Shown piece after piece: positions 1 to 64,000 of a DNA stretch of 64,000 nt. Numbering within the stretch: the first letter of the stretch is position 1; each line of letters begins with the position of its first letter. Source of the stretch: Firmicutes bacterium HGW-Firmicutes-7 (GTDB lineage Bacteria > Bacillota > Clostridia > Lachnospirales > Vallitaleaceae); contig PGZO01000002.1 in assembly GCA_002841375.1 (NCBI GenBank), positions 1-64,000 of the forward strand, given 5' to 3'. Position numbers and translations under genes: made by a program. The notes beneath the pieces are model-generated. The model was not told where the DNA came from and did not search any database. It worked only from the letters and a program-made list of their open reading frames with translations.

Positions 1-71
1 TATGGCATGGGTTATTTTTTATTTTTTTAAAATGACGCAATTTCTTATTAAATAAAAAGAGCGCTTGTCAG

Positions 72-140
72 CGCGTTATGAAAGATTATAATTTTTCAAT
101 ACTCTTTTTATGGCTTCGTAGGAAAGTAGAACTTTCCTAC
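72..140. repeat. 69-bp dispersed repeat, copy 1
   Basis: This 69-bp stretch starts CGCGTTATGAAAG and ends in the hairpin GTAGGAAAGT...ACTTTCCTAC. It matches 18416-18484 at 66 of 69 positions by my reading. It lies just beyond the terminator of the antiporter gene. A diverged, split copy is at 7792-7931. Confidence 0.8.
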
Positions 141-143
141 TGG

Positions 144-170
144 ATAAAAAGACCAGATAACAATCTGGTC
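144..170 (-). terminator. Intrinsic terminator of the antiporter gene
   Basis: Inverted repeat GACCAGA/TCTGGTC (151-157 and 164-170). Read on the minus strand it is followed by a T-run, the complement of ATAAAAA at 144-150. It sits about 50 bases past the stop codon of the antiporter gene. Confidence 0.7.
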
Positions 171-221
171 TAATAATTACGATATCAAAAGGTAGGGTAC
201 CCCTACGTTTACTTTTAGACT

Positions 222-1454
222 TTACAGCTCACTAAGACAACTTTCAGGTTCAAAATAATCTTGGTCATCACTATCCCCATCACCTTTATGCTTATAAGAA
301 ATCTTAAGCAATATTGGGGTAATCAACGTGGTAATAATTACAACTATTACGAGAGGACCAAATAGTACACCATTCATAATTCCTATAGCAGCACCTTTAT
401 CTGCAACGATCAGGGCTACCTCACCTCTAGAAACCATACCAATCCCTATTCTTAATGATTCTTTTTTTGTATAACCACATGCCCTTGCACCTAACCCACA
501 TCCAACAACCTTAGTTACTACTGAAACAATTAATAAGGCTAAGGTAAACAAGATAATAGGACCTGTTAAAGCAGAAAAATGTGTTTTAATCCCTATACTG
601 GCAAAAAATATTGGAGAGAGCAACATAAATGAAAGCACTTCAAACTTTTCTGAAATATAGTTAGATTGAGTTACACTTGATATAATGATTCCTGCTAGGT
701 AAGCGCCTGTAATATCTGCAATTCCAAAAAACTTTTCGGCTACAAAAGATAAAATCAAGCAAAAAGCTAATCCATATACAGGAATTCTTCTTTTTTTCCC
801 ATGTCTATTGCTAAGATGAGAAAAAACAAAGTAAAACGTTATGCCACATACACCTGCAAATACAAAGAATAATACGATTCGTATCAGTATGCTTGTCACG
901 CTAACTGAGGGATCAGCAAAACTAGAAATAATCGTCAAAATAATAATTCCTAATATATCATCGATAACGGCTGCCCCCAAAATTGCAGTCCCTGAAGGCG
1001 ACTTAAGTTTCCCCATTTCTCGAAGTGTTTCAACTGTAATACTAACAGATGTTGCTGTCAGAACAACGCCAATAAAGATATTTTGAAGTATTTGTTGTTG
1101 CGTCATTTCCCCTAAGGCTGTCCCTGAAAATATAGACGTTACTAAGAATCCGCCTGCTAAAGGAAGTGCCACGCCAATAATAGCTATAACTAGAGAGGCC
1201 TTCCCACATTTCTTCATTTCCTTAATATCTGTTTCTAAGCCCGCTGTAAACATTAAGGCAATTACACCAAGCTCTGCCATCTTATCTATAAAGTCTGTTT
1301 CATGAACAATATTTAAAACTGCCGGGCCTAAAATTAACCCAGCTATTAATGCACCTACAACTTGTGGTATCTTTATTTGTTTCGTAAGTAAACCTAAAAT
1401 CTTTGTACTCAATAAAATAATTGCTAAATCAAGAAAAAAATCAACTTCTAACAT
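222..1454 (-). CDS. Cation:proton antiporter, CPA2/Kef type (410 aa)
   Basis: Integral membrane protein of about 12 hydrophobic segments with the Na+/H+ exchanger (CPA2, KefB/NapA-like) pattern. The first segment reads LLSTKILGLLTKQIKIPQVV and runs into the conserved GALIAGLILGPAVL. A central DDILG motif (VIDDILGIII) carries the acidic pair that normally binds cations, and a late SRGEVALIV motif matches the family. There is no C-terminal TrkA-N or RCK domain, so it is a short form probably exchanging Na+ or K+ for H+ at the cytoplasmic membrane. The start is placed at the ATG preceded by GGAGGAACGATA. An upstream in-frame ATG at 1526 adds 24 non-hydrophobic residues without a ribosome site. 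The exact ion is not readable. Confidence 0.88.
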   Translation of the reverse strand: MLEVDFFLDLAIILLSTKILGLLTKQIKIPQVVGALIAGLILGPAVLNIVHETDFIDKMAELGVIALMFTAGLETDIKEMKKCGKASLVIAIIGVALPLAGGFLVTSIFSGTALGEMTQQQILQNIFIGVVLTATSVSITVETLREMGKLKSPSGTAILGAAVIDDILGIIILTIISSFADPSVSVTSILIRIVLFFVFAGVCGITFYFVFSHLSNRHGKKRRIPVYGLAFCLILSFVAEKFFGIADITGAYLAGIIISSVTQSNYISEKFEVLSFMLLSPIFFASIGIKTHFSALTGPIILFTLALLIVSVVTKVVGCGLGARACGYTKKESLRIGIGMVSRGEVALIVADKGAAIGIMNGVLFGPLVIVVIITTLITPILLKISYKHKGDGDSDDQDYFEPESCLSEL

Positions 1455-1526
1455 TATCGTTCCTCCTAATTTTATTACATAAAATAATGCGTAATCTATC
1501 GGAAGTTTCTGATCAAAAAGAAACAA

Positions 1527-1984
1527 ATTTTAGCATCTAACATTTTTTTCCACAAAAAAAGACCATCAACCCTTTTTCTAAGAAAATCTTCAGCAATATA
1601 TTGTCTTATAATTATTTGCTACTAATGGCCTTCCATCATTCTTAGATAAAAAGTCAATAATCTTTTTTCTATACTATCCTTGATTAAGGTGTCAAAAGCA
1701 TATAGTTATTCTTTTTTCTACCATATACTGCATATGGATGCTTCTGCCATGCTTTTAACACTTTAATCATCTTTACTTTTGTTCATTGATTATTGTACGA
1801 TCATTTATATAAATAGGTTTTACCCCTTTTGAATTCCTTGATTATTATATTCCTGTATTTTTTCTTTGTCAATATCTCAAAAAGAAGAGGTTGTATACAC
1901 GTATACATGTATATATATACAATTTTGATAAGGTTTTAATCATTACGCATTTTAATTCGTACATTATGCAGAATTATACACAAA
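1527..1984. other. Long intergenic stretch, no convincing gene
   Basis: About 650 bases separate the antiporter start from the next gene. I find only short interrupted reading frames, for example a 29-codon minus-strand frame around 1680-1766. There is no good ribosome site with a long ORF and no RNA gene I recognise. It may hold decayed coding sequence. A striking alternating purine-pyrimidine tract is at 1892-1921. Confidence 0.4.
1892..1921. repeat. 30-base alternating purine/pyrimidine tract
   Basis: Every base from 1892 to 1921 alternates pyrimidine and purine (TGTATACACGTATACATGTA, then continuing TA steps). The tract contains nested palindromes of the type GTATAC. Such tracts can adopt unusual helical forms or hold operators. 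No function is assigned. Confidence 0.6.
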
Positions 1985-2020
1985 CAAAAAAAGTTGCATA
2001 TAAAAACTACTATGCAACTT
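1985..2020 (-). terminator. Intrinsic terminator after the cyclase gene
   Basis: Inverted repeat AAGTTGCATA (1991-2000) / TATGCAACTT (2011-2020). On the minus strand it is followed by a run of T (complement of CAAAAAAA). It lies about 90 bases downstream of the cyclase stop codon. Confidence 0.75.
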
Positions 2021-2109
2021 GATAATATTTAAGTTAAAATAACAAATATATTTGTACTATTTGTCAGTGCTTAATTGATTTTTCTACACAATTCGCCAAG
2101 CAAATCAAC

Positions 2110-2730
2110 CTATTCTTTAATCAGTATTGCTCGAGCGGGCGCAGCTTCAACGTCAAGTAATTTTATTGGTAGCACAATTAATTGGTAATTTCCTTCTTGT
2201 ACTTGGTCAAGTTTCAACCCTTCTAAAATCATAACACCTTGATCTAAAAGTATTTTATGTGTTTCATGATTTGGCTGATTTCGCTCAATACCAAGTGCAT
2301 CTATTCCAACACCTTTAATATTTAGGCGTTCTAGGTATTTTGCACCCGACTCTTCTAAATAAATAAACTTTTCGTTAAAGTTTGTATCAAAAGAATTTTT
2401 GGTTTTAAGAAGAATATAGTCGTCTTCTTGTATGTCTTTCATTTTTAAGTCCTGTTCAGTAATACATTCCTTCACAAAGGTAAAGTCAAGTACTTTGGCC
2501 TGACTAATAAAGTCTTCTATTGAATAGTTTGCCATTGTATTGCCTCCTTCAATCATATGTAAAGGCGCATCTATGTGAGTTCCTGTGTGCATGTTTATTG
2601 TCAAACTACTCTCATAATGATTATTTTCTTTAAAGTTTGCACTTTCAAATATCTTAGGTCTTTTTTCTTCTTTATTTTTATACACAATCATATCTTTTGA
2701 AATTGTCATCGAAATATCTATGATTTCCAT
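2110..2730 (-). CDS. Cyclase family protein (kynurenine formamidase-like, 206 aa)
   Basis: Member of the Zn-dependent cyclase/arylformamidase family (Cyclase, PF04199). The metal-binding signature HTGTHIDAP is at residues 48-56, and the length of about 206 residues is normal for the family. Characterised relatives hydrolyse N-formylkynurenine or act as isatin hydrolases, but the family is broad and the substrate cannot be read here. The ATG is preceded by AGAGGAGGTATAACAG. It sits 14 bases downstream of zwf and may be co-transcribed with zwf-gnd, although no pathway link is obvious. Confidence 0.82.
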   Translation of the reverse strand: MEIIDISMTISKDMIVYKNKEEKRPKIFESANFKENNHYESSLTINMHTGTHIDAPLHMIEGGNTMANYSIEDFISQAKVLDFTFVKECITEQDLKMKDIQEDDYILLKTKNSFDTNFNEKFIYLEESGAKYLERLNIKGVGIDALGIERNQPNHETHKILLDQGVMILEGLKLDQVQEGNYQLIVLPIKLLDVEAAPARAILIKE

Positions 2731-2744
2731 CTGTTATACCTCCT

Positions 2745-4208
2745 CTAAAAGTCAAATCTTGAATTACTTAAATCTTCAATATTCCACCATTTTCTATGGG
2801 TTGCTTTTATTAAATATTCTGCTTCAATAGGTCCCTCAGAACCTTTTTCATAAGAGACTAAATAATCATCTTTCGTACAACTGCTCATCAAATGTTTAAT
2901 AATCTTCCATGCTGCTTCTACCTCATCCCATCTAGTAAATAACGTAGAATCCCCTGCAATAATGTCGTTTAGTAGTCTCTCATACGCCTCAGGCGATTGA
3001 TAAATAAAATTACAAGACTGACAATAGTCCATACTAACAGGCATAAGTTCTTTTTCACTTCTTGGTTTTTTTGTATTAATTCTAAAATATATTCCTTCTT
3101 CGGGCTGGATTTTAATTACTAATAAATTAGGTTGCGCCAAACAACCAAACGGTTCACCTAAAACTTCCTTTTTAAATTCAATAATAATTTCTGCTTCCTT
3201 TCCATTTAAAAATTTACCCGTTCTTAAATAAAATGGAACGCCTTCCCATGTTGGATGATCAATCTCACATTTAATCGCAACGTAGGTTTCGGTCTTAGAA
3301 TGTGGCTTAACCTTTTCCTCTTGCAAATATCCTTCATATTGACCAAATACTATATTCTCATGGCTCTTCAAATCAGGTATAATTTTAATATTATTGAGGA
3401 CCTTCACCTTTTCATCACGAATGCTATCCGTTTCAAAGGATCTCGGTTGTTCCATAGCAATAAACGCAAGTATTTGCAATAGGTGATTTTGAATCATATC
3501 TCTTAATGCACCTGATTGATCGTAATATCCACCTCGTTCTTCCACGCCATTACTTTCCTTAACAGTTATTTGTACATTATCTATTGATTCTTTGTTCCAA
3601 ACAGCCTTGAAAATTTGGTTTGTAAAACGTATTGTTAATATATTCTGTATCATTTCCTTCCCTAAGTAATGATCGATTCTATATATATTATTTTCTCCAA
3701 ATACAGCTGATATACTATTGTTAATTTGGGTAGCTGATTCTAGATCATAACCAAAAGGCTTCTCAAAAACTGCACGTTTGAAACCTTTCTTCCCCTTCAA
3801 ACAATATTTATCTAAATATGCAGAGATTGCTGGAAAATCTGTAGGTGCAGTAGCCAAATAATAAATTCTATTGCCATCGGTTTGATGGGCTTGATCTAAA
3901 TTGATCATAAAGTTATTAAAAGCTGCATAATGTAATTCATTCGTAAAATCCAATTGATAATAATAAATCCGTTGTTTAAAAGAATCGAAGCTCCGCTTAG
4001 AATAATCAGGATTTTTTTTCTTGATTTTGTCTTCTACTTCCTTTCTATATTGCTCATTGGTTTTCTCTCTTCTTCCAATCGCTACAAAAAAGATATTTGA
4101 ATCAAACTTTTCCTCTTGAAAAAGCTGATAAAAAGCAGGAAATAATTTATTATATGCCAAATTACCTGTTCCACCAAAAATAGTAAATATTATTCGCTGA
4201 TTATTCAT
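2745..4208 (-). CDS. zwf: Glucose-6-phosphate 1-dehydrogenase (487 aa)
   Basis: First enzyme of the oxidative pentose phosphate pathway, oxidising glucose 6-phosphate to 6-phosphogluconolactone with production of NADPH in the cytoplasm. The N-terminal dinucleotide fold reads FGGTGNLA at residues 11-18, a variant of the more usual GASGDLA. The diagnostic active-site motif RIDHYLGKE lies near residue 180. Full family length. The start ATG follows ATAGGGGGTCAAAAAT. It lies 12 bases downstream of the 6-phosphogluconate dehydrogenase gene on the same strand, so the two probably form an operon supplying NADPH and pentoses. Confidence 0.96.
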   Translation of the reverse strand: MNNQRIIFTIFGGTGNLAYNKLFPAFYQLFQEEKFDSNIFFVAIGRREKTNEQYRKEVEDKIKKKNPDYSKRSFDSFKQRIYYYQLDFTNELHYAAFNNFMINLDQAHQTDGNRIYYLATAPTDFPAISAYLDKYCLKGKKGFKRAVFEKPFGYDLESATQINNSISAVFGENNIYRIDHYLGKEMIQNILTIRFTNQIFKAVWNKESIDNVQITVKESNGVEERGGYYDQSGALRDMIQNHLLQILAFIAMEQPRSFETDSIRDEKVKVLNNIKIIPDLKSHENIVFGQYEGYLQEEKVKPHSKTETYVAIKCEIDHPTWEGVPFYLRTGKFLNGKEAEIIIEFKKEVLGEPFGCLAQPNLLVIKIQPEEGIYFRINTKKPRSEKELMPVSMDYCQSCNFIYQSPEAYERLLNDIIAGDSTLFTRWDEVEAAWKIIKHLMSSCTKDDYLVSYEKGSEGPIEAEYLIKATHRKWWNIEDLSNSRFDF

Positions 4209-4220
4209 ATTTTTGACCCC

Positions 4221-5117
4221 CTATTTTTTGTGTAGCTTATGCCCACCAAATTCATTCCTTAGGGCAGCCACTACTTTGTTTGAAAAAGCCTCTGGGTCTT
4301 TTGTAGAATATCTAACGAATAATGAGTTTGTAATAACAGGTGCTGGCACCCCAAGGCGAATGGCCTCTTCTACAGTCCATTGTCCTTCTCCAAGGGCATC
4401 AATAATCGGTACAATTTCTTCAAGGTTCCCATTATTTTCAAAGGCGCTTTTTGTTTTATTTATTAGGTATCCTGCAATTATTGAACCATTGCCCCATACA
4501 TTTGCAACTTTCTCAAAATCCATTTCAAATTCGGATTTTCTAAGTATCTCAAACCCTTCTCCAATAGCTTGCATCATCCCATATTCTATGCCATTATGGA
4601 CCATTTTAACGTAGTGTCCTGACCCTCTCTTGCCTACATGGAGATATCCACCTTCTACATTGAGCAGCTTTAACATTGGCTCTAATCTCCTTACAGGCTC
4701 ATCTTCTCCTCCAACCATCATACAAGCACCGTTTCTTGCGCCACTGGTTCCTCCGCTCGTTCCAGCATCCACAAAAAATAGCCCTTTTTCTTGTAGCGCA
4801 TCTCCACGTCTTAATGTATCGGTAAATCTTGAATTACCACCATCAATAATTGTATCTCCTGGTGAAAGAAATGGAAGTAAGCTATCAATTACACTATCCA
4901 CTGCTACACCAGCCGTAACCATAATCCATACTGCTCTGGGCTTCTCTAACGATAAGACGAGTTGCTCAATTGTTTCAAAGGTTTTAATACCTTCCTTTGC
5001 TATTTGTTTTAAGGTATCCTTGTTTCTTGCATAAGCATGAACTTGAACACCTTTATCTTTCATGTTAAGTACAAGATTATATCCCATTTTACCTAAACCT
5101 ATAAATCCAATATTCAT
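4221..5117 (-). CDS. gnd: 6-phosphogluconate dehydrogenase, short form (298 aa)
   Basis: Oxidative decarboxylation of 6-phosphogluconate to ribulose 5-phosphate. The Rossmann motif GLGKMG is at residues 7-12. The substrate-binding stretches GGNSRF, DAGTSGG and MVHNGIEYGMMQ match the family. At 298 residues it belongs to the short GndA/YqeC-type enzymes, which lack the long C-terminal helical extension of the 470-residue form and are often NAD-dependent. The start ATG is preceded by AGGAGGTATTTT. It is upstream of zwf in the same operon. Confidence 0.93.
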   Translation of the reverse strand: MNIGFIGLGKMGYNLVLNMKDKGVQVHAYARNKDTLKQIAKEGIKTFETIEQLVLSLEKPRAVWIMVTAGVAVDSVIDSLLPFLSPGDTIIDGGNSRFTDTLRRGDALQEKGLFFVDAGTSGGTSGARNGACMMVGGEDEPVRRLEPMLKLLNVEGGYLHVGKRGSGHYVKMVHNGIEYGMMQAIGEGFEILRKSEFEMDFEKVANVWGNGSIIAGYLINKTKSAFENNGNLEEIVPIIDALGEGQWTVEEAIRLGVPAPVITNSLFVRYSTKDPEAFSNKVVAALRNEFGGHKLHKK

Positions 5118-5264
5118 AAAATACCTCCTAGTTATATATTCTAATATTCAAATATTCTTATTATCTATTATAAACAATGGCGCTCAATTTGTAAATGATA
5201 GTTTATCCTTGTGTTATACTATTAGTGTTTTCAAGATAAACTATTGTTATACTTTACAATCAAA

Positions 5265-5308
5265 AAATAAGGAAGCCATCGTTCTTATTTGAACCAAGCT
5301 TCCTTATT
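5265..5308 (-). terminator. Intrinsic terminator after the DUF4349 gene
   Basis: Inverted repeat AATAAGGAAGC / GCTTCCTTATT separated by about 20 bases. On the minus strand it is followed by TTTTTTG. It lies 30 bases beyond the stop codon of the DUF4349 lipoprotein gene. Confidence 0.75.
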
Positions 5309-5337
5309 CTATTTAGCCTATCCTCACGTATATCTGA

Positions 5338-6318
5338 CTATTTCTGGTCATCACTTTCTTCTGATTTTATGATTGATTGATTTTCTGTCTCTTTTATAAA
5401 ATGCTTTCTTTTTCTTGCCGAATTCAGCTTTTTAATGGTTATTAGTAGTGCAAGAATAATTGCTGCCCATACGATAATGTAAGGAATTGCTACTATAATA
5501 AAGATAAAAAGATTAACAAAAAAATCTTTAATATGATCAATTGATTTTATAAATCCTTTAGATATTTTCTCACCTATCGTCACAGCAGGTTCTTCATTAA
5601 TTGTTACTTCAACTACTTCTTTCAGTTCAAGTTGAACAGTACCATAATTGACTTGATTATCTAGATTGTTCATTGTAGCTGTATAAGTTTCAATTTGATA
5701 GCGTACATTTGATAATTGATTTTCAATTTCTAAAATATCTTTTAGCTCGTTACCTTTTTTTACTAATTCAAGTAATCTTTCTTCTTGAACCTTCAAAGAA
5801 TTAATTCTAGCCATTACATCAAAATATTGGGTAGTAACATCCTCTTTATTGCCCCGTTCTTGAACCACATTACCTAATACTTTAAGCTCTTCAGTAAAAT
5901 TTTTCAATTTTTCTGCTGGTATTCTAAAGGTATAATACGCATGTCTTGTATTGTAATAATTTGTGTTATTGATTTGTTTGCCAGTTACTTCCGAATTCTC
6001 GATGTAACCAAGATATTTACTCACCAAGCTTTCAACTGCTGGTATGGTCGTGTCAAATTCTATTGTTTCCATAATGAAATATTTTTTTAGAATATTTTTT
6101 CTTTCCGTCTGGTAATCGTCCCCATCAGCATTTGATAGCGCATTATCGTAATACTCTTGCTTATAGTCTTCATCACTTGCTGCTTCTTCTGTAGCTGTCT
6201 CTTCCCTACTACTACTGATACCACTAGACTTACTGCGTCCACACCCCGTAGAACTTAACAGCATTAAAGCGACCAAGCTTCCTATTAAAATTGTTCTAAA
6301 TAGCAAATTCTTCTTCAT
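5338..6318 (-). CDS. DUF4349 domain-containing lipoprotein (326 aa)
   Basis: A secreted, membrane-anchored protein of unknown function. The N-terminal signal sequence ends in the lipobox LLSSTGC with the lipidated cysteine at residue 26. A low-complexity acidic/serine linker follows. The central part matches the DUF4349 pattern: YFIMETIEFDT..., paired beta elements, then a coiled coil with KVQEERLLELVKKGNELKDI. A strongly hydrophobic segment near residues 265-292 precedes a basic tail ending in KSEESDDQK. DUF4349 proteins usually have this signal-coil-TM layout. The gene stands alone, with its own terminator. Confidence 0.85.
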   Translation of the reverse strand: MKKNLLFRTILIGSLVALMLLSSTGCGRSKSSGISSSREETATEEAASDEDYKQEYYDNALSNADGDDYQTERKNILKKYFIMETIEFDTTIPAVESLVSKYLGYIENSEVTGKQINNTNYYNTRHAYYTFRIPAEKLKNFTEELKVLGNVVQERGNKEDVTTQYFDVMARINSLKVQEERLLELVKKGNELKDILEIENQLSNVRYQIETYTATMNNLDNQVNYGTVQLELKEVVEVTINEEPAVTIGEKISKGFIKSIDHIKDFFVNLFIFIIVAIPYIIVWAAIILALLITIKKLNSARKRKHFIKETENQSIIKSEESDDQK

Positions 6319-6463
6319 ATGATCTCCTCCTCGATTATTATATGTATTTGACGATTAAATGCTAAAATATGTTCCCACTCAAATCATTCTTCATCAATAC
6401 ATTTAATACATGTTAAAAACAGCATCCCTTTATTAATAATATAGTCTTCTCCATTAAGGCAAC

Positions 6464-7711
6464 TTACACATCCTTATTGGCCATATTCCTCAAATCATGT
6501 CCAGCTGGTTTTTGAAAAATCCTAAGTCCAAATTGGGGTACTATGGCCAATATATGATCAAAAATATCTGATTGGATCATTTCATAGGTTTCCCATCCGA
6601 TCTCTTTGACAAAGACGTAGATCTCTAAGGGTAGCCCATTTTCAGTAGGTGATAATTGTCTTACTATTTGTACCATTCCATCATGTATCTTCGGATGATT
6701 CTTTAGGTAAGTTTCAATATACACTCTGAGTACCCCTATATTGGTTAAATGCCTGCCATTGATTAGCTTGGAGGTATCTATATCATTGACCAAATTGAAA
6801 TGTTTGATTTCTTCTGACTTGTCGTGAATATATTTCGTTAAGTAATGAATTTGCTCGAAGTCTTTTAACGAATCCTCTGTACAAAATGTTATTGAATTCA
6901 TATCAATGTAAATGGAACGTTTAATTCTTCTTCCTCCGGATTGTGTCATTCCACGCCAGTTCTTAAAAGAATCTGAAACCAATGCATAGGATGGTATGGT
7001 CGTTATGGTTTTATCAAAATTTTCTACCTTAACTGTATTGAGTGAAATATCAATGACATCTCCATCTGCGCCATACTTGGGCATTTCAATCCAGTCACCT
7101 ATTCGTACCATATCATTGGAGGATAGCTGTATACCAGCAACCAGTCCTAATATAGAGTCTTTAAATATCAGTAGTAAAACAGCGGATAAGGCACCAATTC
7201 CACTAAATAGCAGTACCGGACTTTTCCCAATAATTGTAGCAATAATAACAATACCTGCTACAATGTAAATAAAAATTTTGACTACTTGCAAATACCCCTT
7301 AATCGGCTTGTTCTTTGAACTTTCAAACGTTCTATATATATCATTAATTGCATTTAATAACGCATCTATAGCTGAAACACTAATAATGACAATATAACAC
7401 ATCGCTAGGTTTTGTAGAATAAATTCAATATAGGCGGAGAAAACAGGTGCAAAAGAATAAATCACAAGGGCTGGGACAATTCTAGAAAGTTTATGAAAAA
7501 CCTTTCTTTCTAAAATCACATCATCCCACTTCACTTTGTTATTAAGCATAAAATGTGATAATGCTTTCAATATCACTTTATTTGTAATGAGCCTACCAAT
7601 CAAGCTCAGCAAAAGTATAATTAAAAAGGTGATTGCAATGGCTAGGTAATCAGCGGCCCATTCTGCTATTTCATATTTCATAATTAGTTGACTAATTTTT
7701 TCAATCAACAC
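6464..7711 (-). CDS. MscS-family mechanosensitive ion channel (415 aa)
   Basis: Small-conductance mechanosensitive channel family. Several N-terminal transmembrane segments are followed by the conserved pore/beta-domain transition: GIGALSAVLLLIFKDSILGLVAGIQL, then MVRIGDWIEMPKYGADGDVIDISLNTVKVENFD. It resembles the YbdG/YnaI branch with an extended C-terminal domain (EIYVFVKEIGWETYEMIQSD). The start is placed at GTG 7711, preceded by AAAGGGGTATGC. The longer frame to 7762 adds residues without a ribosome site. It probably acts as an osmotic safety valve in the cytoplasmic membrane. Confidence 0.9.
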   Translation of the reverse strand: MLIEKISQLIMKYEIAEWAADYLAIAITFLIILLLSLIGRLITNKVILKALSHFMLNNKVKWDDVILERKVFHKLSRIVPALVIYSFAPVFSAYIEFILQNLAMCYIVIISVSAIDALLNAINDIYRTFESSKNKPIKGYLQVVKIFIYIVAGIVIIATIIGKSPVLLFSGIGALSAVLLLIFKDSILGLVAGIQLSSNDMVRIGDWIEMPKYGADGDVIDISLNTVKVENFDKTITTIPSYALVSDSFKNWRGMTQSGGRRIKRSIYIDMNSITFCTEDSLKDFEQIHYLTKYIHDKSEEIKHFNLVNDIDTSKLINGRHLTNIGVLRVYIETYLKNHPKIHDGMVQIVRQLSPTENGLPLEIYVFVKEIGWETYEMIQSDIFDHILAIVPQFGLRIFQKPAGHDLRNMANKDV

Positions 7712-7791
7712 GCATACCCCTTTCTCTTTATTAATGGTCGTACATCCTACAATATAGTTCATTTCCTTTTCATAGTCAACACCTTTATAAA

Positions 7792-7931
7792 ATTCAACGC
7801 TCTTTTTATGATTATCGTAGGAAAATACAATTTTTCTGCGAAATTAAATTTTTATGTAACGTCGAAACTTTCATGTTTTATTTCATTCTAGTTGGTGAAT
7901 ATATTTCATAAAAGGTTTCCTACTGGATAAA
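7792..7931. repeat. Diverged, split copy of the 69-bp repeat
   Basis: The left part (TTCAACGCTCTTTTTATG...CGTAGGAAAATA, 7792-7826) and the right part (TTTCCTACTGGATAAAA, about 7915-7931) match the two arms of copy 1 and its flank. They are separated here by about 85 unrelated bases. I read this as an old copy with an insertion between the hairpin arms. Confidence 0.5.
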
Positions 7932-7969
7932 AAAACACCTAAAATAATCAGATATTTTTGTCTGTTAAA

Positions 7970-7994
7970 AATGAGCAAGCCTATAAGCCGAGTT
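7970..7994. repeat. Partial duplicate of the rnpB 3' end (candidate att site)
   Basis: The 25 bases 7970-7994 match 16046-16070 with a single mismatch. In the right copy these bases are the functional 3' terminus of RNase P RNA (complement of AACTCGGCTTAT and the P1 strand). Here there is no RNase P body next to it, so this is an isolated fragment in direct orientation. Confidence 0.8.
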
Positions 7995-8186
7995 AGATAG
8001 AGTGCTTCTATCTACTGTTTTTTGTTGTAGGAAAAACATGGTTTGTAGTTATATATTTGATTTTTAGTCAAATATTTATGAGACAGTTAACCCATTTTCA
8101 CTTATCATATAAAACGGAGGAAAAGGCTAAAATGAAGCACTTTTATAATATCATTTACAATACTTAATCAATTACATATGTACTCG
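7995..8186. other. Island edge, non-coding, with hairpins and a tiny ORF
   Basis: TAGATAG...CTATCTA (about 7993-8013) followed by CTGTTTTTTG looks like a plus-strand terminator. A second hairpin, ATATTTGA/GTCAAATAT, is near 8053-8078. A GGAGG at 8116-8120 precedes an 11-codon plus-strand ORF (8132-8167), possibly the remnant of a deleted gene. No full gene is visible. Confidence 0.4.
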
Positions 8187-9884
8187 TTATGTTAATTCCC
8201 TTTCTATTACTTCATCCAAGCTAAAATCTCCGTAATACTGATGGGCAATTCTAAGATTAACTGAATCATCACAACACTTGATTTTCATATTATTACTAGT
8301 GCTGACCACTTCTGCTTTTGAGATAATGTATCTTTGTACGCCAAGATTAATTTCCTTATTTAATAATAAAATAGGTTCAGAATCTTCAAATGAAAATTGG
8401 TAGATTCCCCCGACCATAAGTTCATTTATGTTTTCATTCAGAACAAAATTTCGGGTATATGGTTGTAAAGTCGTTTTACCAAGCTTAATCAAATTATATA
8501 TATGTTCTGTAACTTCAAAATCATAAAATGAAATTTTATCTGGCAAATCAAATGTAAAGCCAAGTTTTCTTTCAATGAATAATAGTTTTTTAAAATAGGA
8601 ACGATTCGATTGTATTTTGTCAACATCTAATTGTTTTGCATCATACCGAAATGGTAAATTTGCTGATACATCCCCTTTTGCAGATCGTATAACAAATGTA
8701 ACGTCACCGTTATGTAAAGCTAATTCTATTTCAAACCACTTAAGTATAGCTTCAACAGAATTACTTTTTTTATTGTCTATATTAATACTAGCATTCAAAA
8801 ATTCTACACCGACCTCATCATTGCTAATTACAAATTCAACTAAAATGCTATTCTCTTTCTGATGGCGATTTGAGAGAACCGTTTTTAGTAACCCCTTATC
8901 TGTATATCTTCGATCATAAGAAAATTCTACATTTTTAAGAATAAAATTCATTTCAGAATCATAAAAATCGACCGTTGATAAAATATCAGGAGTAGATGGA
9001 GAAATAGTCAATTGAGAATGGTATTTTTCATTATCTTTATGTTCATCTATAAAATTATCAATTATATGGACCATACCATAACTTGTAAAATCAAGAATTA
9101 TACTGTCTCCAGCTAGTACAGAATTAACTGTAATCTCATCGATAATTTTCCCTTTGCTAAAAACTTTATAACCAACTGCATTTAAAGTGACAGGACTTTG
9201 ATTTTCATCCACATAATTACAAATCTCCTCGATAGAATTAAATTTAGAAATAAGTTCTGTCTTCTGGACAATAAATTGCACTCTAATTTCACCTCTTGCG
9301 CTATTAATATAATAACGATTTTCTTTATTGTAATTAACTAAAGATGCTTTTAGCTTACTACCAACTGCATCATCTACATTGATATTTGATACGCTCTGAT
9401 GATCATGCATTTCATTTACAACATTAATGATTTCTTTAAGCATTTCATTACTCTCACTGCCTTGATCTATAATTTTGTTCATAATCGCATTTTGTAGTTT
9501 ATCTGATTTCACACTGTATGAATGATGTTGAATGGGAGCAAAAACTGGATCTTGTTTAATAGCCACATCTAACTTATCAATGAACCATTTTACTGCATCT
9601 TTAAAGTCAGGATCATATGAATTGAATAAATCATCACGAAAAATAATGTCAGCAACTAAATTATTAGGTTTAAATGCTTGTGTAATATTATTCTGAACCT
9701 CCTTAATATTCAGAAATGACTCAAATTGAATATCAAATATAGAACCATATTTTGTTTTCACATTGTCCAGTGCAATAGTTAAGCATAACTCAACTCTATT
9801 ACCAAAACTCACTTCGGAGAGTTGATCATAGAACTTACTGCTTATTAGATTAGTTATTATTGCTCCACTTAAAGTTGCTAACAT
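8187..9884 (-). CDS. Hypothetical protein of the accessory region (565 aa)
   Basis: I do not recognise this protein. It has one weak N-terminal hydrophobic stretch (MLATLSGAIITNLISS), then a mostly soluble alpha/beta sequence without cysteine clusters, P-loop, DDE or HD signatures. The C-terminal half is rich in beta-type strands (for example VGGIYQFSFEDSEPILLLN). The start is placed at ATG 9884, because AAGGAG lies seven bases before it. The upstream ATG at 9902 has no ribosome site of its own, and the apparent KRRDF motif of the longer form is just that ribosome site being translated. It lies downstream of an IS3-family element that separates it from the three membrane-protein genes. Confidence 0.75.
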   Translation of the reverse strand: MLATLSGAIITNLISSKFYDQLSEVSFGNRVELCLTIALDNVKTKYGSIFDIQFESFLNIKEVQNNITQAFKPNNLVADIIFRDDLFNSYDPDFKDAVKWFIDKLDVAIKQDPVFAPIQHHSYSVKSDKLQNAIMNKIIDQGSESNEMLKEIINVVNEMHDHQSVSNINVDDAVGSKLKASLVNYNKENRYYINSARGEIRVQFIVQKTELISKFNSIEEICNYVDENQSPVTLNAVGYKVFSKGKIIDEITVNSVLAGDSIILDFTSYGMVHIIDNFIDEHKDNEKYHSQLTISPSTPDILSTVDFYDSEMNFILKNVEFSYDRRYTDKGLLKTVLSNRHQKENSILVEFVISNDEVGVEFLNASINIDNKKSNSVEAILKWFEIELALHNGDVTFVIRSAKGDVSANLPFRYDAKQLDVDKIQSNRSYFKKLLFIERKLGFTFDLPDKISFYDFEVTEHIYNLIKLGKTTLQPYTRNFVLNENINELMVGGIYQFSFEDSEPILLLNKEINLGVQRYIISKAEVVSTSNNMKIKCCDDSVNLRIAHQYYGDFSLDEVIERELT

Positions 9885-10066
9885 AAAGTCTCTCCTTTTC
9901 ATTGTTAGAATTTATAACCGTATATTATAGCTTGCAAATATTGCATTTCTTTATATCGTCAAGTATGACAAAAATCATCTAATTAGAAGGTTCATAATTA
10001 ACATCACTACAAACTTGGATTGTCAACAGTTAACTAGACAACTTTTTTAAGGTGAATGTGTTTATA

Positions 10067-10702
10067 TTATAATGGTGTTAAATAATCCAAGGAAGAATGA
10101 ATTCTATGGTTATTAAACCAGTTGACATAATCTGACAATTCATATTTAAGCTCATCCAGATTATCAAATGTTTGTGATCTTACGAATTCGGTTATGATTA
10201 TTTTGAAGGTTGCTTCAGCTACTGCGTTATCATATGGACAACCTTTCATACTTAATGAACGATCAATATTGAATGCTTCTAGGGTTTCATCAATGAGCTG
10301 GTTTTTAAACTCATTACCTTTATCTGTATGGAAAATATTTATCTTCGACAGATTTGTTTTTACACTTGCAAAAGCTCTTGCGACAAGCTGGGAATCTTTG
10401 TTTCTTCCACTGCTAAATCCTATTACCTCACGGTTAAAGAGATAAGAGAGCCGCAATAATTATGGCACTCGAAAAATCAAAAAGGAACTTACTAAGAAAA
10501 ATCATATTGTTTCACGACGTCGAATTAGAAGAATCGTCAAACAAGAAGGCTTGGTTTCTAGCTGAAATATATTTTTGATAAATGTAACTAATTTATTTTC
10601 ATCGGGCTTTTGTTTAGCCTCATAATAATAAGTACTTCTTGGAAGGTTTAGGCCCTTGCACATTGCTGATACCGAGTATTTGTGAAGGTTGTTTTTAATC
10701 AC
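10067..10702 (-). pseudogene. IS3-family OrfB transposase, broken by an internal inversion
   Basis: The minus strand encodes the N-terminal part (KYSVSAMCKGLNLPRSTYYY, 10702 down to about 10562). It also encodes the integrase-core C-terminus (LFNREVIGFS, HTDKGNEF, NAVAEATFK, YVNWFNNHRIHSSLDYLTP, 10456-10067). Between them, about 10445-10562 encodes the middle motif NYGTRKIKKELTKKN and RRRIRRIVKQEGLVS on the plus strand. That part has been flipped, and the stretch that should join it to the core is absent. The DDE catalytic domain is therefore incomplete and the enzyme cannot be made as one chain. Confidence 0.85.
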
Positions 10703-10704
10703 AT

Positions 10705-11007
10705 TTACTTTCGTCCTAAGATCAGCGCTGCTTGCTTTAAAATATCATTCTCCATTAATAGTTGTTGGTTTTGCTTTCTAAGTTTTAGAAGTTCTTCTTG
10801 CTCAGGGGTTCGATTGTCTTTCTCTTTAAAAGAACCACTTGTTTCATCTTGATTGATCCATTTATCAAGCAAGGAATATGAGATATCGTATTCCTTAGTA
10901 ATATCGCATTTTCTCTTACCACTTTTGTAAAGCTGAACTATTTGGCTTTTGAATTCTGGTGTGTAGGTTCGTCTTGGCCTTGGCTTTTTTGATTGTGATT
11001 CAGTCAT
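10705..11007 (-). CDS. IS3-family OrfA, helix-turn-helix protein (100 aa)
   Basis: DNA-binding subunit of an IS3-type transposase. RPRRTYTPEFKSQIVQLY is the classic HTH_Tnp_1 opening, then ITKEYDISYSLLDKWINQ is the recognition helix. A C-terminal leucine zipper-like coil follows (EELLKLRKQNQQLLMENDIL). The reading frame is intact. In a working element it would be joined to OrfB by -1 frameshifting. Since OrfB is destroyed here, OrfA alone is probably non-functional for transposition. Confidence 0.9.
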   Translation of the reverse strand: MTESQSKKPRPRRTYTPEFKSQIVQLYKSGKRKCDITKEYDISYSLLDKWINQDETSGSFKEKDNRTPEQEELLKLRKQNQQLLMENDILKQAALILGRK

Positions 11008-11162
11008 AGTTAATACTCCTTTTGTTCTTTAGGTTTATATTACATGACCTTAAATTTTCTGTCCAGTTTATTGTAACCTATCCAACTATTATGTTCCTTC
11101 CTAACAGCAGTATAAAATTATTTACTAACCCAATTCTATATTTAAAAATTCACTCCTCTACC

Positions 11163-11816
11163 TTAGATAGTACGATAAATATTAAATACTTGATGTAATG
11201 TAGCCAAGAACTGATCCCATCCAATGATGATAGTAATAATTGAGCTCATAATCCCAGCTAATGCTATAATAAATGTGAAAAGTTTAAAGAACCAGCTATG
11301 TCTAATTTTGGTGTAACTTCTATTGTTAATTAATCCCGACCAAAACAACAAATATATTGGGAAGGTAACAACTGATCGAATGCCTTCCCTCAGCCAGATA
11401 AATGGATTTTTAAGTTCTTTAATTGTAAAATCAATCAATCTTCCATTGTCACCTATTTGTTTAAGAATAGAATCTTGTGCAAGACAAATTTCTTCGCATT
11501 CAAGATCATTAGTTCTAATTTTAGGCACTGTATTAAGTAAAATTGGGTAATTACTAATATACTGTTTTACATAAGAAGGTTTAAAATCAATAAGACCATT
11601 ATGATACAATTCGCCTTGAATACGATTTAGATTTTGAATAAGCCACGAATAAATAGCAGAATCATAATTACCATTGAAAAGTGTATTTAATTTTTCAGCA
11701 TACTCAATGACGAATTTCTGTTTAGAATCGAGATCAAATTTATATTTTGCTATCTTTATAAAACCCAAAACAAATAGAATAACAAGGATAATAGCAATAA
11801 TCCACCTCTCATTCAT
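11163..11816 (-). CDS. Membrane protein of unknown function (217 aa)
   Basis: Third gene of a tight three-gene set. One N-terminal transmembrane segment (IIAIILVILFVLGFI) is followed by a soluble central part of about 110 residues and two or three hydrophobic segments near the C-terminus (SVVTFPIYLLFWSGLI and LFTFIIALAGIMSSIITIII). I see no catalytic motif and recognise no family. The start ATG is preceded by AAGGGGGAAATAAAATT. It starts 15 bases after its upstream neighbour, so translation is probably coupled to the other two membrane proteins. The IS3 element inserted about 95 bases beyond its stop codon. Confidence 0.72.
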   Translation of the reverse strand: MNERWIIAIILVILFVLGFIKIAKYKFDLDSKQKFVIEYAEKLNTLFNGNYDSAIYSWLIQNLNRIQGELYHNGLIDFKPSYVKQYISNYPILLNTVPKIRTNDLECEEICLAQDSILKQIGDNGRLIDFTIKELKNPFIWLREGIRSVVTFPIYLLFWSGLINNRSYTKIRHSWFFKLFTFIIALAGIMSSIITIIIGWDQFLATLHQVFNIYRTI

Positions 11817-11831
11817 AATTTTATTTCCCCC

Positions 11832-12554
11832 TTAAACTTTACTTTTATCATTTTTATAAATTGTACCATTTAGTTTAATGATACCTTTTAATTGAATATC
11901 ATCTAAGGTAGCAACAATTAGTGAATCAGATGTTTCATAACTTTCCTTATTACCAAGTAAATACGTATCCTTTCTAATAGTAGAAAGTAAATACCACTGC
12001 ACTTTATTTAATTCAATTGTAAAATCATTACCTTTTGACCGATCAATCAAAAAAGTAAGGATAATAAAAGCTAAAAATGATGCAAGCAATGTTATACCAA
12101 GTACTGCAAGAGCATTTTCTTCATTATTTACAGCAGTAAATTTTGCATAGGTAGGACTCACCATATAAATGAGTGATAGAAAACTCAGCAATATTGTAAT
12201 CGGCATGTATTTATCAAATATTATAAGTATTCTGAATGATTTAGTTCCATTATTTTTAGGAATTGCAGAAATAAAACCAATAAACCAGATCAAAATATAT
12301 TCAATACCACATATGCAAAAAGCTATTATAGCAATCCAATATAACCATATAAAATAAAGACCAGAAAATAAAAAGGCCCCAATTACCACTATACTCAAAA
12401 TTAAGACATATAAAATAAATCTATAAACAAAGTTTTCTTCCTTAGTAAATAATCTACGTTCAAGCCGATTTGAATTTGTAATAGATATAAATCCAGTTTT
12501 ATAGATAGTTGCTATTAACGCAACAAATGCTGATAATTGAGCAAATTTTTCCAC
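11832..12554 (-). CDS. Membrane protein of unknown function (240 aa)
   Basis: Middle gene of the three-gene membrane operon. There are about five or six hydrophobic segments, including LIATIYKTGFISI, FILYVLILSIVVIGAFLFSG, LYWIAIIAFCICGIEYILIW, ITILLSFLSLIYMV and LAVLGITLLASFLAFIILTF. A soluble C-terminal tail of about 70 residues follows (LNKVQWYLLSTIRKDTYLLG). It starts at GTG preceded by AAGGGGGAGTTGTT. The gap to the upstream gene is 17 bases. No known family is recognised. Confidence 0.72.
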   Translation of the reverse strand: MEKFAQLSAFVALIATIYKTGFISITNSNRLERRLFTKEENFVYRFILYVLILSIVVIGAFLFSGLYFIWLYWIAIIAFCICGIEYILIWFIGFISAIPKNNGTKSFRILIIFDKYMPITILLSFLSLIYMVSPTYAKFTAVNNEENALAVLGITLLASFLAFIILTFLIDRSKGNDFTIELNKVQWYLLSTIRKDTYLLGNKESYETSDSLIVATLDDIQLKGIIKLNGTIYKNDKSKV

Positions 12555-12571
12555 AACAACTCCCCCTTAAA

Positions 12572-13507
12572 TTAATAGCGTCTAACTATTCTTCTCAAAT
12601 ATTTGTTAAGTACATAACCACATTGAATTTCTCCATCTTTGAATTTAATAAAAGTCCATTTTTTATGTCTTGAATCTACTCTGACAACATTATCAAAATT
12701 TAGTTTTGAAATAACATTTGATTTATTTGAACAGGAGGAATGGACACTCAGCTCATCAATATTAACATACCTGTAATTGAGCAGAGTTGATTGATCAATA
12801 AGATTATCATCTAAATTATCCATACCATCATTTCCATTAATAGTAATGTTATATGTATAATTATTAATGATAGTTTTCTTATCTAATAAGACAGCATCAA
12901 GTGTAGTTTGAACCATATATGACAATAAAAAAATAATCAAGGTAAACAATATAGGATGTTTTAAATGAAATTCATTCATTTTTAACTGAATTTTTTCTTC
13001 AAAATTACGTGCTGATATATCAGAAAACACATTATTGAAATCAGAAATTCCACTTATTAACTCACTATCATCAATTTCTGAAATATTAACAGCATTCTCA
13101 TTAGAAACAATGGGTAGATATATAGAACTTAGCATATTAGAAAAATTAACTAAACTAGAAACATTAATGGCTTTCACAATTGAATTTATTTGGTCTATTC
13201 TATAATCTTTTAATGATATGGCAGCTTCCTGAACCGATTCAGAGAAGATATCAAAAGTGTTTTGCTTAAGCTTCATCGATAATAAAGAACCAAAAATATT
13301 AGGATCCGGAAAAATATAATTATTTTCCAATTGCTTTGCGAATATTTCCAAAGTATTATTCAATTCGAAGTTAGTTTTCAAAAGGTTAGATGTAGAGATA
13401 GTAAATGAATCAAAGAACTTTACATTGAGGTTATTCCATTTATGTATGGCATTTGAAAAATCCTCACCAATTTTCACATTCATTCTAAATTGATTGTTAT
13501 TATACAA
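12572..13507 (-). CDS. Single-pass protein with C-terminal SH3-like domain (311 aa)
   Basis: First gene of the three-gene set. Residues about 1-175 are helical and soluble. One transmembrane segment follows (HPILFTLIIFLLSYMV), then a short linker and a final 60-residue domain that resembles bacterial SH3. That domain starts RYVNIDELSVHSS, goes on with VISKLNFDNVVRVDS and WTFIKFKDGEIQCGYV, and ends NKYLRRI. Bacterial SH3 domains commonly bind peptides or cell wall. The start is placed at TTG 13507 because GGGAGGG lies six bases upstream. The frame opens slightly earlier, at 13525. Its overall function is unknown. Confidence 0.7.
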   Translation of the reverse strand: MYNNNQFRMNVKIGEDFSNAIHKWNNLNVKFFDSFTISTSNLLKTNFELNNTLEIFAKQLENNYIFPDPNIFGSLLSMKLKQNTFDIFSESVQEAAISLKDYRIDQINSIVKAINVSSLVNFSNMLSSIYLPIVSNENAVNISEIDDSELISGISDFNNVFSDISARNFEEKIQLKMNEFHLKHPILFTLIIFLLSYMVQTTLDAVLLDKKTIINNYTYNITINGNDGMDNLDDNLIDQSTLLNYRYVNIDELSVHSSCSNKSNVISKLNFDNVVRVDSRHKKWTFIKFKDGEIQCGYVLNKYLRRIVRRY

Positions 13508-13765
13508 AAATATCCCTCCCAACAAAAATTATTTAGATCTATTGTAACGCCGTTCATCGAGGTCATTTCTCTTTGCAAAAATGCGCTTAGCACTCTTTAA
13601 TTCAGACTGCTAACAAATAATATTCTATCATTAAAGAATTAACATGTCAATATATGGTGGCTGAAATGAAAATTCATTACAATATATAGTGGTTTATGTC
13701 GAAAAATAATGCTTATAGACCTATAGTTATTAGAGCACCTAACTCTTACACCTATTTATCATCAA

Positions 13766-13790
13766 TAAAAAAGCGATTTAGGCTTTTTTA
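13766..13790 (-). terminator. Terminator after the 54-residue ORF
   Basis: AAAAAAGC-GATTTAG-GCTTTTTT forms a short stem with an A/T run on each side, so it could terminate in either direction. It lies 20 bases past the stop codon of the small gene at 13811. The rest of the gap 13508-13765 shows no gene. Confidence 0.5.
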
Positions 13791-13810
13791 TCTTAATATA
13801 ATCAAATAAA

Positions 13811-13975
13811 TTAATTAATTGAATCTATAACAATCCAAAAACTAGCACTATCAGAGTCAATCTTATATTTAACATTACCAAGAACAGTCCAGTTTTTATA
13901 ACTATTAGCATATGATTGCATTTTTTCGATTTTTCCTATACCTAATTCATTAAACTGTTGTATACTGTTATACAT
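13811..13975 (-). CDS. Small hypothetical protein (54 aa)
   Basis: A 54-codon ORF starting MYNSIQQFNELGIG. The ATG at 13975 follows GAGGTGCTTTCTTT, a credible ribosome site. The longer frame to 14029 has none. The sequence is soluble, with no recognisable motif. It lies between the membrane operon and the IS4-family element. Confidence 0.5.
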   Translation of the reverse strand: MYNSIQQFNELGIGKIEKMQSYANSYKNWTVLGNVKYKIDSDSASFWIVIDSIN

Positions 13976-14243
13976 AAAGAAAGCACCTCTGTTGTTATTT
14001 TTTGGTCTTCGGAAAACTAATAATAACATAAAAGGAGCTTTCTTTTTTATTTTCTTTTTCCTACAATAACTTTACGCTAGCAGCCCTAAGGCCAATGTCA
14101 TTAAGTTAAGAACAATCAAAGAGTTTTGTGTGTATTAACACACCGGGCTCTTTTTTTTGTAATATTTCCAGAAAACACTTGACAAATCACTAAAAAAATG
14201 CGGCGAAGCCTCTTAAATATAGCATATTTAAGGAGGTTACCGT

Positions 14244-15553
14244 ATGAAAAAACATTTCATATCAGCTACAAGACGCTCGTTGTTTGACATTATTAGCTTA
14301 CTCAATAAAGACCCTTCACTTTTTGTTAAGAGTCCTGGGAAAGATTTTACCCGAAAGCGAAAACTGGATTTTGACACTTTTATAAAGTTCACACTAGGAA
14401 TGTCTGGTCGTTCAATGAACAAGGAAATACTGGATTTTTTTGACTTCTCAATTAAAGCTCCAAGCAATTCCGCATATAATCAACAACGCTCGAAAGTGCT
14501 TCCGAGGCTTTTGAATTCCTTTTTCACGAGTTCACATCAAGGATAAAGTTAAATTGTCATTTTCATGGGTATCGACTAATTGTTTGTGATGGAAGCAATA
14601 TTTCCATTGCCTCAAATCCTAAAGATACTGAAACGCGCGTACGATCCAACCAGTTTGACACCATTGTAAATCGACTACATTTAAATGCTTTCTATGATCT
14701 TATGAACCGCTCTTATTTAGATGTAGAAGTGCAAAATTGGGCAGATTACAGTGAGTTTTATGCGTGCAAGCAAATGATTGATCGCTCTCGGTTAGAAGAA
14801 AAGGTTATTCTTATTGCAGATCGAGGTTATGAAAATTATAACATTTTTGCTCATGTAGAAGAAAAAAATTGGGAATACCTCATCCGAGTGAAGGATATAG
14901 CTAGCAATGGGATTGTATCCGGACTAGGCATTACAGAAAAAGGAACTTTGGACAAGAATGTTTCACTTACTTTAACTCGTACACAGACGAAGGCAAAGAA
15001 AACAGAAGACTATAAATTTATGCCGACTTGTCAAGGGTTTGATTATATTCCTATAGGGAGCAAGAAGGAATACACCCTTCACTTTCGAGTTGTTTGATTT
15101 CCAATAGCTGATGGCTCATATGAAACTATTATTACTAATCTGGGAAAAGAAGAATTCTCTCCAGCGTATATTAAAGAAATGTACCATTTAAGATGGGGAA
15201 TTGAAACATCGTTTCGTGAACTTAAATACGCTGTTGGCTTAATAAATTTTCATGCAAAAAAAGTGGAATATATCAAGCAAGAAATATTTGCACGATTAAC
15301 GATGTATAACTATTGTGAAGAGATTATAACTCAAATCGTAGTTAAACAAACCAAAAAGACAAAAATATATCAAGTGAATTTCACTTTGGCCTTTTTCATC
15401 TGCCGAGAATACTTAAGCAATAAAAGGAAACTGAAACCACCTGATATAGTGCTACTGATTGAAAGAAACATCTTACCAATAAGGCCTGGGCGCCAAGACC
15501 CTCGCAAAGTCAATGTCCAGAAACCCGTAAGTTTTCTTTATCGAGTGGCATAA
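14244..15553 (+). pseudogene. IS4-family transposase, frameshifted and interrupted
   Basis: DDE transposase of the IS4 family. It starts MKKHFISATRRSLFDII behind AGGAGGTTACCGT. The catalytic surroundings are visible: VCDGSN, LIADRGYENYN, and the family signature Y-2-R-3-E-6-K in YHLRWGIETSFRELK. Two lesions break it. An apparent one-base deletion near 14503 shifts the frame where EAFEFLFHEF should follow VLPR. A TGA at 15095-15097 follows HFRVV, where an Arg codon is expected. The downstream frame resumes at FPIADGSYE. The product cannot be made whole, so the copy needs a transposase in trans. Confidence 0.9.
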
Positions 15554-15579
15554 TTCATATTTATTGTATCTCGAAAATT

Positions 15580-15603
15580 GACAGATGGCAATCTGTCTTT
15601 TTG
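15580..15603 (+). terminator. Terminator of the IS4-family transposase
   Basis: ACAGAT-GGCA-ATCTGT followed by CTTTTTGG, about 25 bases past the transposase stop codon and inside the element. Confidence 0.65.
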
Positions 15604-15722
15604 GTATGCCTTAAATTTTCCGTTTTCTCAAAAGAAAAGAATCCAAAACAGAAATCAGTTTATTTTCAGTCTTGGATTCTTCAAAAAATTTCTTAACTTA
15701 ATGACATTGCCCTAAGGCTTTT

Positions 15723-15977
15723 TTATCTCTCTACATCTAAGTAATCGTTATTTATATCCCAATCCACTGGATCTTCTATTACAATCTGACCGCTAAAAGA
15801 TACACATAAAGGTACTCTCGGGTGGTTCATATCGTAAATATAGCCAGTAAATGCTTGCGTTTCCCCTGATAAACTTATCGTTTTATTTTTGTAACTTGGT
15901 TCAGTATAGACTTTCGAATTACTACCACCGTACTCATCAGGAGTACTTGTTTCTTTAAAATATTTTTGACTATCCAT
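15723..15977 (-). CDS. Small hypothetical protein (84 aa)
   Basis: An 84-codon ORF, MDSQKYFKETSTPDEYGG to the end DINNDYLDVER, rich in polar and acidic residues and without hydrophobic segments. The ATG has no clear ribosome site (the preceding bases are GCCTACTATA), so the start or the gene itself is uncertain. It could be the tail of a larger lost gene. It lies just inside the rnpB-proximal edge of the accessory region. The IS4 element inserted into what was its 3' flank. Confidence 0.45.
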   Translation of the reverse strand: MDSQKYFKETSTPDEYGGSNSKVYTEPSYKNKTISLSGETQAFTGYIYDMNHPRVPLCVSFSGQIVIEDPVDWDINNDYLDVER

Positions 15978-16010
15978 TATAGTAGGCCGAGTAATTGAAT
16001 AAGGATAAAG

Positions 16011-16035
16011 AAAACCCCAAATATTGGGGTTTTTC
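16011..16035 (-). terminator. Terminator downstream of rnpB
   Basis: AAAACCCCAA-ATA-TTGGGGTTTTT forms a GC-core hairpin with T-runs on both strands, 10 to 35 bases beyond the rnpB 3' end. If the island model is right, this terminator belongs to the inserted DNA. Confidence 0.75.
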
Positions 16036-16043
16036 GTTCAAAT

Positions 16044-16401
16044 GCAATGAGCAAGCCGATAAGCCGAGTTCTGTCTTGGACGATCATCTCTCTTCGCTTA
16101 CTGTCACCAGCAAGCTCTAGCAACCTACCCAGAAGCACGGCGGGCAGCCGTATTGCTTCTTGTACGGTCTTGCTCCGGATGGGGTTTACATGTGCCCTCT
16201 TTGTTACCAAAGAGGCGGTGAGCTCTTACCTCGCCTTTCCACCCTTACCAAATCATATAGACTTGGCGGTTTATCTCTGTTGCACTTTCCTTGAAGTCGC
16301 CTCCACCAGACGTTATCTGGCATCCTGCCCTATGGAGCTCGGACTTTCCTCACCTAAAGCCTTTAGGCTTTCTAGGTGCGATCGTCTAGCTTACTCATTG
16401 C
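16044..16401 (-). ncRNA. rnpB: RNase P RNA, bacterial type A
   Basis: Catalytic RNA of RNase P, which removes 5' leaders from tRNA precursors. On the minus strand the P1 helix pairs GCAATGAG at the 5' end (16394-16401) with CTCATTGC at the 3' end (16044-16051). Conserved blocks are visible: GAGGAAAGTCCGAGCTCC near the 5' end, the central AGAGGGCACATGTAAACC region, and the 3' block GACAGAACTCGGCTTAT. The length is about 358 bases. Its 3' end is duplicated at 7970-7994. ORFs across it on either strand are spurious. Confidence 0.96.
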
Positions 16402-16408
16402 TTGAATT

Positions 16409-16438
16409 ACTATATCATAATACAGTAGCATTTGTCTA
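16409..16438 (-). promoter_or_regulatory. Promoter of rnpB
   Basis: On the minus strand a -35 element TAGACA (complement at 16433-16438) and a -10 element TATAGT (16409-16414) are spaced 18 bases apart. They place transcription start a few bases before the P1 helix. Confidence 0.65.
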
Positions 16439-16508
16439 CTTGTAATAACTTCCCCACCCTATTTTATTTAACTTAAATCTAAATTATATGTTATTTATCG
16501 TTCACAAA

Positions 16509-17225
16509 TTATTCTCCAGATTCAAAAAAAGATGTAGCATTGCAGGATGATTTTCTAATAATATATATGCCATATACGATAATTGCACATGGTACAAGTA
16601 TCGGTCCACTAATATAAATGAATTTTGGAATAAAGGGTGCTATAAACTTATAAGATATGATCATTTCAAGTGCTGTATACATCAAAATAGCTCCACTGAT
16701 ATAACGAGCAATCTTTTTTTCCTTAATAACTTTAATGATATACTTGCTTCCAAATAAAACAAATGGCAAACTAATCAAAAGCCCAACGATAATAACCATA
16801 ATATTACCGTTGCCTGCACCTGCAATTGCTAAAACATTATCTAAACTCAGTGTAATATTTGCTATTATAATATTGAAAATCAATAAGAAGAACTTAATAT
16901 TGGTAATCTCAGCTTTATTGACGTATTTGTCCTTTTCATCACATCCATCGGTCTTTATAAGATCTACAGCAATTATTATCAATAAAACACCTCCAATTAA
17001 TTGAATCGGAAGCCACTGTATTTCCATAATAAAACTAATAATGGAGGCAAATATAATTGTAAAGATTAGTGCAGTGCTAATTCCAATAATGGTAACCTTT
17101 TTTCCAAGCTTTGAAGGCAACTGATCTGTAATAAGTGCTATAACACTAATGCTGTCACAACTAAGTACTATATTTAGTACTGAAACATTAAGGATACAAA
17201 GTAAAGTTGAAACAATTACATACAT
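16509..17225 (-). CDS. TerC family integral membrane protein (238 aa)
   Basis: Seven to eight transmembrane segments with the two TerC-type repeats. The first carries LNIVLSCDSISVIAL and the second ITLSLDNVLAIAGAG, both with the conserved acidic residue expected in a metal path. Members of this family (YjbE/YceF branch) export Mn2+ or protect against metal stress. The substrate here is inferred only. The start ATG follows GGAGGAGTTTTC. It lies 170 bases downstream of a Ca2+/Na+ antiporter gene on the same strand, so the pair may handle divalent cations. No yybP-ykoY-type leader is visible. Confidence 0.82.
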   Translation of the reverse strand: MYVIVSTLLCILNVSVLNIVLSCDSISVIALITDQLPSKLGKKVTIIGISTALIFTIIFASIISFIMEIQWLPIQLIGGVLLIIIAVDLIKTDGCDEKDKYVNKAEITNIKFFLLIFNIIIANITLSLDNVLAIAGAGNGNIMVIIVGLLISLPFVLFGSKYIIKVIKEKKIARYISGAILMYTALEMIISYKFIAPFIPKFIYISGPILVPCAIIVYGIYIIRKSSCNATSFFESGE

Positions 17226-17392
17226 GAAAACTCCTCCGTTGCGTTACTAAAATAATAATGACATTCATGCTTATATTCTATTCTTTCAGTTTTTATTTGT
17301 TCCTTGTATAAAGAAATGGACTTTGTTTGATCGTAGATATGAAAGGCAAAACTTCTCTTATATGGGTCAAAGGATACTCGCCCTCCACTAGA

Positions 17393-18343
17393 TTAAAAAA
17401 CCAAAAATATATATAATATGTATAGAAATAATAATATTGAGGCATGAATCCGATTTATCTTCCATGTAATAATTGAAGGATAAGTTAATACAACCATTAA
17501 CATCAACGAAAAAGGTAAATCTAATCTAATAATTTGATTTGGAACGGTAATCTCACCAAAAATAGAGGATACACCAATAACCATCGTCATGTTCAATATA
17601 TTTGCCCCAATGATATTACCAACTGCAAGGTTACGATATCCTTTCAGCAATGCAGTTACTGAAGTCACTAATTCTGGAAGTGATGTTCCTAGTGCAATAA
17701 GCGTTAAACTTATGATGAACTGTGGCACTTTTAAGAGGGATGCGATGACAATACCATGATCCACCAATAACCTAGCACCTACGACAATAACACATGCGCC
17801 AGCGATAAACTTTAATCCGTTAAAGCAGCCTTCCTTCAGTGAAATTTTTTCATGCTTATAAGTGCCCCTTCGCTTTAAAGTCGTCTTCTTAATATTCACT
17901 TCAAGATAATTTACTAGAATATAGATGATGACACCTACTAATAATAAAATGGTGTCAACCTTTCCAATCTTTCCATCCAAAACCATAACCATTAATACAG
18001 CAGCATAACACAGCATCATGAATGATTTTATAGTATAAATTCTTGAGTTAATTTTCGAAGGTGATATTATATTACAGAAGCCAAGAATAAGTCCAATGTT
18101 ACATATTGTAGAACCTATAGCATTCCCTATAGCCATTTCACCGTGCCCTTGAATTGAAGCAGTTGTAGATACCATTAATTCAGGAAAAGTTGTTCCTAGG
18201 CTTACAATCGTAGCACCAATAAGAACTTCTGGCATCCCTGTCGTCTTTGCAATCCATGAAGCAGCATCAATAAACCAATCTCCACCTTTAATGATTAGTA
18301 TTAGACCAAGAATAAATAATAAGCAAGTAATAATTATACTCAT
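17393..18343 (-). CDS. Calcium/sodium antiporter, CaCA family (316 aa)
   Basis: YrbG-type cation exchanger. Two inverted alpha-repeat motifs are clear: GATIVSLGTTFPELMVS with AIGNAIGSTICNIGLILG in the first half, and LIALGTSLPELVTSVTA with AVGNIIGANILNMTMVIG in the second. The glutamates of these motifs coordinate Ca2+ and Na+ in the family. There are about ten transmembrane segments and normal length. The start ATG is preceded by AAGGAGATTACT. Its stop codon runs directly into a member of the stop-codon-associated repeat family. Confidence 0.93.
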   Translation of the reverse strand: MSIIITCLLFILGLILIIKGGDWFIDAASWIAKTTGMPEVLIGATIVSLGTTFPELMVSTTASIQGHGEMAIGNAIGSTICNIGLILGFCNIISPSKINSRIYTIKSFMMLCYAAVLMVMVLDGKIGKVDTILLLVGVIIYILVNYLEVNIKKTTLKRRGTYKHEKISLKEGCFNGLKFIAGACVIVVGARLLVDHGIVIASLLKVPQFIISLTLIALGTSLPELVTSVTALLKGYRNLAVGNIIGANILNMTMVIGVSSIFGEITVPNQIIRLDLPFSLMLMVVLTYPSIITWKINRIHASILLFLYILYIFLVF

Positions 18344-18415
18344 AGTAATCTCCTTGTTGATTTTTAACTATATATTTTATGATGCTATTTTTAAAAAAGA
18401 ATCAAATCTAACCAA

Positions 18416-18484
18416 CGCGTTATGAAAGATTTTAATTTTTCAATGCTCTTTTTATGGCTTCGTAGGAAAGTAAAACTTTCCTAC
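18416..18484. repeat. 69-bp dispersed repeat, copy 2
   Basis: Near-identical to 72-140. Here the hairpin arms extend to GGCTTCGTAGGAAAGT / ACTTTCCTACGAAGCC, giving a longer stem than copy 1. It lies between the kinase terminator and the antiporter promoter region. Confidence 0.8.
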
Positions 18485-18490
18485 GAAGCC

Positions 18491-18528
18491 ATAAAAAGAC
18501 GTCTTTAGATTTTTAGTCTAAAGACGTC
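18491..18528 (-). terminator. Terminator of the TGS/uridine kinase gene
   Basis: A 12-bp perfect stem GACGTCTTTAGA (18498-18509) / TCTAAAGACGTC (18517-18528). On the minus strand it is followed by TTTTTAT. It is 30 bases downstream of the stop codon. Confidence 0.85.
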
Positions 18529-18557
18529 CTTTTGGACATCAAAAATACATATATTTC

Positions 18558-20219
18558 TTAGAAACAGCTTCCTCCAATAAATTCTCTAAGTAAAGAATTA
18601 TATGGTATCTTATCACTTGTTACGCCTAAGAAATAATCTAATAGCTTAATAAGCCTTCTTGCTTCAGTATACTCCGGACAATCTCTAGGAACATTGAACA
18701 ACAATGGCTCAGCAAATTGCTTTAACACTGTTAACTCATAAATTAAAACAGAGTTAAACATGACATCAGCTTCTTCTTGAAATGGAAAGATATAGTTTTC
18801 CTCACCTCTTCGAACGGATTCCCACATACCAATGGTTTTTATAGCCGAAGCGCCTCTATAATAATTATCTCTAACCATACGTCTGATGAGTCTTGCATCA
18901 GTTGTTGGTATTCTATTATGGTTGTCTATATTTAGTTGCGTCAAAGCACTGATATATATTTTAAACTTGCTATCATCAGGAATTGCATAAGATACTTTAT
19001 TGTTTAATCCATGTATTCCTTCAATTACCAATACATCATTGTCTTCCAAGGTTAGTAGCTTACCTTTATGTTCTCGTTCACCTGATATAAAGTTAAATAT
19101 TGGCATATCAACAGTTTTTCCAGCTAATAAATCCGTCATATCCTCATTAAACTGAACAAGATCAAGTGCCTCCAAACATTCAAAATTAAACTTACCATCG
19201 CTATCTTTTGGTGTTTCTTCTCTAGATACAAAATAATTATCTAGGGAAATTGTATGGGGCTTAACACCATGTGCTCTTAATTGAATGGCCAACCTATTCG
19301 CAAAGGTGGTTTTTCCAGAGGATGAAGGACCTGCAATAAAGACAAATTTCTTTTTATTTGTATTATCTATTATTTGGTCTGCAATATGCGCAATGCGTTT
19401 TTCCATAAGTGCTTCTGAAACAAGAATAAGATCGTTAATTTGACTTGTAGAAATAACTTTATTCAAGTCCCCTACATTTTCTACCTCCATGATTTCTCCC
19501 CATTTAGAAGCACCCTTTAAGGTCTTAAACAGCTTCTTGTCTGGATTAAATTCATCTACTAAATTAGGCTGCTGTCTCGTGGAAAATTGCAATACAATCC
19601 CCTCATCATATAAAAACAAATCAAAACTTTTTAAGTAACCTGCATGTGGCGCAATCTGACCATAATAGTAATCATAATAATCTTCAAGCTTACAGAGGTT
19701 AACCATCGAGGATCTTCTATATTTAAATAGTTCAATTTTATCTAGCATATTTTGCTTTTCAAAAATTTCTCTAGCGTGATCTACCTTAACTGGTCTTCTC
19801 TCAAGGACAGTTTCTGCTGTAATCATTTCGTTCATTCTTTCTTTGATTTTTATTAAAAGTTCCTCATTAAGCGGTCGATCTAATTTAACTTCGCAATAAA
19901 TACCCCTATTAATTGAATACTGTATAATTGTTTCTACATATTTATCCATACCTATAACATCTCTTATAGCTTTAACCATGAGAAATTGTAGGCTTCTTTG
20001 ATAAGTTTTATAGCCATCTCTGTCCGTAATATCTAAAAAATCAATCTGACAAGGTTCTTCTAATTTATAACTGAGTTCCTTGAGCTTATAATCTACCAAT
20101 GCAATAATGATTGGTGACGCAAAGCTATCTTGATATACTTTTGATAACTGAAATAATGTAGTTCCCTTATTTAATTGTACTTTTTTCCCCATTACCGTAA
20201 CGGTTACTTGCTTACTCAT
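18558..20219 (-). CDS. Nucleoside kinase with N-terminal TGS domain (553 aa)
   Basis: Uridine kinase-like enzyme in a fusion known from Clostridia. The N-terminal TGS-like region (TVTVMGKKVQLNKGTTLFQL) and a threonyl-tRNA-synthetase-like middle precede a C-terminal phosphoribulokinase/uridine kinase domain. The kinase has the P-loop AGPSSSGKTTFANRLA near residue 290, then DNYFVSREETP, FEALDL-type and VIEGIHGLN motifs. It probably phosphorylates uridine/cytidine, but the role of the TGS part is unknown. The start is ATG 20219, with GAGGTGG six bases upstream. It follows the nif3-like gene by 14 bases and ends the dnaG-rpoD cluster. Confidence 0.85.
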   Translation of the reverse strand: MSKQVTVTVMGKKVQLNKGTTLFQLSKVYQDSFASPIIIALVDYKLKELSYKLEEPCQIDFLDITDRDGYKTYQRSLQFLMVKAIRDVIGMDKYVETIIQYSINRGIYCEVKLDRPLNEELLIKIKERMNEMITAETVLERRPVKVDHAREIFEKQNMLDKIELFKYRRSSMVNLCKLEDYYDYYYGQIAPHAGYLKSFDLFLYDEGIVLQFSTRQQPNLVDEFNPDKKLFKTLKGASKWGEIMEVENVGDLNKVISTSQINDLILVSEALMEKRIAHIADQIIDNTNKKKFVFIAGPSSSGKTTFANRLAIQLRAHGVKPHTISLDNYFVSREETPKDSDGKFNFECLEALDLVQFNEDMTDLLAGKTVDMPIFNFISGEREHKGKLLTLEDNDVLVIEGIHGLNNKVSYAIPDDSKFKIYISALTQLNIDNHNRIPTTDARLIRRMVRDNYYRGASAIKTIGMWESVRRGEENYIFPFQEEADVMFNSVLIYELTVLKQFAEPLLFNVPRDCPEYTEARRLIKLLDYFLGVTSDKIPYNSLLREFIGGSCF

Positions 20220-20233
20220 GTTAACCACCTCAT

Positions 20234-21061
20234 TTATAAGATTTGAATTGGGTTTTGCGCTTTCTGATCTAATAATACTTCAACTTCATCTTTTAGTTTC
20301 TTGCTAAAAATATCTCCTAGTAATTTAACCACAATATTTTCACTGCCAAAATGTGTGGCATCTATTAGTGAAATCCCTACTTCATTCGCATATTGTGCGT
20401 TATGATATTTAATATCCCCAGTTATTAAAACCTCAGCTCCTTTGATAATAGCCTTATCTAGCTCGCTGATTCCGCTACCTGTAACAATTGCTACGGTTCT
20501 AATTACTCGTTCTTTATCACCGACAAAGTGAATATATTCTAGTCCTAAAATTCTTTGAACAGCTTTAGATAGTTTTTCTAAGGTTAATTCTTTTTCTAAT
20601 AATCCAATAACGCCAAGCCCCATTAAATGATTTTCTAAGCCATTGTTATAGTGATGCATATTTTCACCACTCGAGGGACTCAACACCTTTATGTCCAAAA
20701 GTTTTAATAATCTCCCTAAATAAAAATTGAGTCCATTAGGTGCCTTATCTAAGTTTGTATGGGCACTATAAAGTCCAATATCATTTTTAATTAGCTTAAT
20801 AAGCTTTCTTCCTTCTACATTGTTTGATATGATCTTATTTAACTTGTTAAGCATTAATGGATGGTGCGTTACGATAAGGTCTATGCCCTTTTCAACAGCC
20901 TCATCAATTACTTCCATACTTGGTTCAAGTGCAATTAGTAACCTCTTCACTTCTTTTTTTTCATCACCAACTAAAAGCCCACAATTGTCCCAAGCTTCAG
21001 CTAAATGTATAGGGGCCAGCTCTTCAATTATAGCCATAATATCTTTTATTATTTTAGCCAT
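20234..21061 (-). CDS. Nif3-like dinuclear metal center protein (275 aa)
   Basis: YqfO/Nif3 family, a hexameric protein with a two-metal site, sometimes annotated as GTP cyclohydrolase 1 type 2. The metal ligands sit in VTHHPLM near residue 67, in SAHTNLDKAPNGLNFYLG, and in the C-terminal GDIKYHNAQ and DATHFGSE stretches. At 275 residues it lacks the inserted PII-like domain of the longer Bacillus YqfO. The start overlaps trmK by 13 bases, a pairing that is conserved in Firmicutes next to rpoD. The biochemical role is unresolved in the family. Confidence 0.9.
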   Translation of the reverse strand: MAKIIKDIMAIIEELAPIHLAEAWDNCGLLVGDEKKEVKRLLIALEPSMEVIDEAVEKGIDLIVTHHPLMLNKLNKIISNNVEGRKLIKLIKNDIGLYSAHTNLDKAPNGLNFYLGRLLKLLDIKVLSPSSGENMHHYNNGLENHLMGLGVIGLLEKELTLEKLSKAVQRILGLEYIHFVGDKERVIRTVAIVTGSGISELDKAIIKGAEVLITGDIKYHNAQYANEVGISLIDATHFGSENIVVKLLGDIFSKKLKDEVEVLLDQKAQNPIQIL

Positions 21062-21747
21062 TTTCCCACCTCACATATCGTTTCTGACTCTTTATCTAGC
21101 TGCATAATTCTTATCCGACTAGCTAAAGTATTTTTCAACAATAATTGTCTCTTAAGCTCCATATTTTTCATTATTAATACTTGAAGATATTCCCTATATT
21201 CCATATGGCTGCTTTCAATTAGACTTTTACCATACTTATATTCAACTTCTTTTTTATATTTTTCTTTTCCATGATCGCAAACAAGGATTGGATAAAATTT
21301 TTGTCCTTCTCGAATGAAGTCCTCTAATGTAATTTTATAGCCAAGTTTATGAACTTCTTTTCTAACAACTTCTATATCTAAATGAGGTGATAAAATAAGC
21401 CTTGGAATATTTTCCAAATAGTGCTTACCTTCACTCAAAATTTTCTTTATTAACATTCCACCCATTCCAGCAATGATCAGTGTATCAACTTCTCGATCCC
21501 CAAGTTGCTTCAATCCATCAGATAAGATCGTTTCAACTGCCTCTTGCACACCGCTCTCTTCAATATTCTTTTCTGCTTTTTCAAGAGGGCCTTTCGCTAT
21601 ATCCATTGCATATACCTTGACGGATATATCTTTTTTAACTAAATATATAGGTATGTATCCGTGATCTGTTCCGACATCTGCAACAATATCGCCTTGTGGT
21701 ACATAACTTGCAATACGTTCAAGTCTTTTTGTAAGCTCCAGCTTCAT
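21049..21747 (-). CDS. trmK: tRNA (adenine(22)-N1)-methyltransferase (232 aa)
   Basis: TrmK/YqfN family SAM-dependent methyltransferase that makes m1A22 in tRNA. The SAM-binding motif VADVGTDHGYIPIYLV is near residues 19-34, followed by MDIAKGPLEKAEKNI and the family motif IAGMGGMLI. Length is normal. The ATG follows AAAGGGGAAAGCAGG. It lies downstream of rpoD and overlaps the nif3-like gene, the usual rpoD-trmK-nif3 order. Confidence 0.93.
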   Translation of the reverse strand: MKLELTKRLERIASYVPQGDIVADVGTDHGYIPIYLVKKDISVKVYAMDIAKGPLEKAEKNIEESGVQEAVETILSDGLKQLGDREVDTLIIAGMGGMLIKKILSEGKHYLENIPRLILSPHLDIEVVRKEVHKLGYKITLEDFIREGQKFYPILVCDHGKEKYKKEVEYKYGKSLIESSHMEYREYLQVLIMKNMELKRQLLLKNTLASRIRIMQLDKESETICEVGKWLK

Positions 21748-21789
21748 CCTGCTTTCCCCTTTAATTAATTATATGTATTATAAATTAAA

Positions 21790-21817
21790 CGGATAATAAG
21801 TGTCACCTTATTATCCG
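21790..21817 (-). terminator. Hairpin downstream of rpoD
   Basis: CGGATAATAAG / CTTATTATCCG with a 6-base loop, 13 bases past the rpoD stop codon. The minus-strand tail is GTTTAATTTA, only weakly T-rich, so it may be a partial terminator or a processing hairpin between rpoD and trmK. Confidence 0.6.
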
Positions 21818-21829
21818 CAGTCAGTTTGT

Positions 21830-22960
21830 CTATTCTAGATAATCTTTTAGTTTTCTACTACGACTTGGGTGTCTTAGCTTTCTAAGGGCTTTTGCCTCTA
21901 TTTGTCTAATACGTTCACGGGTCACATTAAACTCTCTTCCTACTTCTTCAAGGGTTCTTGCTCTACCATCATCTAGTCCAAATCGAAGTCTTAGTACCTT
22001 TTGTTCCCTATCTGTTAATGTATCTAAAACGTCAACCAATTGTTCCTTTAGTAATGTAAATGCTGCTGCCTCTGCAGGAACCGGTACGTTTTCGTCTTGA
22101 ATAAAATCGCCTAGATGGCTATCTTCTTCTTCTCCAATAGGTGTTTCTAAAGAAACTGGCTCTTGGGAGATTTTTAGTATTTCTCTTACTTTCTCTACAG
22201 ACATATCAAGTTCTTCTGCTATTTCTTCTGGAGCAGGATCTCTTCCGAGTTCTTGCAATAGTTGTCTTGATACTCTGATTAGTTTATTAATGGTTTCCAC
22301 CATATGAACTGGTATCCTAATGGTTCTTGCTTGGTCTGCTATTGCTCTAGTTATCGCTTGTCTAATCCACCAAGTAGCATACGTACTGAACTTATACCCT
22401 TTTCTATAGTCAAACTTCTCTACTGCTTTAATAAGCCCTAAGTTTCCTTCTTGAATTAAATCTAAGAAGAGCATGCCTCTACCGACATATCTTTTTGCAA
22501 TACTAACTACGAGACGTAAATTGGCTTCTGCAAGACGTTTCTTTGCTTCCACATCACCATTTTCCATTTTAATCGCTAAATCAATTTCTTCATCTGCATT
22601 CAGCAGTGGTACTTTACCTATTTCCTTAAGGTACATTCTAACTGGATCATCAATATTGACACCGTCTGGTAAAGATAAATCCAATTCAATTTCGACTTCT
22701 TCTTCAGGTTCAAAGTCTTCATCAGGCGTCTCTAATAGTTTGCCAATTACATCGACACCTCTTTTTTCTAAAAATTCATATATGTTATCGATATTCTCTG
22801 GTTCAAGCGTCACTTCTTTGAAATGTTTTTCAATCTCAGTATAATCAATAACGTTCTTTTTTTCCTTAGCCAATATTAAGAGTTCGTCTAGTTTTTTATC
22901 AAAATTAGCGTTATCTTCATCTTCAAGGGAAATTTTATCCATATTTTCTTCCGTTGTCAT
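21830..22960 (-). CDS. rpoD: RNA polymerase primary sigma factor (376 aa)
   Basis: Housekeeping sigma-70 (SigA). An acidic N-terminal region 1.1 is followed by region 1.2 ([16 protein letters not shown]). Region 2 ([56 protein letters not shown]) recognises the -10 element. Region 3 comes next, and region 4.2 ([24 protein letters not shown]) recognises -35. It lies 31 bases downstream of dnaG in the classic dnaG-rpoD cluster. Perfect TTGACA/TATAAT promoters elsewhere in the window fit its specificity. Confidence 0.98.
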
Positions 22961-22991
22961 TTATTCTCAATCCTTTCTTGTGTTTACTAGT

Positions 22992-24773
22992 CTATCCATG
23001 ATTTAAAGAAATATACAAGTCCTGCAATTCCCGCTTTACTTTGATCAGTTCTTGCAAGTCATTGACCTCAGTAACCTGCCCAGACATTTTATCAATGTAT
23101 GCATTTTTCAAGATTTGTACGCTTTCATTAACCATTTTTTCAAATTGCATTCCATTTTCTACCTTAACGTCATTGTTAAAAACTTGTGCAACATTGTTTT
23201 GTTGATCAAGTTCTACAAATTTGTTAATGATCATTGCAGGATTAATTTCAAGATTTTCTTCATATAGCTCAAAAATAATTTCTGCGACTTGTCTATATAA
23301 TCCATCTACAAATTCAGATGGTTTAATATATGGTCTTACAGCTTCAAAAATATCCTTATGACTTACTATAAATGTCAATATATTTTTTTGCGCAACAACG
23401 ATAGAATCTTTTGAAAATCTGTTCTTGATTTTTCCTTCTGAAGAAGACGCATCTTCTCTTTTATGAGATACAATGCCAACATCTTTTCCAATCTTTTCCA
23501 TTTCAGAATTCAGTGCTTTAGGATTCATATTATATCTATTAATCATTGCTTCAAAATAGCTGTCTCTTTTTATTTCATTTTCTAATTCAACGAGTTTTCT
23601 CGCAATACCTTGATAAAATTTTGTCTTATGATCTGGATCTGACAAATTATATTTTGCCTCTAATTGCTCAACTTCAAACATAAAGCTGGGAATTGAAGCA
23701 GCAATTATTTCTTCAAAGCGTTCCGGTCCTTCTCCCTTAATGAAATCATCAGGATCTTTATAAGGTAACATCTTTAGTACTCTTACTGAAATATCTGATG
23801 CTTCCAAGATCGGTATTGCTTTTAGTATCGCATTCACGCCTGCATTATCACTGTCATAAGCAATGATCAATTCACTCGTATACCTTTTTATCAGGTTACT
23901 TTGTCCTTTGGTAAATGCTGTTCCAAGAGAAGCTACCGTGTTATCAAATCCAGCTTGATGTAACGATATTACATCCATATATCCCTCAACTAATATCATA
24001 TTATTTCGTCTTGAGGTTCTAGCAATGTTTAGACCATACAAATTTTTACTTTTATCAAACAGCTTGGTTTCAGGAGAATTCAAGTATTTCGGCATACCAT
24101 CACCTAAAACCCTTCCTCCGAACCCAATCACTCGATTATGTATATCAAATATTGGGAACATGACCCTATTAAAAAATCGGTCATATAATTCTCCAGGTTT
24201 GTTTTTATCTTCTAACACAAGCCCACTATCTCTCAGAACAGCATCTGAGTATCCCTTACTTGTTAAATATTGATATAAATCATCTCTGAAAAAATGAGAA
24301 AAACCAAGACCAAATTTTTTCCTTGTTTCATCTCCAATTCCTCTATCGTTCAGATAATCATACGCTTTTTTCCCAAGTGGTGCACTCGTTTGATGGTAAA
24401 AATACTTTGCTGCTTCTTTGTTTGCATCATATAGCTGTTGCTTGTATTGAACCATTTTTCGCATTTCTTCAGAAATTTCTGGTTCTGGAAGGCTTATATT
24501 TACCCGATCTGCCAAAACCTTAATCGCCTCGACAAAAGAATAATTTTCATATTCCATCACAAAGGTAATCACATTGCCTCCTGCACCACAGCCAAAGCAA
24601 TGATAAATCTGCTTATCCTGTGCTACTGAGAAGGAAGGTGTCTTTTCATTATGGAAGGGACATAACCCAAAATGGGAACTGCCTTTTTTATTTAGCCTTA
24701 CATATTGAGATATAACTTCTACAATATCATTTTGATATCTAATTTCTTCAATTAATTCATCCGGATAAAACAT
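22992..24773 (-). CDS. dnaG: DNA primase (593 aa)
   Basis: Makes RNA primers at the replication fork. The N-terminal CHC2 zinc finger has C38, H41, C59 and C62 (CPFH...HCFGC). The catalytic TOPRIM domain follows, with VEGYMDVI and AYDSDNAG. A helical C-terminal domain for DnaB helicase binding completes it. Length is standard. The ATG is preceded by AAGGAG at a 12-base spacing, a little long. Upstream lies dgt (79 bases) and downstream rpoD. Confidence 0.97.
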   Translation of the reverse strand: MFYPDELIEEIRYQNDIVEVISQYVRLNKKGSSHFGLCPFHNEKTPSFSVAQDKQIYHCFGCGAGGNVITFVMEYENYSFVEAIKVLADRVNISLPEPEISEEMRKMVQYKQQLYDANKEAAKYFYHQTSAPLGKKAYDYLNDRGIGDETRKKFGLGFSHFFRDDLYQYLTSKGYSDAVLRDSGLVLEDKNKPGELYDRFFNRVMFPIFDIHNRVIGFGGRVLGDGMPKYLNSPETKLFDKSKNLYGLNIARTSRRNNMILVEGYMDVISLHQAGFDNTVASLGTAFTKGQSNLIKRYTSELIIAYDSDNAGVNAILKAIPILEASDISVRVLKMLPYKDPDDFIKGEGPERFEEIIAASIPSFMFEVEQLEAKYNLSDPDHKTKFYQGIARKLVELENEIKRDSYFEAMINRYNMNPKALNSEMEKIGKDVGIVSHKREDASSSEGKIKNRFSKDSIVVAQKNILTFIVSHKDIFEAVRPYIKPSEFVDGLYRQVAEIIFELYEENLEINPAMIINKFVELDQQNNVAQVFNNDVKVENGMQFEKMVNESVQILKNAYIDKMSGQVTEVNDLQELIKVKRELQDLYISLNHG

Positions 24774-24851
24774 CTCAGCTTAAAGCTCCTTCTCTATTCC
24801 ACTGTTATATTTTCGACAAAAAGCTTGTGAATCCTTTAAATATTTTTATTT

Positions 24852-25862
24852 CTATATTTCTTTCCATGAGCTTGGTATGAAAAGGTCATAAAACTTGCGA
24901 ATTGCATACGTATCTGTCATTCCTGCAACATAATCGCAAACGACTCTTTCTATGGGTTCTTCCTCAATTTCAATCATATCAATATACTCAGGCGGTAAAA
25001 TATGAGGTTTTTCTTTAAAATATAAGAAGAGTTGCATCAACATATTTTTCGCTTTATCTTCATGATCCTTTGCCTTCGAACCAATATAAACATTGGTAAA
25101 CATAAATACTCTTAGTTCTTTCATGGCTGCTTCCATATCCTGACTCATTTTTATTATGCTTTCATTCATACTATTATTAACGATGTCATGAATTAAATTG
25201 CTAATTCTATCCCTAGACGTCTTGCCCAGAACATCTGTATATATACTAGGTAAATCCTTAACATCTAAGATTTTTCCTCTAATTGCATCGTCTATATCAT
25301 GATTAATATATGCAATTTTATCCGATAACCTAATAATCTGTCCTTCTAATGTACTAGGCTTACCTTTCGTTGGATGATTTAGAATTCCATCTCTTACTTC
25401 CCACGTTAGGTTTAGGCCTTGCCCTTTGTTTTCTAGCTTTTCAACAACACGTAGGCTTTGTTGATAATGTCTAAACCCCTCGCTACAAATTTCATCTAAT
25501 GCATATTCTCCTGCATGGCCAAAAGGTGTATGTCCTAAATCATGCCCTAGCGCTATCGCTTCGGTTAAGTCCTCGTTCACGCGTAATGCTCTCGCTATCG
25601 TTCTACCAATTTGTGCCACCTCAAGTGTATGAGTAAGCCTCGTTCTATAGTGGTCTCCTTCAGGTGCAATAAAAACTTGGGTCTTATGTTTAAGCCTTCT
25701 AAACGCTTTCGAATGAATTATTCTGTCTCGGTCCCTTTGATATGCATTCCTAATATCACAAAAATCTTCTTCAACTTCTCTACCTTTACTATTTTTACTA
25801 AGTGAAGCGTAAGGACTTAGAATTTTAGTTTCTAACTCCTCTTGCTGTTCTCTCAAGTTCAT
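24852..25862 (-). CDS. dgt: dGTP triphosphohydrolase-like HD protein (336 aa)
   Basis: Deoxyguanosinetriphosphate triphosphohydrolase-like family. The HD metal site is spread over RRLKHKTQVF, RTRLTHTLEVAQIGRTIAR and ALGHDLGHTPFGHAGE, with a later HDIDDAIRG-type histidine/aspartate element. At 336 residues it is the short form. It probably hydrolyses dNTPs to nucleosides and triphosphate. It sits upstream of dnaG, a common clostridial arrangement. The ATG is preceded by GAAAGGGGGCTTGTGAT. Confidence 0.92.
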   Translation of the reverse strand: MNLREQQEELETKILSPYASLSKNSKGREVEEDFCDIRNAYQRDRDRIIHSKAFRRLKHKTQVFIAPEGDHYRTRLTHTLEVAQIGRTIARALRVNEDLTEAIALGHDLGHTPFGHAGEYALDEICSEGFRHYQQSLRVVEKLENKGQGLNLTWEVRDGILNHPTKGKPSTLEGQIIRLSDKIAYINHDIDDAIRGKILDVKDLPSIYTDVLGKTSRDRISNLIHDIVNNSMNESIIKMSQDMEAAMKELRVFMFTNVYIGSKAKDHEDKAKNMLMQLFLYFKEKPHILPPEYIDMIEIEEEPIERVVCDYVAGMTDTYAIRKFYDLFIPSSWKEI

Positions 25863-26015
25863 ATCACAAGCCCCCTTTCAACCATCTTATATCTATTATA
25901 TACTCCTTTTCTAATAATAATCCTCTATTTGTCCTAATATTCACCTATACAAAGAAGGAAATGCGCTATATCATTCATAGTTGCATCTCCTTATAGGATC
26001 ATTTTATGTTTCTAC

Positions 26016-26165
26016 TCAATCAAATTTTTTCTCTTTATCACAGTCATTTTTATGGGCACAACCGCTACAGCTTCCACAGCCACCGCTTTTTCTTACTTTT
26101 AAGGTCTTTCTTACAGCAAGAATCACCAAAACCAAAACAACCAACAGAACCACTGCTGTTTCCAT
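26016..26165 (-). CDS. FeoB-associated Cys-rich membrane protein (49 aa)
   Basis: Tiny protein too short for most gene callers. A single transmembrane helix (TAVVLLVVLVLVILAV) is followed by a basic stretch and a cysteine cluster (GGCGSCSGCAHKNDC). This is the layout of the FeoB-associated Cys-rich family (PF12669), thought to assist ferrous iron uptake. The ATG is preceded by GAAAGGAGTGATTTT. It lies 45 bases downstream of feoB on the same strand and is the last gene of the feo operon. Confidence 0.88.
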   Translation of the reverse strand: METAVVLLVVLVLVILAVRKTLKVRKSGGCGSCSGCAHKNDCDKEKKFD

Positions 26166-26210
26166 AAAATCACTCCTTTCAAAAGATGCTCGCCCTCTGC
26201 CTTCGTTAAG

Positions 26211-28166
26211 TTAAAAAAATCTACGCCCTATTTGATAGATCAAAAATGCAACAAACCAAGCTACCGTCAACTGATATACAAAAGAGAAAATAGTCCATTT
26301 CCAAGAATTCGTCTCTTTCTTTATAATACCAATTGTTGCCACACAAGGTGTATACAACAAGCAAAAAGCCATAAACGCATACGCACTAATCATATTAAAT
26401 CCAACTGCTTTTAATGCAAATGCAAACCCACTCTCAGTAACTCCAAATATAACTGCCATACTACTTACAACAATTTCTTTTCCCATAACGCCCGCAATTA
26501 ATGACAAGGCTGCTTCCCATGTACCAAACCCTAGTGGGGCAAAAATAGGTGCAATCGCCTTTCCTATAGAAGCACCAAAGCTTTCAGTCATATCAACATG
26601 TCCTGTAGTGTTGAACTCTAAAATAAACCAAAGTACCACAGATGCAAGAAATATAACCGTTCCAGCTCTAACAATATAATGTTTAACTTTTTCCCATACA
26701 AAAATAGTTATTGTTTTTACAGAAGGCATTTTATATTGCGGCAGCTCCATTATTAGCGCTGTTTTTCCTTTTTTTAAGGTCGTTTTAAAAATCAAAGCTA
26801 CAACAATTGCAACAAAAACACCAAGTAAGTAAAGAGAGAAAGCTACAACAATTTCATAACCTGGAAAGAAAATCCTTGAAAACAATACATAAATTGGCAT
26901 TTTTGCACTACATGACATAAATGGTGTAATCATAGTTGTAATAAGTCGATCGTTTTCATTTTCAAGCGTTCTTGCTGTCATAATAGCCGGAACAGAACAA
27001 CCAAAGCCTAAAATCATTGGAATAAATGCCTTGCCGTTTAATCCAATTTTACACATGAATTTATCCATAAGTAAAGCAACCCTAGCCATATACCCACTAT
27101 CTTCTAGAATAGAAATTGCTATAAATAAGCAGGCTATATTTGGCAGAAATATTAAAATGCCGCCAACTCCGCCAATAATTCCATCGACTATAAGTGCAAT
27201 AACCCAATCTGTTACGTTAAATGCAATTAAAAAATCTCTAATTAGCCAAGATAACCCATAATGAATTGATTCAAATATGCCAGCGAAGTAATTTCCAACG
27301 CTGAACGTAAAGGCAAAAACCATCATCATCATCAATAAAAAAATTGGTATACCTAAAAAATTATTTGTAATAACCTTGTCCGCTTTATCTGAAAAGGTCT
27401 CTTCATCATGATCAATTTGCAGAACCTCTTCAATAAAGCATGCTATATAATCATATTTAATTTTCCCAATCTCTTCACTATAATTTTTTGATTCCCAATT
27501 TGGCAGCTTAATTCTCTTCATTATTTCCGAATCTTTTTCAAGTAATTTAATAGCCAACCATCTTTTCACATTCTCATTTAAGCTATGGGTTTCCGAAATA
27601 GCATCTATCAACTGATCAATTTTGTGCTCTATTACAGTTCCATAGTTAACGCTCATAGGAACATATTCGCTTTTCATTTTTGAAGTTTTAATTAATTGAT
27701 GTAATAACTTAGTTAAACCCCTTTGTTTCGTTGCTGATACCGGAATTACTGGAACGCCTAATTCACGAGATAACCTTTCAACGTTAATTTCATAGCCTTT
27801 GTTTTCCATAATATCAATCATGTTTAGTACTACAACAACCGGTTTACCAAGTTCAATTAGTTGCAACGTAAGAAATAAATTTCTTTCTAAATTCGAAGTA
27901 TCCACTATATTAACAACGACATCTGGATCATAATTCATTATGTATTCTCTTGTTAATATTTCCTCCATTGAATAAGGTGACAGACTATATATTCCAGGTA
28001 AATCCACTAAAGTAATGGTATTACCATCATGTTTAATGATTCCTTCTTTTTTTTCAACTGTCACACCTGCCCAATTTCCAACTTTATGTTTCGCTCCTGT
28101 ATAAGCATTGAATAAGGTGGTTTTCCCACAGTTCGGGTTTCCAACAAAAGCGACTTTTATGTGCAT
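26211..28166 (-). CDS. feoB: Ferrous iron transporter FeoB (651 aa)
   Basis: Fe2+ uptake permease. The N-terminal G-protein domain has GNPNCGKT (G9-T16), the switch segment NWAGVTVE, DLPGIYSL and NMID-type base recognition. A helical spacer follows, then the membrane domain with two Gate motifs (GFGCSVPAIMTART and SCSAKMPIYVLFSR). Normal length for the family. It is preceded by feoA at a 32-base gap. The stop codon TAA begins a member of the stop-associated repeat family (26184-26216). Confidence 0.97.
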   Translation of the reverse strand: MHIKVAFVGNPNCGKTTLFNAYTGAKHKVGNWAGVTVEKKEGIIKHDGNTITLVDLPGIYSLSPYSMEEILTREYIMNYDPDVVVNIVDTSNLERNLFLTLQLIELGKPVVVVLNMIDIMENKGYEINVERLSRELGVPVIPVSATKQRGLTKLLHQLIKTSKMKSEYVPMSVNYGTVIEHKIDQLIDAISETHSLNENVKRWLAIKLLEKDSEIMKRIKLPNWESKNYSEEIGKIKYDYIACFIEEVLQIDHDEETFSDKADKVITNNFLGIPIFLLMMMMVFAFTFSVGNYFAGIFESIHYGLSWLIRDFLIAFNVTDWVIALIVDGIIGGVGGILIFLPNIACLFIAISILEDSGYMARVALLMDKFMCKIGLNGKAFIPMILGFGCSVPAIMTARTLENENDRLITTMITPFMSCSAKMPIYVLFSRIFFPGYEIVVAFSLYLLGVFVAIVVALIFKTTLKKGKTALIMELPQYKMPSVKTITIFVWEKVKHYIVRAGTVIFLASVVLWFILEFNTTGHVDMTESFGASIGKAIAPIFAPLGFGTWEAALSLIAGVMGKEIVVSSMAVIFGVTESGFAFALKAVGFNMISAYAFMAFCLLYTPCVATIGIIKKETNSWKWTIFSFVYQLTVAWFVAFLIYQIGRRFF

Positions 28167-28198
28167 GTCAATTTACTCCTTTCAACCTTTATTGAATT

Positions 28199-28504
28199 TT
28201 AAGCGCCATGTTGTCCTCGATGTTCTATTTGATGTGGTGAACGCCTTACTCTTGTATGCGTTTTTTTTGAGCAATTATTACAATGGCTAGCTTCCACATG
28301 TATTTTATCTGCAATATCTTTTCCAATGACAACTCTAGAGCCCCTAACGTTTAAGATAAATGCATTATTTGAGTAATGCGACATGATTTTAATTCTGATT
28401 CCTTGTGTTAACCCCATATCTTGAAGTCTTTTTTTTATTTTTAAATCTGCATCAATATTTATAATAGTAAACTGTTCACCTTTTTTTCCGTTACTTAGCA
28501 TCAT
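28199..28504 (-). CDS. feoA: FeoA-type SH3-like protein with Cys/His tail (101 aa)
   Basis: Small cytoplasmic partner of FeoB. The FeoA core runs from about residue 8 to 74 (KRLQDMGLTQGIRIKIMS, FILNVRGSRVVIGKDIADKIHV). Beyond the usual end it carries about 25 extra residues, HCNNCSKKTHTRVRRSPH then IEHRGQHGA, with two cysteines and several histidines, plausibly metal-binding. The ATG is preceded by AAGGTGGTGTATATAT; a second ATG follows immediately. It is the first gene after a promoter with a Fur-like box. Confidence 0.92.
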   Translation of the reverse strand: MMLSNGKKGEQFTIINIDADLKIKKRLQDMGLTQGIRIKIMSHYSNNAFILNVRGSRVVIGKDIADKIHVEASHCNNCSKKTHTRVRRSPHQIEHRGQHGA

Positions 28505-28537
28505 ATATATACACCACCTTAAGGTCGATTAATGTTA

Positions 28538-28592
28538 TGAGAATGGATATCATTTTCCTTTTAATTATACGCTAAAATATGATTGTTGTAAA
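28538..28592 (-). promoter_or_regulatory. feo promoter with Fur-like box
   Basis: On the minus strand TTTACA (28587-28592), a 17-base spacer and a perfect TATAAT (28564-28569) form the promoter. Eight bases downstream, 28538-28556 reads GAAAATGATATCCATTCTC on the minus strand. That matches the 19-bp Fur consensus GATAATGATAATCATTATC at 15 positions and covers the expected start site. This predicts repression of feoAB by Fe2+-Fur. Confidence 0.82.
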
Positions 28593-28712
28593 TAAAATTT
28601 CTCGACGGATGTCTCGACGGACGCAAAGTAATTTAACGTTTAAGCAACACTTTCTTGCACAAAAAAACAACGGCTAAATCTATTCTATTTTAACCATTGC
28701 TTATACCTCATC

Positions 28713-30146
28713 TTACTTGATCATTAATAATATAATAGACATAATAAAGCCTAATAATCCACCTAACAACGTTATTGCTCTTAATTCTTTCTTTGCAACA
28801 GTCAGAATGACCTCTTCAAAGGTATCAATTTCAAATGAATTAATTTGTTTCTCAACAATTGTTGAAATCTTCACCGAACCAATTAACTTAATAATATAAT
28901 TTTTCACAATAAAATAGTAAAGTTCCAATACTTTATTTGATAGTTTGTTTTTACTTTCCTCTGTAATGAAGATTTTGGAACCAATTATTTGTTGAATCAA
29001 CAATGAGATCCATTCTTCAGCAGGCAGTTTCATTTCATTCATATTGTTTTTAAACATATTATAAATATATTCAGAAAAATTGTTTACTGATGCTTCAAGA
29101 CATCCACTAGATATATCATTAGCAAACTCAAGTGGTGTCTGATCTATGTTGTAAATGTATTCACTTAATTTGTCTATAAGTGGTTTATCCAATATGCTCT
29201 TGGCTATAGATCTGGCAATTTCTTTCCTGGATTGTTCAGGTGCAATTTCACCTATTGGTTTTTGAATTGCTAGGGAAAAATACTCATTTATAACCTCTGA
29301 TATTTCAGTAGTTTCAAGTTTTTCATTTATAGTTGTGACAATACTTTCATAAATTGAATTTGAATTAACAAACATAGCACCTAATGCACCAAATTTGCTA
29401 TTAATTATTTCTGTAATTATCTCTTTGCCTTTTTCTGAAACGTTTTCACTTGTCATAACTTGCTGAATCGCTTCCTTGATCTTCGGTTCATTAAAAGTTA
29501 TAAGATGCTTTATTTGCTGAAGTAATTGGACTCCTATAAGCTCTTCAATAGTCTTCTCAGCCTCCAACAATACTTCAATTTCATTAGCAAGAATGTCAAC
29601 ATTTCTTTGGGCGCTAACAAGTTGTTCTAGCAACACTTGAAGTATTTCTTTATTTTCCATGGCAATTACTTTAATTGATTTTTCATTTAAAATGTTAATT
29701 ATTTGCTGATTCAAAACACTTATTGCCTTCTTTTCTAATCCATCTTCATTCATGTATACAAACAATTGATTTACGACTAACTTTGAAATAGTTTTACTAA
29801 GTTGATCTATTTCATCTATGTTTTTAAATAATAAAGATAGGTTTAATTCACCATCTTTAATATGAGTCTCCTCTTCAAAAAAAGCTACTATGGTTTGACC
29901 AATTGTATCTGAAGTTAATTCGCCTAATATAACTTCGTCTGTAAGAAGATACTGCTCAACTACTTCGCCCATAGCCATCGCAATTCTTTCACGTTCTTTT
30001 GCAATTAATCCTGGTGTAAATGGAACTTTTAGGCCAAATATTCTTTTTTCTTTATACGGTTTAAAAAGCATTTTAATAGCAATCCAATTCGTTGTATAGC
30101 CTATAATGGCACCAACTATTGGTGTTGCAATGTTTAAATAATTCAT
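28713..30146 (-). CDS. DUF445 family membrane protein (477 aa)
   Basis: Conserved DUF445 (YheB-like) protein of unknown function. The signature N-terminus is a transmembrane segment with GAIIGYTTNWIAIKMLFKPY, followed by VPFTPGLIAKERERIAMAMG. A long helical middle rich in ILE/GLU repeats ends in a C-terminal hydrophobic anchor (AITLLGGLLGFIMSIILLMI). The start is ATG 30146 with GAGGTG six bases upstream. The GTG at 30155 lies inside that ribosome site. It appears to be monocistronic. Confidence 0.87.
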   Translation of the reverse strand: MNYLNIATPIVGAIIGYTTNWIAIKMLFKPYKEKRIFGLKVPFTPGLIAKERERIAMAMGEVVEQYLLTDEVILGELTSDTIGQTIVAFFEEETHIKDGELNLSLLFKNIDEIDQLSKTISKLVVNQLFVYMNEDGLEKKAISVLNQQIINILNEKSIKVIAMENKEILQVLLEQLVSAQRNVDILANEIEVLLEAEKTIEELIGVQLLQQIKHLITFNEPKIKEAIQQVMTSENVSEKGKEIITEIINSKFGALGAMFVNSNSIYESIVTTINEKLETTEISEVINEYFSLAIQKPIGEIAPEQSRKEIARSIAKSILDKPLIDKLSEYIYNIDQTPLEFANDISSGCLEASVNNFSEYIYNMFKNNMNEMKLPAEEWISLLIQQIIGSKIFITEESKNKLSNKVLELYYFIVKNYIIKLIGSVKISTIVEKQINSFEIDTFEEVILTVAKKELRAITLLGGLLGFIMSIILLMIK

Positions 30147-30250
30147 GATCTTCACCTCTTTCTATAACACAGTCAAATGATACCAGCTCTTACCGTCACT
30201 ACGTGCTCATACCTGTACACACCTTAACTTGCCTATCAGGTTAGGATACC

Positions 30251-31063
30251 TTAGTTCATAGGATGAAGGATATACCCCTTTATTGCTTGTGCAACGCCAT
30301 GGTTATTATTGCTTTGGGTGCTATATTTAGCATGTTTTTTTAATTCCTTCGTTGCATTCTCAACAGCAACCCCATAACCGCAAGCCCCAATCATTTCAAT
30401 ATCATTGTTGTTATCCCCTATAGACATTACTTTTTCCATATTAATACCTTTATGTTCACAATACAGCTTCAACATATTCCCTTTAGAGACTTGGTTAGAT
30501 ACGGCTTCTAAAAAACATTCATAGGACTTAAAGAAATGAAAATTAGGGTCTTTTTCCTTTGACATTTGATCGGTTATTTCTTTTAAAGCTTTTGCTGGTC
30601 CAACAATTATTAACCTTGGGAAATTTTCAGTTATAACGTTTTCAAAATTCGGCTCAATAACTTGCTTATAATTATTCATCTTACGTAAAATCTCTGTAAA
30701 CTCCGTTGATTTATTACAGATTATAGTATTTTCATTGTGTACTATAAATGCGACATCATCGCTTTGAAATTTATTATATAGGTCAATAATTACATCTTTT
30801 TTTAAATAATTTACCGCAACGTCTTTTAATATGCCTTCTTCTGACAACTCTACACCGTTGGTACCAATCATAATATCCACATGGTCACTAATATTATACT
30901 CTTTTGCAATTTTTTCAATTACAGATTTTGCCCTACCACTAGCAATACCAAATAAAATGTTTTTATCCTTTAACTGTTTGATTGCTTGAACATTCTGATC
31001 GCTTATATGACCATCGTCATCTAATAATGTTCCATCTAAATCCGTAACTACAAGCTGTATCAT
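30251..31063 (-). CDS. HAD-family hydrolase, Cof type (270 aa)
   Basis: Haloacid dehalogenase superfamily phosphatase of the Cof/YidA subfamily (IIB cap). Motif I is VVTDLDGTLLDDDG at residues 5-18, motif II IASGRAKS, motif III K at SKGNMLKLYCEHKGI, and motif IV SIGDNNNDIEMI. Relatives dephosphorylate sugar phosphates or flavin phosphates, and the substrate cannot be predicted. The ATG is preceded by GAAGGGGCTGATAAAT. It lies downstream of ppdK beyond a terminator. Confidence 0.92.
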   Translation of the reverse strand: MIQLVVTDLDGTLLDDDGHISDQNVQAIKQLKDKNILFGIASGRAKSVIEKIAKEYNISDHVDIMIGTNGVELSEEGILKDVAVNYLKKDVIIDLYNKFQSDDVAFIVHNENTIICNKSTEFTEILRKMNNYKQVIEPNFENVITENFPRLIIVGPAKALKEITDQMSKEKDPNFHFFKSYECFLEAVSNQVSKGNMLKLYCEHKGINMEKVMSIGDNNNDIEMIGACGYGVAVENATKELKKHAKYSTQSNNNHGVAQAIKGYILHPMN

Positions 31064-31121
31064 ATTTATCAGCCCCTTCTTTTCTACTAATTTATTTCAA
31101 GGTGTCATTATTAGTTTTAAT

Positions 31122-31150
31122 AAAGCCTCTCAAAACTTTGAGAGGCTTTA
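31122..31150 (-). terminator. Terminator of ppdK
   Basis: AAAGCCTCTCAAA-AC-TTTGAGAGGCTTT is a 13-bp perfect stem just past the ppdK stop codon. On the minus strand it is followed by a short T-rich tract. Confidence 0.85.
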
Positions 31151-31162
31151 ATTTAAAGCTTA

Positions 31163-33790
31163 TTATTTACCAGATTTAATTGCAGCTTGTGCAGCAGCAA
31201 GTCTAGCAATTGGCACTCTAAAAGGTGAACAAGAAACATAATCAAGTCCAATATTATGACAGAACTCAATTGAAGATGGATCTCCACCATGCTCTCCACA
31301 AATACCTAATTTAATATTTGGTCTAGTTTTTCTTCCTTTTTCACACGCCATTTCAACCAATTGTCCAACACCTGATTGATCTAATCTTCCGAATGGATCT
31401 GATTCAAATATAGATTTTTTGTAGTAGTCATCTAGGAAGCTACCCGCATCATCTCTAGAGAATCCAAAAGTCATTTGTGTTAAATCATTCGTACCAAATG
31501 AGAAAAATTCTGCTTCTTTTGCAATTTCATCTGCAAGTAATGCGGCTCTAGGAATTTCAATCATCGTACCAACCATATATTTTATATCACTGCCTGCAGC
31601 AGCAATTGCTTTTTCAACTGCTTCTACTACAACTTTTTTAACATATACTAACTCTTTAATTTCACATACTAAAGGAATCATAATCTCAGGAACAATATCA
31701 AAGCCTTTTTCATTCTTAACTTCAATGGCAGCTTCAATGATTGCTCTCGCTTGCATTTCAGCGATTTCTGGGTAAGTTACCGCTAAACGACAACCTCTAT
31801 GTCCTAACATTGGGTTGAATTCATGTAGGCTATCAACTGTTGATTTTAATTCTTCAAATGTTAAGCCCATATCTTTTGCTAAATTCTTAATGTCTTCATC
31901 AGCATGAGGTAAGAATTCATGTAATGGTGGATCAAGAAGACGAACTGTCATTGGCATACCTTTAAGTGCTTCATACATACCTTTAAAATCACTTTTTTGG
32001 AAAGGTACTAATTCTTCTAATGCTGCTTTTCTTTCTGCAACCGAATTAGAAACAATCATTTTTCTAATTTTAGGAATTCTATCTTCCTCAAAGAACATGT
32101 GCTCTGTACGACATAAGCCGATACCTTCTGCTCCAAACTCAACCGCATTGATTGCGTCTTTAGGGCTGTCAGCATTTGTTCTTACTTTTAATGTTCTATA
32201 TTGATCTGCCCAAGACATAAAAGTCTTGAAGTGACCACTGATTTCAGGGTCAACAGTTTTAATGTCTTCAATGTAAATCGTACCTGCTGTACCATCTAAT
32301 GAAATATAATCGCCTTCTTTTACTGTATGTCCAGCAATTGCAAACGTCTTAGCTGCTTCATTTATTTTAATGTCCCCACAACCAGATACACAGCAAGTAC
32401 CCATACCACGTGCAACAACTGCTGCATGAGATGTCATACCACCACGAACTGTTAAAATACCTTTAGCAGCCGCCATACCTTCAATATCTTCTGGAGAAGT
32501 TTCAAGTCTAACTAAAATTACTCTTTCGCCTTTTTTAGCAGCAACAACAGCATCTTCTGCTGTAAAATAAACTTTACCTGCAGCAGCACCTGGAGATGCA
32601 GCTAATCCAGTTCCAACAACTGTTGCAGCTTTAAGCGCAGCCACATCAAAGTTTGGATGTAATAATTGGTCTAATTGTTTAGGATCAACTTTCATTAAAG
32701 CTTCTTTTGGTGTTGCTAATCCTTCTTCTACTAACTCAACAGCAATTCTAAGTGCAGCTTGAGCAGTTCTTTTACCATTACGTGTCTGTAAGAAGTAAAG
32801 TGTACCTTTTTCAATAGTAAACTCCATGTCTTGCATATCTTTGTAATGATTTTCTAATTTAGTAGCAATAGCCATGAATTCTGCGTATGCTTCAGGCATA
32901 TCTTTTTCTAATCTAGTTATAGGTTCTGGTGTTCTAATACCTGCTACAACGTCTTCACCTTGTGCATTTAATAAGTATTCACCATAGATTAATTTTTCAC
33001 CAGTAGATGGGTTTCTAGTAAAGGCAACACCTGTACCTGAACCTTCTCCCATATTACCAAATACCATAGCTTGTACATTTACAGCTGTTCCCCAACTACC
33101 AGGAATATCATTCATTCTTCTGTATATAACTGCTCTTTCATTGTTCCATGAACCAAATACAGCTTCTACTGATTCCATTAATTGTTCTCTAGGATCTTGT
33201 GGGAATTCAGTACCTAAATTTTCTTTATAAAACGCTTTATAAGCACTAATTACTTCTTTTAAATCTTCTGAGCTTAATTCAAGGTCACTTTCATAACCTT
33301 TAGCTTCTTTGATATCGTCTAAAATTCTTTCAAACTTGTGTTTTGGAAGACCTTTAACAACATCAGAGAACATTTGAATAAATCTTCTATAGGAATCATA
33401 TGCAAATCTTGGATTGTCTGTAGCTTTAGCAAAACCTTCAACGGAAATATCGTTAAGTCCAAGATTTAGTACTGTATCCATCATTCCTGGCATTGATGCT
33501 CTTGATCCAGAACGAACAGATACTAGTAATGGCATATTTACATCACCAAATTTTTTGTCAGCTATCTTTTCTAATTTTTTAATACCATCATCGATTTGTC
33601 CTAAAATCAACTCTGCAATAACTTTACCATCATCGTAGTATTTAGTACATGCTTCTGTTGAAACTGTAAACCCTTGTGGAATTGGTAGTCCAAGATTTGT
33701 CATTTCAGCTAAGTTAGCGCCTTTTCCACCAAGAAGATTTTTCATTGATGCGTCGCCTTCATTGAACATATAAACATATTTGTTGCTCAT
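31163..33790 (-). CDS. ppdK: Pyruvate, phosphate dikinase (875 aa)
   Basis: Interconverts pyruvate, ATP and phosphate with PEP, AMP and pyrophosphate; in anaerobes it often runs glycolytically alongside pyruvate kinase. The N-terminal ATP-grasp domain has GGKGANLAEM and SVRSGSRASMPGMMDTVLN. The central phosphohistidine domain has GGMTSHAAVVARGMG near residue 455. The C-terminal PEP/pyruvate barrel has GAEGIGLCRTEHMFF, MLGHRGCRL and GICGEHGGDP. Full length. The ATG is preceded by AGGAGGTATATATTCA. The leader contains a large inverted repeat (33856-33898). Confidence 0.97.
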   Translation of the reverse strand: MSNKYVYMFNEGDASMKNLLGGKGANLAEMTNLGLPIPQGFTVSTEACTKYYDDGKVIAELILGQIDDGIKKLEKIADKKFGDVNMPLLVSVRSGSRASMPGMMDTVLNLGLNDISVEGFAKATDNPRFAYDSYRRFIQMFSDVVKGLPKHKFERILDDIKEAKGYESDLELSSEDLKEVISAYKAFYKENLGTEFPQDPREQLMESVEAVFGSWNNERAVIYRRMNDIPGSWGTAVNVQAMVFGNMGEGSGTGVAFTRNPSTGEKLIYGEYLLNAQGEDVVAGIRTPEPITRLEKDMPEAYAEFMAIATKLENHYKDMQDMEFTIEKGTLYFLQTRNGKRTAQAALRIAVELVEEGLATPKEALMKVDPKQLDQLLHPNFDVAALKAATVVGTGLAASPGAAAGKVYFTAEDAVVAAKKGERVILVRLETSPEDIEGMAAAKGILTVRGGMTSHAAVVARGMGTCCVSGCGDIKINEAAKTFAIAGHTVKEGDYISLDGTAGTIYIEDIKTVDPEISGHFKTFMSWADQYRTLKVRTNADSPKDAINAVEFGAEGIGLCRTEHMFFEEDRIPKIRKMIVSNSVAERKAALEELVPFQKSDFKGMYEALKGMPMTVRLLDPPLHEFLPHADEDIKNLAKDMGLTFEELKSTVDSLHEFNPMLGHRGCRLAVTYPEIAEMQARAIIEAAIEVKNEKGFDIVPEIMIPLVCEIKELVYVKKVVVEAVEKAIAAAGSDIKYMVGTMIEIPRAALLADEIAKEAEFFSFGTNDLTQMTFGFSRDDAGSFLDDYYKKSIFESDPFGRLDQSGVGQLVEMACEKGRKTRPNIKLGICGEHGGDPSSIEFCHNIGLDYVSCSPFRVPIARLAAAQAAIKSGK

Positions 33791-34271
33791 TGAATATATA
33801 CCTCCTAAAATTTTGTAGGTTGTAATGACAAAAGCAAGCCATTCTAATTCCTATTCAACATATAGTAGATAGATTATGTATCTATACACTATATGTTGTG
33901 TAGGAAAGGATAACCATATACTTTCCTCACTAGAACCTAGTATTATTTTAATAGAATAAAAATTCTATTAGTAACTTTTTCCCCAAATTTATTATGCGTA
34001 AGTATTACAAATTATCTCAATAAATTTGCTGTTTCTTGTTAGATATTGGCTAATTTTGGATTTAGCCCGAAGTATATTATATCATAAATACCATGAATTA
34101 GAAGTATTATTTGATTAAATTTACCCTCGTCTACTCGATTTAAAACATTTGTACAACTTTTTTATGCATTCCCAAGAATTTTAGTGGATTTTATTTAATA
34201 GGTTGCCCATATTATAACTCATCAATCCTTTTAATAAGGGTCAATGATACAAAACCTCCGCATTCGTTAGT
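33791..34271. other. ppdK-glyS intergenic region (no gene)
   Basis: About 480 bases without a credible ORF. It holds the ppdK leader with a long inverted repeat at 33856-33898, a short GGAAAG...CTTTCC hairpin (about 33902-33925), AT-rich sequence, and at its end the repeat at 34239-34277 that runs into the glyS stop codon. Confidence 0.5.
33856..33898. repeat. Inverted repeat in the ppdK leader
   Basis: CAACATATAGTAGATAGA and the complement of TCTATACACTATATGTTG pair at 16 of 18 positions around a loop of about 8 bases. It lies 66 bases ahead of the ppdK start and could be an RNA hairpin or an operator. Confidence 0.6.
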
Positions 34272-34277
34272 TTAAAA
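34239..34277 (-). repeat. Stop-codon-associated repeat, copy A (glyS 3' end)
   Basis: Matches 46477-46515 at 37 of 39 positions. On the minus strand it begins TTTTAAACTAACGAA, where TAA is the glyS stop codon, continues TGCGGAGG and ends TTTTGTATCATTGACC. Confidence 0.75.
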
Positions 34278-35660
34278 CGAACATTTTTCCTCAAAGTAAT
34301 TCATAAGCTCACTAATCTTCACTCTTTCTTGCTTCATAGTGTCTCGATCTCGAATAGTAACAGCATCATCTTCTAGCGTATCGAAGTCAAATGTTATGCA
34401 AAATGGTGTACCAATTTCATCTTGACGTCTATATCTTTTTCCGATACTGCCTCGATCGTCAAACTCTACATTATAACGTTTACCAAGCTTAACGTATAAA
34501 TCATCTGCTTGTTCTGAGAGCTTTTTAGACAGTGGCAATACAGCAATTTGTACCGGTGCCAGTGCAGGGTGGAATCTAAGAACAGTACGAACATCTCCAT
34601 CTTCCAATTCCTCTTCATCATATGCTTCACATAAAAATGCCAAAGTTACACGATCTGCACCAAGGGATGGTTCAATACAATAAGGAACATATTTTTCTTT
34701 AGCCATATCATCGAAGTAAGACATATCTTGTCCTGAATGTTCTTGATGAGCCTTGAGGTCAAAATCCGTTCTGTCTGCAATCCCCCACAGCTCTCCCCAT
34801 CCAAATGGGAACATAAATTCAATATCACTCGTAGCATTACTGTAATGAGATAATTCTTCTGGACTATGGTCTCTTACCCTAATACTTTCTTTTTTGATAC
34901 CAAGATTAAATAACCAGTTTGTGCAAAATTCTTTCCAGTACAAAAACCACTCCATATCCTTTCCAGGCTCACAAAAAAACTCAAGCTCCATTTGTTCGAA
35001 TTCTCTTGTTCTAAAAGTAAAGTTACCCGGTGTAATTTCATTTCTAAAAGATTTACCAATTTGACCAATTCCAAATGGAATTTTCTTTCTCGATGTTCTT
35101 TGAACATTTTTAAAATTAACAAAGATTCCTTGTGCTGTTTCCGGTCTTAAATAAACTGTATTTTTAGCATCTTCCGTTACGCCTTGAAAAGTTTTAAACA
35201 TTAAATTAAATTGTCGTATGTCTGTAAAGTCTTTTCCGCTACAAGAAGGGCAAGCAATGCCTTTTTCATCAATAAAGTCTTTCATCTTCTCGTTAGGCCA
35301 AGAATCTACTGCTTCCTCTGCTACTTGGTTATTTTCCTTCAAGTATTCTTCTATAAGTTGGTCTGCCCTAAAGCGTTCTTTACAAGTTTTACAATCCATC
35401 AACGGATCACTAAAGCCTCCAACATGTCCTGATGCTACCCATGTTTGGGGATTCATAAGTATTGCACAATCAACCCCTACATTATAGGAACTTTCCTTAA
35501 CAAACTTTTGCCACCAAGCTTTTTTAATATTGTTTTTGAGTTCTACACCAAGTGGGCCATAATCCCACGTATTAGCAAGACCACCGTAAATTTCCGAGCC
35601 TGGGTATACAAAGCCTCTTGCCTTAGCCAATGCAACAACCTTTTCCATTGTTTTTTCCAT
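34272..35660 (-). CDS. glyS: Glycyl-tRNA synthetase, class II single-chain type (462 aa)
   Basis: Dimeric class II enzyme that charges tRNA-Gly. Conserved elements are [20 protein letters not shown] near the N-terminus, motif 2 ([29 protein letters not shown]), and motif 3 near [19 protein letters not shown] CxxC...CxxC pair in the insertion ([18 protein letters not shown]) is probably a zinc site. The anticodon-binding domain runs from about residue 360 ([14 protein letters not shown]). The start is ATG 35660, because GGATG lies just upstream and overlaps the earlier ATG at 35669. Expression is controlled by the upstream Gly T-box. Confidence 0.96.
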
Positions 35661-35747
35661 AATGATCATCCTTTTTTTTATTATTCTTAGCTGACTAAGC
35701 TAGTATCACTATCAAAAACCAGTCAAAGATTCTAAAAAAGTCAATAA

Positions 35748-35985
35748 AAAAGCATTCCTGTGTCCCTAATAAGGGACGAAAGAATGCTTATCTTCCGCGG
35801 TTCCACCCTCTTTGATACATGTTTTAATTGTATCCACTCTATACAACCTTATTCTTAAGGTTTTAACTGCTCCAAAGTGCCTTCATTAAATTCCTTCGAC
35901 TTAGCTTCCACCATTCTAAGCTCGCTTTAACGAAAATGAATATAATTACTCTTCTTTTTCAACGCAAATTTGATTTATTTTTTCG
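35748..35985 (-). promoter_or_regulatory. T-box riboswitch, glycine
   Basis: Leader that senses uncharged tRNA-Gly. On the minus strand the T-box AGGGTGGAACCGCGG is at about 35798-35812. It is followed by a terminator hairpin AAGCATTC...GAATGCTTTTTT (35748-35787). In Stem I the codon after GAA is GGC (35879-35881), in the context GAA-GGC-ACTTTGGAGC. The equivalent position in the Trp leader at 49 kb is GAA-TGG, so GGC is read as the Gly specifier. Confidence 0.93.
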
Positions 35986-35990
35986 GAAAA

Positions 35991-36019
35991 ATTATACCAA
36001 ATAAGGAAACTTATGTCAA
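35991..36019 (-). promoter_or_regulatory. Consensus promoter of the glyS T-box transcript
   Basis: TTGACA (complement at 36014-36019), a 17-base spacer and TATAAT (35991-35996): perfect sigma-A hexamers. The -35 overlaps the stop codon of the preceding lipoprotein gene. Confidence 0.9.
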
Positions 36020-36894
36020 GTCAATTCTAGCATTTCAATTGCCTTTTCCCATTCGAAGATATCCTCGTCAATCGTCTGCTTTTGCACATCAAAGTAGTCT
36101 GAAAATTTTTTGTATTGATTACTCCATTCAACTATTTCTTTATTATTCAAAGCATAATCAACCATATCTAACATACGTTGATGTGTTTCAATTAACAAGC
36201 TATGAACGGTAGCATCCGTGTGATTAAAGCACTCAACTTCTTTCAAAGCTTCCACCATTTGTCTCGCTTCTTTTAATGATTTGCTTAGTAATTGTTCATC
36301 TAACGGGTATGTACCTAGAATTTCCTTTGCATATTCACTATCAAATAGCTTTGTATGCTCATAATTCGCTTCAACAAATTCACTAAGCGCTGTTTTATAC
36401 GCTATTGAAGTTAAACTTCCCGAATAATTAATCTCAAGAACTTGATTGCTTAATTCGTGCACATCTGCAAGCATTTCGAGCATATCTTTATTGATTCTAG
36501 CTACTTCTTCCAAATAAAATACTATATCCTCATATTTTAATAATCCACGTAATAAAATTGGATGTATTTCAGTCATAACGTTTATATCGTTAATATTTAT
36601 CTCATTACAACTTGAAATTGTGCTACTTACAAGTTCTTTCAAGCGCTCAATATTACGATTCAAATCATCATAACCTTTTAATTTTTCATTAATTTCACTT
36701 ATACCCGAAGCTTCAAGAACAAAATCATCCAGTTTATCCGCGCATTCACTTGAAAGCTTTTCTATTTCCTCCAAAGTATAAGGAAGTGAAATTTCATCTA
36801 TTACTTTTTTATATTTATTAATGGGTTGACTGCATCCAACAAAAAGGATAATTATTATAAATAGTGAGGCTTTTAAAACAAAGTGCTTTATCAT
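36016..36894 (-). CDS. Lipoprotein of unknown function (292 aa)
   Basis: The signal peptide MIKHFVLKASLFIIIILFVGC has the lipidated cysteine at residue 21. The rest is almost entirely alpha-helical, with many Leu/Glu/Lys heptad-like stretches (LEEIEKLSSECADKLDDFVLE, SLKEARQMVEALKEVECF). No domain is recognised. The start ATG at 36894 comes one base after the stop codon of the zinc-ribbon gene, so the two are translationally coupled. A longer frame to 36981 would overlap that gene and place the signal peptide internally, so it is rejected. Confidence 0.8.
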   Translation of the reverse strand: MIKHFVLKASLFIIIILFVGCSQPINKYKKVIDEISLPYTLEEIEKLSSECADKLDDFVLEASGISEINEKLKGYDDLNRNIERLKELVSSTISSCNEININDINVMTEIHPILLRGLLKYEDIVFYLEEVARINKDMLEMLADVHELSNQVLEINYSGSLTSIAYKTALSEFVEANYEHTKLFDSEYAKEILGTYPLDEQLLSKSLKEARQMVEALKEVECFNHTDATVHSLLIETHQRMLDMVDYALNNKEIVEWSNQYKKFSDYFDVQKQTIDEDIFEWEKAIEMLELT

Positions 36895-36895
36895 A

Positions 36896-37444
36896 TTAAT
36901 TAACTTTTCTACCACATTGTACACAAAAGGATGTTCCACCAGCCAACGTAGCTCCACAATCACAAGTAATCTCCTCCGCAATTACCTCTTCATGTACATC
37001 TTCTTCATTAACCTCTTCTACAACAACCCCTTGTTCTACCTTTTCTATTTTGTTACCACATTTTGGGCAAAACTTTGTTCCACTTGATACATCTGCACCA
37101 CAACTACAAATAATTTTGTCTTCCTCTTCTTCACCGAGTGATTTTATCGTTTCCTCTCGTTTTCTCAAAGCTTCTTCAATTGCAGCTTCTTTTTGTTCAA
37201 TGAATTGATCAATTTCAAATGCTCTACCAATCACTGCTTCCAATTCTTGAATATTTACATCCTCTTCTTTCTTCATGTTATACAGTTTCTCTCCCGTTGC
37301 TGTGAAAACTTCTGTTTTTTCTTTTTTTAGAGATGAGATTTCTCCTTTTAGCTTGTTTGTTTCCATCATCGTTGATGATTTAACACCGATTACTGTAGTC
37401 CCTTTGTTTAATCCTTTTTTAACCTTGTTAAAAAAATCAGCCAT
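36896..37444 (-). CDS. Coiled-coil protein with two zinc ribbons (182 aa)
   Basis: The N-terminal half is a coiled coil (LKGEISSLKKEKTEVFTATG and QFIEQKEAAIEEALRKREE). Two zinc-ribbon modules follow, CSCGADVSSGTKFCPKCG near residue 113 and CDCGATLAGGTSFCVQCG at the C-terminus, separated by a Glu/Val-rich acidic linker. Each has the C-x-C...C-x-x-C pattern of short zinc ribbons. Function unknown. The ATG is preceded by AGGAGGGAAAAGG. It forms a two-gene operon with the lipoprotein downstream, suggesting a shared envelope-related role, which is inference. Confidence 0.82.
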   Translation of the reverse strand: MADFFNKVKKGLNKGTTVIGVKSSTMMETNKLKGEISSLKKEKTEVFTATGEKLYNMKKEEDVNIQELEAVIGRAFEIDQFIEQKEAAIEEALRKREETIKSLGEEEEDKIICSCGADVSSGTKFCPKCGNKIEKVEQGVVVEEVNEEDVHEEVIAEEITCDCGATLAGGTSFCVQCGRKVN

Positions 37445-37507
37445 CCTTTTCCCTCCTATTCATTATTATACTAAGTAATCTATATGACCATTGGCCATAA
37501 CCAATGA

Positions 37508-38248
37508 TTAATATTCTAACTTCAAAAAGTCTAACGCCTTAAACTTCTTATTCAAATTATACTCAATAAACTGTTCCATAACAAGTTTAAACTGGTCAAA
37601 AATAACGCCATCTAACTCAAATCTAAATAATTGTTCAATTGGGTATTCCAATATATACTCAAGCGTATATTTTGTACCTTTATTAATTAAAATTGTATTC
37701 TTACCAGTCCTACATTCATTACACAGAACGCCACCATCTTTAGAACTAAAATAATTCAAGTTTTCTGTGGAATTACACAAAATACAGTTTTTCACCCAAG
37801 GAGATAATCCCATATAACTCATTGCCTTAAGTTCAAAAATTTTAATGATTAATGCTAAGCTAATATGTCCAAGTTCTAATTGTTTAAGGGTTTTAAGTAC
37901 AAGCTTCATAATTTCATGATCCGCATTATTTTCAACTGAAATAAATTCTACAAATTCTAGTATATACAAACCATATGTAAGTGCATCTATATTTTTACGC
38001 AAATTATAAAAAGGCTCAATTAAGGACACTTGATTAATATTATACGTATTCCTGCCTTTATAAATATGAAAGTCTCCATAACAAAAAATTTGACTACCTG
38101 CAAGCAACTTGCTATTAGATTTTTTGGCTCCCTTAGCAAAAGTTGTGATTTTACCATAATCCTTTGTTAATAAAATCAACCGTTTATCATAATCACTAAT
38201 AGGCATTTCATGTAAGACTAAAGCCTTCGTAACGATTTCTGCTCCCAT
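37508..38248 (-). CDS. recO: DNA repair protein RecO (246 aa)
   Basis: Recombination mediator that loads RecA with RecF/RecR. An N-terminal OB fold (TKALVLHEMPISDYDKRLILLTKDYGKITTFAKGAK) is followed by a helical C-terminal domain with a four-cysteine zinc site (CILCNSTENLNYFSSKDGGVLCNEC). Length is normal. The ATG is preceded by GAAGGGATCAT. It lies downstream of era and yqzL, the conserved clostridial order, but a terminator separates it from yqzL. Confidence 0.95.
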   Translation of the reverse strand: MGAEIVTKALVLHEMPISDYDKRLILLTKDYGKITTFAKGAKKSNSKLLAGSQIFCYGDFHIYKGRNTYNINQVSLIEPFYNLRKNIDALTYGLYILEFVEFISVENNADHEIMKLVLKTLKQLELGHISLALIIKIFELKAMSYMGLSPWVKNCILCNSTENLNYFSSKDGGVLCNECRTGKNTILINKGTKYTLEYILEYPIEQLFRFELDGVIFDQFKLVMEQFIEYNLNKKFKALDFLKLEY

Positions 38249-38317
38249 ATGATCCCTTCTCTCTAAACTATATGTATTATATCATATGGATGTAGCATTA
38301 GCCACGTCAAATGATAA

Positions 38318-38344
38318 AACGCAAGCTAGAAAATAGCTTGCGTT
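38318..38344 (-). terminator. Terminator between yqzL and recO
   Basis: AACGCAAGCTA-GAAAA-TAGCTTGCGTT, an 11-bp perfect stem. On the minus strand it is followed by TTATCATTT, a weak T-tract. Confidence 0.7.
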
Positions 38345-38354
38345 ATTGAAAATT

Positions 38355-38480
38355 TTATTTAACTTGACTTAATGTAATTTTTCTGTATTCTTTTTGTTCT
38401 TGCTTACAAGCTGTATAAGATAAGTAATCTTCAATCTTCCCTGTTTTTTTAAATCGTTCCCATAGAATTCTTTCATTCAT
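38355..38480 (-). CDS. yqzL: YqzL-like small protein (41 aa)
   Basis: A 41-residue ORF reading MNERILWERFKKTGKIEDYL at the start. The W-x-x-F-x-x-T-G-x-I-x-x-Y-L pattern matches the YqzL-like family found between era and recO in Firmicutes. Its function is unknown. The ATG is preceded by AGGGGGCATCGTC. It is too short for ordinary ORF thresholds, but its position supports it. Confidence 0.85.
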   Translation of the reverse strand: MNERILWERFKKTGKIEDYLSYTACKQEQKEYRKITLSQVK

Positions 38481-38614
38481 GACGATGCCCCCTATTTAAC
38501 ATAATTTGATTAATAATTATGCTTATAGGATGTCCCGCCATAAAATATATATACTGTGTAAAAATTACTATATACTTTTCAAAAAAACTACTTGACAAGA
38601 TGAAACCGCCGTTA

Positions 38615-39523
38615 TTACTGAATTTTATTGTGGCTATATCCAAAATTTCGGAGTAAAAAATCACTATCTCGCCAATCTTTTTTTATTTTAACCCAAATTT
38701 TCAGATTTACTTTCGTTCCCAACAATGATTCCATGTCTCGTCTAGCCATAGAACCAATCTTTTTTAACATTTCACCATGCTTACCAATAATCATTCCTTT
38801 ATGAGAATCTTTTTCACATACGATCGTAGCATCTATATCAATAATGTTTTGTCCTTCTCTATCTTTCATTTGATCAATAACAACCGCTATTCCATGTGGT
38901 ATTTCTTGTTGAAGTAATTTTAAAGCCTTTTCTCTAATTAACTCCGCAACCAACTGTCTTTCCGGCTGATCGGTAATCATATCTTCAGGGAAAAATTGTG
39001 GTCCTTCTTCAAGATATTTGAAAATAGCGTTCGTGATTGCATCTACATTTTCTATTTTCAAGGCAGATACCGGAATGATTTCAGCAAAATCATATTTGTC
39101 CTTATAGGCATTCATAACTTCTAATATTTCAGGTTTTTCTATCGTATCAATTTTATTAATTACTAAAATGACACGGGTACTAACATTTTTTAATCGTTCG
39201 ATGATATAGGAATCACCTTTACCAATTTTCTTGTCTGGCTCTACTAACCATAATACGATATCTACTTCATTCAAAGTTGATACAGCTGTTTCATTCATAT
39301 AATTACCTAGCTTATGTCTCGCTTCATGAATACCAGGCGTATCTATAAAAATTATTTGTCCTTGTTCTGTAGTAATAATCGTTTGTATTCTATTTCTTGT
39401 TGTTTGTGGCTTATTTGACATTATGGAAATCTTTTGACCTATTAATTGATTCATCAAGGTTGATTTTCCAACATTTGGTCTTCCTATAATTGTTACAAAG
39501 CCAGATTTAAACGGTTCTTTCAC
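38615..39523 (-). CDS. era: GTPase Era (302 aa)
   Basis: Ribosome assembly GTPase acting on 16S rRNA. G1 GRPNVGKS is at residues 14-21; G2 is in KPQTTRNRIQ; G3 is DTPGIHE; G4 is NKID; and G5 is SALK. A C-terminal KH domain follows (KGMIIGKHGEMLKKIG). The start is placed at GTG 39523, preceded by GGAGGATATAC, giving the family-typical length. The open frame to 39562 has no ribosome site. A large inverted repeat lies directly upstream (39562-39636). Confidence 0.95.
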   Translation of the reverse strand: MKEPFKSGFVTIIGRPNVGKSTLMNQLIGQKISIMSNKPQTTRNRIQTIITTEQGQIIFIDTPGIHEARHKLGNYMNETAVSTLNEVDIVLWLVEPDKKIGKGDSYIIERLKNVSTRVILVINKIDTIEKPEILEVMNAYKDKYDFAEIIPVSALKIENVDAITNAIFKYLEEGPQFFPEDMITDQPERQLVAELIREKALKLLQQEIPHGIAVVIDQMKDREGQNIIDIDATIVCEKDSHKGMIIGKHGEMLKKIGSMARRDMESLLGTKVNLKIWVKIKKDWRDSDFLLRNFGYSHNKIQ

Positions 39524-39561
39524 GTATATCCTCCTAAAACTTACAGTTTTAATATAAAGCA

Positions 39562-39636
39562 AGTATCACTAAGTTCACCTACAATATGTAATAATCCAGA
39601 AACGTTGATCTACTATATTGTAGGTAAAAGTGATAC
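39562..39636. repeat. 75-bp inverted repeat upstream of era
   Basis: The left arm is AGTATCACT-AAGTTC-ACCTACAATAT and the right arm (complement) is AGTATCACT-TTT-ACCTACAATAT. These are two perfect blocks of 9 and 11 bases separated by an internal loop, around a central loop of about 25 bases. It could be a MITE remnant or a structured era leader. Confidence 0.7.
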
Positions 39637-39770
39637 TAAATACTTTGTGGGTAATAATCATTTAAATAATAAAAAGAAAATATTTGTTAATATATAACGT
39701 TACTAGTATATCATATATTTTTTAACGTCACAATAAAAAACCCACTACTTAAAGGACTTGCTTCGTTAGG

Positions 39771-40274
39771 TTAAAATTGGTCTTTATATTTCTCCCACCA
39801 CTTAAGTGCATCCGCAGAAAATCGTTCTTGTTCCTTTTCATCGAAAGTTAGACCGGCTTCTATATATTCGCCATTTGTTATTTCTTTTAAGTTTTCATCT
39901 TGAGAAGCCAATAGTAACGCATAGAGTACTAATCCCTTTTCATAAGAATCACTCGTTTTTAGTTTTTTAATAAGATATGGAATAGCTGGCTTACCTATTG
40001 TTCCTAATTCCTCTGCAGCTGTATACCATATACTCGGCTCTTGTTCGTCGCCATAAGTAGAAATATAGGTTTTATCTTTCAATTTATCGAGGTAATATGA
40101 AATATTCTCATCATCAATTTCGTCCTCTTGCGCATCCTCATCCTCTGGCACTACTTCTTCATCTTCATCTAGGTTATCAATAATTTCATCTTCATTGTCT
40201 ATTGGTAAATCCTTAGATTTACATCCTACGACTACAATTCCAAATAATAAAATACAAATAATAACTTTTTTCAT
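39771..40274 (-). CDS. HEAT-like lipoprotein with acidic linker (167 aa)
   Basis: The signal peptide ends in VVVGC with the lipid cysteine at residue 18. A strongly acidic linker follows (EDEEVVPEDEDAQEDEIDDE). The C-terminal domain of about 95 residues includes AAEELGTIGKPAIPYLIKKL, the pattern of a HEAT/PBS repeat (conserved Gly-x-Ala-hydrophobic-Pro-x-Leu). It is probably an extracytoplasmic scaffold. The start is ATG 40274 after AAAGGAGACAATAAG. The stop codon TAA begins a stop-associated repeat core (39762-39776). Confidence 0.78.
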   Translation of the reverse strand: MKKVIICILLFGIVVVGCKSKDLPIDNEDEIIDNLDEDEEVVPEDEDAQEDEIDDENISYYLDKLKDKTYISTYGDEQEPSIWYTAAEELGTIGKPAIPYLIKKLKTSDSYEKGLVLYALLLASQDENLKEITNGEYIEAGLTFDEKEQERFSADALKWWEKYKDQF

Positions 40275-40413
40275 CTTATTGTCTCCTTTAATTAAGTAAA
40301 ACAAACTCAAACTAGGTTTTTTAATTCTTGATTAAACAAGCTTCTATTCATTTCTTAATTCATAATAGCAACCTTTTCTTATATATTTCCATATATAATA
40401 ATACATTATACCA

Positions 40414-40941
40414 TTAATTAATGTCAACAATGTGATGAAATATAGTTTTTTTATGTGCTTTCTTCCAAGGGATATTTACTGCTTCATACGTATGCTGAGA
40501 GATAAGCGGATGGCGTAAACCTTCTATTATTTCAAAACCAGTAATAACTGCAGAATGTTGAATTCGATCTTTTTTATTAATATATTGTATTATGTCTCCA
40601 GGTTTTAACAATTCTGCTAGACGTACAGAATATGCATCATTTCCTTCAATAATTATTGTTTCTGCTTTAATTCCAAATTTATTTTCTTTTGTGCAAACCT
40701 TAATATACCAATACAGTGATGCCGCAACCGACCAGCATATTGAGGTTTTATTTCCAACACACCACCAGGGATGCGTGGGATGAAAGTGATTTTTACATCC
40801 ACCAGCTTGCAAACATTGAGAGACGAAATTAGTGCAATCATCTCCTTTATAATATGGATAACGAGGGTTTGCTTTCATTCCGTATTGAACTGCATAATTA
40901 ACCGCTTTTGTACGGTTATACTCATTTTGCATGGTAATCAT
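40414..40941 (-). CDS. Putative amidase domain protein (175 aa)
   Basis: Amidase_6 (PF12671) type domain. YNRTKAVNYAVQYGMKANPRYPYY opens the family, followed by the catalytic-type cysteine in GDDCTNFVSQCL (Cys36). Later come WSVAASLYWYI, the PGDIIQY element and the histidine motif HSAVITGF, compatible with a Cys-His catalytic pair. There is no signal peptide, so the target (peptidoglycan, spore cortex or another amide) is unclear. The start is ATG 40941, with TTGGAGCAGGTTTAT upstream. Confidence 0.82.
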   Translation of the reverse strand: MITMQNEYNRTKAVNYAVQYGMKANPRYPYYKGDDCTNFVSQCLQAGGCKNHFHPTHPWWCVGNKTSICWSVAASLYWYIKVCTKENKFGIKAETIIIEGNDAYSVRLAELLKPGDIIQYINKKDRIQHSAVITGFEIIEGLRHPLISQHTYEAVNIPWKKAHKKTIFHHIVDIN

Positions 40942-41085
40942 ATAAACCTGCTCCAATATTCATTACTATAATTCATTTTATTCGTAAAATATAAAAATAT
41001 TTCTAAGTCAACTACCTCAAATTAACTGACATTCAATAAAAACTTTGTACACAATAACAAATAGCTAAAAAGTAAATTATTGCAC

Positions 41086-41130
41086 AAAAAAAGGTGCGTC
41101 GTAAATTACATAAGTAATTTGTAATGCACC
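41086..41130 (-). terminator. Terminator after the three-TM winged-helix gene
   Basis: GGTGCGTCGTAAATTA / TAATTTGTAATGCACC forms a long imperfect stem. On the minus strand it is followed by TTTTTTT. It is 18 bases beyond the stop codon. Confidence 0.75.
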
Positions 41131-41147
41131 CTCTTTTTGATTATTCA

Positions 41148-41831
41148 TTACCCTGCAGTAAGCTCTTCAGCTTTTATCTTATCATATGTATACAAAAGCC
41201 CTCTACCGTAATTCGTAATATAATACCGTAGACCATTTTTACTTTCACTTAGTCCAACTGAGTTATTTGATAGTAAATTTTCTAAAGCAGCTTTTACTTC
41301 TTCTTCTCCAATCTCAGTTTCATCAATAATTCCGTTAATGGATCTATAGGTATATTTCCCGCCACATAATGTTCTGAGAACTTTAATCTTATCAGTATCT
41401 GAATCCTTAAACCCCACAATACGTTTTTGCGACCGATCAAAAGAAAAACTAGCTGAATCACTTTCAGTTTCCTTCTCAATTATTGGTTGTAATTCTTCTT
41501 CAACTTCTGTTATTCTCTTTCTGAAGTCAACCAACAACTTGTCAGACAATGTATTTATAAATGATTTAGAGGATATCGCTGCAATTAAACAAAATCCTCC
41601 AACTACAAGCAACTTATTCTTATCCGTAGCGCTTTCAACAATTAGATCACTTGAAATCATATTCAAAAAAAGTGGTACTAAAAAAGCAGCTGCAAGTCCT
41701 ATAAAAATCGACTTAAACAATTGATATTTTGTTTTTTTGACCGTTTCAAGAGAGGATCCCTCCTGCATAAAATAATTAATAATTCCACCAAATGCACCAA
41801 AAACTAAAATCGTCATGTAAATTTCTCCCAT
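41148..41831 (-). CDS. Three-TM protein with C-terminal winged-helix-like region (227 aa)
   Basis: The N-terminal ~110 residues hold three hydrophobic segments (TILVFGAFGGIINYFM, FKSIFIGLAAAFLVPLFLNM, LLVVGGFCLIAAISSKSFI). This resembles the YLATT (YEATS-like-associated three-TM) domain. I recall that family from published domain analyses and have not verified the match. A charged linker follows. The last 80 residues (VLRTLCGGKYTYRSINGIID, EEEVKAALENLLSNNSVGL, YITNYGRGLLYTYDKI) look like a winged helix. It may be a membrane-tethered sensor or regulator. The start is ATG 41831 after GGAGGATGAGAGA. Confidence 0.65.
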   Translation of the reverse strand: MGEIYMTILVFGAFGGIINYFMQEGSSLETVKKTKYQLFKSIFIGLAAAFLVPLFLNMISSDLIVESATDKNKLLVVGGFCLIAAISSKSFINTLSDKLLVDFRKRITEVEEELQPIIEKETESDSASFSFDRSQKRIVGFKDSDTDKIKVLRTLCGGKYTYRSINGIIDETEIGEEEVKAALENLLSNNSVGLSESKNGLRYYITNYGRGLLYTYDKIKAEELTAG

Positions 41832-42074
41832 TCTCTCATCCTCCGTTAAAGTAGAATTTCCACTTTTCATCTAATGTTATGCTTATAAAAGCAGTATATT
41901 TATCATTTTATATCATTAACTAAAAAACATCAATAATCATGGTGTATATTTTTTATTTTTGTTATATATTACATAATTATTATTACATTATACGACAGTT
42001 TGAGCGTCAAAAAAACAACCTTCGACAAAAATGGGTCCATGTTACAGGAGACTTCCTTTGTTAGATTAAATTAC

Positions 42075-42113
42075 AAAAGCTGTCTTGGTAGATAATTCTA
42101 CAAGACAGCTTTA
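42075..42113 (-). terminator. Terminator of the dehydratase activase gene
   Basis: AAAAGCTGTCTTG(G)TAGA / TCTACAAGACAGCTTTT is a 17-bp stem with one bulge, about 35 bases past the stop codon. It is directly followed by a stop-associated-type repeat (42026-42064). Confidence 0.8.
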
Positions 42114-42146
42114 TTCATTGGGCCTACCAATTAAGAGGGTCCTTTT

Positions 42147-45100
42147 TTATGCTTCTAACTCCGTAACGGAAGTTTCAATAGGTTGCTGCACTTCCGCCTT
42201 AATAGCAATCTTCTTATCTAAGTTTGAAAATGCTACAGACAACATTAATTTAATCCTATTAAGTTGATTCACCTCACTTGCCCCTGGGTCATAATCAATC
42301 GCAACAATATTCGCATAGGAGTATTGTTTTCTTATTGGCTTAATCATTGATTTTCCAACGACATGATTAGGCAAACAAGCAAAGGGTTGAACACACACGA
42401 TATTTTCTACGCCATGTTTTACAAGTTCAATCATTTCACCAGTAAGAAACCACCCTTCACCAGTTTGATTGCCAAGAGAAATTAACTCTTGGGCATGCTT
42501 TGCTTTTTCTTCAATTGTTGTCGGTGGATTAAAGTGCTTACTCGATTTAAGTGCTTTTTTTGCAGAACTTCTATAGATCTCAGCAATTTTAATAAATAAA
42601 TTCGAATAAATCCATGTCTTTTTATTACCGTTTAATTTTTCATATTTAAACTTTGCATTATAGGCAGTATATAGGAAAAAATCAAGCAAATCTGGTATGC
42701 ATACTTCAACACCTTCAGCTTCTAAAACTTTCACTAGTTCGTTATTCCCTGTTGGATGATATTTAACGAGAATCTCTCCAACAATACCCACCTTTGGCTT
42801 AACAACATTTAATCGTTCTAGTTCATCAAAATCTTTTACGATATTCTTGACATTCTTTTTATATTCAAGGATATTTCCGTTTTGCAAATTAATAATTGCT
42901 TTTTCTAGCCATTTTTTGTGAAGTGCATTCGTTGCGCCCACAACCTTTTCATAAGGCCTAGTAGCTTGTGTTACTCTTAAAAATAAATCCCCATACATTG
43001 TAGCAAGTGCCGCAGTATGAATAAGCTTTAAATCAATCTTAAAGCCTGGGTTAGACTCAAGCCCTGAAGCATTAACAGAAACAACTGGTACTGTATCAAT
43101 ACCTGCATCCTTCATTGCTTTTCGAATAAATCCGATATAATTTGATGCTCTACAGCCTCCACCCGTTTGACTAATGAAAACTGATGTGTTATCTAAATCA
43201 TATTCTCCAGATTTTAAAGCCTTCATAATTTGTCCAACGACTAGAATAGATGGATAACAAGCATCATTATTTACGTATTTTAAACCGTCATCAATAGCGC
43301 CCATATCTACATCAGGTAAAATAACAACATTATATCCTTGTTTCTTAAACCCTGCTTCAAATAGCGCAAAATGAATGGGTGACATTTGGGGTGCAATAAT
43401 GGTATGAGATTCTCTATGTTGCTTCGTAAATACAAGCTTATTAATTATTTGTGATGTCTTCTTTGGTACAATTGATCTTTTAATTCGATCATCCATTGCA
43501 GCCTTTAAAGATCGCATCCTAATTCTAATTGCACCTAAGTTATTTCCTTCATCTATTTTAATCAAGGTAAATATTTTACCATGACTATGCAATATTTCAT
43601 GAACTTGATCGCTTGTAACTGCATCTACACCACAACCAAAAGATGTTAATTGCACCAATTCTAATTGATCATTGTTGCCTACAACCTCTGCCGCAGCATA
43701 TAGCCTTGTATGATATGCCCACTGATCAAGAACCCTCAACGGTCTTACGGCATCATTTAAATGGGCAACAGAATCTTCTGTGAGTACCGCCATACCAAGC
43801 GTAGTAATAATATTTGTTAGACCATGATTAATTTCTGGATCTATATGGTATGGCCTTCCTGCTAGAACAATACCTTTTTTGCCGGTTACTTTAAGATACT
43901 CAAGGACTTCTTCACCTTTTTTAGCTATATCAAGACTAAATTCAAGCTTTTCCTGCCATGCTGCTTTTGAAGCTTCATAGATCTCAGCCTTACTAATTCC
44001 AAAACCTTTGAATTCTTCATATAACCGCTGCGCCAAGCGTTCTTCTTCGTCCATTGGTAAAAAAGGATTCATAAATAATATATCTGATTGCTCTAAAACA
44101 TCTACGTTGTGTTTAATCGTTTCAGGATAAGACGTAACAATTGGACAGTTATAACTATTGTCTGCCCCTTTCTTTTCCTTTACTTCATATGGAATACATG
44201 GATAGAAAATAAATTTTACGCCACGTTTAACCAAATGTATAATATGTCCATGAACTATTTTAGCCGGATAACAAGCAGACTCTGAAGGTATTGTTTCTAT
44301 ACCTTCTTCGTAGATCTTTTTGTTTGAAGTCGGAGATAGTTCAATACGGTAACCTAACTTAGTAAAAAATGTATACCAGTAAGGATAGTTTTCAAAGAGA
44401 TTTAAAACCCTTGGCATACCAACTACCCCTCTTGGTGCCTCACTTTCTTTTAAAGGTTTATAGCTAAAAAGGCGTTTAAATTTGTAATCATATAGATTCG
44501 GTAAATCTTTATTTTTACTTTCTTCTCCTGCGCCCTTTTCACATCGGTTACCAGAAACATATCTAGTTCCACCAGAAAATTGGTTAATCGTTAATAAACA
44601 ATGGTTCCCACATAATTCACAGCGTTCCATGACCACTTCAAAATTGAATTTTCCCAGTTCTTCTGCTTCTAACAGTGTAGTTTCATACCCTTTGGTATAG
44701 CGTTCTTTCGCTATGATAGCAGCTCCAAAGGCACCCATGATTCCTGCAATATTAGGTCTTACTACTTCTCTTTCGGATATTAATTCAAAAGTACGAAGAA
44801 CAGCATCATTATAGAAGGTTCCACCTTGAACAATAATTTTTTCTCCCATTAATTTGGGGTCTCTTATTTTAATAACTTTTTGTACTGCATTTTTAATTAC
44901 CGAATAAGATAAACCTGCTGAAATATCACCTACTGTAGCGCCTTCTTTTTGGGCTTGTTTTACCCTTGAATTCATGAAGACTGTACATCTAGAACCAAGG
45001 TCCACAGGGCTTTCTGAAGTAAGTGCTGCTTTTGCAAAATCTCGAATATCCATTTTCAGAGAATGTGCAAAGGTTTCTAAGAAGGATCCACATCCTGAAG

Positions 45101-46439
45101 AGCAAGCTTCATTAAGCATAATGTCATCAATAATCCCATCTTTAATTCTTAGACACTTCATATCCTGACCACCAATATCCAAAATAAAGTCTACACCTGG
45201 CAGGAAAAATTCTGCTGACTTATAATGAGCAATTGTTTCAATCTCACCTATATCTATTTTCAGAGCAGCCTTTATCAGCGCTTCTCCATATCCAGTCACC
45301 GTTGAGTTTAAAATGTTAGCGCCCACTGGAAGTTTTTTATATATCTCTTTAATAACGCCAATGATGAGTTCTAACGGCTTTCCTTCATTGCTTCCATAAT
45401 GGGAATATAGAAGTTCCCCTTCTTCACTAATAAGGGCAACCTTTGTTGTAGTTGAACCTGCATCTATGCCTAGATAACATCCACCTATATAGGTATCTAA
45501 TGCCCTCGTCTTCACAACATTTTGTTCATGTCTTTTAACAAACGTTTTATATTCCTGTTCATCTTTAAACAATTTTGGCAACCTATTCACTTCATTATTT
45601 GAGGCTGTTTTTAGAACTTGGGCTTTTTTAAGTATATCAATAAAAGGAATTGGTTCTTCCGCCATTGAAACGATTGCAGCACCAAGTGCAACGAATAATT
45701 GAGAATGATCAGGGACAATCGTTTGTTCCTCTGTAAGCTTAAGGGTTTCAACAAATCGCACTCTAAGCTCTGATAAAAAATATAAAGGACCACCTAAAAA
45801 TGCTACGTGCCCTCTTATCGGCTTACCACATGCTAACCCACTTATTGTCTGATTAACAACAGCCTGGAAGATTGAAGCTGCAATGTCTTCTTTTGATGCA
45901 CCTTCATTAAGAAGTGGTTGTACATCTGTCTTTGCAAAAACACCACAACGAGCCGCTATAGGATAAATCTGTGTATGGTTTTTAGCCATTTCGTTAAGTC
46001 CAATGGCATCTGTTTGAAGCAATGCGGCCATTTGATCAATAAAGGCACCTGTCCCACCTGCACAAGTACCGTTCATTCTTTGATCAATTGAAGTTTTTTC
46101 AAAATAAGTTATTTTCGCATCTTCTCCACCTAGTTCGATAGCAACATCTGTTATAGGAATGATTTTTTCTACTGTTTTCGCACAAGAAATAACCTCCTGA
46201 ACAAATGGAACATCTAACCATTTTGATACAGAAATCCCGCCTGACCCTGTTACTGTCATTGTAATATCGCTATCTTCAAATAGCGAATACGTATCTTTTA
46301 TTATAGATAATACCGTATCACGAATATCTGAGTAATGTCTTTCATACTTACTGTGTATAAGGTTGCCTTCTATATTTAATGCAACAATTTTTACGGTTGT
46401 AGATCCTACATCTACACCTAAATGTATAAGTTCTTTCAT
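42147..46439 (-). CDS. 2-hydroxyacyl-CoA dehydratase activase, large fused form (1430 aa)
   Basis: Giant ASKHA-type protein combining two BadF/HgdC-like activase ATPase domains with an HgdA/B-like C-terminal region. Domain 1 has [14 protein letters not shown] near residue 8 and [15 protein letters not shown]. Domain 2 has [14 protein letters not shown] near residue 325 and [12 protein letters not shown]. The Gly-Cys-Gly-type cysteines are those that hold the shared [4Fe-4S] cluster in HgdC. The second half carries many cysteines ([30 protein letters not shown]). Such fusions probably drive ATP-dependent electron transfer to dehydratases or other radical enzymes; the partner is not adjacent. 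The start at ATG 46439 is uncertain (see the hairpin at 46440-46470). Confidence 0.9.
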
Positions 46440-46470
46440 AATTATGCGCAAAAAATGCGCTTCCCTCCTA
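46440..46470 (-). promoter_or_regulatory. Unusual translation start region with hairpin
   Basis: On the minus strand TAGGAGGGAA is followed by GCGCA-TTTTT-TGCGC and then ATAATT-ATG. The strong ribosome site is 23 bases from the ATG, unless the 5-bp GC hairpin is formed, which would bring them together. A TTG start at 46451 (11-base spacing) lies inside the hairpin. Confidence 0.55.
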
Positions 46471-46476
46471 AATCCT

Positions 46477-46515
46477 GGTCAATGATACAAAACCTCCGCG
46501 TTCGTTAGGTTAAAA
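46477..46515 (-). repeat. Stop-codon-associated repeat, copy B
   Basis: 39 bases, 37 matching copy A. On the minus strand it reads TTTTAACCTAACGAACGCGG, then AGGTTTTGTATCATTGACC. This copy is intergenic, just upstream of the activase ribosome site, and not attached to a recognisable gene end. Confidence 0.75.
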
Positions 46516-46649
46516 TTAAGCGTCATTGTTCTTTAGTAAAATTTTCTATCCTTTATCATACTACTTTCATGTATTTACGTCAATAAATAATATTTACATT
46601 TAGTTATATTATTATAATATTTTTGATATTATATCAAGTTATTCGATAA

Positions 46650-47237
46650 TCAACTCGTTAGGTATCCTGACTTTACTGCTTTGTCCATAATTTCAACAAC
46701 ATAATCCCATAGCGCCATAGAACCTTCTTTCGTATGCTCATTTCTCTTTTCTACTTGCCCTCTAGATATTCCATGATCAATCCAAGCTTTTCCTTCACTC
46801 ATGTAATTCAAAATTATAGGTTGAACACGATCAAGTGCTGCTGCAAACTTTGCTTCATTCGTTTCTCTAACTTCAAATTCTTCCCATAGCCCTCTCATTT
46901 CTTGAGCTTGGTCCTCAGGTAAAAGGCTAAAAATTCTCTCAGCCGCTTGAACCTCTCTCATATATTTATCTTCGTTTCCTTTTTCATCATACGCATACGT
47001 ATCTCCCGCATCTATTTCAACAATATCATGTATAAGTACCATTTTAATGACCTTTAATACATCAATTTCATTTTTGGCATGTTCACATAAAACAAACGCC
47101 ATTAAAGCCAAATGCCAAGAATGTTCAGAATCATTTTCTCTTCTTGAACCATCTGCTAGATAGGATTGTCTTATAATGCTTTTCAACCTATCCACTTCAA
47201 TAATAAAACTCATTTGTTTCTCAAATCTTTCTGTCAT
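46650..47237 (-). CDS. HD domain hydrolase, YfbR/HDDC2-like (195 aa)
   Basis: Metal-dependent HD phosphohydrolase. The pattern RENDSEHSWHLALMAF, VLIHDIVEIDAGDTYAYDE and a later ALDRVQPIILNY is that of the YfbR/HDDC2 group, which includes 5'-deoxynucleotidases. The histidines of SEHSWH and HD and the aspartate of DRVQ would form the metal site. Length is normal. The ATG is preceded by GAAGGAGCCATAAAAA. It is 20 bases downstream of a zinc-ribbon membrane protein gene, probably co-transcribed. Confidence 0.88.
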   Translation of the reverse strand: MTERFEKQMSFIIEVDRLKSIIRQSYLADGSRRENDSEHSWHLALMAFVLCEHAKNEIDVLKVIKMVLIHDIVEIDAGDTYAYDEKGNEDKYMREVQAAERIFSLLPEDQAQEMRGLWEEFEVRETNEAKFAAALDRVQPIILNYMSEGKAWIDHGISRGQVEKRNEHTKEGSMALWDYVVEIMDKAVKSGYLTS

Positions 47238-47257
47238 TTTTTATGGCTCCTTCGTAA

Positions 47258-47782
47258 TTATCGTTTAAATCTAACACCACAATTTTTACAATAATCTGCA
47301 TTCAATTCATTTTTAACACTACAAAAAGTACACTTTAATCCGTCTCCAAATAACTCCCCACATACTTCGCAATATTTAATTGGCGTAGTATGAATCGTTC
47401 TACATACTTCACATTTGTTTGAGTTATTTTTCTTTATATGAATAGGCTTGACCGTTTGCTCATAGCTATTTTTAATATTATTATAATGTGTATAATTGCT
47501 TTGATCTTCTTTAGACATTCTTTCTATAGACTCCGTTCTCATATGCGTTACAATAGAACTTATTCCAAGATTTTTTCTAGCTGATTTTTCAGCAAAAAGC
47601 TCTGAATTTAACGCTCTACCAAATCCATCCTCTTCTTGTTTAATGCGTCCTTTTTTTATCATCGCATAAATAAGGGAACCTATTATTATGACGATTCCAA
47701 CTAAAAATAATGGTGTAAATAATAGTGCAAAGCCAATGATCATTCCAATTGAAAGTTTATTTTGATTTCCAGTTTTCTCCAT
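47258..47782 (-). CDS. Membrane protein with C-terminal double zinc ribbon (174 aa)
   Basis: One long or two short N-terminal transmembrane segments (IGMIIGFALLFTPLFLVGIVIIIGSLIYAMI) are followed by a soluble linker. Two zinc-ribbon modules lie in the last 55 residues: CEVCRTIHTTPIKYCEVCGE and CTFCSVKNELNADYCKNCGV. Function unknown. It is one of three zinc-ribbon proteins in this window. The ATG follows AAAGGGAGATGGAATTAA. Confidence 0.78.
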   Translation of the reverse strand: MEKTGNQNKLSIGMIIGFALLFTPLFLVGIVIIIGSLIYAMIKKGRIKQEEDGFGRALNSELFAEKSARKNLGISSIVTHMRTESIERMSKEDQSNYTHYNNIKNSYEQTVKPIHIKKNNSNKCEVCRTIHTTPIKYCEVCGELFGDGLKCTFCSVKNELNADYCKNCGVRFKR

Positions 47783-47837
47783 TTAATTCCATCTCCCTTT
47801 AAAGTTCTTGTTTCTCCTTACATTATACCATATATTC

Positions 47838-47880
47838 AAAAAAAGTATCAGCATGTTTATTTAGCATACTGATACTTTTT
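47838..47880 (-). terminator. Terminator downstream of trpB
   Basis: AAAAGTATCAGCATG...CATACTGATACTTTT gives a stem of about 14 bp with A/T runs on both sides, so it may act in both directions. It lies between trpB and the zinc-ribbon gene. Confidence 0.8.
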
Positions 47881-47884
47881 CCTT

Positions 47885-47909
47885 GTCAATGCTACAAAAC
47901 CTCCGCGTT
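47885..47909 (-). repeat. Stop-codon-associated repeat, copy C (trpB 3' end)
   Basis: GTCAATGCTACAAAACCTCC and GCGTT match copy B at 24 of 25 positions. The remainder toward the trpB stop codon is diverged (CCCTAGGGTTTCGTAACC). Confidence 0.6.
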
Positions 47910-47930
47910 CCCTAGGGTTTCGTAACCTAT

Positions 47931-49124
47931 TTATTTTTGAACCAAATTCAAATTATTGTTTTTAATATATTCTTCAATCGCCTCAACATCTTTATCTCCA
48001 CGTCCAGAAACATTTAATATGACAACTTGATCTTTTGGTAACGTTGGAATAAATTTAAGCGCATAAGCTATTGCATGGGAACTTTCAATTGCTGGTATAA
48101 TACCCTCTACTTGAGACATGAGCAAAAACGCTTTTACAGCCTCTTCATCCGTGACAGCTTTATATTGAATTCTACCTATGTCTTTATAATGTGCATGCTC
48201 AGGTCCGATACCTGGATAATCAAGCCCTGCGGAAATAGAATAAACAGGTTTAGGATTTCCATCTTCATCTTGAATCATTATCGTATTCATGCCATGCAAC
48301 ACCCCTTCACTACCAAGCGTCATAGTTGCCGCATGCATATCCGTATCTAAACCTTTTCCAGCTCCTTCTACACCAATAAGTTGAACTTCCTTATGTGGAA
48401 TAAATTCAGCAAATAAACCAATGGCATTGCTGCCTCCACCAACACAGGCGATACAGTAATCAGGAAGGCGGTTTTCTTTTTCAAGTATTTGCTTTATTGC
48501 TTCTTCACCTATGATCTTTTGAAATTCTCTTACCATAGTTGGATAAGGATGAGGACCAACCACGGAACCAATGATATAAAAGGTGTCTTCTATTCTGTCT
48601 ACCCATTGTTCAATGGCTTCATCGACTGCATCACTTAAAGTTTGGGTGCCTCTTGTAACTGCAGTAACTTTAGCGCCAAGTAACTCCATTCTAAAAACAT
48701 TTAATCGTTGCCTTTCTGTATCTTCCTTCCCCATAAAAATCTCACATTCCATGTTGAACATAGCCGCAGCAGTTGCAGTTGCTACCCCATGTTGCCCCGC
48801 TCCTGTTTCAGCAATTATTTTTTTCTTTCCCATTCTCTTTGCTAACAGTATTTGACCAATTGTGTTGTTTATTTTATGAGCACCCGTGTGGTTTAAATCC
48901 TCACGTTTTAAATAAATTTTTGCACCTCCAAGGCGATTCGTTAAATTCTCAGCGTAATAAAGTGTGCTAGGTCTGCCAACAAAATCCTTCATGTAATACA
49001 AATACTCTTTTTTAAACACTGGATCAACTATCGCTTCATTAAATGCTACTTCTACCTCATTTAAAGCTGAAATAACTACCTCCGGCACATATTGCCCTCC
49101 AAATCGTCCAAACTCATGCTTCAT
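47931..49124 (-). CDS. trpB: Tryptophan synthase beta chain (397 aa)
   Basis: Condenses indole with serine to tryptophan. The PLP lysine is Lys84 in [10 protein letters not shown]. Other family motifs are [16 protein letters not shown], the phosphate-binding [12 protein letters not shown] and EGAGKGLDT. Length is standard for TrpB1. The ATG is preceded by AAGGGAGGATCATAGT. No trpA or other trp gene is next to it, so it may salvage indole, or its partner lies elsewhere. It is controlled by a Trp T-box followed by a second terminator. Confidence 0.96.
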
Positions 49125-49152
49125 ACTATGATCCTCCCTTATTTTTAATTAG

Positions 49153-49188
49153 GAAAATAAAAAAATCCTCACAGGAATTGTGAGGATT
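49153..49188 (-). terminator. Second terminator between the T-box and trpB
   Basis: A perfect 10-bp stem AATCCTCACA / TGTGAGGATT with a 5-base loop, followed on the minus strand by TTTTTATTTTC. It lies after the T-box terminator and 29 bases before the trpB start codon. Confidence 0.85.
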
Positions 49189-49204
49189 ATATTTATCTAA
49201 TAAA

Positions 49205-49440
49205 AAACACACCTCGTCCCTATTGGGGCGAAGTGTGTAACTCGCGGTACCACCCAACTTAAGCTGTAGCTTATCTCTATCAGATATAAAACATCCTATC
49301 TCTTAACGCGAGACAAACGATAACAGCTACTTTAGTTCACTGTACTCCTTAAGAGCCCATTCAGCATTGGTGAACGTATCGAGCTCTCACTATCCTCGAA
49401 TCGCTATTACGTCACGATAACGCTTACTATTTCTATCATT
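49205..49440 (-). promoter_or_regulatory. T-box riboswitch, tryptophan
   Basis: On the minus strand the T-box GGGTGGTACCGCG (about 49242-49256) is followed by a terminator ACACACTTCGCCCC...GACGAGGTGTGTTTTTT. The Stem I specifier is TGG (49357-49359) in the context GCTGAA-TGG-GCTCTTAAGG. It aligns with GAA-GGC of the glycine leader, so the leader should sense uncharged tRNA-Trp. A weak candidate promoter is TTACAA-17-TAAATA (49449-49477), inside the end of the upstream gene. Confidence 0.92.
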
Positions 49441-49462
49441 GGATTTATTATTTATTATTTTT

Positions 49463-49954
49463 TTATTTATCTTGTAATTCATCCCCACAAAAAGGACAAA
49501 ACACAATATTCATACTAAAAGCAGAAATATCTTGATTACATCCATCGCAAAAACGTCCAGATCCTTCTGTATTACTGGTCTGTAATAAATCTGAATCGAC
49601 GCTAACGGTACCAAGTCTATGAAGGGTATCTTTCAAGCTAAAAATCGATATAGGTGTATGCAATATACCATCAATTCGCTTTCCATCTAAATCACTCATT
49701 TTGACTGTATTGCTTGAAGATAAAACACATTTAGCACTAGGTTGTCCTGATTTTATTTGTTGAATAAGCTCGTCACCCGTTGTTTGTTGCATAATATAAT
49801 TAACAATTATAATATCTGGTCGAAACTGCTCAACTTCATATACAGCATCAAATTCATCTGCAATCTCTACTTCGAAGTCTAATTTACTCAGCATGTCCCT
49901 TAGTACTAAACTCTCAAATTTGGAATCGTTTACTAGCAAAGCTTTTTTTTTCAT
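49463..49954 (-). CDS. Receiver-like protein with zinc ribbon, phospho-acceptor lost (163 aa)
   Basis: Residues 1-118 follow the response-regulator receiver fold (ALLVNDSKFESLVLRDML, RPDIIIVNYIMQ, CVLSSSN). The phospho-acceptor position is Asn52 instead of Asp, and the conserved lysine near residue 100 reads Thr (HTPIS). It is therefore probably not phosphorylated. Residues 130-160 form a zinc ribbon (RFCDGCNQDIS...VFCPFCGDEL). No DNA-binding domain is present. The ATG is preceded by AAGGAGTTGGTTTC. It lies upstream of the trp leader on the same strand. Confidence 0.75.
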   Translation of the reverse strand: MKKKALLVNDSKFESLVLRDMLSKLDFEVEIADEFDAVYEVEQFRPDIIIVNYIMQQTTGDELIQQIKSGQPSAKCVLSSSNTVKMSDLDGKRIDGILHTPISIFSLKDTLHRLGTVSVDSDLLQTSNTEGSGRFCDGCNQDISAFSMNIVFCPFCGDELQDK

Positions 49955-50066
49955 GAAACCAACTCCTTGTTTGCATCCCCCTTATATTATATCATACTAT
50001 TATGAAGTATTAAAGATATAAACATGGACTACACATGTATTTAAAGTTTCTCCACATACACGAATA

Positions 50067-50534
50067 TTAATACAATGTATTTGTTGGAACGATAAACAGC
50101 CATGGTGCAGATAGGATACTTAGAATGATCGCCATTATAAAAGCATTGCTTCTAGAAATTGCCACTTTTAAAAACAAAAATCTCGTTAAGAAAAAAGTGA
50201 GAACAATGCTAATTACGACTGTTGCAAGGTGCGTGCTAACTGAAATTCCATTTGAATAGATGTTATAACAATCGACTTCTTTAAAAAATATGCCCATAAG
50301 TTGCAAAAAAATCAACGATATGATTTCTGCCGAAAACCCTAAAATCCATGCCATTACTATCGTTCTAATAAATACTTCTGATTTCATTTTTATTTGAAAA
50401 TATTTCAGAAGCAAATAAATCAGTATCGTATCGATTAATAATGTTAAAGTAAGAAAAAGAAGGATAAAATGACTGAAATATAATAGCATCCATATTGGTA
50501 AAATACTTTGAAACTTGATTTGATTTTCTGCCAT
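50067..50534 (-). CDS. Small membrane protein (155 aa)
   Basis: Four predicted transmembrane segments (FSHFILLFLTLTLLIDTILIY, TIVMAWILGFSAEIISLIFL, HLATVVISIVLTFFLTRFLF, AFIMAIILSILSAPWLFIV). No family is recognised. A ribosome site is weakly present (TAGGTATCATTT before ATG). It is flanked by the receiver-like gene and the MocR regulator, but no link is evident. Confidence 0.65.
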   Translation of the reverse strand: MAENQIKFQSILPIWMLLYFSHFILLFLTLTLLIDTILIYLLLKYFQIKMKSEVFIRTIVMAWILGFSAEIISLIFLQLMGIFFKEVDCYNIYSNGISVSTHLATVVISIVLTFFLTRFLFLKVAISRSNAFIMAIILSILSAPWLFIVPTNTLY

Positions 50535-50600
50535 AAATGATACCTACTTAGTCCATTTTTTCAACCTTTTTCAATATGTATTAATATACCATATTTTCAC

Positions 50601-52004
50601 TTAAGATTCAATAATTTTACAAATCTTTATGATTCCATCGTTAATTTTATTCATAGCAATACCTCTAAAGCTTAATATAAGTATTGGGTTATCCTTTTTG
50701 CTAGACGCCATCCTGTACTCAGATATTCCTGCAACATGAACGCCTTGCTTTTTCAGCTGTTCAATCACTTCCCTTTCGTTACGATTTCTTTTTAACTTTA
50801 TCAATATATTTAAACCCGAATTCATACCAATAATTTCGACTTTATCTTTCAATTTTTTCTCTATACATTTAATAGTATACTCACTTTTTTTCGAATAATT
50901 AATCCTAATTTTTCTAATATGCTTTTCAAAATCTCCTGACTCCATCATATTTGCTAATGCAAGCTGTTCTAGCTTGGATGCGGTTTGAGCATATTTATTT
51001 TTATCCTTTTGATAACAATTCATTAACTCATCTGGTAAAATCATAAAGCTAATCCTTATGGCAGGTACTAACACAGTAGAAAAAGAGCCCAAATAAATCA
51101 CTCGATCATGTTGATCAAGTCCTTGCATTGCTGGAATAGGCTTTCCTTCGTAACGAAGCTCACTATTATAATCATCTTCAATAATATATCCCTTATTTTT
51201 ATATGCCCATTTTAATAATTTACTTCTTGTATCAATGAGCATAACTGTACCTGTTGGGAATTGATGTGACGGACTGACATAACATAATCTTGAATTCATT
51301 TGTTCTAATTGATTCATATTAATACCCTTTTCATTTAATTCTAAAGGGAGTATTTCAAAATTATTGTCCGAAAAAACATCTTTAGCCCTGTTAAATCCTG
51401 GATCTTCCATTGCTATTTTACAAATATTATCTTTTTTTAAAATCAATGATAAAATATTCAAAAGTGGTTGAACGCCAGCACCAATTACTATATTAGATTC
51501 GCTTGCATGAACACCTCTTGTTCTATGAACATATTTTACAATCGCTTTAATTAACCCACCCTCGCCTTGAACAGAGCCAAAAGTATATAACTTATCTTGC
51601 TCATAATTAATAATATAATTTAGGTGCTTCTTCCAATTATTAAAATCAAAATTCTTCTCTTCCACATATTCACTTTTAAAATCATATTCATACGTATGGC
51701 TTACATCTTGATTACACAAAATAATCGTACTCTTCTTAACTTTAGGGGTAACGATACCTTCTAATTGGTTTACGTAATATCCTTTTTGTGGTTCACTGAA
51801 AATATAACCTTCTGCTAATAATTGCTGATAGGCATTTTCAACAGTCGTTCTACTAATCCCTAAATGGGTGGAGAGGTTTCTTACGGAAGGCAATTGATCA
51901 TTTACAGTTAATCTATTGTTCATGATTTCATTTTTAATGTATCGATACAATTGCATAAAGATTGGCATTTTATCATTATAGTCAATATGTGGTGTAAGTT
52001 CCAT
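50601..52004 (-). CDS. MocR-family regulator (GntR HTH plus aminotransferase-like), 467 aa
   Basis: The N-terminal GntR winged helix is at residues 10-80 (QLPSVRNLSTHLGISRTTVENAYQQLLAEGYI). A fold-type I aminotransferase-like domain follows (AMEDPGFNRAKDVF, EDDYNSELRY). The lysine that binds PLP in GabR/PdxR (GTFSK context) is replaced: the sequence reads YLGSFSTVLVPAIRIS, with Thr at residue 310. PLP, if bound, would not be held as a Schiff base there. The gene is divergent from an ECF S component gene. By analogy with PdxR-controlled vitamin B6 uptake genes, it probably regulates that transporter. The ATG follows AAAGGAGCATTGTAAA. Confidence 0.87.
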   Translation of the reverse strand: MELTPHIDYNDKMPIFMQLYRYIKNEIMNNRLTVNDQLPSVRNLSTHLGISRTTVENAYQQLLAEGYIFSEPQKGYYVNQLEGIVTPKVKKSTIILCNQDVSHTYEYDFKSEYVEEKNFDFNNWKKHLNYIINYEQDKLYTFGSVQGEGGLIKAIVKYVHRTRGVHASESNIVIGAGVQPLLNILSLILKKDNICKIAMEDPGFNRAKDVFSDNNFEILPLELNEKGINMNQLEQMNSRLCYVSPSHQFPTGTVMLIDTRSKLLKWAYKNKGYIIEDDYNSELRYEGKPIPAMQGLDQHDRVIYLGSFSTVLVPAIRISFMILPDELMNCYQKDKNKYAQTASKLEQLALANMMESGDFEKHIRKIRINYSKKSEYTIKCIEKKLKDKVEIIGMNSGLNILIKLKRNRNEREVIEQLKKQGVHVAGISEYRMASSKKDNPILILSFRGIAMNKINDGIIKICKIIES

Positions 52005-52034
52005 TTTACAATGCTCCTTTTGAATAGGCTAAAC

Positions 52035-52095
52035 TGTCCCTTTGATTCATTCCAAATCTGGCCCTTTTAATAGGGACACTTTTCCCTTATAGTAT
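52035..52095. promoter_or_regulatory. Divergent regulatory region of the MocR/ECF pair
   Basis: Inverted repeat TGTCCCT (52035-52041) / AGGGACA (52072-52078), and partly repeated CCCTTTTAAT and CACTTTTCCCTTAT. A possible -10 for the S component gene is TAGTAT at 52090-52095. The repeats are good candidates for MocR-binding sites. Confidence 0.5.
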
Positions 52096-52128
52096 AAACA
52101 ACAATTAATAACGACGCAAGGAGAAAAA

Positions 52129-52899
52129 ATGAATAAAATTAATGTTAAAACAATAGTCTATACAGGTATTATGATGGCACTCGTCTTTCTCGGAACATCT
52201 TTTATTAAAATTCCAACACCAATAACAAGCGGATATATCCATCTTGGAGACGCCTTTGTACTTCTTTCAGGCTTCATCCTAGGTCCAATCTTTGGCGCCT
52301 TTGCTGCAGGAATGGGTTCTGCACTTGCAGATATTATGGGTGGCTATGTACCCTGGGCATTGCCAACGTTTTTGATCAAAGGGTTAATGGCAGCAGTGGT
52401 CGGTTACTTTGCAATAAAAAAAGACAACACAACGGTTATCTTATCAGCTACTACACTATTTGCAGTCATATGGGCTGGTTTTAATTTCTTGTTACGAAGC
52501 CTATTATCAAATCAAGTAACTTTAAATTCTACTGAGTTGGTTGCAGAAGTGGAGGTAGCAAATACTACTGAACTGATTAATCTATCTGCTTCTATTCAAG
52601 ATAAGTTGCTGATTGCTGGATTGCTGGTTCCAGTACTATTGGCTGTATTAATATTCACCATAAGCAAACGCTCATCCATTCGTTTTTCACCAGTATATAG
52701 CTTGGGATTTATCATCTCCGGTTCCTTTATGATTGTTGGTTATTATTTTGCATCATGGATTATGTACGGAAGTGCTATTATACCAATCTTTGGTATTCCT
52801 TTTAATATCCTTCAATTTATAGGTGGTATTATTATTGCACATTTGTTACTACCAATCTCCCTTGATCTTCAAACTAGAATGAAAAAACAAGTACAATAA
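52129..52899 (+). CDS. ECF transporter S component, possibly vitamin B6 (256 aa)
   Basis: Substrate-binding membrane subunit of an energy-coupling-factor transporter. The first segment ends in FIKIPTPI and runs into GYIHLGDAFVLLSGFILGPIFG, a hallmark of the PdxU2/HmpT/ThiW-like group. About six hydrophobic segments and an inserted loop around residues 140-160 follow. It lacks its own ATPases and would use a shared EcfAAT module, not present here. Pairing with a MocR regulator suggests pyridoxine or a related compound; this is inference. The ATG follows CGCAAGGAGAAAAA. Confidence 0.83.
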   Translation: MNKINVKTIVYTGIMMALVFLGTSFIKIPTPITSGYIHLGDAFVLLSGFILGPIFGAFAAGMGSALADIMGGYVPWALPTFLIKGLMAAVVGYFAIKKDNTTVILSATTLFAVIWAGFNFLLRSLLSNQVTLNSTELVAEVEVANTTELINLSASIQDKLLIAGLLVPVLLAVLIFTISKRSSIRFSPVYSLGFIISGSFMIVGYYFASWIMYGSAIIPIFGIPFNILQFIGGIIIAHLLLPISLDLQTRMKKQVQ

Positions 52900-53200
52900 T
52901 ATGTAGAACTATTGCAATGGAATTAATGATGATTCCCAAATGTGCATATAATTTAAATCGATCCTTTTTGGTTTCACTCACGAATCCATAACCTATTCCA
53001 ATAAGGCTCAAAACCATTGCAATAGTTTCAAATATTCCAACTTTATATTGTACTGCAATATTACTCCTATCCTCAAATGCTGATGCAAACACTGCAAAAC
53101 TAAAAAAAATCACTGATGAAATTCCTAGTATTGTAGAAATAATTCCATAGCCATTATGAATTTTTGTTGTCAATTTCAATAAATTTTTTCTATCCTTCAT
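52874..53200 (-). CDS. Small membrane protein (108 aa)
   Basis: Three hydrophobic segments (GIISTILGISSVIFFSFAVF, ETIAMVLSLIGIGYGFV, GIIINSIAIVLHIIVLVFSF) separated by short charged loops. No confident family assignment. Its start ATG overlaps the stop of the VanZ gene by four bases (ATGA), so the two are translationally coupled. Its 3' end overlaps the convergent S component gene by 26 bases. Confidence 0.7.
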   Translation of the reverse strand: MKDRKNLLKLTTKIHNGYGIISTILGISSVIFFSFAVFASAFEDRSNIAVQYKVGIFETIAMVLSLIGIGYGFVSETKKDRFKLYAHLGIIINSIAIVLHIIVLVFSF

Positions 53201-53679
53201 GTCTTCCCTTTCTTGAGCTGTCTTAAAAATCCATAAATCTTATAAGTTAAATTAAATATGATGTAACCAATTGCACCTCCAACTGTATTAAGGATGATGT
53301 CATCAATATCAAAGCTTCCTACCACAAGTTTATATTGTAGCAACTCTACGACTAAGCTAACCAATGCAGAAAATATAATGACCTTCAAAAAGGTCCTTTT
53401 ATTTCTAAAAAGAATAGGAACGAAAAATCCCATTGGCATAAATGCCACAATATTCCCGATAATATTAATTATTAGTGTCTTCGGATTCACATAGCTTCTA
53501 TAAATAATATAATTTGAAATGGTTTTAAACGGTGACAAATTATATTCTCTAGGCACTCCTAGTGTTCTACCAAAGGATGGAGATAAGAAAAGTACGTAGG
53601 CCAAATAAAAAAGATATAAAAAAAACAAAGTACCGCAAACAATCCTTGCACTTTTTTTAAACTGTACTGAAAAAATCAT
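53197..53679 (-). CDS. VanZ family protein (160 aa)
   Basis: Integral membrane protein of the VanZ family with about four or five segments. Family marks are NLSPFKTISNYI after the first segment, IGNIVAFMPMGFFVPILF, and the C-terminal SLVVELLQYKLVVGSFDIDDIILNTVGGAIGY. The acidic VELLQ...FDIDDIILN motif is diagnostic. VanZ gives low teicoplanin resistance in enterococci, but most homologues have unknown roles. The ATG follows TTGGAGGAAATAA. Confidence 0.9.
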   Translation of the reverse strand: MIFSVQFKKSARIVCGTLFFLYLFYLAYVLFLSPSFGRTLGVPREYNLSPFKTISNYIIYRSYVNPKTLIINIIGNIVAFMPMGFFVPILFRNKRTFLKVIIFSALVSLVVELLQYKLVVGSFDIDDIILNTVGGAIGYIIFNLTYKIYGFLRQLKKGKT

Positions 53680-53702
53680 TTATTTCCTCCAACACTTTAT
53701 GC

Positions 53703-53864
53703 TTACCCAATTAAATGTTTTTTTGCATGTAATGCTTTAGCCCCAAATACGATAGAAATTGTGCCAACCGCTATTCCGATTACAATTAAAATAATCCCGA
53801 CAATAATACCTACTGCGCCAGCATCCGAAACCTTTTTGTATATTTTTTCATTATATTCCAACAT
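53703..53864 (-). CDS. Small single-pass membrane protein (53 aa)
   Basis: A 53-residue ORF: polar N-terminus (MLEYNEKIYKKVSDA), one long hydrophobic segment (GIIVGIILIVIGIAVGTISIVF) and a basic tail (GAKALHAKKHLIG). The ATG is preceded by AGAGAGGTGAATTAAA. It lies 24 bases upstream of the VanZ gene on the same strand and may be its first operon partner. No family is recognised. Confidence 0.7.
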   Translation of the reverse strand: MLEYNEKIYKKVSDAGAVGIIVGIILIVIGIAVGTISIVFGAKALHAKKHLIG

Positions 53865-54054
53865 TTTAATTCACCTCTCTTAGACATGACAAATAATGAC
53901 GCTGCTTTCATCATTCTATTATAGCACGTTACCAATGAAATACAATTCAATTTTATTATTATTAAATCATTTATACCTAATACACCTACTTCTACTTAAA
54001 AACGAGACAATGTTATATAGTTCCTTGCATACTTTATTATATTTATAATTAAGA

Positions 54055-54082
54055 TTGGTATTGGTATTGGTATTGGTATTGG
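54055..54082. repeat. Hexanucleotide tandem repeat (TTGGTA)
   Basis: Four full TTGGTA units plus TTGG, followed by TTTC, in the AT-rich gap just beyond the gerC stop codon. It is a short simple-sequence tract that could vary in copy number. Confidence 0.85.
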
Positions 54083-54109
54083 TTTCAATAAACAATCCAA
54101 TTACCTAAT

Positions 54110-55228
54110 TTAATGATTAAAATTTACTGTGTTAGAACTTCCTTCAATATAGACGTCTACTTCCAACTCTAATTGAGAATTCTTAAATACACTTCCATCA
54201 TACTCCTGTGGATATTTGTTTTGAAAATTTTTTTTCACACCAAAGATATCAATGTCTTTATTTCTAAACTTCTGGTACAACGCCTCGCTCTCCTTAATTA
54301 TTTTTTTCTTAACACCCTCTTCAACTTGTTTGCGAACCTTTTCATCACTTAAGTCGATTTCTTTCTGAGTTCCTTCAAAAGATAGCCGTAAAGTAACCTT
54401 TTTCTTAAATTTAATAACATCTTCCTGCTTTCCACCATATTGAATATCCGTTTTAATTTTATTTTTCATCATTAGTAAGCTTATATATTTGCCTTGAAGT
54501 TCAGGGTGAGGTATTGTAATATATCCACTTGTATGCTCCTCCATTATAATGGTAAATATCCTTACTTCTTCCATTGTTAACTTATCAACCATTTTATCTT
54601 CTTTTACAACAGCGCCTTGAGCTATAAATATTTGTGGATATTCACGTTCTTCAACCGTCATTAAAATCATAACATCTGTTTTATCCCCCATAGTTCTTAA
54701 GCTTGCATATTCGTAAAGCCTTTTGGGGTACGTAATAGAAGTGTTAAACTCATTTTGAACGATTTGTTCTATATATAATCCCATAAATTCCTCTTGGGTA
54801 ACCTCAAGTTCTAAAAGTGCTTTGGGATCCCCTTCATAAATCATGATAAAGGGCCTTAGAAGATAATCTTGATCTCTAATGAAAATATCAAGATAATTAT
54901 CTAGGCCATATCTTGCTGCCTTTTCAGTAAAAATAAGCGCTTTATTATGTGAAGGCATTATTTTAAATGATGCCATTTGATTTAAATCCAGCACGGCTTC
55001 TGCTATTGTATCACCTCTTCCAGTTAAAATACTTCGTTCCCCTTTTTCACTTGCATTTTCTTGACTATAAAGTGAACGAAATGTCTCCATATATACAATG
55101 GGCTTATTGTCTTCATCTAAATCCACTATCGTTACAACCGTAAATACCGTCCGGTTGATGTCTTGATAACTTTTACATCCCATTAGACATACTATTAAAC
55201 CTACGCATACAATGATCACTTTATTCAT
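54110..55228 (-). CDS. Spore germination lipoprotein GerC (Ger(x)C family, 372 aa)
   Basis: C subunit of a nutrient germinant receptor, anchored to the spore inner membrane. The signal peptide has its lipid cysteine at residue 18 (CLMGC). Family features include VTIVDLDEDNKPIVYMETFRS, ASFKIMPSHNKALIFTEKAA and the C-terminal three-domain stretch ending KNSQLELEVDVYIEGSSNTVN. Length is typical. Its ATG overlaps the gerA stop codon by one base. Confidence 0.93.
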   Translation of the reverse strand: MNKVIIVCVGLIVCLMGCKSYQDINRTVFTVVTIVDLDEDNKPIVYMETFRSLYSQENASEKGERSILTGRGDTIAEAVLDLNQMASFKIMPSHNKALIFTEKAARYGLDNYLDIFIRDQDYLLRPFIMIYEGDPKALLELEVTQEEFMGLYIEQIVQNEFNTSITYPKRLYEYASLRTMGDKTDVMILMTVEEREYPQIFIAQGAVVKEDKMVDKLTMEEVRIFTIIMEEHTSGYITIPHPELQGKYISLLMMKNKIKTDIQYGGKQEDVIKFKKKVTLRLSFEGTQKEIDLSDEKVRKQVEEGVKKKIIKESEALYQKFRNKDIDIFGVKKNFQNKYPQEYDGSVFKNSQLELEVDVYIEGSSNTVNFNH

Positions 55229-56628
55229 TACTCTTCATCCTTTGTCAAGCTTGAATTAGATACATTCTTTAAGAACCCTGTCATGACATTATCTTTATTC
55301 TTATATTTGCTTAAGGTTCCAAGTGGAAATAAATAAGGATAACCACAGCTTGTAATGCCTGCAAGGTGAGAACAAAAAAACGCAAATCCTATAAAAAAGC
55401 CTGGAAGGCCTAACCATGCAGTTGTAAGGATTAATACGTCTACCCATACAACAATTGCAATTGCCATATTTGGGATTAAAAATGTTGAAATAGAGGCAAG
55501 CGAAACCACCAACACAGTGATTGTGGATGCAAGTCCTGATGCAACCGCAACGTCACCTAATATTAACGCACCCACAATACTAATAGATTGACCGATTGGT
55601 TGAGGAAGTCTTAATCCCGCTTCTCTTAAAAGTTGAAAAAAAAACATCAGTAGTATTACTTCAATAAAAGTTGGAAAAGGAACACCTGCCCTTGATATTG
55701 CCAATCTAAAGGCAAGCATCCTTGGAATAAGACTAAAATGGTGTGTAGCTAGTGCAATATAAAGAGGGGGTAAAAGCAACGATAGTGCAAAGGCAACCCA
55801 CCGTAAAATTCTAACATAATTTCCAGCATAGATGTTTATGCTGTAATCATTGGGAGATTGAAAATTCTCAATAAAAAAGAAAGGTGCTGTAATTACTGAT
55901 GGATCCCCCTGGACAAATATTCCAACTCTTCCTTCAGTAAGCTTGGATACAAGTACATCTGGTTTTTCAGTAAAACCCGTCGTATCAAATATGCTACTTC
56001 TCGTTTGCAATTGCTCACTAATATAATTTCCCTCTATAATAAAACCAACCTTTACTTTTTTAATTTCTGATTTAATATAGGTGACAAGCGTCTCTTGAGC
56101 AATTCCTTTTATATACACAATAACCACAAAGAAATCAGCTTTTTCTCCAATTATCACTTTCTCACATTTTAAATCTTTGTCTTTTAATCTTTTTCTAATA
56201 AGGGCTACATTAATATCGATGCTCTCAGTAAACCCTTCTCTAGGTCCTTTTAATACAGCTTCCGTTGGTGGAATTTCAATGTTCCTTGCTGGAATTTTTT
56301 TAACATCACAGCAGATCACATCGTTAATAAACTCAAAAACAACAATCGCATATCCAGATAGCAGCTGTTTGACCGCATCCTCTTCATTAACAACATCCTC
56401 TACATTATTCTGCGTAATCACTTCACTTTTATAAAAATCAATATCTCTAGAATTTACTTTTTTGTGAAGTAGCGGTGTGATAATGTGTTTACTAATCATT
56501 TCTACGTCACATATTGATTTAATAAATACGACCTGCACTTTGCCAAATTCCAATTCAAGTAATCTAAATGTAAGGTCATAATTGTCTTTTAGACGGCTAT
56601 TAATATATTTTAAATATTGTTGATACAC
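55228..56628 (-). CDS. Spore germination protein GerA (466 aa)
   Basis: A subunit of a germinant receptor. It has an N-terminal soluble domain (residues about 1-250, with PTEAVLKGPREGFTESIDINVALIR, the strongest family motif). The membrane half has about five segments (RWVAFALSLLLPPLYIAL, TFIEVILLMFFFQLL, QSISIVGALILGDVAVASGL). Translation starts at GTG, with AGGTGAAGAAAA upstream. It is followed directly by gerC, while gerB is divergent on the other strand instead of inside the operon. Confidence 0.95.
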   Translation of the reverse strand: MYQQYLKYINSRLKDNYDLTFRLLELEFGKVQVVFIKSICDVEMISKHIITPLLHKKVNSRDIDFYKSEVITQNNVEDVVNEEDAVKQLLSGYAIVVFEFINDVICCDVKKIPARNIEIPPTEAVLKGPREGFTESIDINVALIRKRLKDKDLKCEKVIIGEKADFFVVIVYIKGIAQETLVTYIKSEIKKVKVGFIIEGNYISEQLQTRSSIFDTTGFTEKPDVLVSKLTEGRVGIFVQGDPSVITAPFFFIENFQSPNDYSINIYAGNYVRILRWVAFALSLLLPPLYIALATHHFSLIPRMLAFRLAISRAGVPFPTFIEVILLMFFFQLLREAGLRLPQPIGQSISIVGALILGDVAVASGLASTITVLVVSLASISTFLIPNMAIAIVVWVDVLILTTAWLGLPGFFIGFAFFCSHLAGITSCGYPYLFPLGTLSKYKNKDNVMTGFLKNVSNSSLTKDEE

Positions 56629-56739
56629 TTTTCTTCACCTACTTACGATCATATATCCTTATTGTTTCTATCCTAAAAGAATAATATTCAAAAATTGGGA
56701 AATGATTTAACCACTACTAATTTTATTGGGGGCCACGTA

Positions 56740-57858
56740 ATGGACAAATTTACATCTAAACATTTAGGATTTGTAATCGTAGGCGTCACGGTTATTTCTT
56801 TAAAATCCTATCCTAGTTTATTTACGAGAAATGGTGGACGTGATACATGGATTGCAATGGGCGTAGGCTGTATATTGGCACTATTTTATCTATTATTTAT
56901 GTTACACATATTTAAAAAAAGCAATTATCTTAGTCTCGCTGATCTATACTCTGCAGCTGTTGGAAAATGGTTGGGGCGTTTCTTCTTATTGTTGTTTTTA
57001 GGAACATTATTCCTAACCATTGTTGAAAGTGCGAGTGTTGAAGCCAATTCAATGCATACGAATATGCTTCTTGGAACGCCCCCCTGGATGTTTCTATTGT
57101 TCTTCATCCCCCCAGCACTTTATACTGTAAAAAAAGGCATCGCCTCGATTATGACCATTACCTTGATTTCCATGGTTTTAGTTAGCTTATCAGGAATGAA
57201 TTTAGCGATTCTAACTGCGCCTTATAAACACTATGATTATTTATTGCCAATATTAGAAAAAGGCATTACAAAGGGACTCATTCTCTCAATGCTACAAATA
57301 TTAGGCGTATACGGATCTGTCTCGATTATATTTCCATATATCTCAGATATAAAAGATCGAAAAAAAATAATAAAATATCAAATGATTGCGATGATCTTTG
57401 TAATACAAATGGAATTTGTTGCTTTAGCTGGCGTAATTGCAACTTTTAATATTGACTTCCTCAATACGATGTCTTATCCTAAGCTACTCCAAACACAGCT
57501 CATTAGTGAATTTGAATTTCTTGAATTTGGAGAGCTTTTTGTTATGCTGCAAATGGTTGGTGGGTGGTTTGTTAAATACGTTCTAACCTTTACAGCACTC
57601 ATTAAGCTGCTCGAATCCATGAAGCTTGAAGTGAAGCATCTCAGCTACTACATTAGTGGCTTATGCTTTATTTGTGCCTATTATCTTTCTGATAACTTGT
57701 TTTTACTATTTAAGTTTCTAAACTATTATTCCTATATTTCCCTTGTAAACTTTATTATCATTCCGTTTCTTATTTTTTTATTATATGCTTTAAGAGGCTT
57801 CCCAAATGCTGCCCCTCCACCACCCATTACCCATCATTCAAAAAAACTGACAAACTAA
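56740..57858 (+). CDS. Endospore germination permease GerB (372 aa)
   Basis: B subunit of the germinant receptor, of the APC-superfamily spore germination permease family. About ten transmembrane segments; family marks are HLGFVIVGVTVISLKSYP, NGGRDTWIAMGVGCILALFY, the VESASVEANSMH loop and PKLLQTQLISEFEFLEFGELF. The start is placed at ATG 56740 after TTGGGGGCCACGTA. An earlier in-frame ATG (56695) would add 15 residues without hydrophobic character. The gene is transcribed divergently from gerA-gerC with only about 110 bases between starts. Confidence 0.93.
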   Translation: MDKFTSKHLGFVIVGVTVISLKSYPSLFTRNGGRDTWIAMGVGCILALFYLLFMLHIFKKSNYLSLADLYSAAVGKWLGRFFLLLFLGTLFLTIVESASVEANSMHTNMLLGTPPWMFLLFFIPPALYTVKKGIASIMTITLISMVLVSLSGMNLAILTAPYKHYDYLLPILEKGITKGLILSMLQILGVYGSVSIIFPYISDIKDRKKIIKYQMIAMIFVIQMEFVALAGVIATFNIDFLNTMSYPKLLQTQLISEFEFLEFGELFVMLQMVGGWFVKYVLTFTALIKLLESMKLEVKHLSYYISGLCFICAYYLSDNLFLLFKFLNYYSYISLVNFIIIPFLIFLLYALRGFPNAAPPPPITHHSKKLTN

Positions 57859-57900
57859 AATGATACTTATTTTCAGTGACAATTATACAGCAGCTTCTAG

Positions 57901-58620
57901 TTAGATTGTCCACTGATCATGAATAATTCCTACTAAATACCACGTACCACTTACATCTTCAAATACCAATCTCAAGCTCTTCCAGTCCATACCTGCGTAT
58001 TGTGCATCAAAGCCTGCAAAATGAAATTCTACAAAGCTCTCTGTTGGATATACTTGAGTTAGGTTATTGACCATATTACCTGAAGTACTCACTATCGTGT
58101 TGTTTCCTATAGTATCAGCATTGGCGAAATCAACATCATAAATAAATTGATCATAGTAATCACTAAAAGTAGCCTCTATTGGGTCTCCTGTGCCATCATA
58201 CTCACCCCAAATATAAATTTGCGTATTCTGCAAAAGCCCAATCATGTCTTGGGCAGTAAAGACCAAGTTTGTCTGTGGTTCTATATACGAATATGGTGTG
58301 ATTCTTACCCCTTTTTCAGGATGAATGTAACTAGCTAAACTATTCATATCCTTTTCCTTCAAAACATTAATGACTACGAACGCTTGATTAAGCACAATAT
58401 TAGCTTCTGTGTTTAATTTTACTTTATATTCTTCTACTTGCTTTTCTAGCTCCTTTACTTTTTCGTCGTTTGATTTTACAACTTTATCCAAGGCCTCTAC
58501 TTGATCTTCTTTTAGTTTAATTTGGCTTTTCAAGCTTTGTATTTCATCTTTATTTGTACATCCAGACAAGGTTGTCGTTGCTAAAGCCAAAACGAGTAGC
58601 ATATAAGTTATTTTCTTCAT
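57901..58620 (-). CDS. Coiled-coil lipoprotein (239 aa)
   Basis: Signal peptide with lipid cysteine at residue 21 (TTTLSGC). A coiled coil covers about residues 27-72 (SLKSQIKLKEDQVEALDKVV, EKVKELEKQVEEYKVKL). The remaining ~165 residues form a globular domain with PEKGVRITPYSYIEPQTNLVF and a C-terminal DWKSLRLVFEDVSGTWYLVGI, which resembles small secreted domains in clostridial lipoproteins. I cannot name a family. The ATG follows TTGGAGGAATTATT. Confidence 0.8.
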   Translation of the reverse strand: MKKITYMLLVLALATTTLSGCTNKDEIQSLKSQIKLKEDQVEALDKVVKSNDEKVKELEKQVEEYKVKLNTEANIVLNQAFVVINVLKEKDMNSLASYIHPEKGVRITPYSYIEPQTNLVFTAQDMIGLLQNTQIYIWGEYDGTGDPIEATFSDYYDQFIYDVDFANADTIGNNTIVSTSGNMVNNLTQVYPTESFVEFHFAGFDAQYAGMDWKSLRLVFEDVSGTWYLVGIIHDQWTI

Positions 58621-58691
58621 AATAATTCCTCCAAAATAAGTTCTATAACGTATTCTAACATTTTAAGTGTATTAATGCTAATATCACCTGA

Positions 58692-58735
58692 ATACAAAAA
58701 AAATATCCTTCAAATTGAAAGATAATTTTTTGTAT
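58692..58735 (-). terminator. Terminator of the symporter gene
   Basis: ATACAAAAAAAATATCCTTC...GAAAGATAATTTTTTGTAT forms a long AT-rich stem with a T-run in the minus direction. It lies about 45 bases past the symporter stop codon. Confidence 0.6.
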
Positions 58736-58778
58736 AATTGCTTAATTAGAATGTATCCATCGATAAGGATAACAATCA

Positions 58779-60377
58779 TTATTTGATCCCATTAAAACAC
58801 GTAGCAATATGCTTTGCTTCAAACTTTGACTTTGTTGTTAACGCTACAATTATCGTTATCAAAACTGAAACTGCCAGTGATATAATAATTGGATCAACAA
58901 CTGCTAAGTTACTCCCTACTGGCGCTAACGAATTTTTCCCAAATAAAAGCGCTGAAACTTTTAGTACTTCTGATTCCTTTGTATGGATAAACGTCATCCA
59001 TAAAACACTCGTAACAAATCCACCACACATGCCTGATATTGCGGCAACTTTAGAAAGCTTTTTAAAATAAAGGGCGCCTATGTATAAAGGTAAAAAGGCT
59101 GCAGCACATACGCCAAAAAACAACCCAGTACTTATCGCAATAGCACCATCCCAAATGGAAGGTAATATATATGCTAAAAGCACAGTAATTAATATGGCCA
59201 TTAACATGCCACCTCTCATAACAAGCATGAGCTTTTTCTCATCACCATCTTTATTAGAATATAAATCTCTTCCAACTGCAGTACCAATTGCGTGAAACTG
59301 TGAGCTAATTGTTGACATACCAGCTGCAACGATTACGACAAAAAACACTGCCATAAACCATTCTGGCATATAGGTTTGCAAGAATACCGGAATAACATTA
59401 TCCGTACCTTTTGCAGCAATAACAGCTATTTCACCGTACTTTTCAAAAAAATATACATTGGATAAAGGCCCAACAATAAATGCAACACCTGTCATCATTA
59501 AAATAAAAATACCACCTGCCGGAACCGCTCTATTGATTTCACGGTTACTCTTAACTGTCATAAATCTTACTACTAACTGTGGTTGTGCTAAGACGCCAAT
59601 ACCTACGCCCATTACGATAGAAGATACAACAATCCACCAAGTGGTAGAAAATAGTGTTGGCATCGATGTCCATCCCTCAAATCCTGGTGGCACCTTTAGT
59701 TGCGCTAAAACAGTAGGATTACTCATTAGGTCTGATAACTTTTGATGGGCTGCACTTATTCCCCCTAACCCATTGTATACAGAAAACAGCAATATACCCA
59801 TACCTATAAACATAAGCGTTCCTTGAAAAGCATCTGAATACATAACGCCTTTAATACCACCGAAGAACACATAAATTGCTACAATAATCGCAAAAAAAAG
59901 TAATGCAGCATTATAATTTACACCAAGGCTCCATTCAATAAACTTTGCAGCACCAATCATCACTGCCGCAGTATAGATCGGCATAAGCAGAAATATTACT
60001 GAACCTGCGAATTTTTGAATAAATTTAGATTGATATCTTCTACCAATAAACTCTGGAAATGTATGCGCATCTAAATTATGGCCCATTTTTCTCGTTCTCT
60101 TTCCAAAGAATATAAAAGCAATAATAATCCCAAAAAATATATTCATAAACGTTAACCATAATAAACTCATACCAAAGAAAGCAGCGGTTCCTCCAAAGCC
60201 AATAATAGCAGATGTACTAATAAAGGTGGCTCCGTACGATAGCGCCATTACCATAGGATGAATTTCCCTGCCGCCGATCATATAATCTTTGGAGCTTTTC
60301 GTATGCTTGAAACCTAAATACCCTAAAAACCCTGTAATACTAAGATATACAATCGTAAAAACAACCTTTAATACCAT
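58779..60377 (-). CDS. Sodium:solute symporter family protein (532 aa)
   Basis: SSS-family transporter with about 13 transmembrane segments. Family motifs are GGREIHPMVMALSYGATFISTSAIIGFGG near the N-terminus, DAHTFPEFIGRRYQ, and GGIKGVMYSDAFQGTLMFIGM in the middle. AAGMSTISSQFHAIGTAVGRDLY follows in TM 8-9. The substrate cannot be told from sequence: proline, pantothenate, acetate and others are carried by relatives. The start is ATG 60377 after TTGGAGGATACGAAT; the frame to 60392 lies inside that site. It is preceded by a small membrane protein typical of this subgroup. Confidence 0.93.
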   Translation of the reverse strand: MVLKVVFTIVYLSITGFLGYLGFKHTKSSKDYMIGGREIHPMVMALSYGATFISTSAIIGFGGTAAFFGMSLLWLTFMNIFFGIIIAFIFFGKRTRKMGHNLDAHTFPEFIGRRYQSKFIQKFAGSVIFLLMPIYTAAVMIGAAKFIEWSLGVNYNAALLFFAIIVAIYVFFGGIKGVMYSDAFQGTLMFIGMGILLFSVYNGLGGISAAHQKLSDLMSNPTVLAQLKVPPGFEGWTSMPTLFSTTWWIVVSSIVMGVGIGVLAQPQLVVRFMTVKSNREINRAVPAGGIFILMMTGVAFIVGPLSNVYFFEKYGEIAVIAAKGTDNVIPVFLQTYMPEWFMAVFFVVIVAAGMSTISSQFHAIGTAVGRDLYSNKDGDEKKLMLVMRGGMLMAILITVLLAYILPSIWDGAIAISTGLFFGVCAAAFLPLYIGALYFKKLSKVAAISGMCGGFVTSVLWMTFIHTKESEVLKVSALLFGKNSLAPVGSNLAVVDPIIISLAVSVLITIIVALTTKSKFEAKHIATCFNGIK

Positions 60378-60462
60378 ATTCGTATCCTCCAAATCTTGTT
60401 ATGTAAATTACTTGATTCCATTAAAGCCATATCTTATCCTTAATTCATAATGAACCAAGTTC

Positions 60463-60642
60463 TCATAATAACTCGTTTATCTTGTTTTCATTTTCTTCCC
60501 ACATCAACTCTTCTTTTATTTCATCACATTCTTTTTCTTGTCCTTTGTTCCAATTTAAGACACCATAAATAACACAAAATATCGCACTTAAAATACACAA
60601 AGTAAATACTAAGAATATATTCAAATCTTCTATACCTAACAT
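60463..60642 (-). CDS. Symporter small accessory protein (59 aa)
   Basis: One N-terminal transmembrane helix (LNIFLVFTLCILSAIFCVIYGVLNW) followed by a charged tail (KGQEKECDEIKEELMWEENE). This matches the short proteins encoded immediately upstream of certain SSS symporters in Firmicutes, thought to be an accessory subunit. The ATG is preceded by GAAAGGTGGGCGCTT. It lies 85 bases upstream of the symporter on the same strand. Confidence 0.82.
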   Translation of the reverse strand: MLGIEDLNIFLVFTLCILSAIFCVIYGVLNWNKGQEKECDEIKEELMWEENENKINELL

Positions 60643-60976
60643 AAGCGCCCACCTTTCATTATTGGCTTTTATTATTGACTTACTTTATCACTTCTTAACT
60701 ACGTCACTTTAAAGCACTATACTATTAAATAGTATATATGAATTACCTATTTATGTCAATAATAAGTAAAAAACCTATCCAAAATTTAATTCTATTTTCC
60801 TTTATTTTTTAAGCAAAACAACTTTTGTTTCTTTTCTTCAATTTATTTCCTAGCCCATTATATTAAAAATGCCTAACAATTTATTGTATGAACAAACATA
60901 TTTAGCAACTTTTTTGGATACACACTCAAGTGATAAACAACACATAATTGAATTACTACTAATATTGTTCATAATA
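60643..60976. other. Divergent intergenic region, no gene seen
   Basis: About 390 AT-rich bases between the small accessory gene and pyk, carrying both promoters. No ORF, hairpin of note or riboswitch is recognised apart from the pyk -10 region. Confidence 0.5.
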
Positions 60977-60985
60977 TGGTATAAT
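60977..60985 (+). promoter_or_regulatory. pyk promoter, extended -10
   Basis: TGG-TATAAT (60977-60985) is a perfect -10 with the TG extension. The -35 is weak. The leader of about 45 bases contains AAAAGGAGTAATCATTGTT before the ATG. Confidence 0.7.
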
Positions 60986-61035
60986 ATTACTGAGCGCCTA
61001 GCTCTATCCCCTATTCAAAAGGAGTAATCATTGTT

Positions 61036-62454
61036 ATGCAAAAAACTAAAATAATTTGTACCATAGGACCTGCTAGTGATACAGTGGAAATTTTCAAAAG
61101 TCTTGTATTAAATGGTCTAAACATTGCAAGAATAAATCTATCTCATGGAGATCAACCTTATATTAAACATAGAATTGAGGTAATTAAACAAGTTAGAGAG
61201 GAACTAAACATTCCTGTAGCGATTTTATTGGATACACGTGGTCCAGAAATTAGAACCAAAAGTTTTGTAGGCGGTAGTGTTAAACTGACAGCTGGCAAAG
61301 AAATCACACTGTGTAATGGTGATTTTGATGGAACAGAAGAAAGCTTCTGTATTACTTATGATAAATTATACAAGGATGTTTCTAAAGGAAATACCATTTT
61401 ACTAGACGATGGTTTAATTGAACTTGAAGTTCTTGAAACTAAAGATAAAACGGTTCGTTGTTTGATTAAAAATGGCGGCGTATTAAAAAACAAAAAAGGA
61501 ATTAATATTCCTGGCGTTTATATTAACCTACCCGCACTTACCCAACATGATATTGATGATATCCTTTTTGGAATCGGACATGATGTTGATTTTATAGCTG
61601 CTTCCTTTATTCGTAAAGCAGAAGATGTTACTGAAATAAGAGAACTTTTAAAGAAAAACGGTGGCGAAACAATTCAAATTATCTCTAAAATTGAAAGTCA
61701 AGAAGGTGTAGATAATATTGATGAAATCATACAAGTTTCTGATGCAATTATGATTGCTAGAGGAGATTTAGGTGTAGAAATTCCTACTGAGCTTATTCCA
61801 TTAACACAAAAAATGATCATTGAGAAATGTAACATTACAGATATCCCTGTTATCACTGCAACGCAAATGCTAGATTCAATGATTGTTAATCCTAGACCAA
61901 CGAGGGCAGAAGTATCAGACGTCGCAAATGCTGTTCTCGATGGAACAGATGCCATTATGCTTTCTGGCGAGACAGCTGCTGGGGCTTATCCTATTGAATC
62001 TGTGAAGGTTATGAGGAGGGTTGCTCTGGCATCTGAAAACTCACTAAACTATCAACAAATGCTTAAGAAAATATCAAAAGTTCAAGACAACACTATAGCA
62101 AATGCAGTAAGCTATTCAGCCTGTAGTACTGCTATGAACTTAGGCGCAAAAGCAATCATTTGTCCGACACATAGTGGAAAAACTGTTAAACTTATTTCCA
62201 TGTTTAGGCCAAGTGTACCAATCATTGCTTTAACAACAAATGAAAGAACACAAAGACATATGCAATTAAATTGGGGTGTTATTCCAATTCTTATTTCAGA
62301 AGAGACGTCCTCAGATGTTTTATTTTATAAATCAATTCAAAAAGCAAAATCAATGGGTCTTGTCAGTCCAAAAGATTTGGTAGTAATTACTGCAGGCATA
62401 CCTCTGGGTGTAGCAGGTTCAACCAATCTTATGAAAATTCAAGAAGTCACTTAA
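61036..62454 (+). CDS. pyk: Pyruvate kinase (472 aa)
   Basis: Last step of glycolysis, PEP plus ADP to pyruvate plus ATP. The (beta/alpha)8 barrel has KIICTIGPASDTVE at the N-terminus and NIARINLSHGD. The active-site signature IQIISKIESQEGVDNIDEII has the catalytic lysine, and MIARGDLGVEIP and the ATQMLDSMI segment follow. The C-terminal allosteric domain ends at residue 472 without the PEP-utiliser extension of the longer Bacillus enzyme. It coexists with PPDK in this genome, allowing ATP- or PPi-linked PEP/pyruvate exchange. Confidence 0.97.
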   Translation: MQKTKIICTIGPASDTVEIFKSLVLNGLNIARINLSHGDQPYIKHRIEVIKQVREELNIPVAILLDTRGPEIRTKSFVGGSVKLTAGKEITLCNGDFDGTEESFCITYDKLYKDVSKGNTILLDDGLIELEVLETKDKTVRCLIKNGGVLKNKKGINIPGVYINLPALTQHDIDDILFGIGHDVDFIAASFIRKAEDVTEIRELLKKNGGETIQIISKIESQEGVDNIDEIIQVSDAIMIARGDLGVEIPTELIPLTQKMIIEKCNITDIPVITATQMLDSMIVNPRPTRAEVSDVANAVLDGTDAIMLSGETAAGAYPIESVKVMRRVALASENSLNYQQMLKKISKVQDNTIANAVSYSACSTAMNLGAKAIICPTHSGKTVKLISMFRPSVPIIALTTNERTQRHMQLNWGVIPILISEETSSDVLFYKSIQKAKSMGLVSPKDLVVITAGIPLGVAGSTNLMKIQEVT

Positions 62455-62480
62455 TAAAATCAGCACTGCTTAAATATTTA

Positions 62481-62507
62481 ATGGCCACCTCTTTTCAAGG
62501 TGGCCAT
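62481..62507. terminator. Hairpin between convergent pyk and the YibE/F gene
   Basis: ATGGCCACCT-CTTTTCA-AGGTGGCCAT, a 10-bp GC-rich perfect stem 27 bases past the pyk stop codon. No T-run follows on either strand, so it may mark a Rho-dependent or processed 3' end. Confidence 0.65.
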
Positions 62508-62548
62508 TATGTATTACACGAGTACGCCTAATTCTACTACTCACTTAT

Positions 62549-63709
62549 TTAACGCTCTACATGGTTATTGTTAGAACTAATAGTCGTCTTCTTTAACTTA
62601 TTAAAATAAGCTGCTAAAAATGCAGTAATAGGAATTGTAGCTACAAGGCCTATTGTTCCTGCTAACGCTCTTACAATTTCAACGACAATCAAATCATAAT
62701 TAATTGTCTCAACAAGTGGCTTATTATAAGCAAGAATTAAAATCAATACATTTAATGATGAACCAGTATAAGCTAAAACTAAAGTATTTACCATGGTCCC
62801 CATGATATCTCTACCAATATTCATCCCGGATTGAAATAACTGCTTAATACCCATGCCAGGGTTGGCGGTCTTCACTTCAACAATTGCAGAAGAAATTGAC
62901 ATACTTACGTCCATCACGGCACCTAAAGTACCGAGTAAAATAGAAGCAAAAAGTAATCCACTAAAATTAAATTGTGTGCCTTGTGGAATAAATGAAAGCA
63001 ACTGTACCTCTTCGTAGGAAAAACCAATAAGCTTTGCATAAGAACTAAAGGTATATGCTAAAACACCTGCTACCAATACACCTGCTAAAGTGCCAAGAAT
63101 GGAGGTCAATGACTTTTTACTAAAACCACTAATAATCACGATAGTTGTAATTGCAATTCCTGAAGCAATAAGTACCGATAAAATGATGGGATCTTGCCCC
63201 ATTAGTATTCTTGGCAAAAACACCTTCAAAACCAATACTGCTGTTACGATAAGTGAAATTAATGCTTTTAGCCCCTTCAGCCTTCCGATTGCAACTACAA
63301 GAAGCGTAAAAATAACAATCATGTAAATAATAAATCGGTCTCTCCTATAACTTACTATGTAAGCATTATACACAATGGTTTCACTTTCATCCAGTTCAAG
63401 ATATAAAAGCACCTCGTCTCCTACATGCGCTTCTATATGTGGTGATGAGCTTTCAAAAACATCCTCGACCTTAATAGTTTGATCTTTATATCGAGCATCC
63501 GTTATCTTCGCCGTATATTTTATACTTGTTGTTTCATAGCCAGTGTCGTCGTTTGTTGTTTTACCTAATTCCTCAATAATCTCTGCGCTAAATAGTTCAC
63601 CTTCATCGCTGAGATGATTTCCTTTTGTTGGTTGTATCAAGATCCATATTAAAATACCAATTGCACTAATAGCTACTAAATACTTTACCCATTCTTTATT
63701 TAAATGCAT
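62549..63709 (-). CDS. YibE/F family membrane protein (386 aa)
   Basis: Multi-pass membrane protein of the YibE/F family (PF07907). An N-terminal anchor is followed by an extracytoplasmic beta domain (about residues 40-115, with AKITDARYKDQTIKVEDVF and EVLLYLELDESET). Seven or eight transmembrane segments follow, including GRLKGLKALISLIVTAVLV and LGTLGAVMDVSMSISSAIVEV, the family signature. Function unknown. The ATG follows AAGGAGATAAAG. It lies 14 bases downstream of the V-type ATPase subunit D gene on the same strand. Confidence 0.92.
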   Translation of the reverse strand: MHLNKEWVKYLVAISAIGILIWILIQPTKGNHLSDEGELFSAEIIEELGKTTNDDTGYETTSIKYTAKITDARYKDQTIKVEDVFESSSPHIEAHVGDEVLLYLELDESETIVYNAYIVSYRRDRFIIYMIVIFTLLVVAIGRLKGLKALISLIVTAVLVLKVFLPRILMGQDPIILSVLIASGIAITTIVIISGFSKKSLTSILGTLAGVLVAGVLAYTFSSYAKLIGFSYEEVQLLSFIPQGTQFNFSGLLFASILLGTLGAVMDVSMSISSAIVEVKTANPGMGIKQLFQSGMNIGRDIMGTMVNTLVLAYTGSSLNVLILILAYNKPLVETINYDLIVVEIVRALAGTIGLVATIPITAFLAAYFNKLKKTTISSNNNHVER

Positions 63710-63723
63710 CTTTATCTCCTTAC

Positions 63724-64000
63724 TTAACTTTTATGTCTTTTAATGACTTTAAGTCTTGTAAACTCTTCTCTTTCTTTTTCTTCTAACGCATTTTGAATAT
63801 CTTTTGTTAACTTTTCATAACGTGGAATCATAATATTCATCAATGCATTGGCTCTCTTTTGAGTCCTTTTAATATTAACTGCTAATCTATAAATAGCATT
63901 TTCAAATTCTGCTAATTCTAATGTTAATTGTTTGACTTTTTCAAATTTACTATAGGCATCATCCAAAGAAATAGTCGTTCTTGCAAAGCCATACTGTGGT
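63724..64000 (-). CDS. atpD: V-type ATP synthase subunit D, C-terminal part
   Basis: Central-stalk subunit D (NtpD) of a V/A-type rotary ATPase. The gene runs off the right edge, so only the last 91 codons are present. The visible sequence starts PQYGFARTTISLDDAYSKFE and continues KRTQKRANALMNIMIPRYEKL, both highly conserved in subunit D, and ends in FTRLKVIKRHKS. The start codon and N-terminal coil lie outside the window. It should be the last ATPase gene of an ntp operon, followed by the YibE/F gene. Confidence 0.93.
   Translation of the reverse strand, partial: PQYGFARTTISLDDAYSKFEKVKQLTLELAEFENAIYRLAVNIKRTQKRANALMNIMIPRYEKLTKDIQNALEEKEREEFTRLKVIKRHKS

Follow-up and report, generated by a model that had tools for sequence, protein, structure and literature searches.

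A run of three closely spaced membrane-protein genes in Firmicutes bacterium HGW-Firmicutes-7 raises the question of whether a tight operon represents one conserved system or a set of separately acquired genes, and what its members might do. The window analyzed was a stretch of 64,000 nucleotides, positions 1 to 64,000 of contig PGZO01000002.1. The features of the locus are as follows:

8187-9902, minus strand, AbiGii-like neighbor of 571 aa, on the same strand as the trio and beyond the IS3-type remnant
10067-11007, minus strand, decayed IS3-type element between gene 3 and the AbiGii-like gene
10067-10702, minus strand, IS3-type orfB (rve), broken
10705-11007, minus strand, IS3-type orfA (HTH_Tnp_1)
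11163-11816, minus strand, gene 3, ATG start, 217 aa
11832-12554, minus strand, gene 2, GTG start, 240 aa
12572-13507, minus strand, gene 1, TTG start, 311 aa
13622-13650, minus strand, promoter-like site TTGACA-17-TAGAAT with extended TG (11/12 matches), upstream of gene 1
14085-15717, plus strand, decayed IS4-type element with 28-bp terminal inverted repeats

The preliminary description of this DNA reported a co-directional trio with gaps of 15 and 17 bases, TTG, GTG and ATG starts and strong ribosome sites. All of this was confirmed, on the minus strand. Genes 1 and 2 are separated by 17 bases and genes 2 and 3 by 15 bases. The Shine-Dalgarno sites are purine-rich, with GGGAGGG preceding gene 1, AAGGGGGAG preceding gene 2 and AAGGGGGAAA preceding gene 3. 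An alternative in-frame TTG for gene 1 is present at 13525; GGGAGG lies between the two TTG codons, making 13507 the better start. When the region was simulated 500 times using a first-order Markov model, the longest chance ORF had a mean of 65 aa and a maximum of 125 aa, so ORFs of 217 to 311 aa are not due to chance. All three are genuine co-directional membrane-protein genes. The promoter-like site is located approximately 115 bases upstream of gene 1, and the frequency of such sites in the region was not above that in shuffled sequence. The trio is probably co-transcribed in this genome, yet its members are probably not obligate partners.

The GC content of the trio region is 26-29% compared to 33% across the window. 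The decayed IS3-type element flanks the trio on one side and the decayed IS4-type element, whose transposase (14244-15553) is split in three frames, on the other. The outer flanks consist of ordinary chromosomal genes, MscS and DUF4349 on one side and TerC and a Na/Ca exchanger on the other. The trio thus occupies a small accessory segment with a decayed IS element on each side. The accessory location proposed from the sequence was borne out by both the low GC content and the flanking elements. Synteny with the only other genome of the genus was uninformative, the flanking genes there being on different contigs. Short ORFs on the minus strand at 13811-14029 and 15723-15977 stand on either side of the IS4-type element and may be remnants of genes which predate its insertion.

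The IS3-type remnant occupies the upstream side of the AbiGii-like neighbor. Residues 369-526 of this protein matched the PADLOC model of AbiGii (E 3.8e-10), a weak match covering 158 of 571 residues. No relatives of the neighbor were found across 392 genomes of the order. An ATG at 9884, approximately 18 bases inside the ORF and preceded by AAAAGGAGA, may be a better start.

Each protein of the trio was searched against approximately 390 genomes of the order. In addition, 179 genomes of the phylum were searched with one family model and pattern scans of viral contigs were carried out. For gene 3 the search was extended to another 159 genomes, and a single pattern scan covered 84,980 genomes. 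Scans of Pfam, NCBIfam, PADLOC and PHROG assigned no named family to any member of the trio, and PADLOC-DB 2.0 profiles did not match genes 1-3 at E values up to 1. The preliminary description had recognized none of the three families, and the profile scans in these four libraries likewise gave no name.

Gene 1 encodes a helical N-terminal region of approximately 185 residues, one clear TM helix by hydropathy (190-208), an Asn/Tyr-rich linker and a C-terminal SH3_3-type domain (252-304). The SH3_3 match (PF08239) in gene 1 had an E value of 0.003 and a score of 18.2 bits, under the curated cut-off of 27 bits. Two of its homologues scored higher, at 32.6 bits (L007, above the cut-off) and 25.2 bits (L003). 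The SH3 assignment is plausible for gene 1 because homologue L007 passes the cut-off. The earlier picture of a single-pass protein with a C-terminal SH3-like domain fits these results, with the domain weak in gene 1 itself. PHROG 23259 aligned to residues 91-306 of gene 1 over positions 46-254 of 256 (E 1e-7), and tblastn of the phage records in the collection detected no relative. The predicted fold of gene 1 alone was uninformative (pLDDT 33). The single TM helix and C-terminal SH3-type domain suggest that the protein spans the membrane and touches the wall. In this predicted topology gene 1 would be an envelope protein whose helical part is cytoplasmic and whose SH3b-type domain faces the wall through one TM helix. 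The SH3b domain of lysostaphin is described as anchoring that enzyme to peptidoglycan (PMC6461655).

The relatives of gene 1 are few, distant and in unrelated surroundings. Those sharing its domain plan of helical N-terminus, one TM helix and SH3-type domain are L003, L004/L005, L007 and L072. L007 is a conjugative Advenella plasmid and L072 a mobilizable Priestia plasmid. The Priestia homologue (6503-7687) carries an N-terminal repeat of approximately 20 residues, PSVLETVRNARIDIQSYIM. An SRAP/YedK-type gene adjoins the gene 1 homologues in two unrelated settings (L004 844-2073, L005 1231-2460, L007 4596-6207). It was rejected as a functional link to gene 1, its orientation differing between L004/L005 and L007. 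In a further locus (L031 4995-5747 and 6083-7093) a gene 1 homologue lies in an exopolysaccharide cluster, near apparent FRG-domain and RhuM-like genes. Genes of these two types are frequent near defence genes. Matches to gene 1 in genomes G542 and G546 based on phrog_23259 were discarded as unclear, or as SH3-type matches standing alone.

Gene 2 has five TM helices by hydropathy (7-25, 46-64, 74-92, 109-127 and 148-166), in line with the five or six passes first proposed, and a soluble C-terminal tail of approximately 70 residues. No credible relative was found in the approximately 390 genomes of the order or in the seven genomes carrying gene 3. Matches in the order genomes had E values of 6e-4 to 7e-3; the three loci read appear to encode unrelated proteins (a CPBP-type protease, an ion channel and a flagellin), and several other matches contained stops. 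Gene 2 would be a multi-pass membrane protein belonging to the same cargo as gene 1.

Gene 3 has two clear TM helices by hydropathy (5-23 and 180-198) and one weak (145-163). It is a membrane protein as described, although the three or four passes attributed to it were a slightly high count. The protein is all-helical, with an N-terminal TM helix, a central helical bundle, a conserved stretch of the form NP...G...P..L..W.G and a C-terminal TM helix. Homologues were found at ten other distinct loci with 27-34% identity. The 12 invariant positions of the family are kept in gene 3, including N137-P138, G145, P153, W159 and G161. The structure model had a pLDDT of 73 and a pTM of 0.56, and Foldseek searches with it returned nothing below E 0.25 against the PDB or 0.47 against viral models. 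A likeness to the NarQ sensor bundle (VIA-align Z 8.4, rmsd 2.9 over 124 residues) was set aside, such values being common among unrelated helical bundles. No relative of gene 3 was found in viral contigs or phage records, an unexpected outcome for a prophage gene.

The settings of the gene 3 homologues are as follows:

L023, Oceanobacillus: 31 bases downstream of a DUF4379/DUF559 gene, itself after a TdeIII-type R-M pair
L071: a further copy from the Oceanobacillus genome, with an HsdR fragment close by
L024, Tissierella: MBL and trypsin genes resembling Avs1, and an Avs2-like NTPase, close by
L022, Paenibacillus: near a type IV restriction gene
L027/L021 (L021 1005-2160), Clostridia: one base after an HTH gene, with an AIPR/AbiU gene 1.2 kb away
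L025 (6500-7655), Ruminococcus, Clostridia: next to a tyrosine integrase and closely paired with an HTH regulator, as in L027/L021
L070: follows a serine recombinase related to YokA of SPbeta, at a distance of 95-119 bases
L069: near a phage-type gene
L018/L026: Aneurinibacillus megaplasmid with no recognized defence system
L020/L030: between AgrC- and AgrB-like genes

The HTH regulator paired with gene 3 homologues in the two Clostridia genomes (L021 and L025) is 156 aa in length. The gene 3 family is a rare and unnamed family of all-helical membrane proteins found in integrated elements, plasmids and defence islands of Bacillota with varying partners.

The partners of gene 3 in the window were absent from these settings. 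Genes 1 and 2 gave no significant tblastn match at any of the ten other gene 3 loci. Whole-genome searches of seven gene 3 genomes (G057, G214 and G568-G572, with G573 being the same genome as G214) gave no significant gene 1 and only spurious matches to gene 2. For gene 1 the top match had an E value of 0.03 and covered the SH3-type stretch of a frame of 628 residues; for gene 2 it had an E value of 2.5e-4 and crossed four stop codons. The gene 1 relatives L003, L004/L005, L007 and L072 stand without gene 3. A compact complex of three membrane proteins had been suggested for the locus. This suggestion was not supported, as the trio co-occurs nowhere else within the genomes searched. With no sign of a conserved three-gene system, the trio is taken to be cargo genes brought together locally. 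Three genes can be tightly packed in one operon without making up a conserved system; the members of this one seem to move independently.

Restriction, Avs-like or AIPR/AbiU genes were located within 7 kb at five of the ten gene 3 homologue loci. A PADLOC scan of 87 neighboring ORFs from the first seven loci gave R-M, Avs1, AbiU and type IV matches. The 113 control ORFs, taken from ten regions of five of the same genomes and not matched for mobile context, matched generic models only (kinases, AAA ATPases, an exonuclease and TRIP13-type ATPases). Dedicated defence genes were present at 4/7 gene 3 loci compared to 0/10 controls (one-sided Fisher P 0.015), a small and partly post hoc comparison. 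The same test gave P 0.06 when one control match was counted as defence. As the controls were unmatched for mobile context, any mobile cargo gene would show some defence enrichment. The preliminary description had regarded the trio as a complex on mobile DNA of the kind typical of defence, toxin or transport modules, and had asked whether homologues cluster with known defence genes. The mobile DNA was upheld and such clustering was seen for gene 3, at several of its homologues; the complex was not upheld.

The three genes are best regarded as independently acquired cargo; for gene 3 the likeliest role is phage exclusion or abortive infection from within the envelope. This reading is drawn from genomic context by analogy and is held tentatively, at somewhat below even confidence. 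Gene 3 would work on its own, in the cytoplasmic membrane, to exclude phages or abort infection. On the model of the Sie proteins of lactococcal prophages it would keep phage DNA from entering; alternatively, it would damage the membrane upon infection. The mobile and defence settings of the gene 3 homologues and the AbiGii-like neighbor in the window were counted toward a phage role. Counted against it were the agr-type setting (L020/L030), the megaplasmid locus with no recognized defence system, the uninformative fold, the weak AbiGii match with no AbiGi seen, the small neighborhood comparison, and the fact that Pfam, NCBIfam and PADLOC gave gene 3 no name and viral contigs and phage records gave it no relative. 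A bolder proposal is that gene 3 founds a new single-gene membrane anti-phage family, borne by recombinase-associated elements and defence islands and sometimes paired with an HTH regulator, and placed here in a new operon with SH3-bearing and multi-pass partners. Taken as a whole this proposal is speculative and rather unlikely.

Mobile cargo with a role other than defence is a possible, if somewhat unlikely, explanation. The genes could serve in peptide-toxin immunity, in an envelope stress response or in maintenance of the element (entry exclusion). The gene 3 homologue flanked by AgrC- and AgrB-like genes in one genome, the pairing with an HTH regulator in two genomes, and the gene 1 homologues on one conjugative and one mobilizable plasmid would fit such roles. 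However, no toxin or bacteriocin gene was recognized adjoining gene 3 homologues in the loci read, and restriction or abortive-infection genes are the commoner context of gene 3.

The genes may also be passengers trapped between dead insertion sequences and with no present function. Both IS elements are broken, the IS4-type element is flanked by remnant-like short ORFs, and the sequence is AT-rich. Against this, the three frames are intact with strong ribosome sites and gene 3 retains the invariant residues of its family, and this explanation is considered unlikely.

A rare defence or transport complex, with the SH3 domain of gene 1 as wall sensor passing a signal across the membrane to a multi-pass effector (gene 2) together with gene 3, would suit the short gaps, strong Shine-Dalgarno sites, promoter-like site and membrane character of all three proteins, but is quite improbable given that 0/10 other gene 3 loci have gene 1 or gene 2, that the seven gene 3 genomes contain no significant copy of either, and that the four groups of gene 1 relatives occur without gene 3.

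The reading of the trio as independently acquired cargo, with gene 3 as a candidate phage-exclusion protein, can be compared to several known types of system. Like SH3_3 proteins (PF08239), gene 1 has a C-terminus which matches the domain over nearly its whole length. Its own score, however, is under the curated cut-off, no hydrolase domain was found in it, and its N-terminus is a helical region not described before, followed by a TM helix. Gene 1 also aligned over most of PHROG 23259, a family itself annotated as of unknown function. The likeness to AbiG lies in the 571-aa neighbor, which matches AbiGii in its C-terminal part (E 3.8e-10). This AbiGii-like gene is outside the trio, however, and AbiGi was not found among the genes tested.

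A further comparison is with Sie2009, a small membrane-associated phage-exclusion protein (PMC7693887). The sie genes of lactococcal prophages are found in lysogeny modules and can sit between integrase and repressor genes (PMC7693887). Gene 3 is similarly a small membrane-anchored single protein (217 aa, two clear TM helices), and a recombinase or integrase adjoins its homologues at L070 and L025, whereas the copy in the window lies between IS remnants. Gene 3 differs from the Sie2009 type in that TM helices at its two ends enclose a central helical bundle, and in that its family occurs not just in prophage-like elements but also in defence islands. The resemblance is regarded as an analogy of anatomy and of some homologue positions, and not as homology. 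Should gene 3 prove active against phages, a small membrane family would join the exclusion proteins, a class known mostly from lactic acid bacteria.
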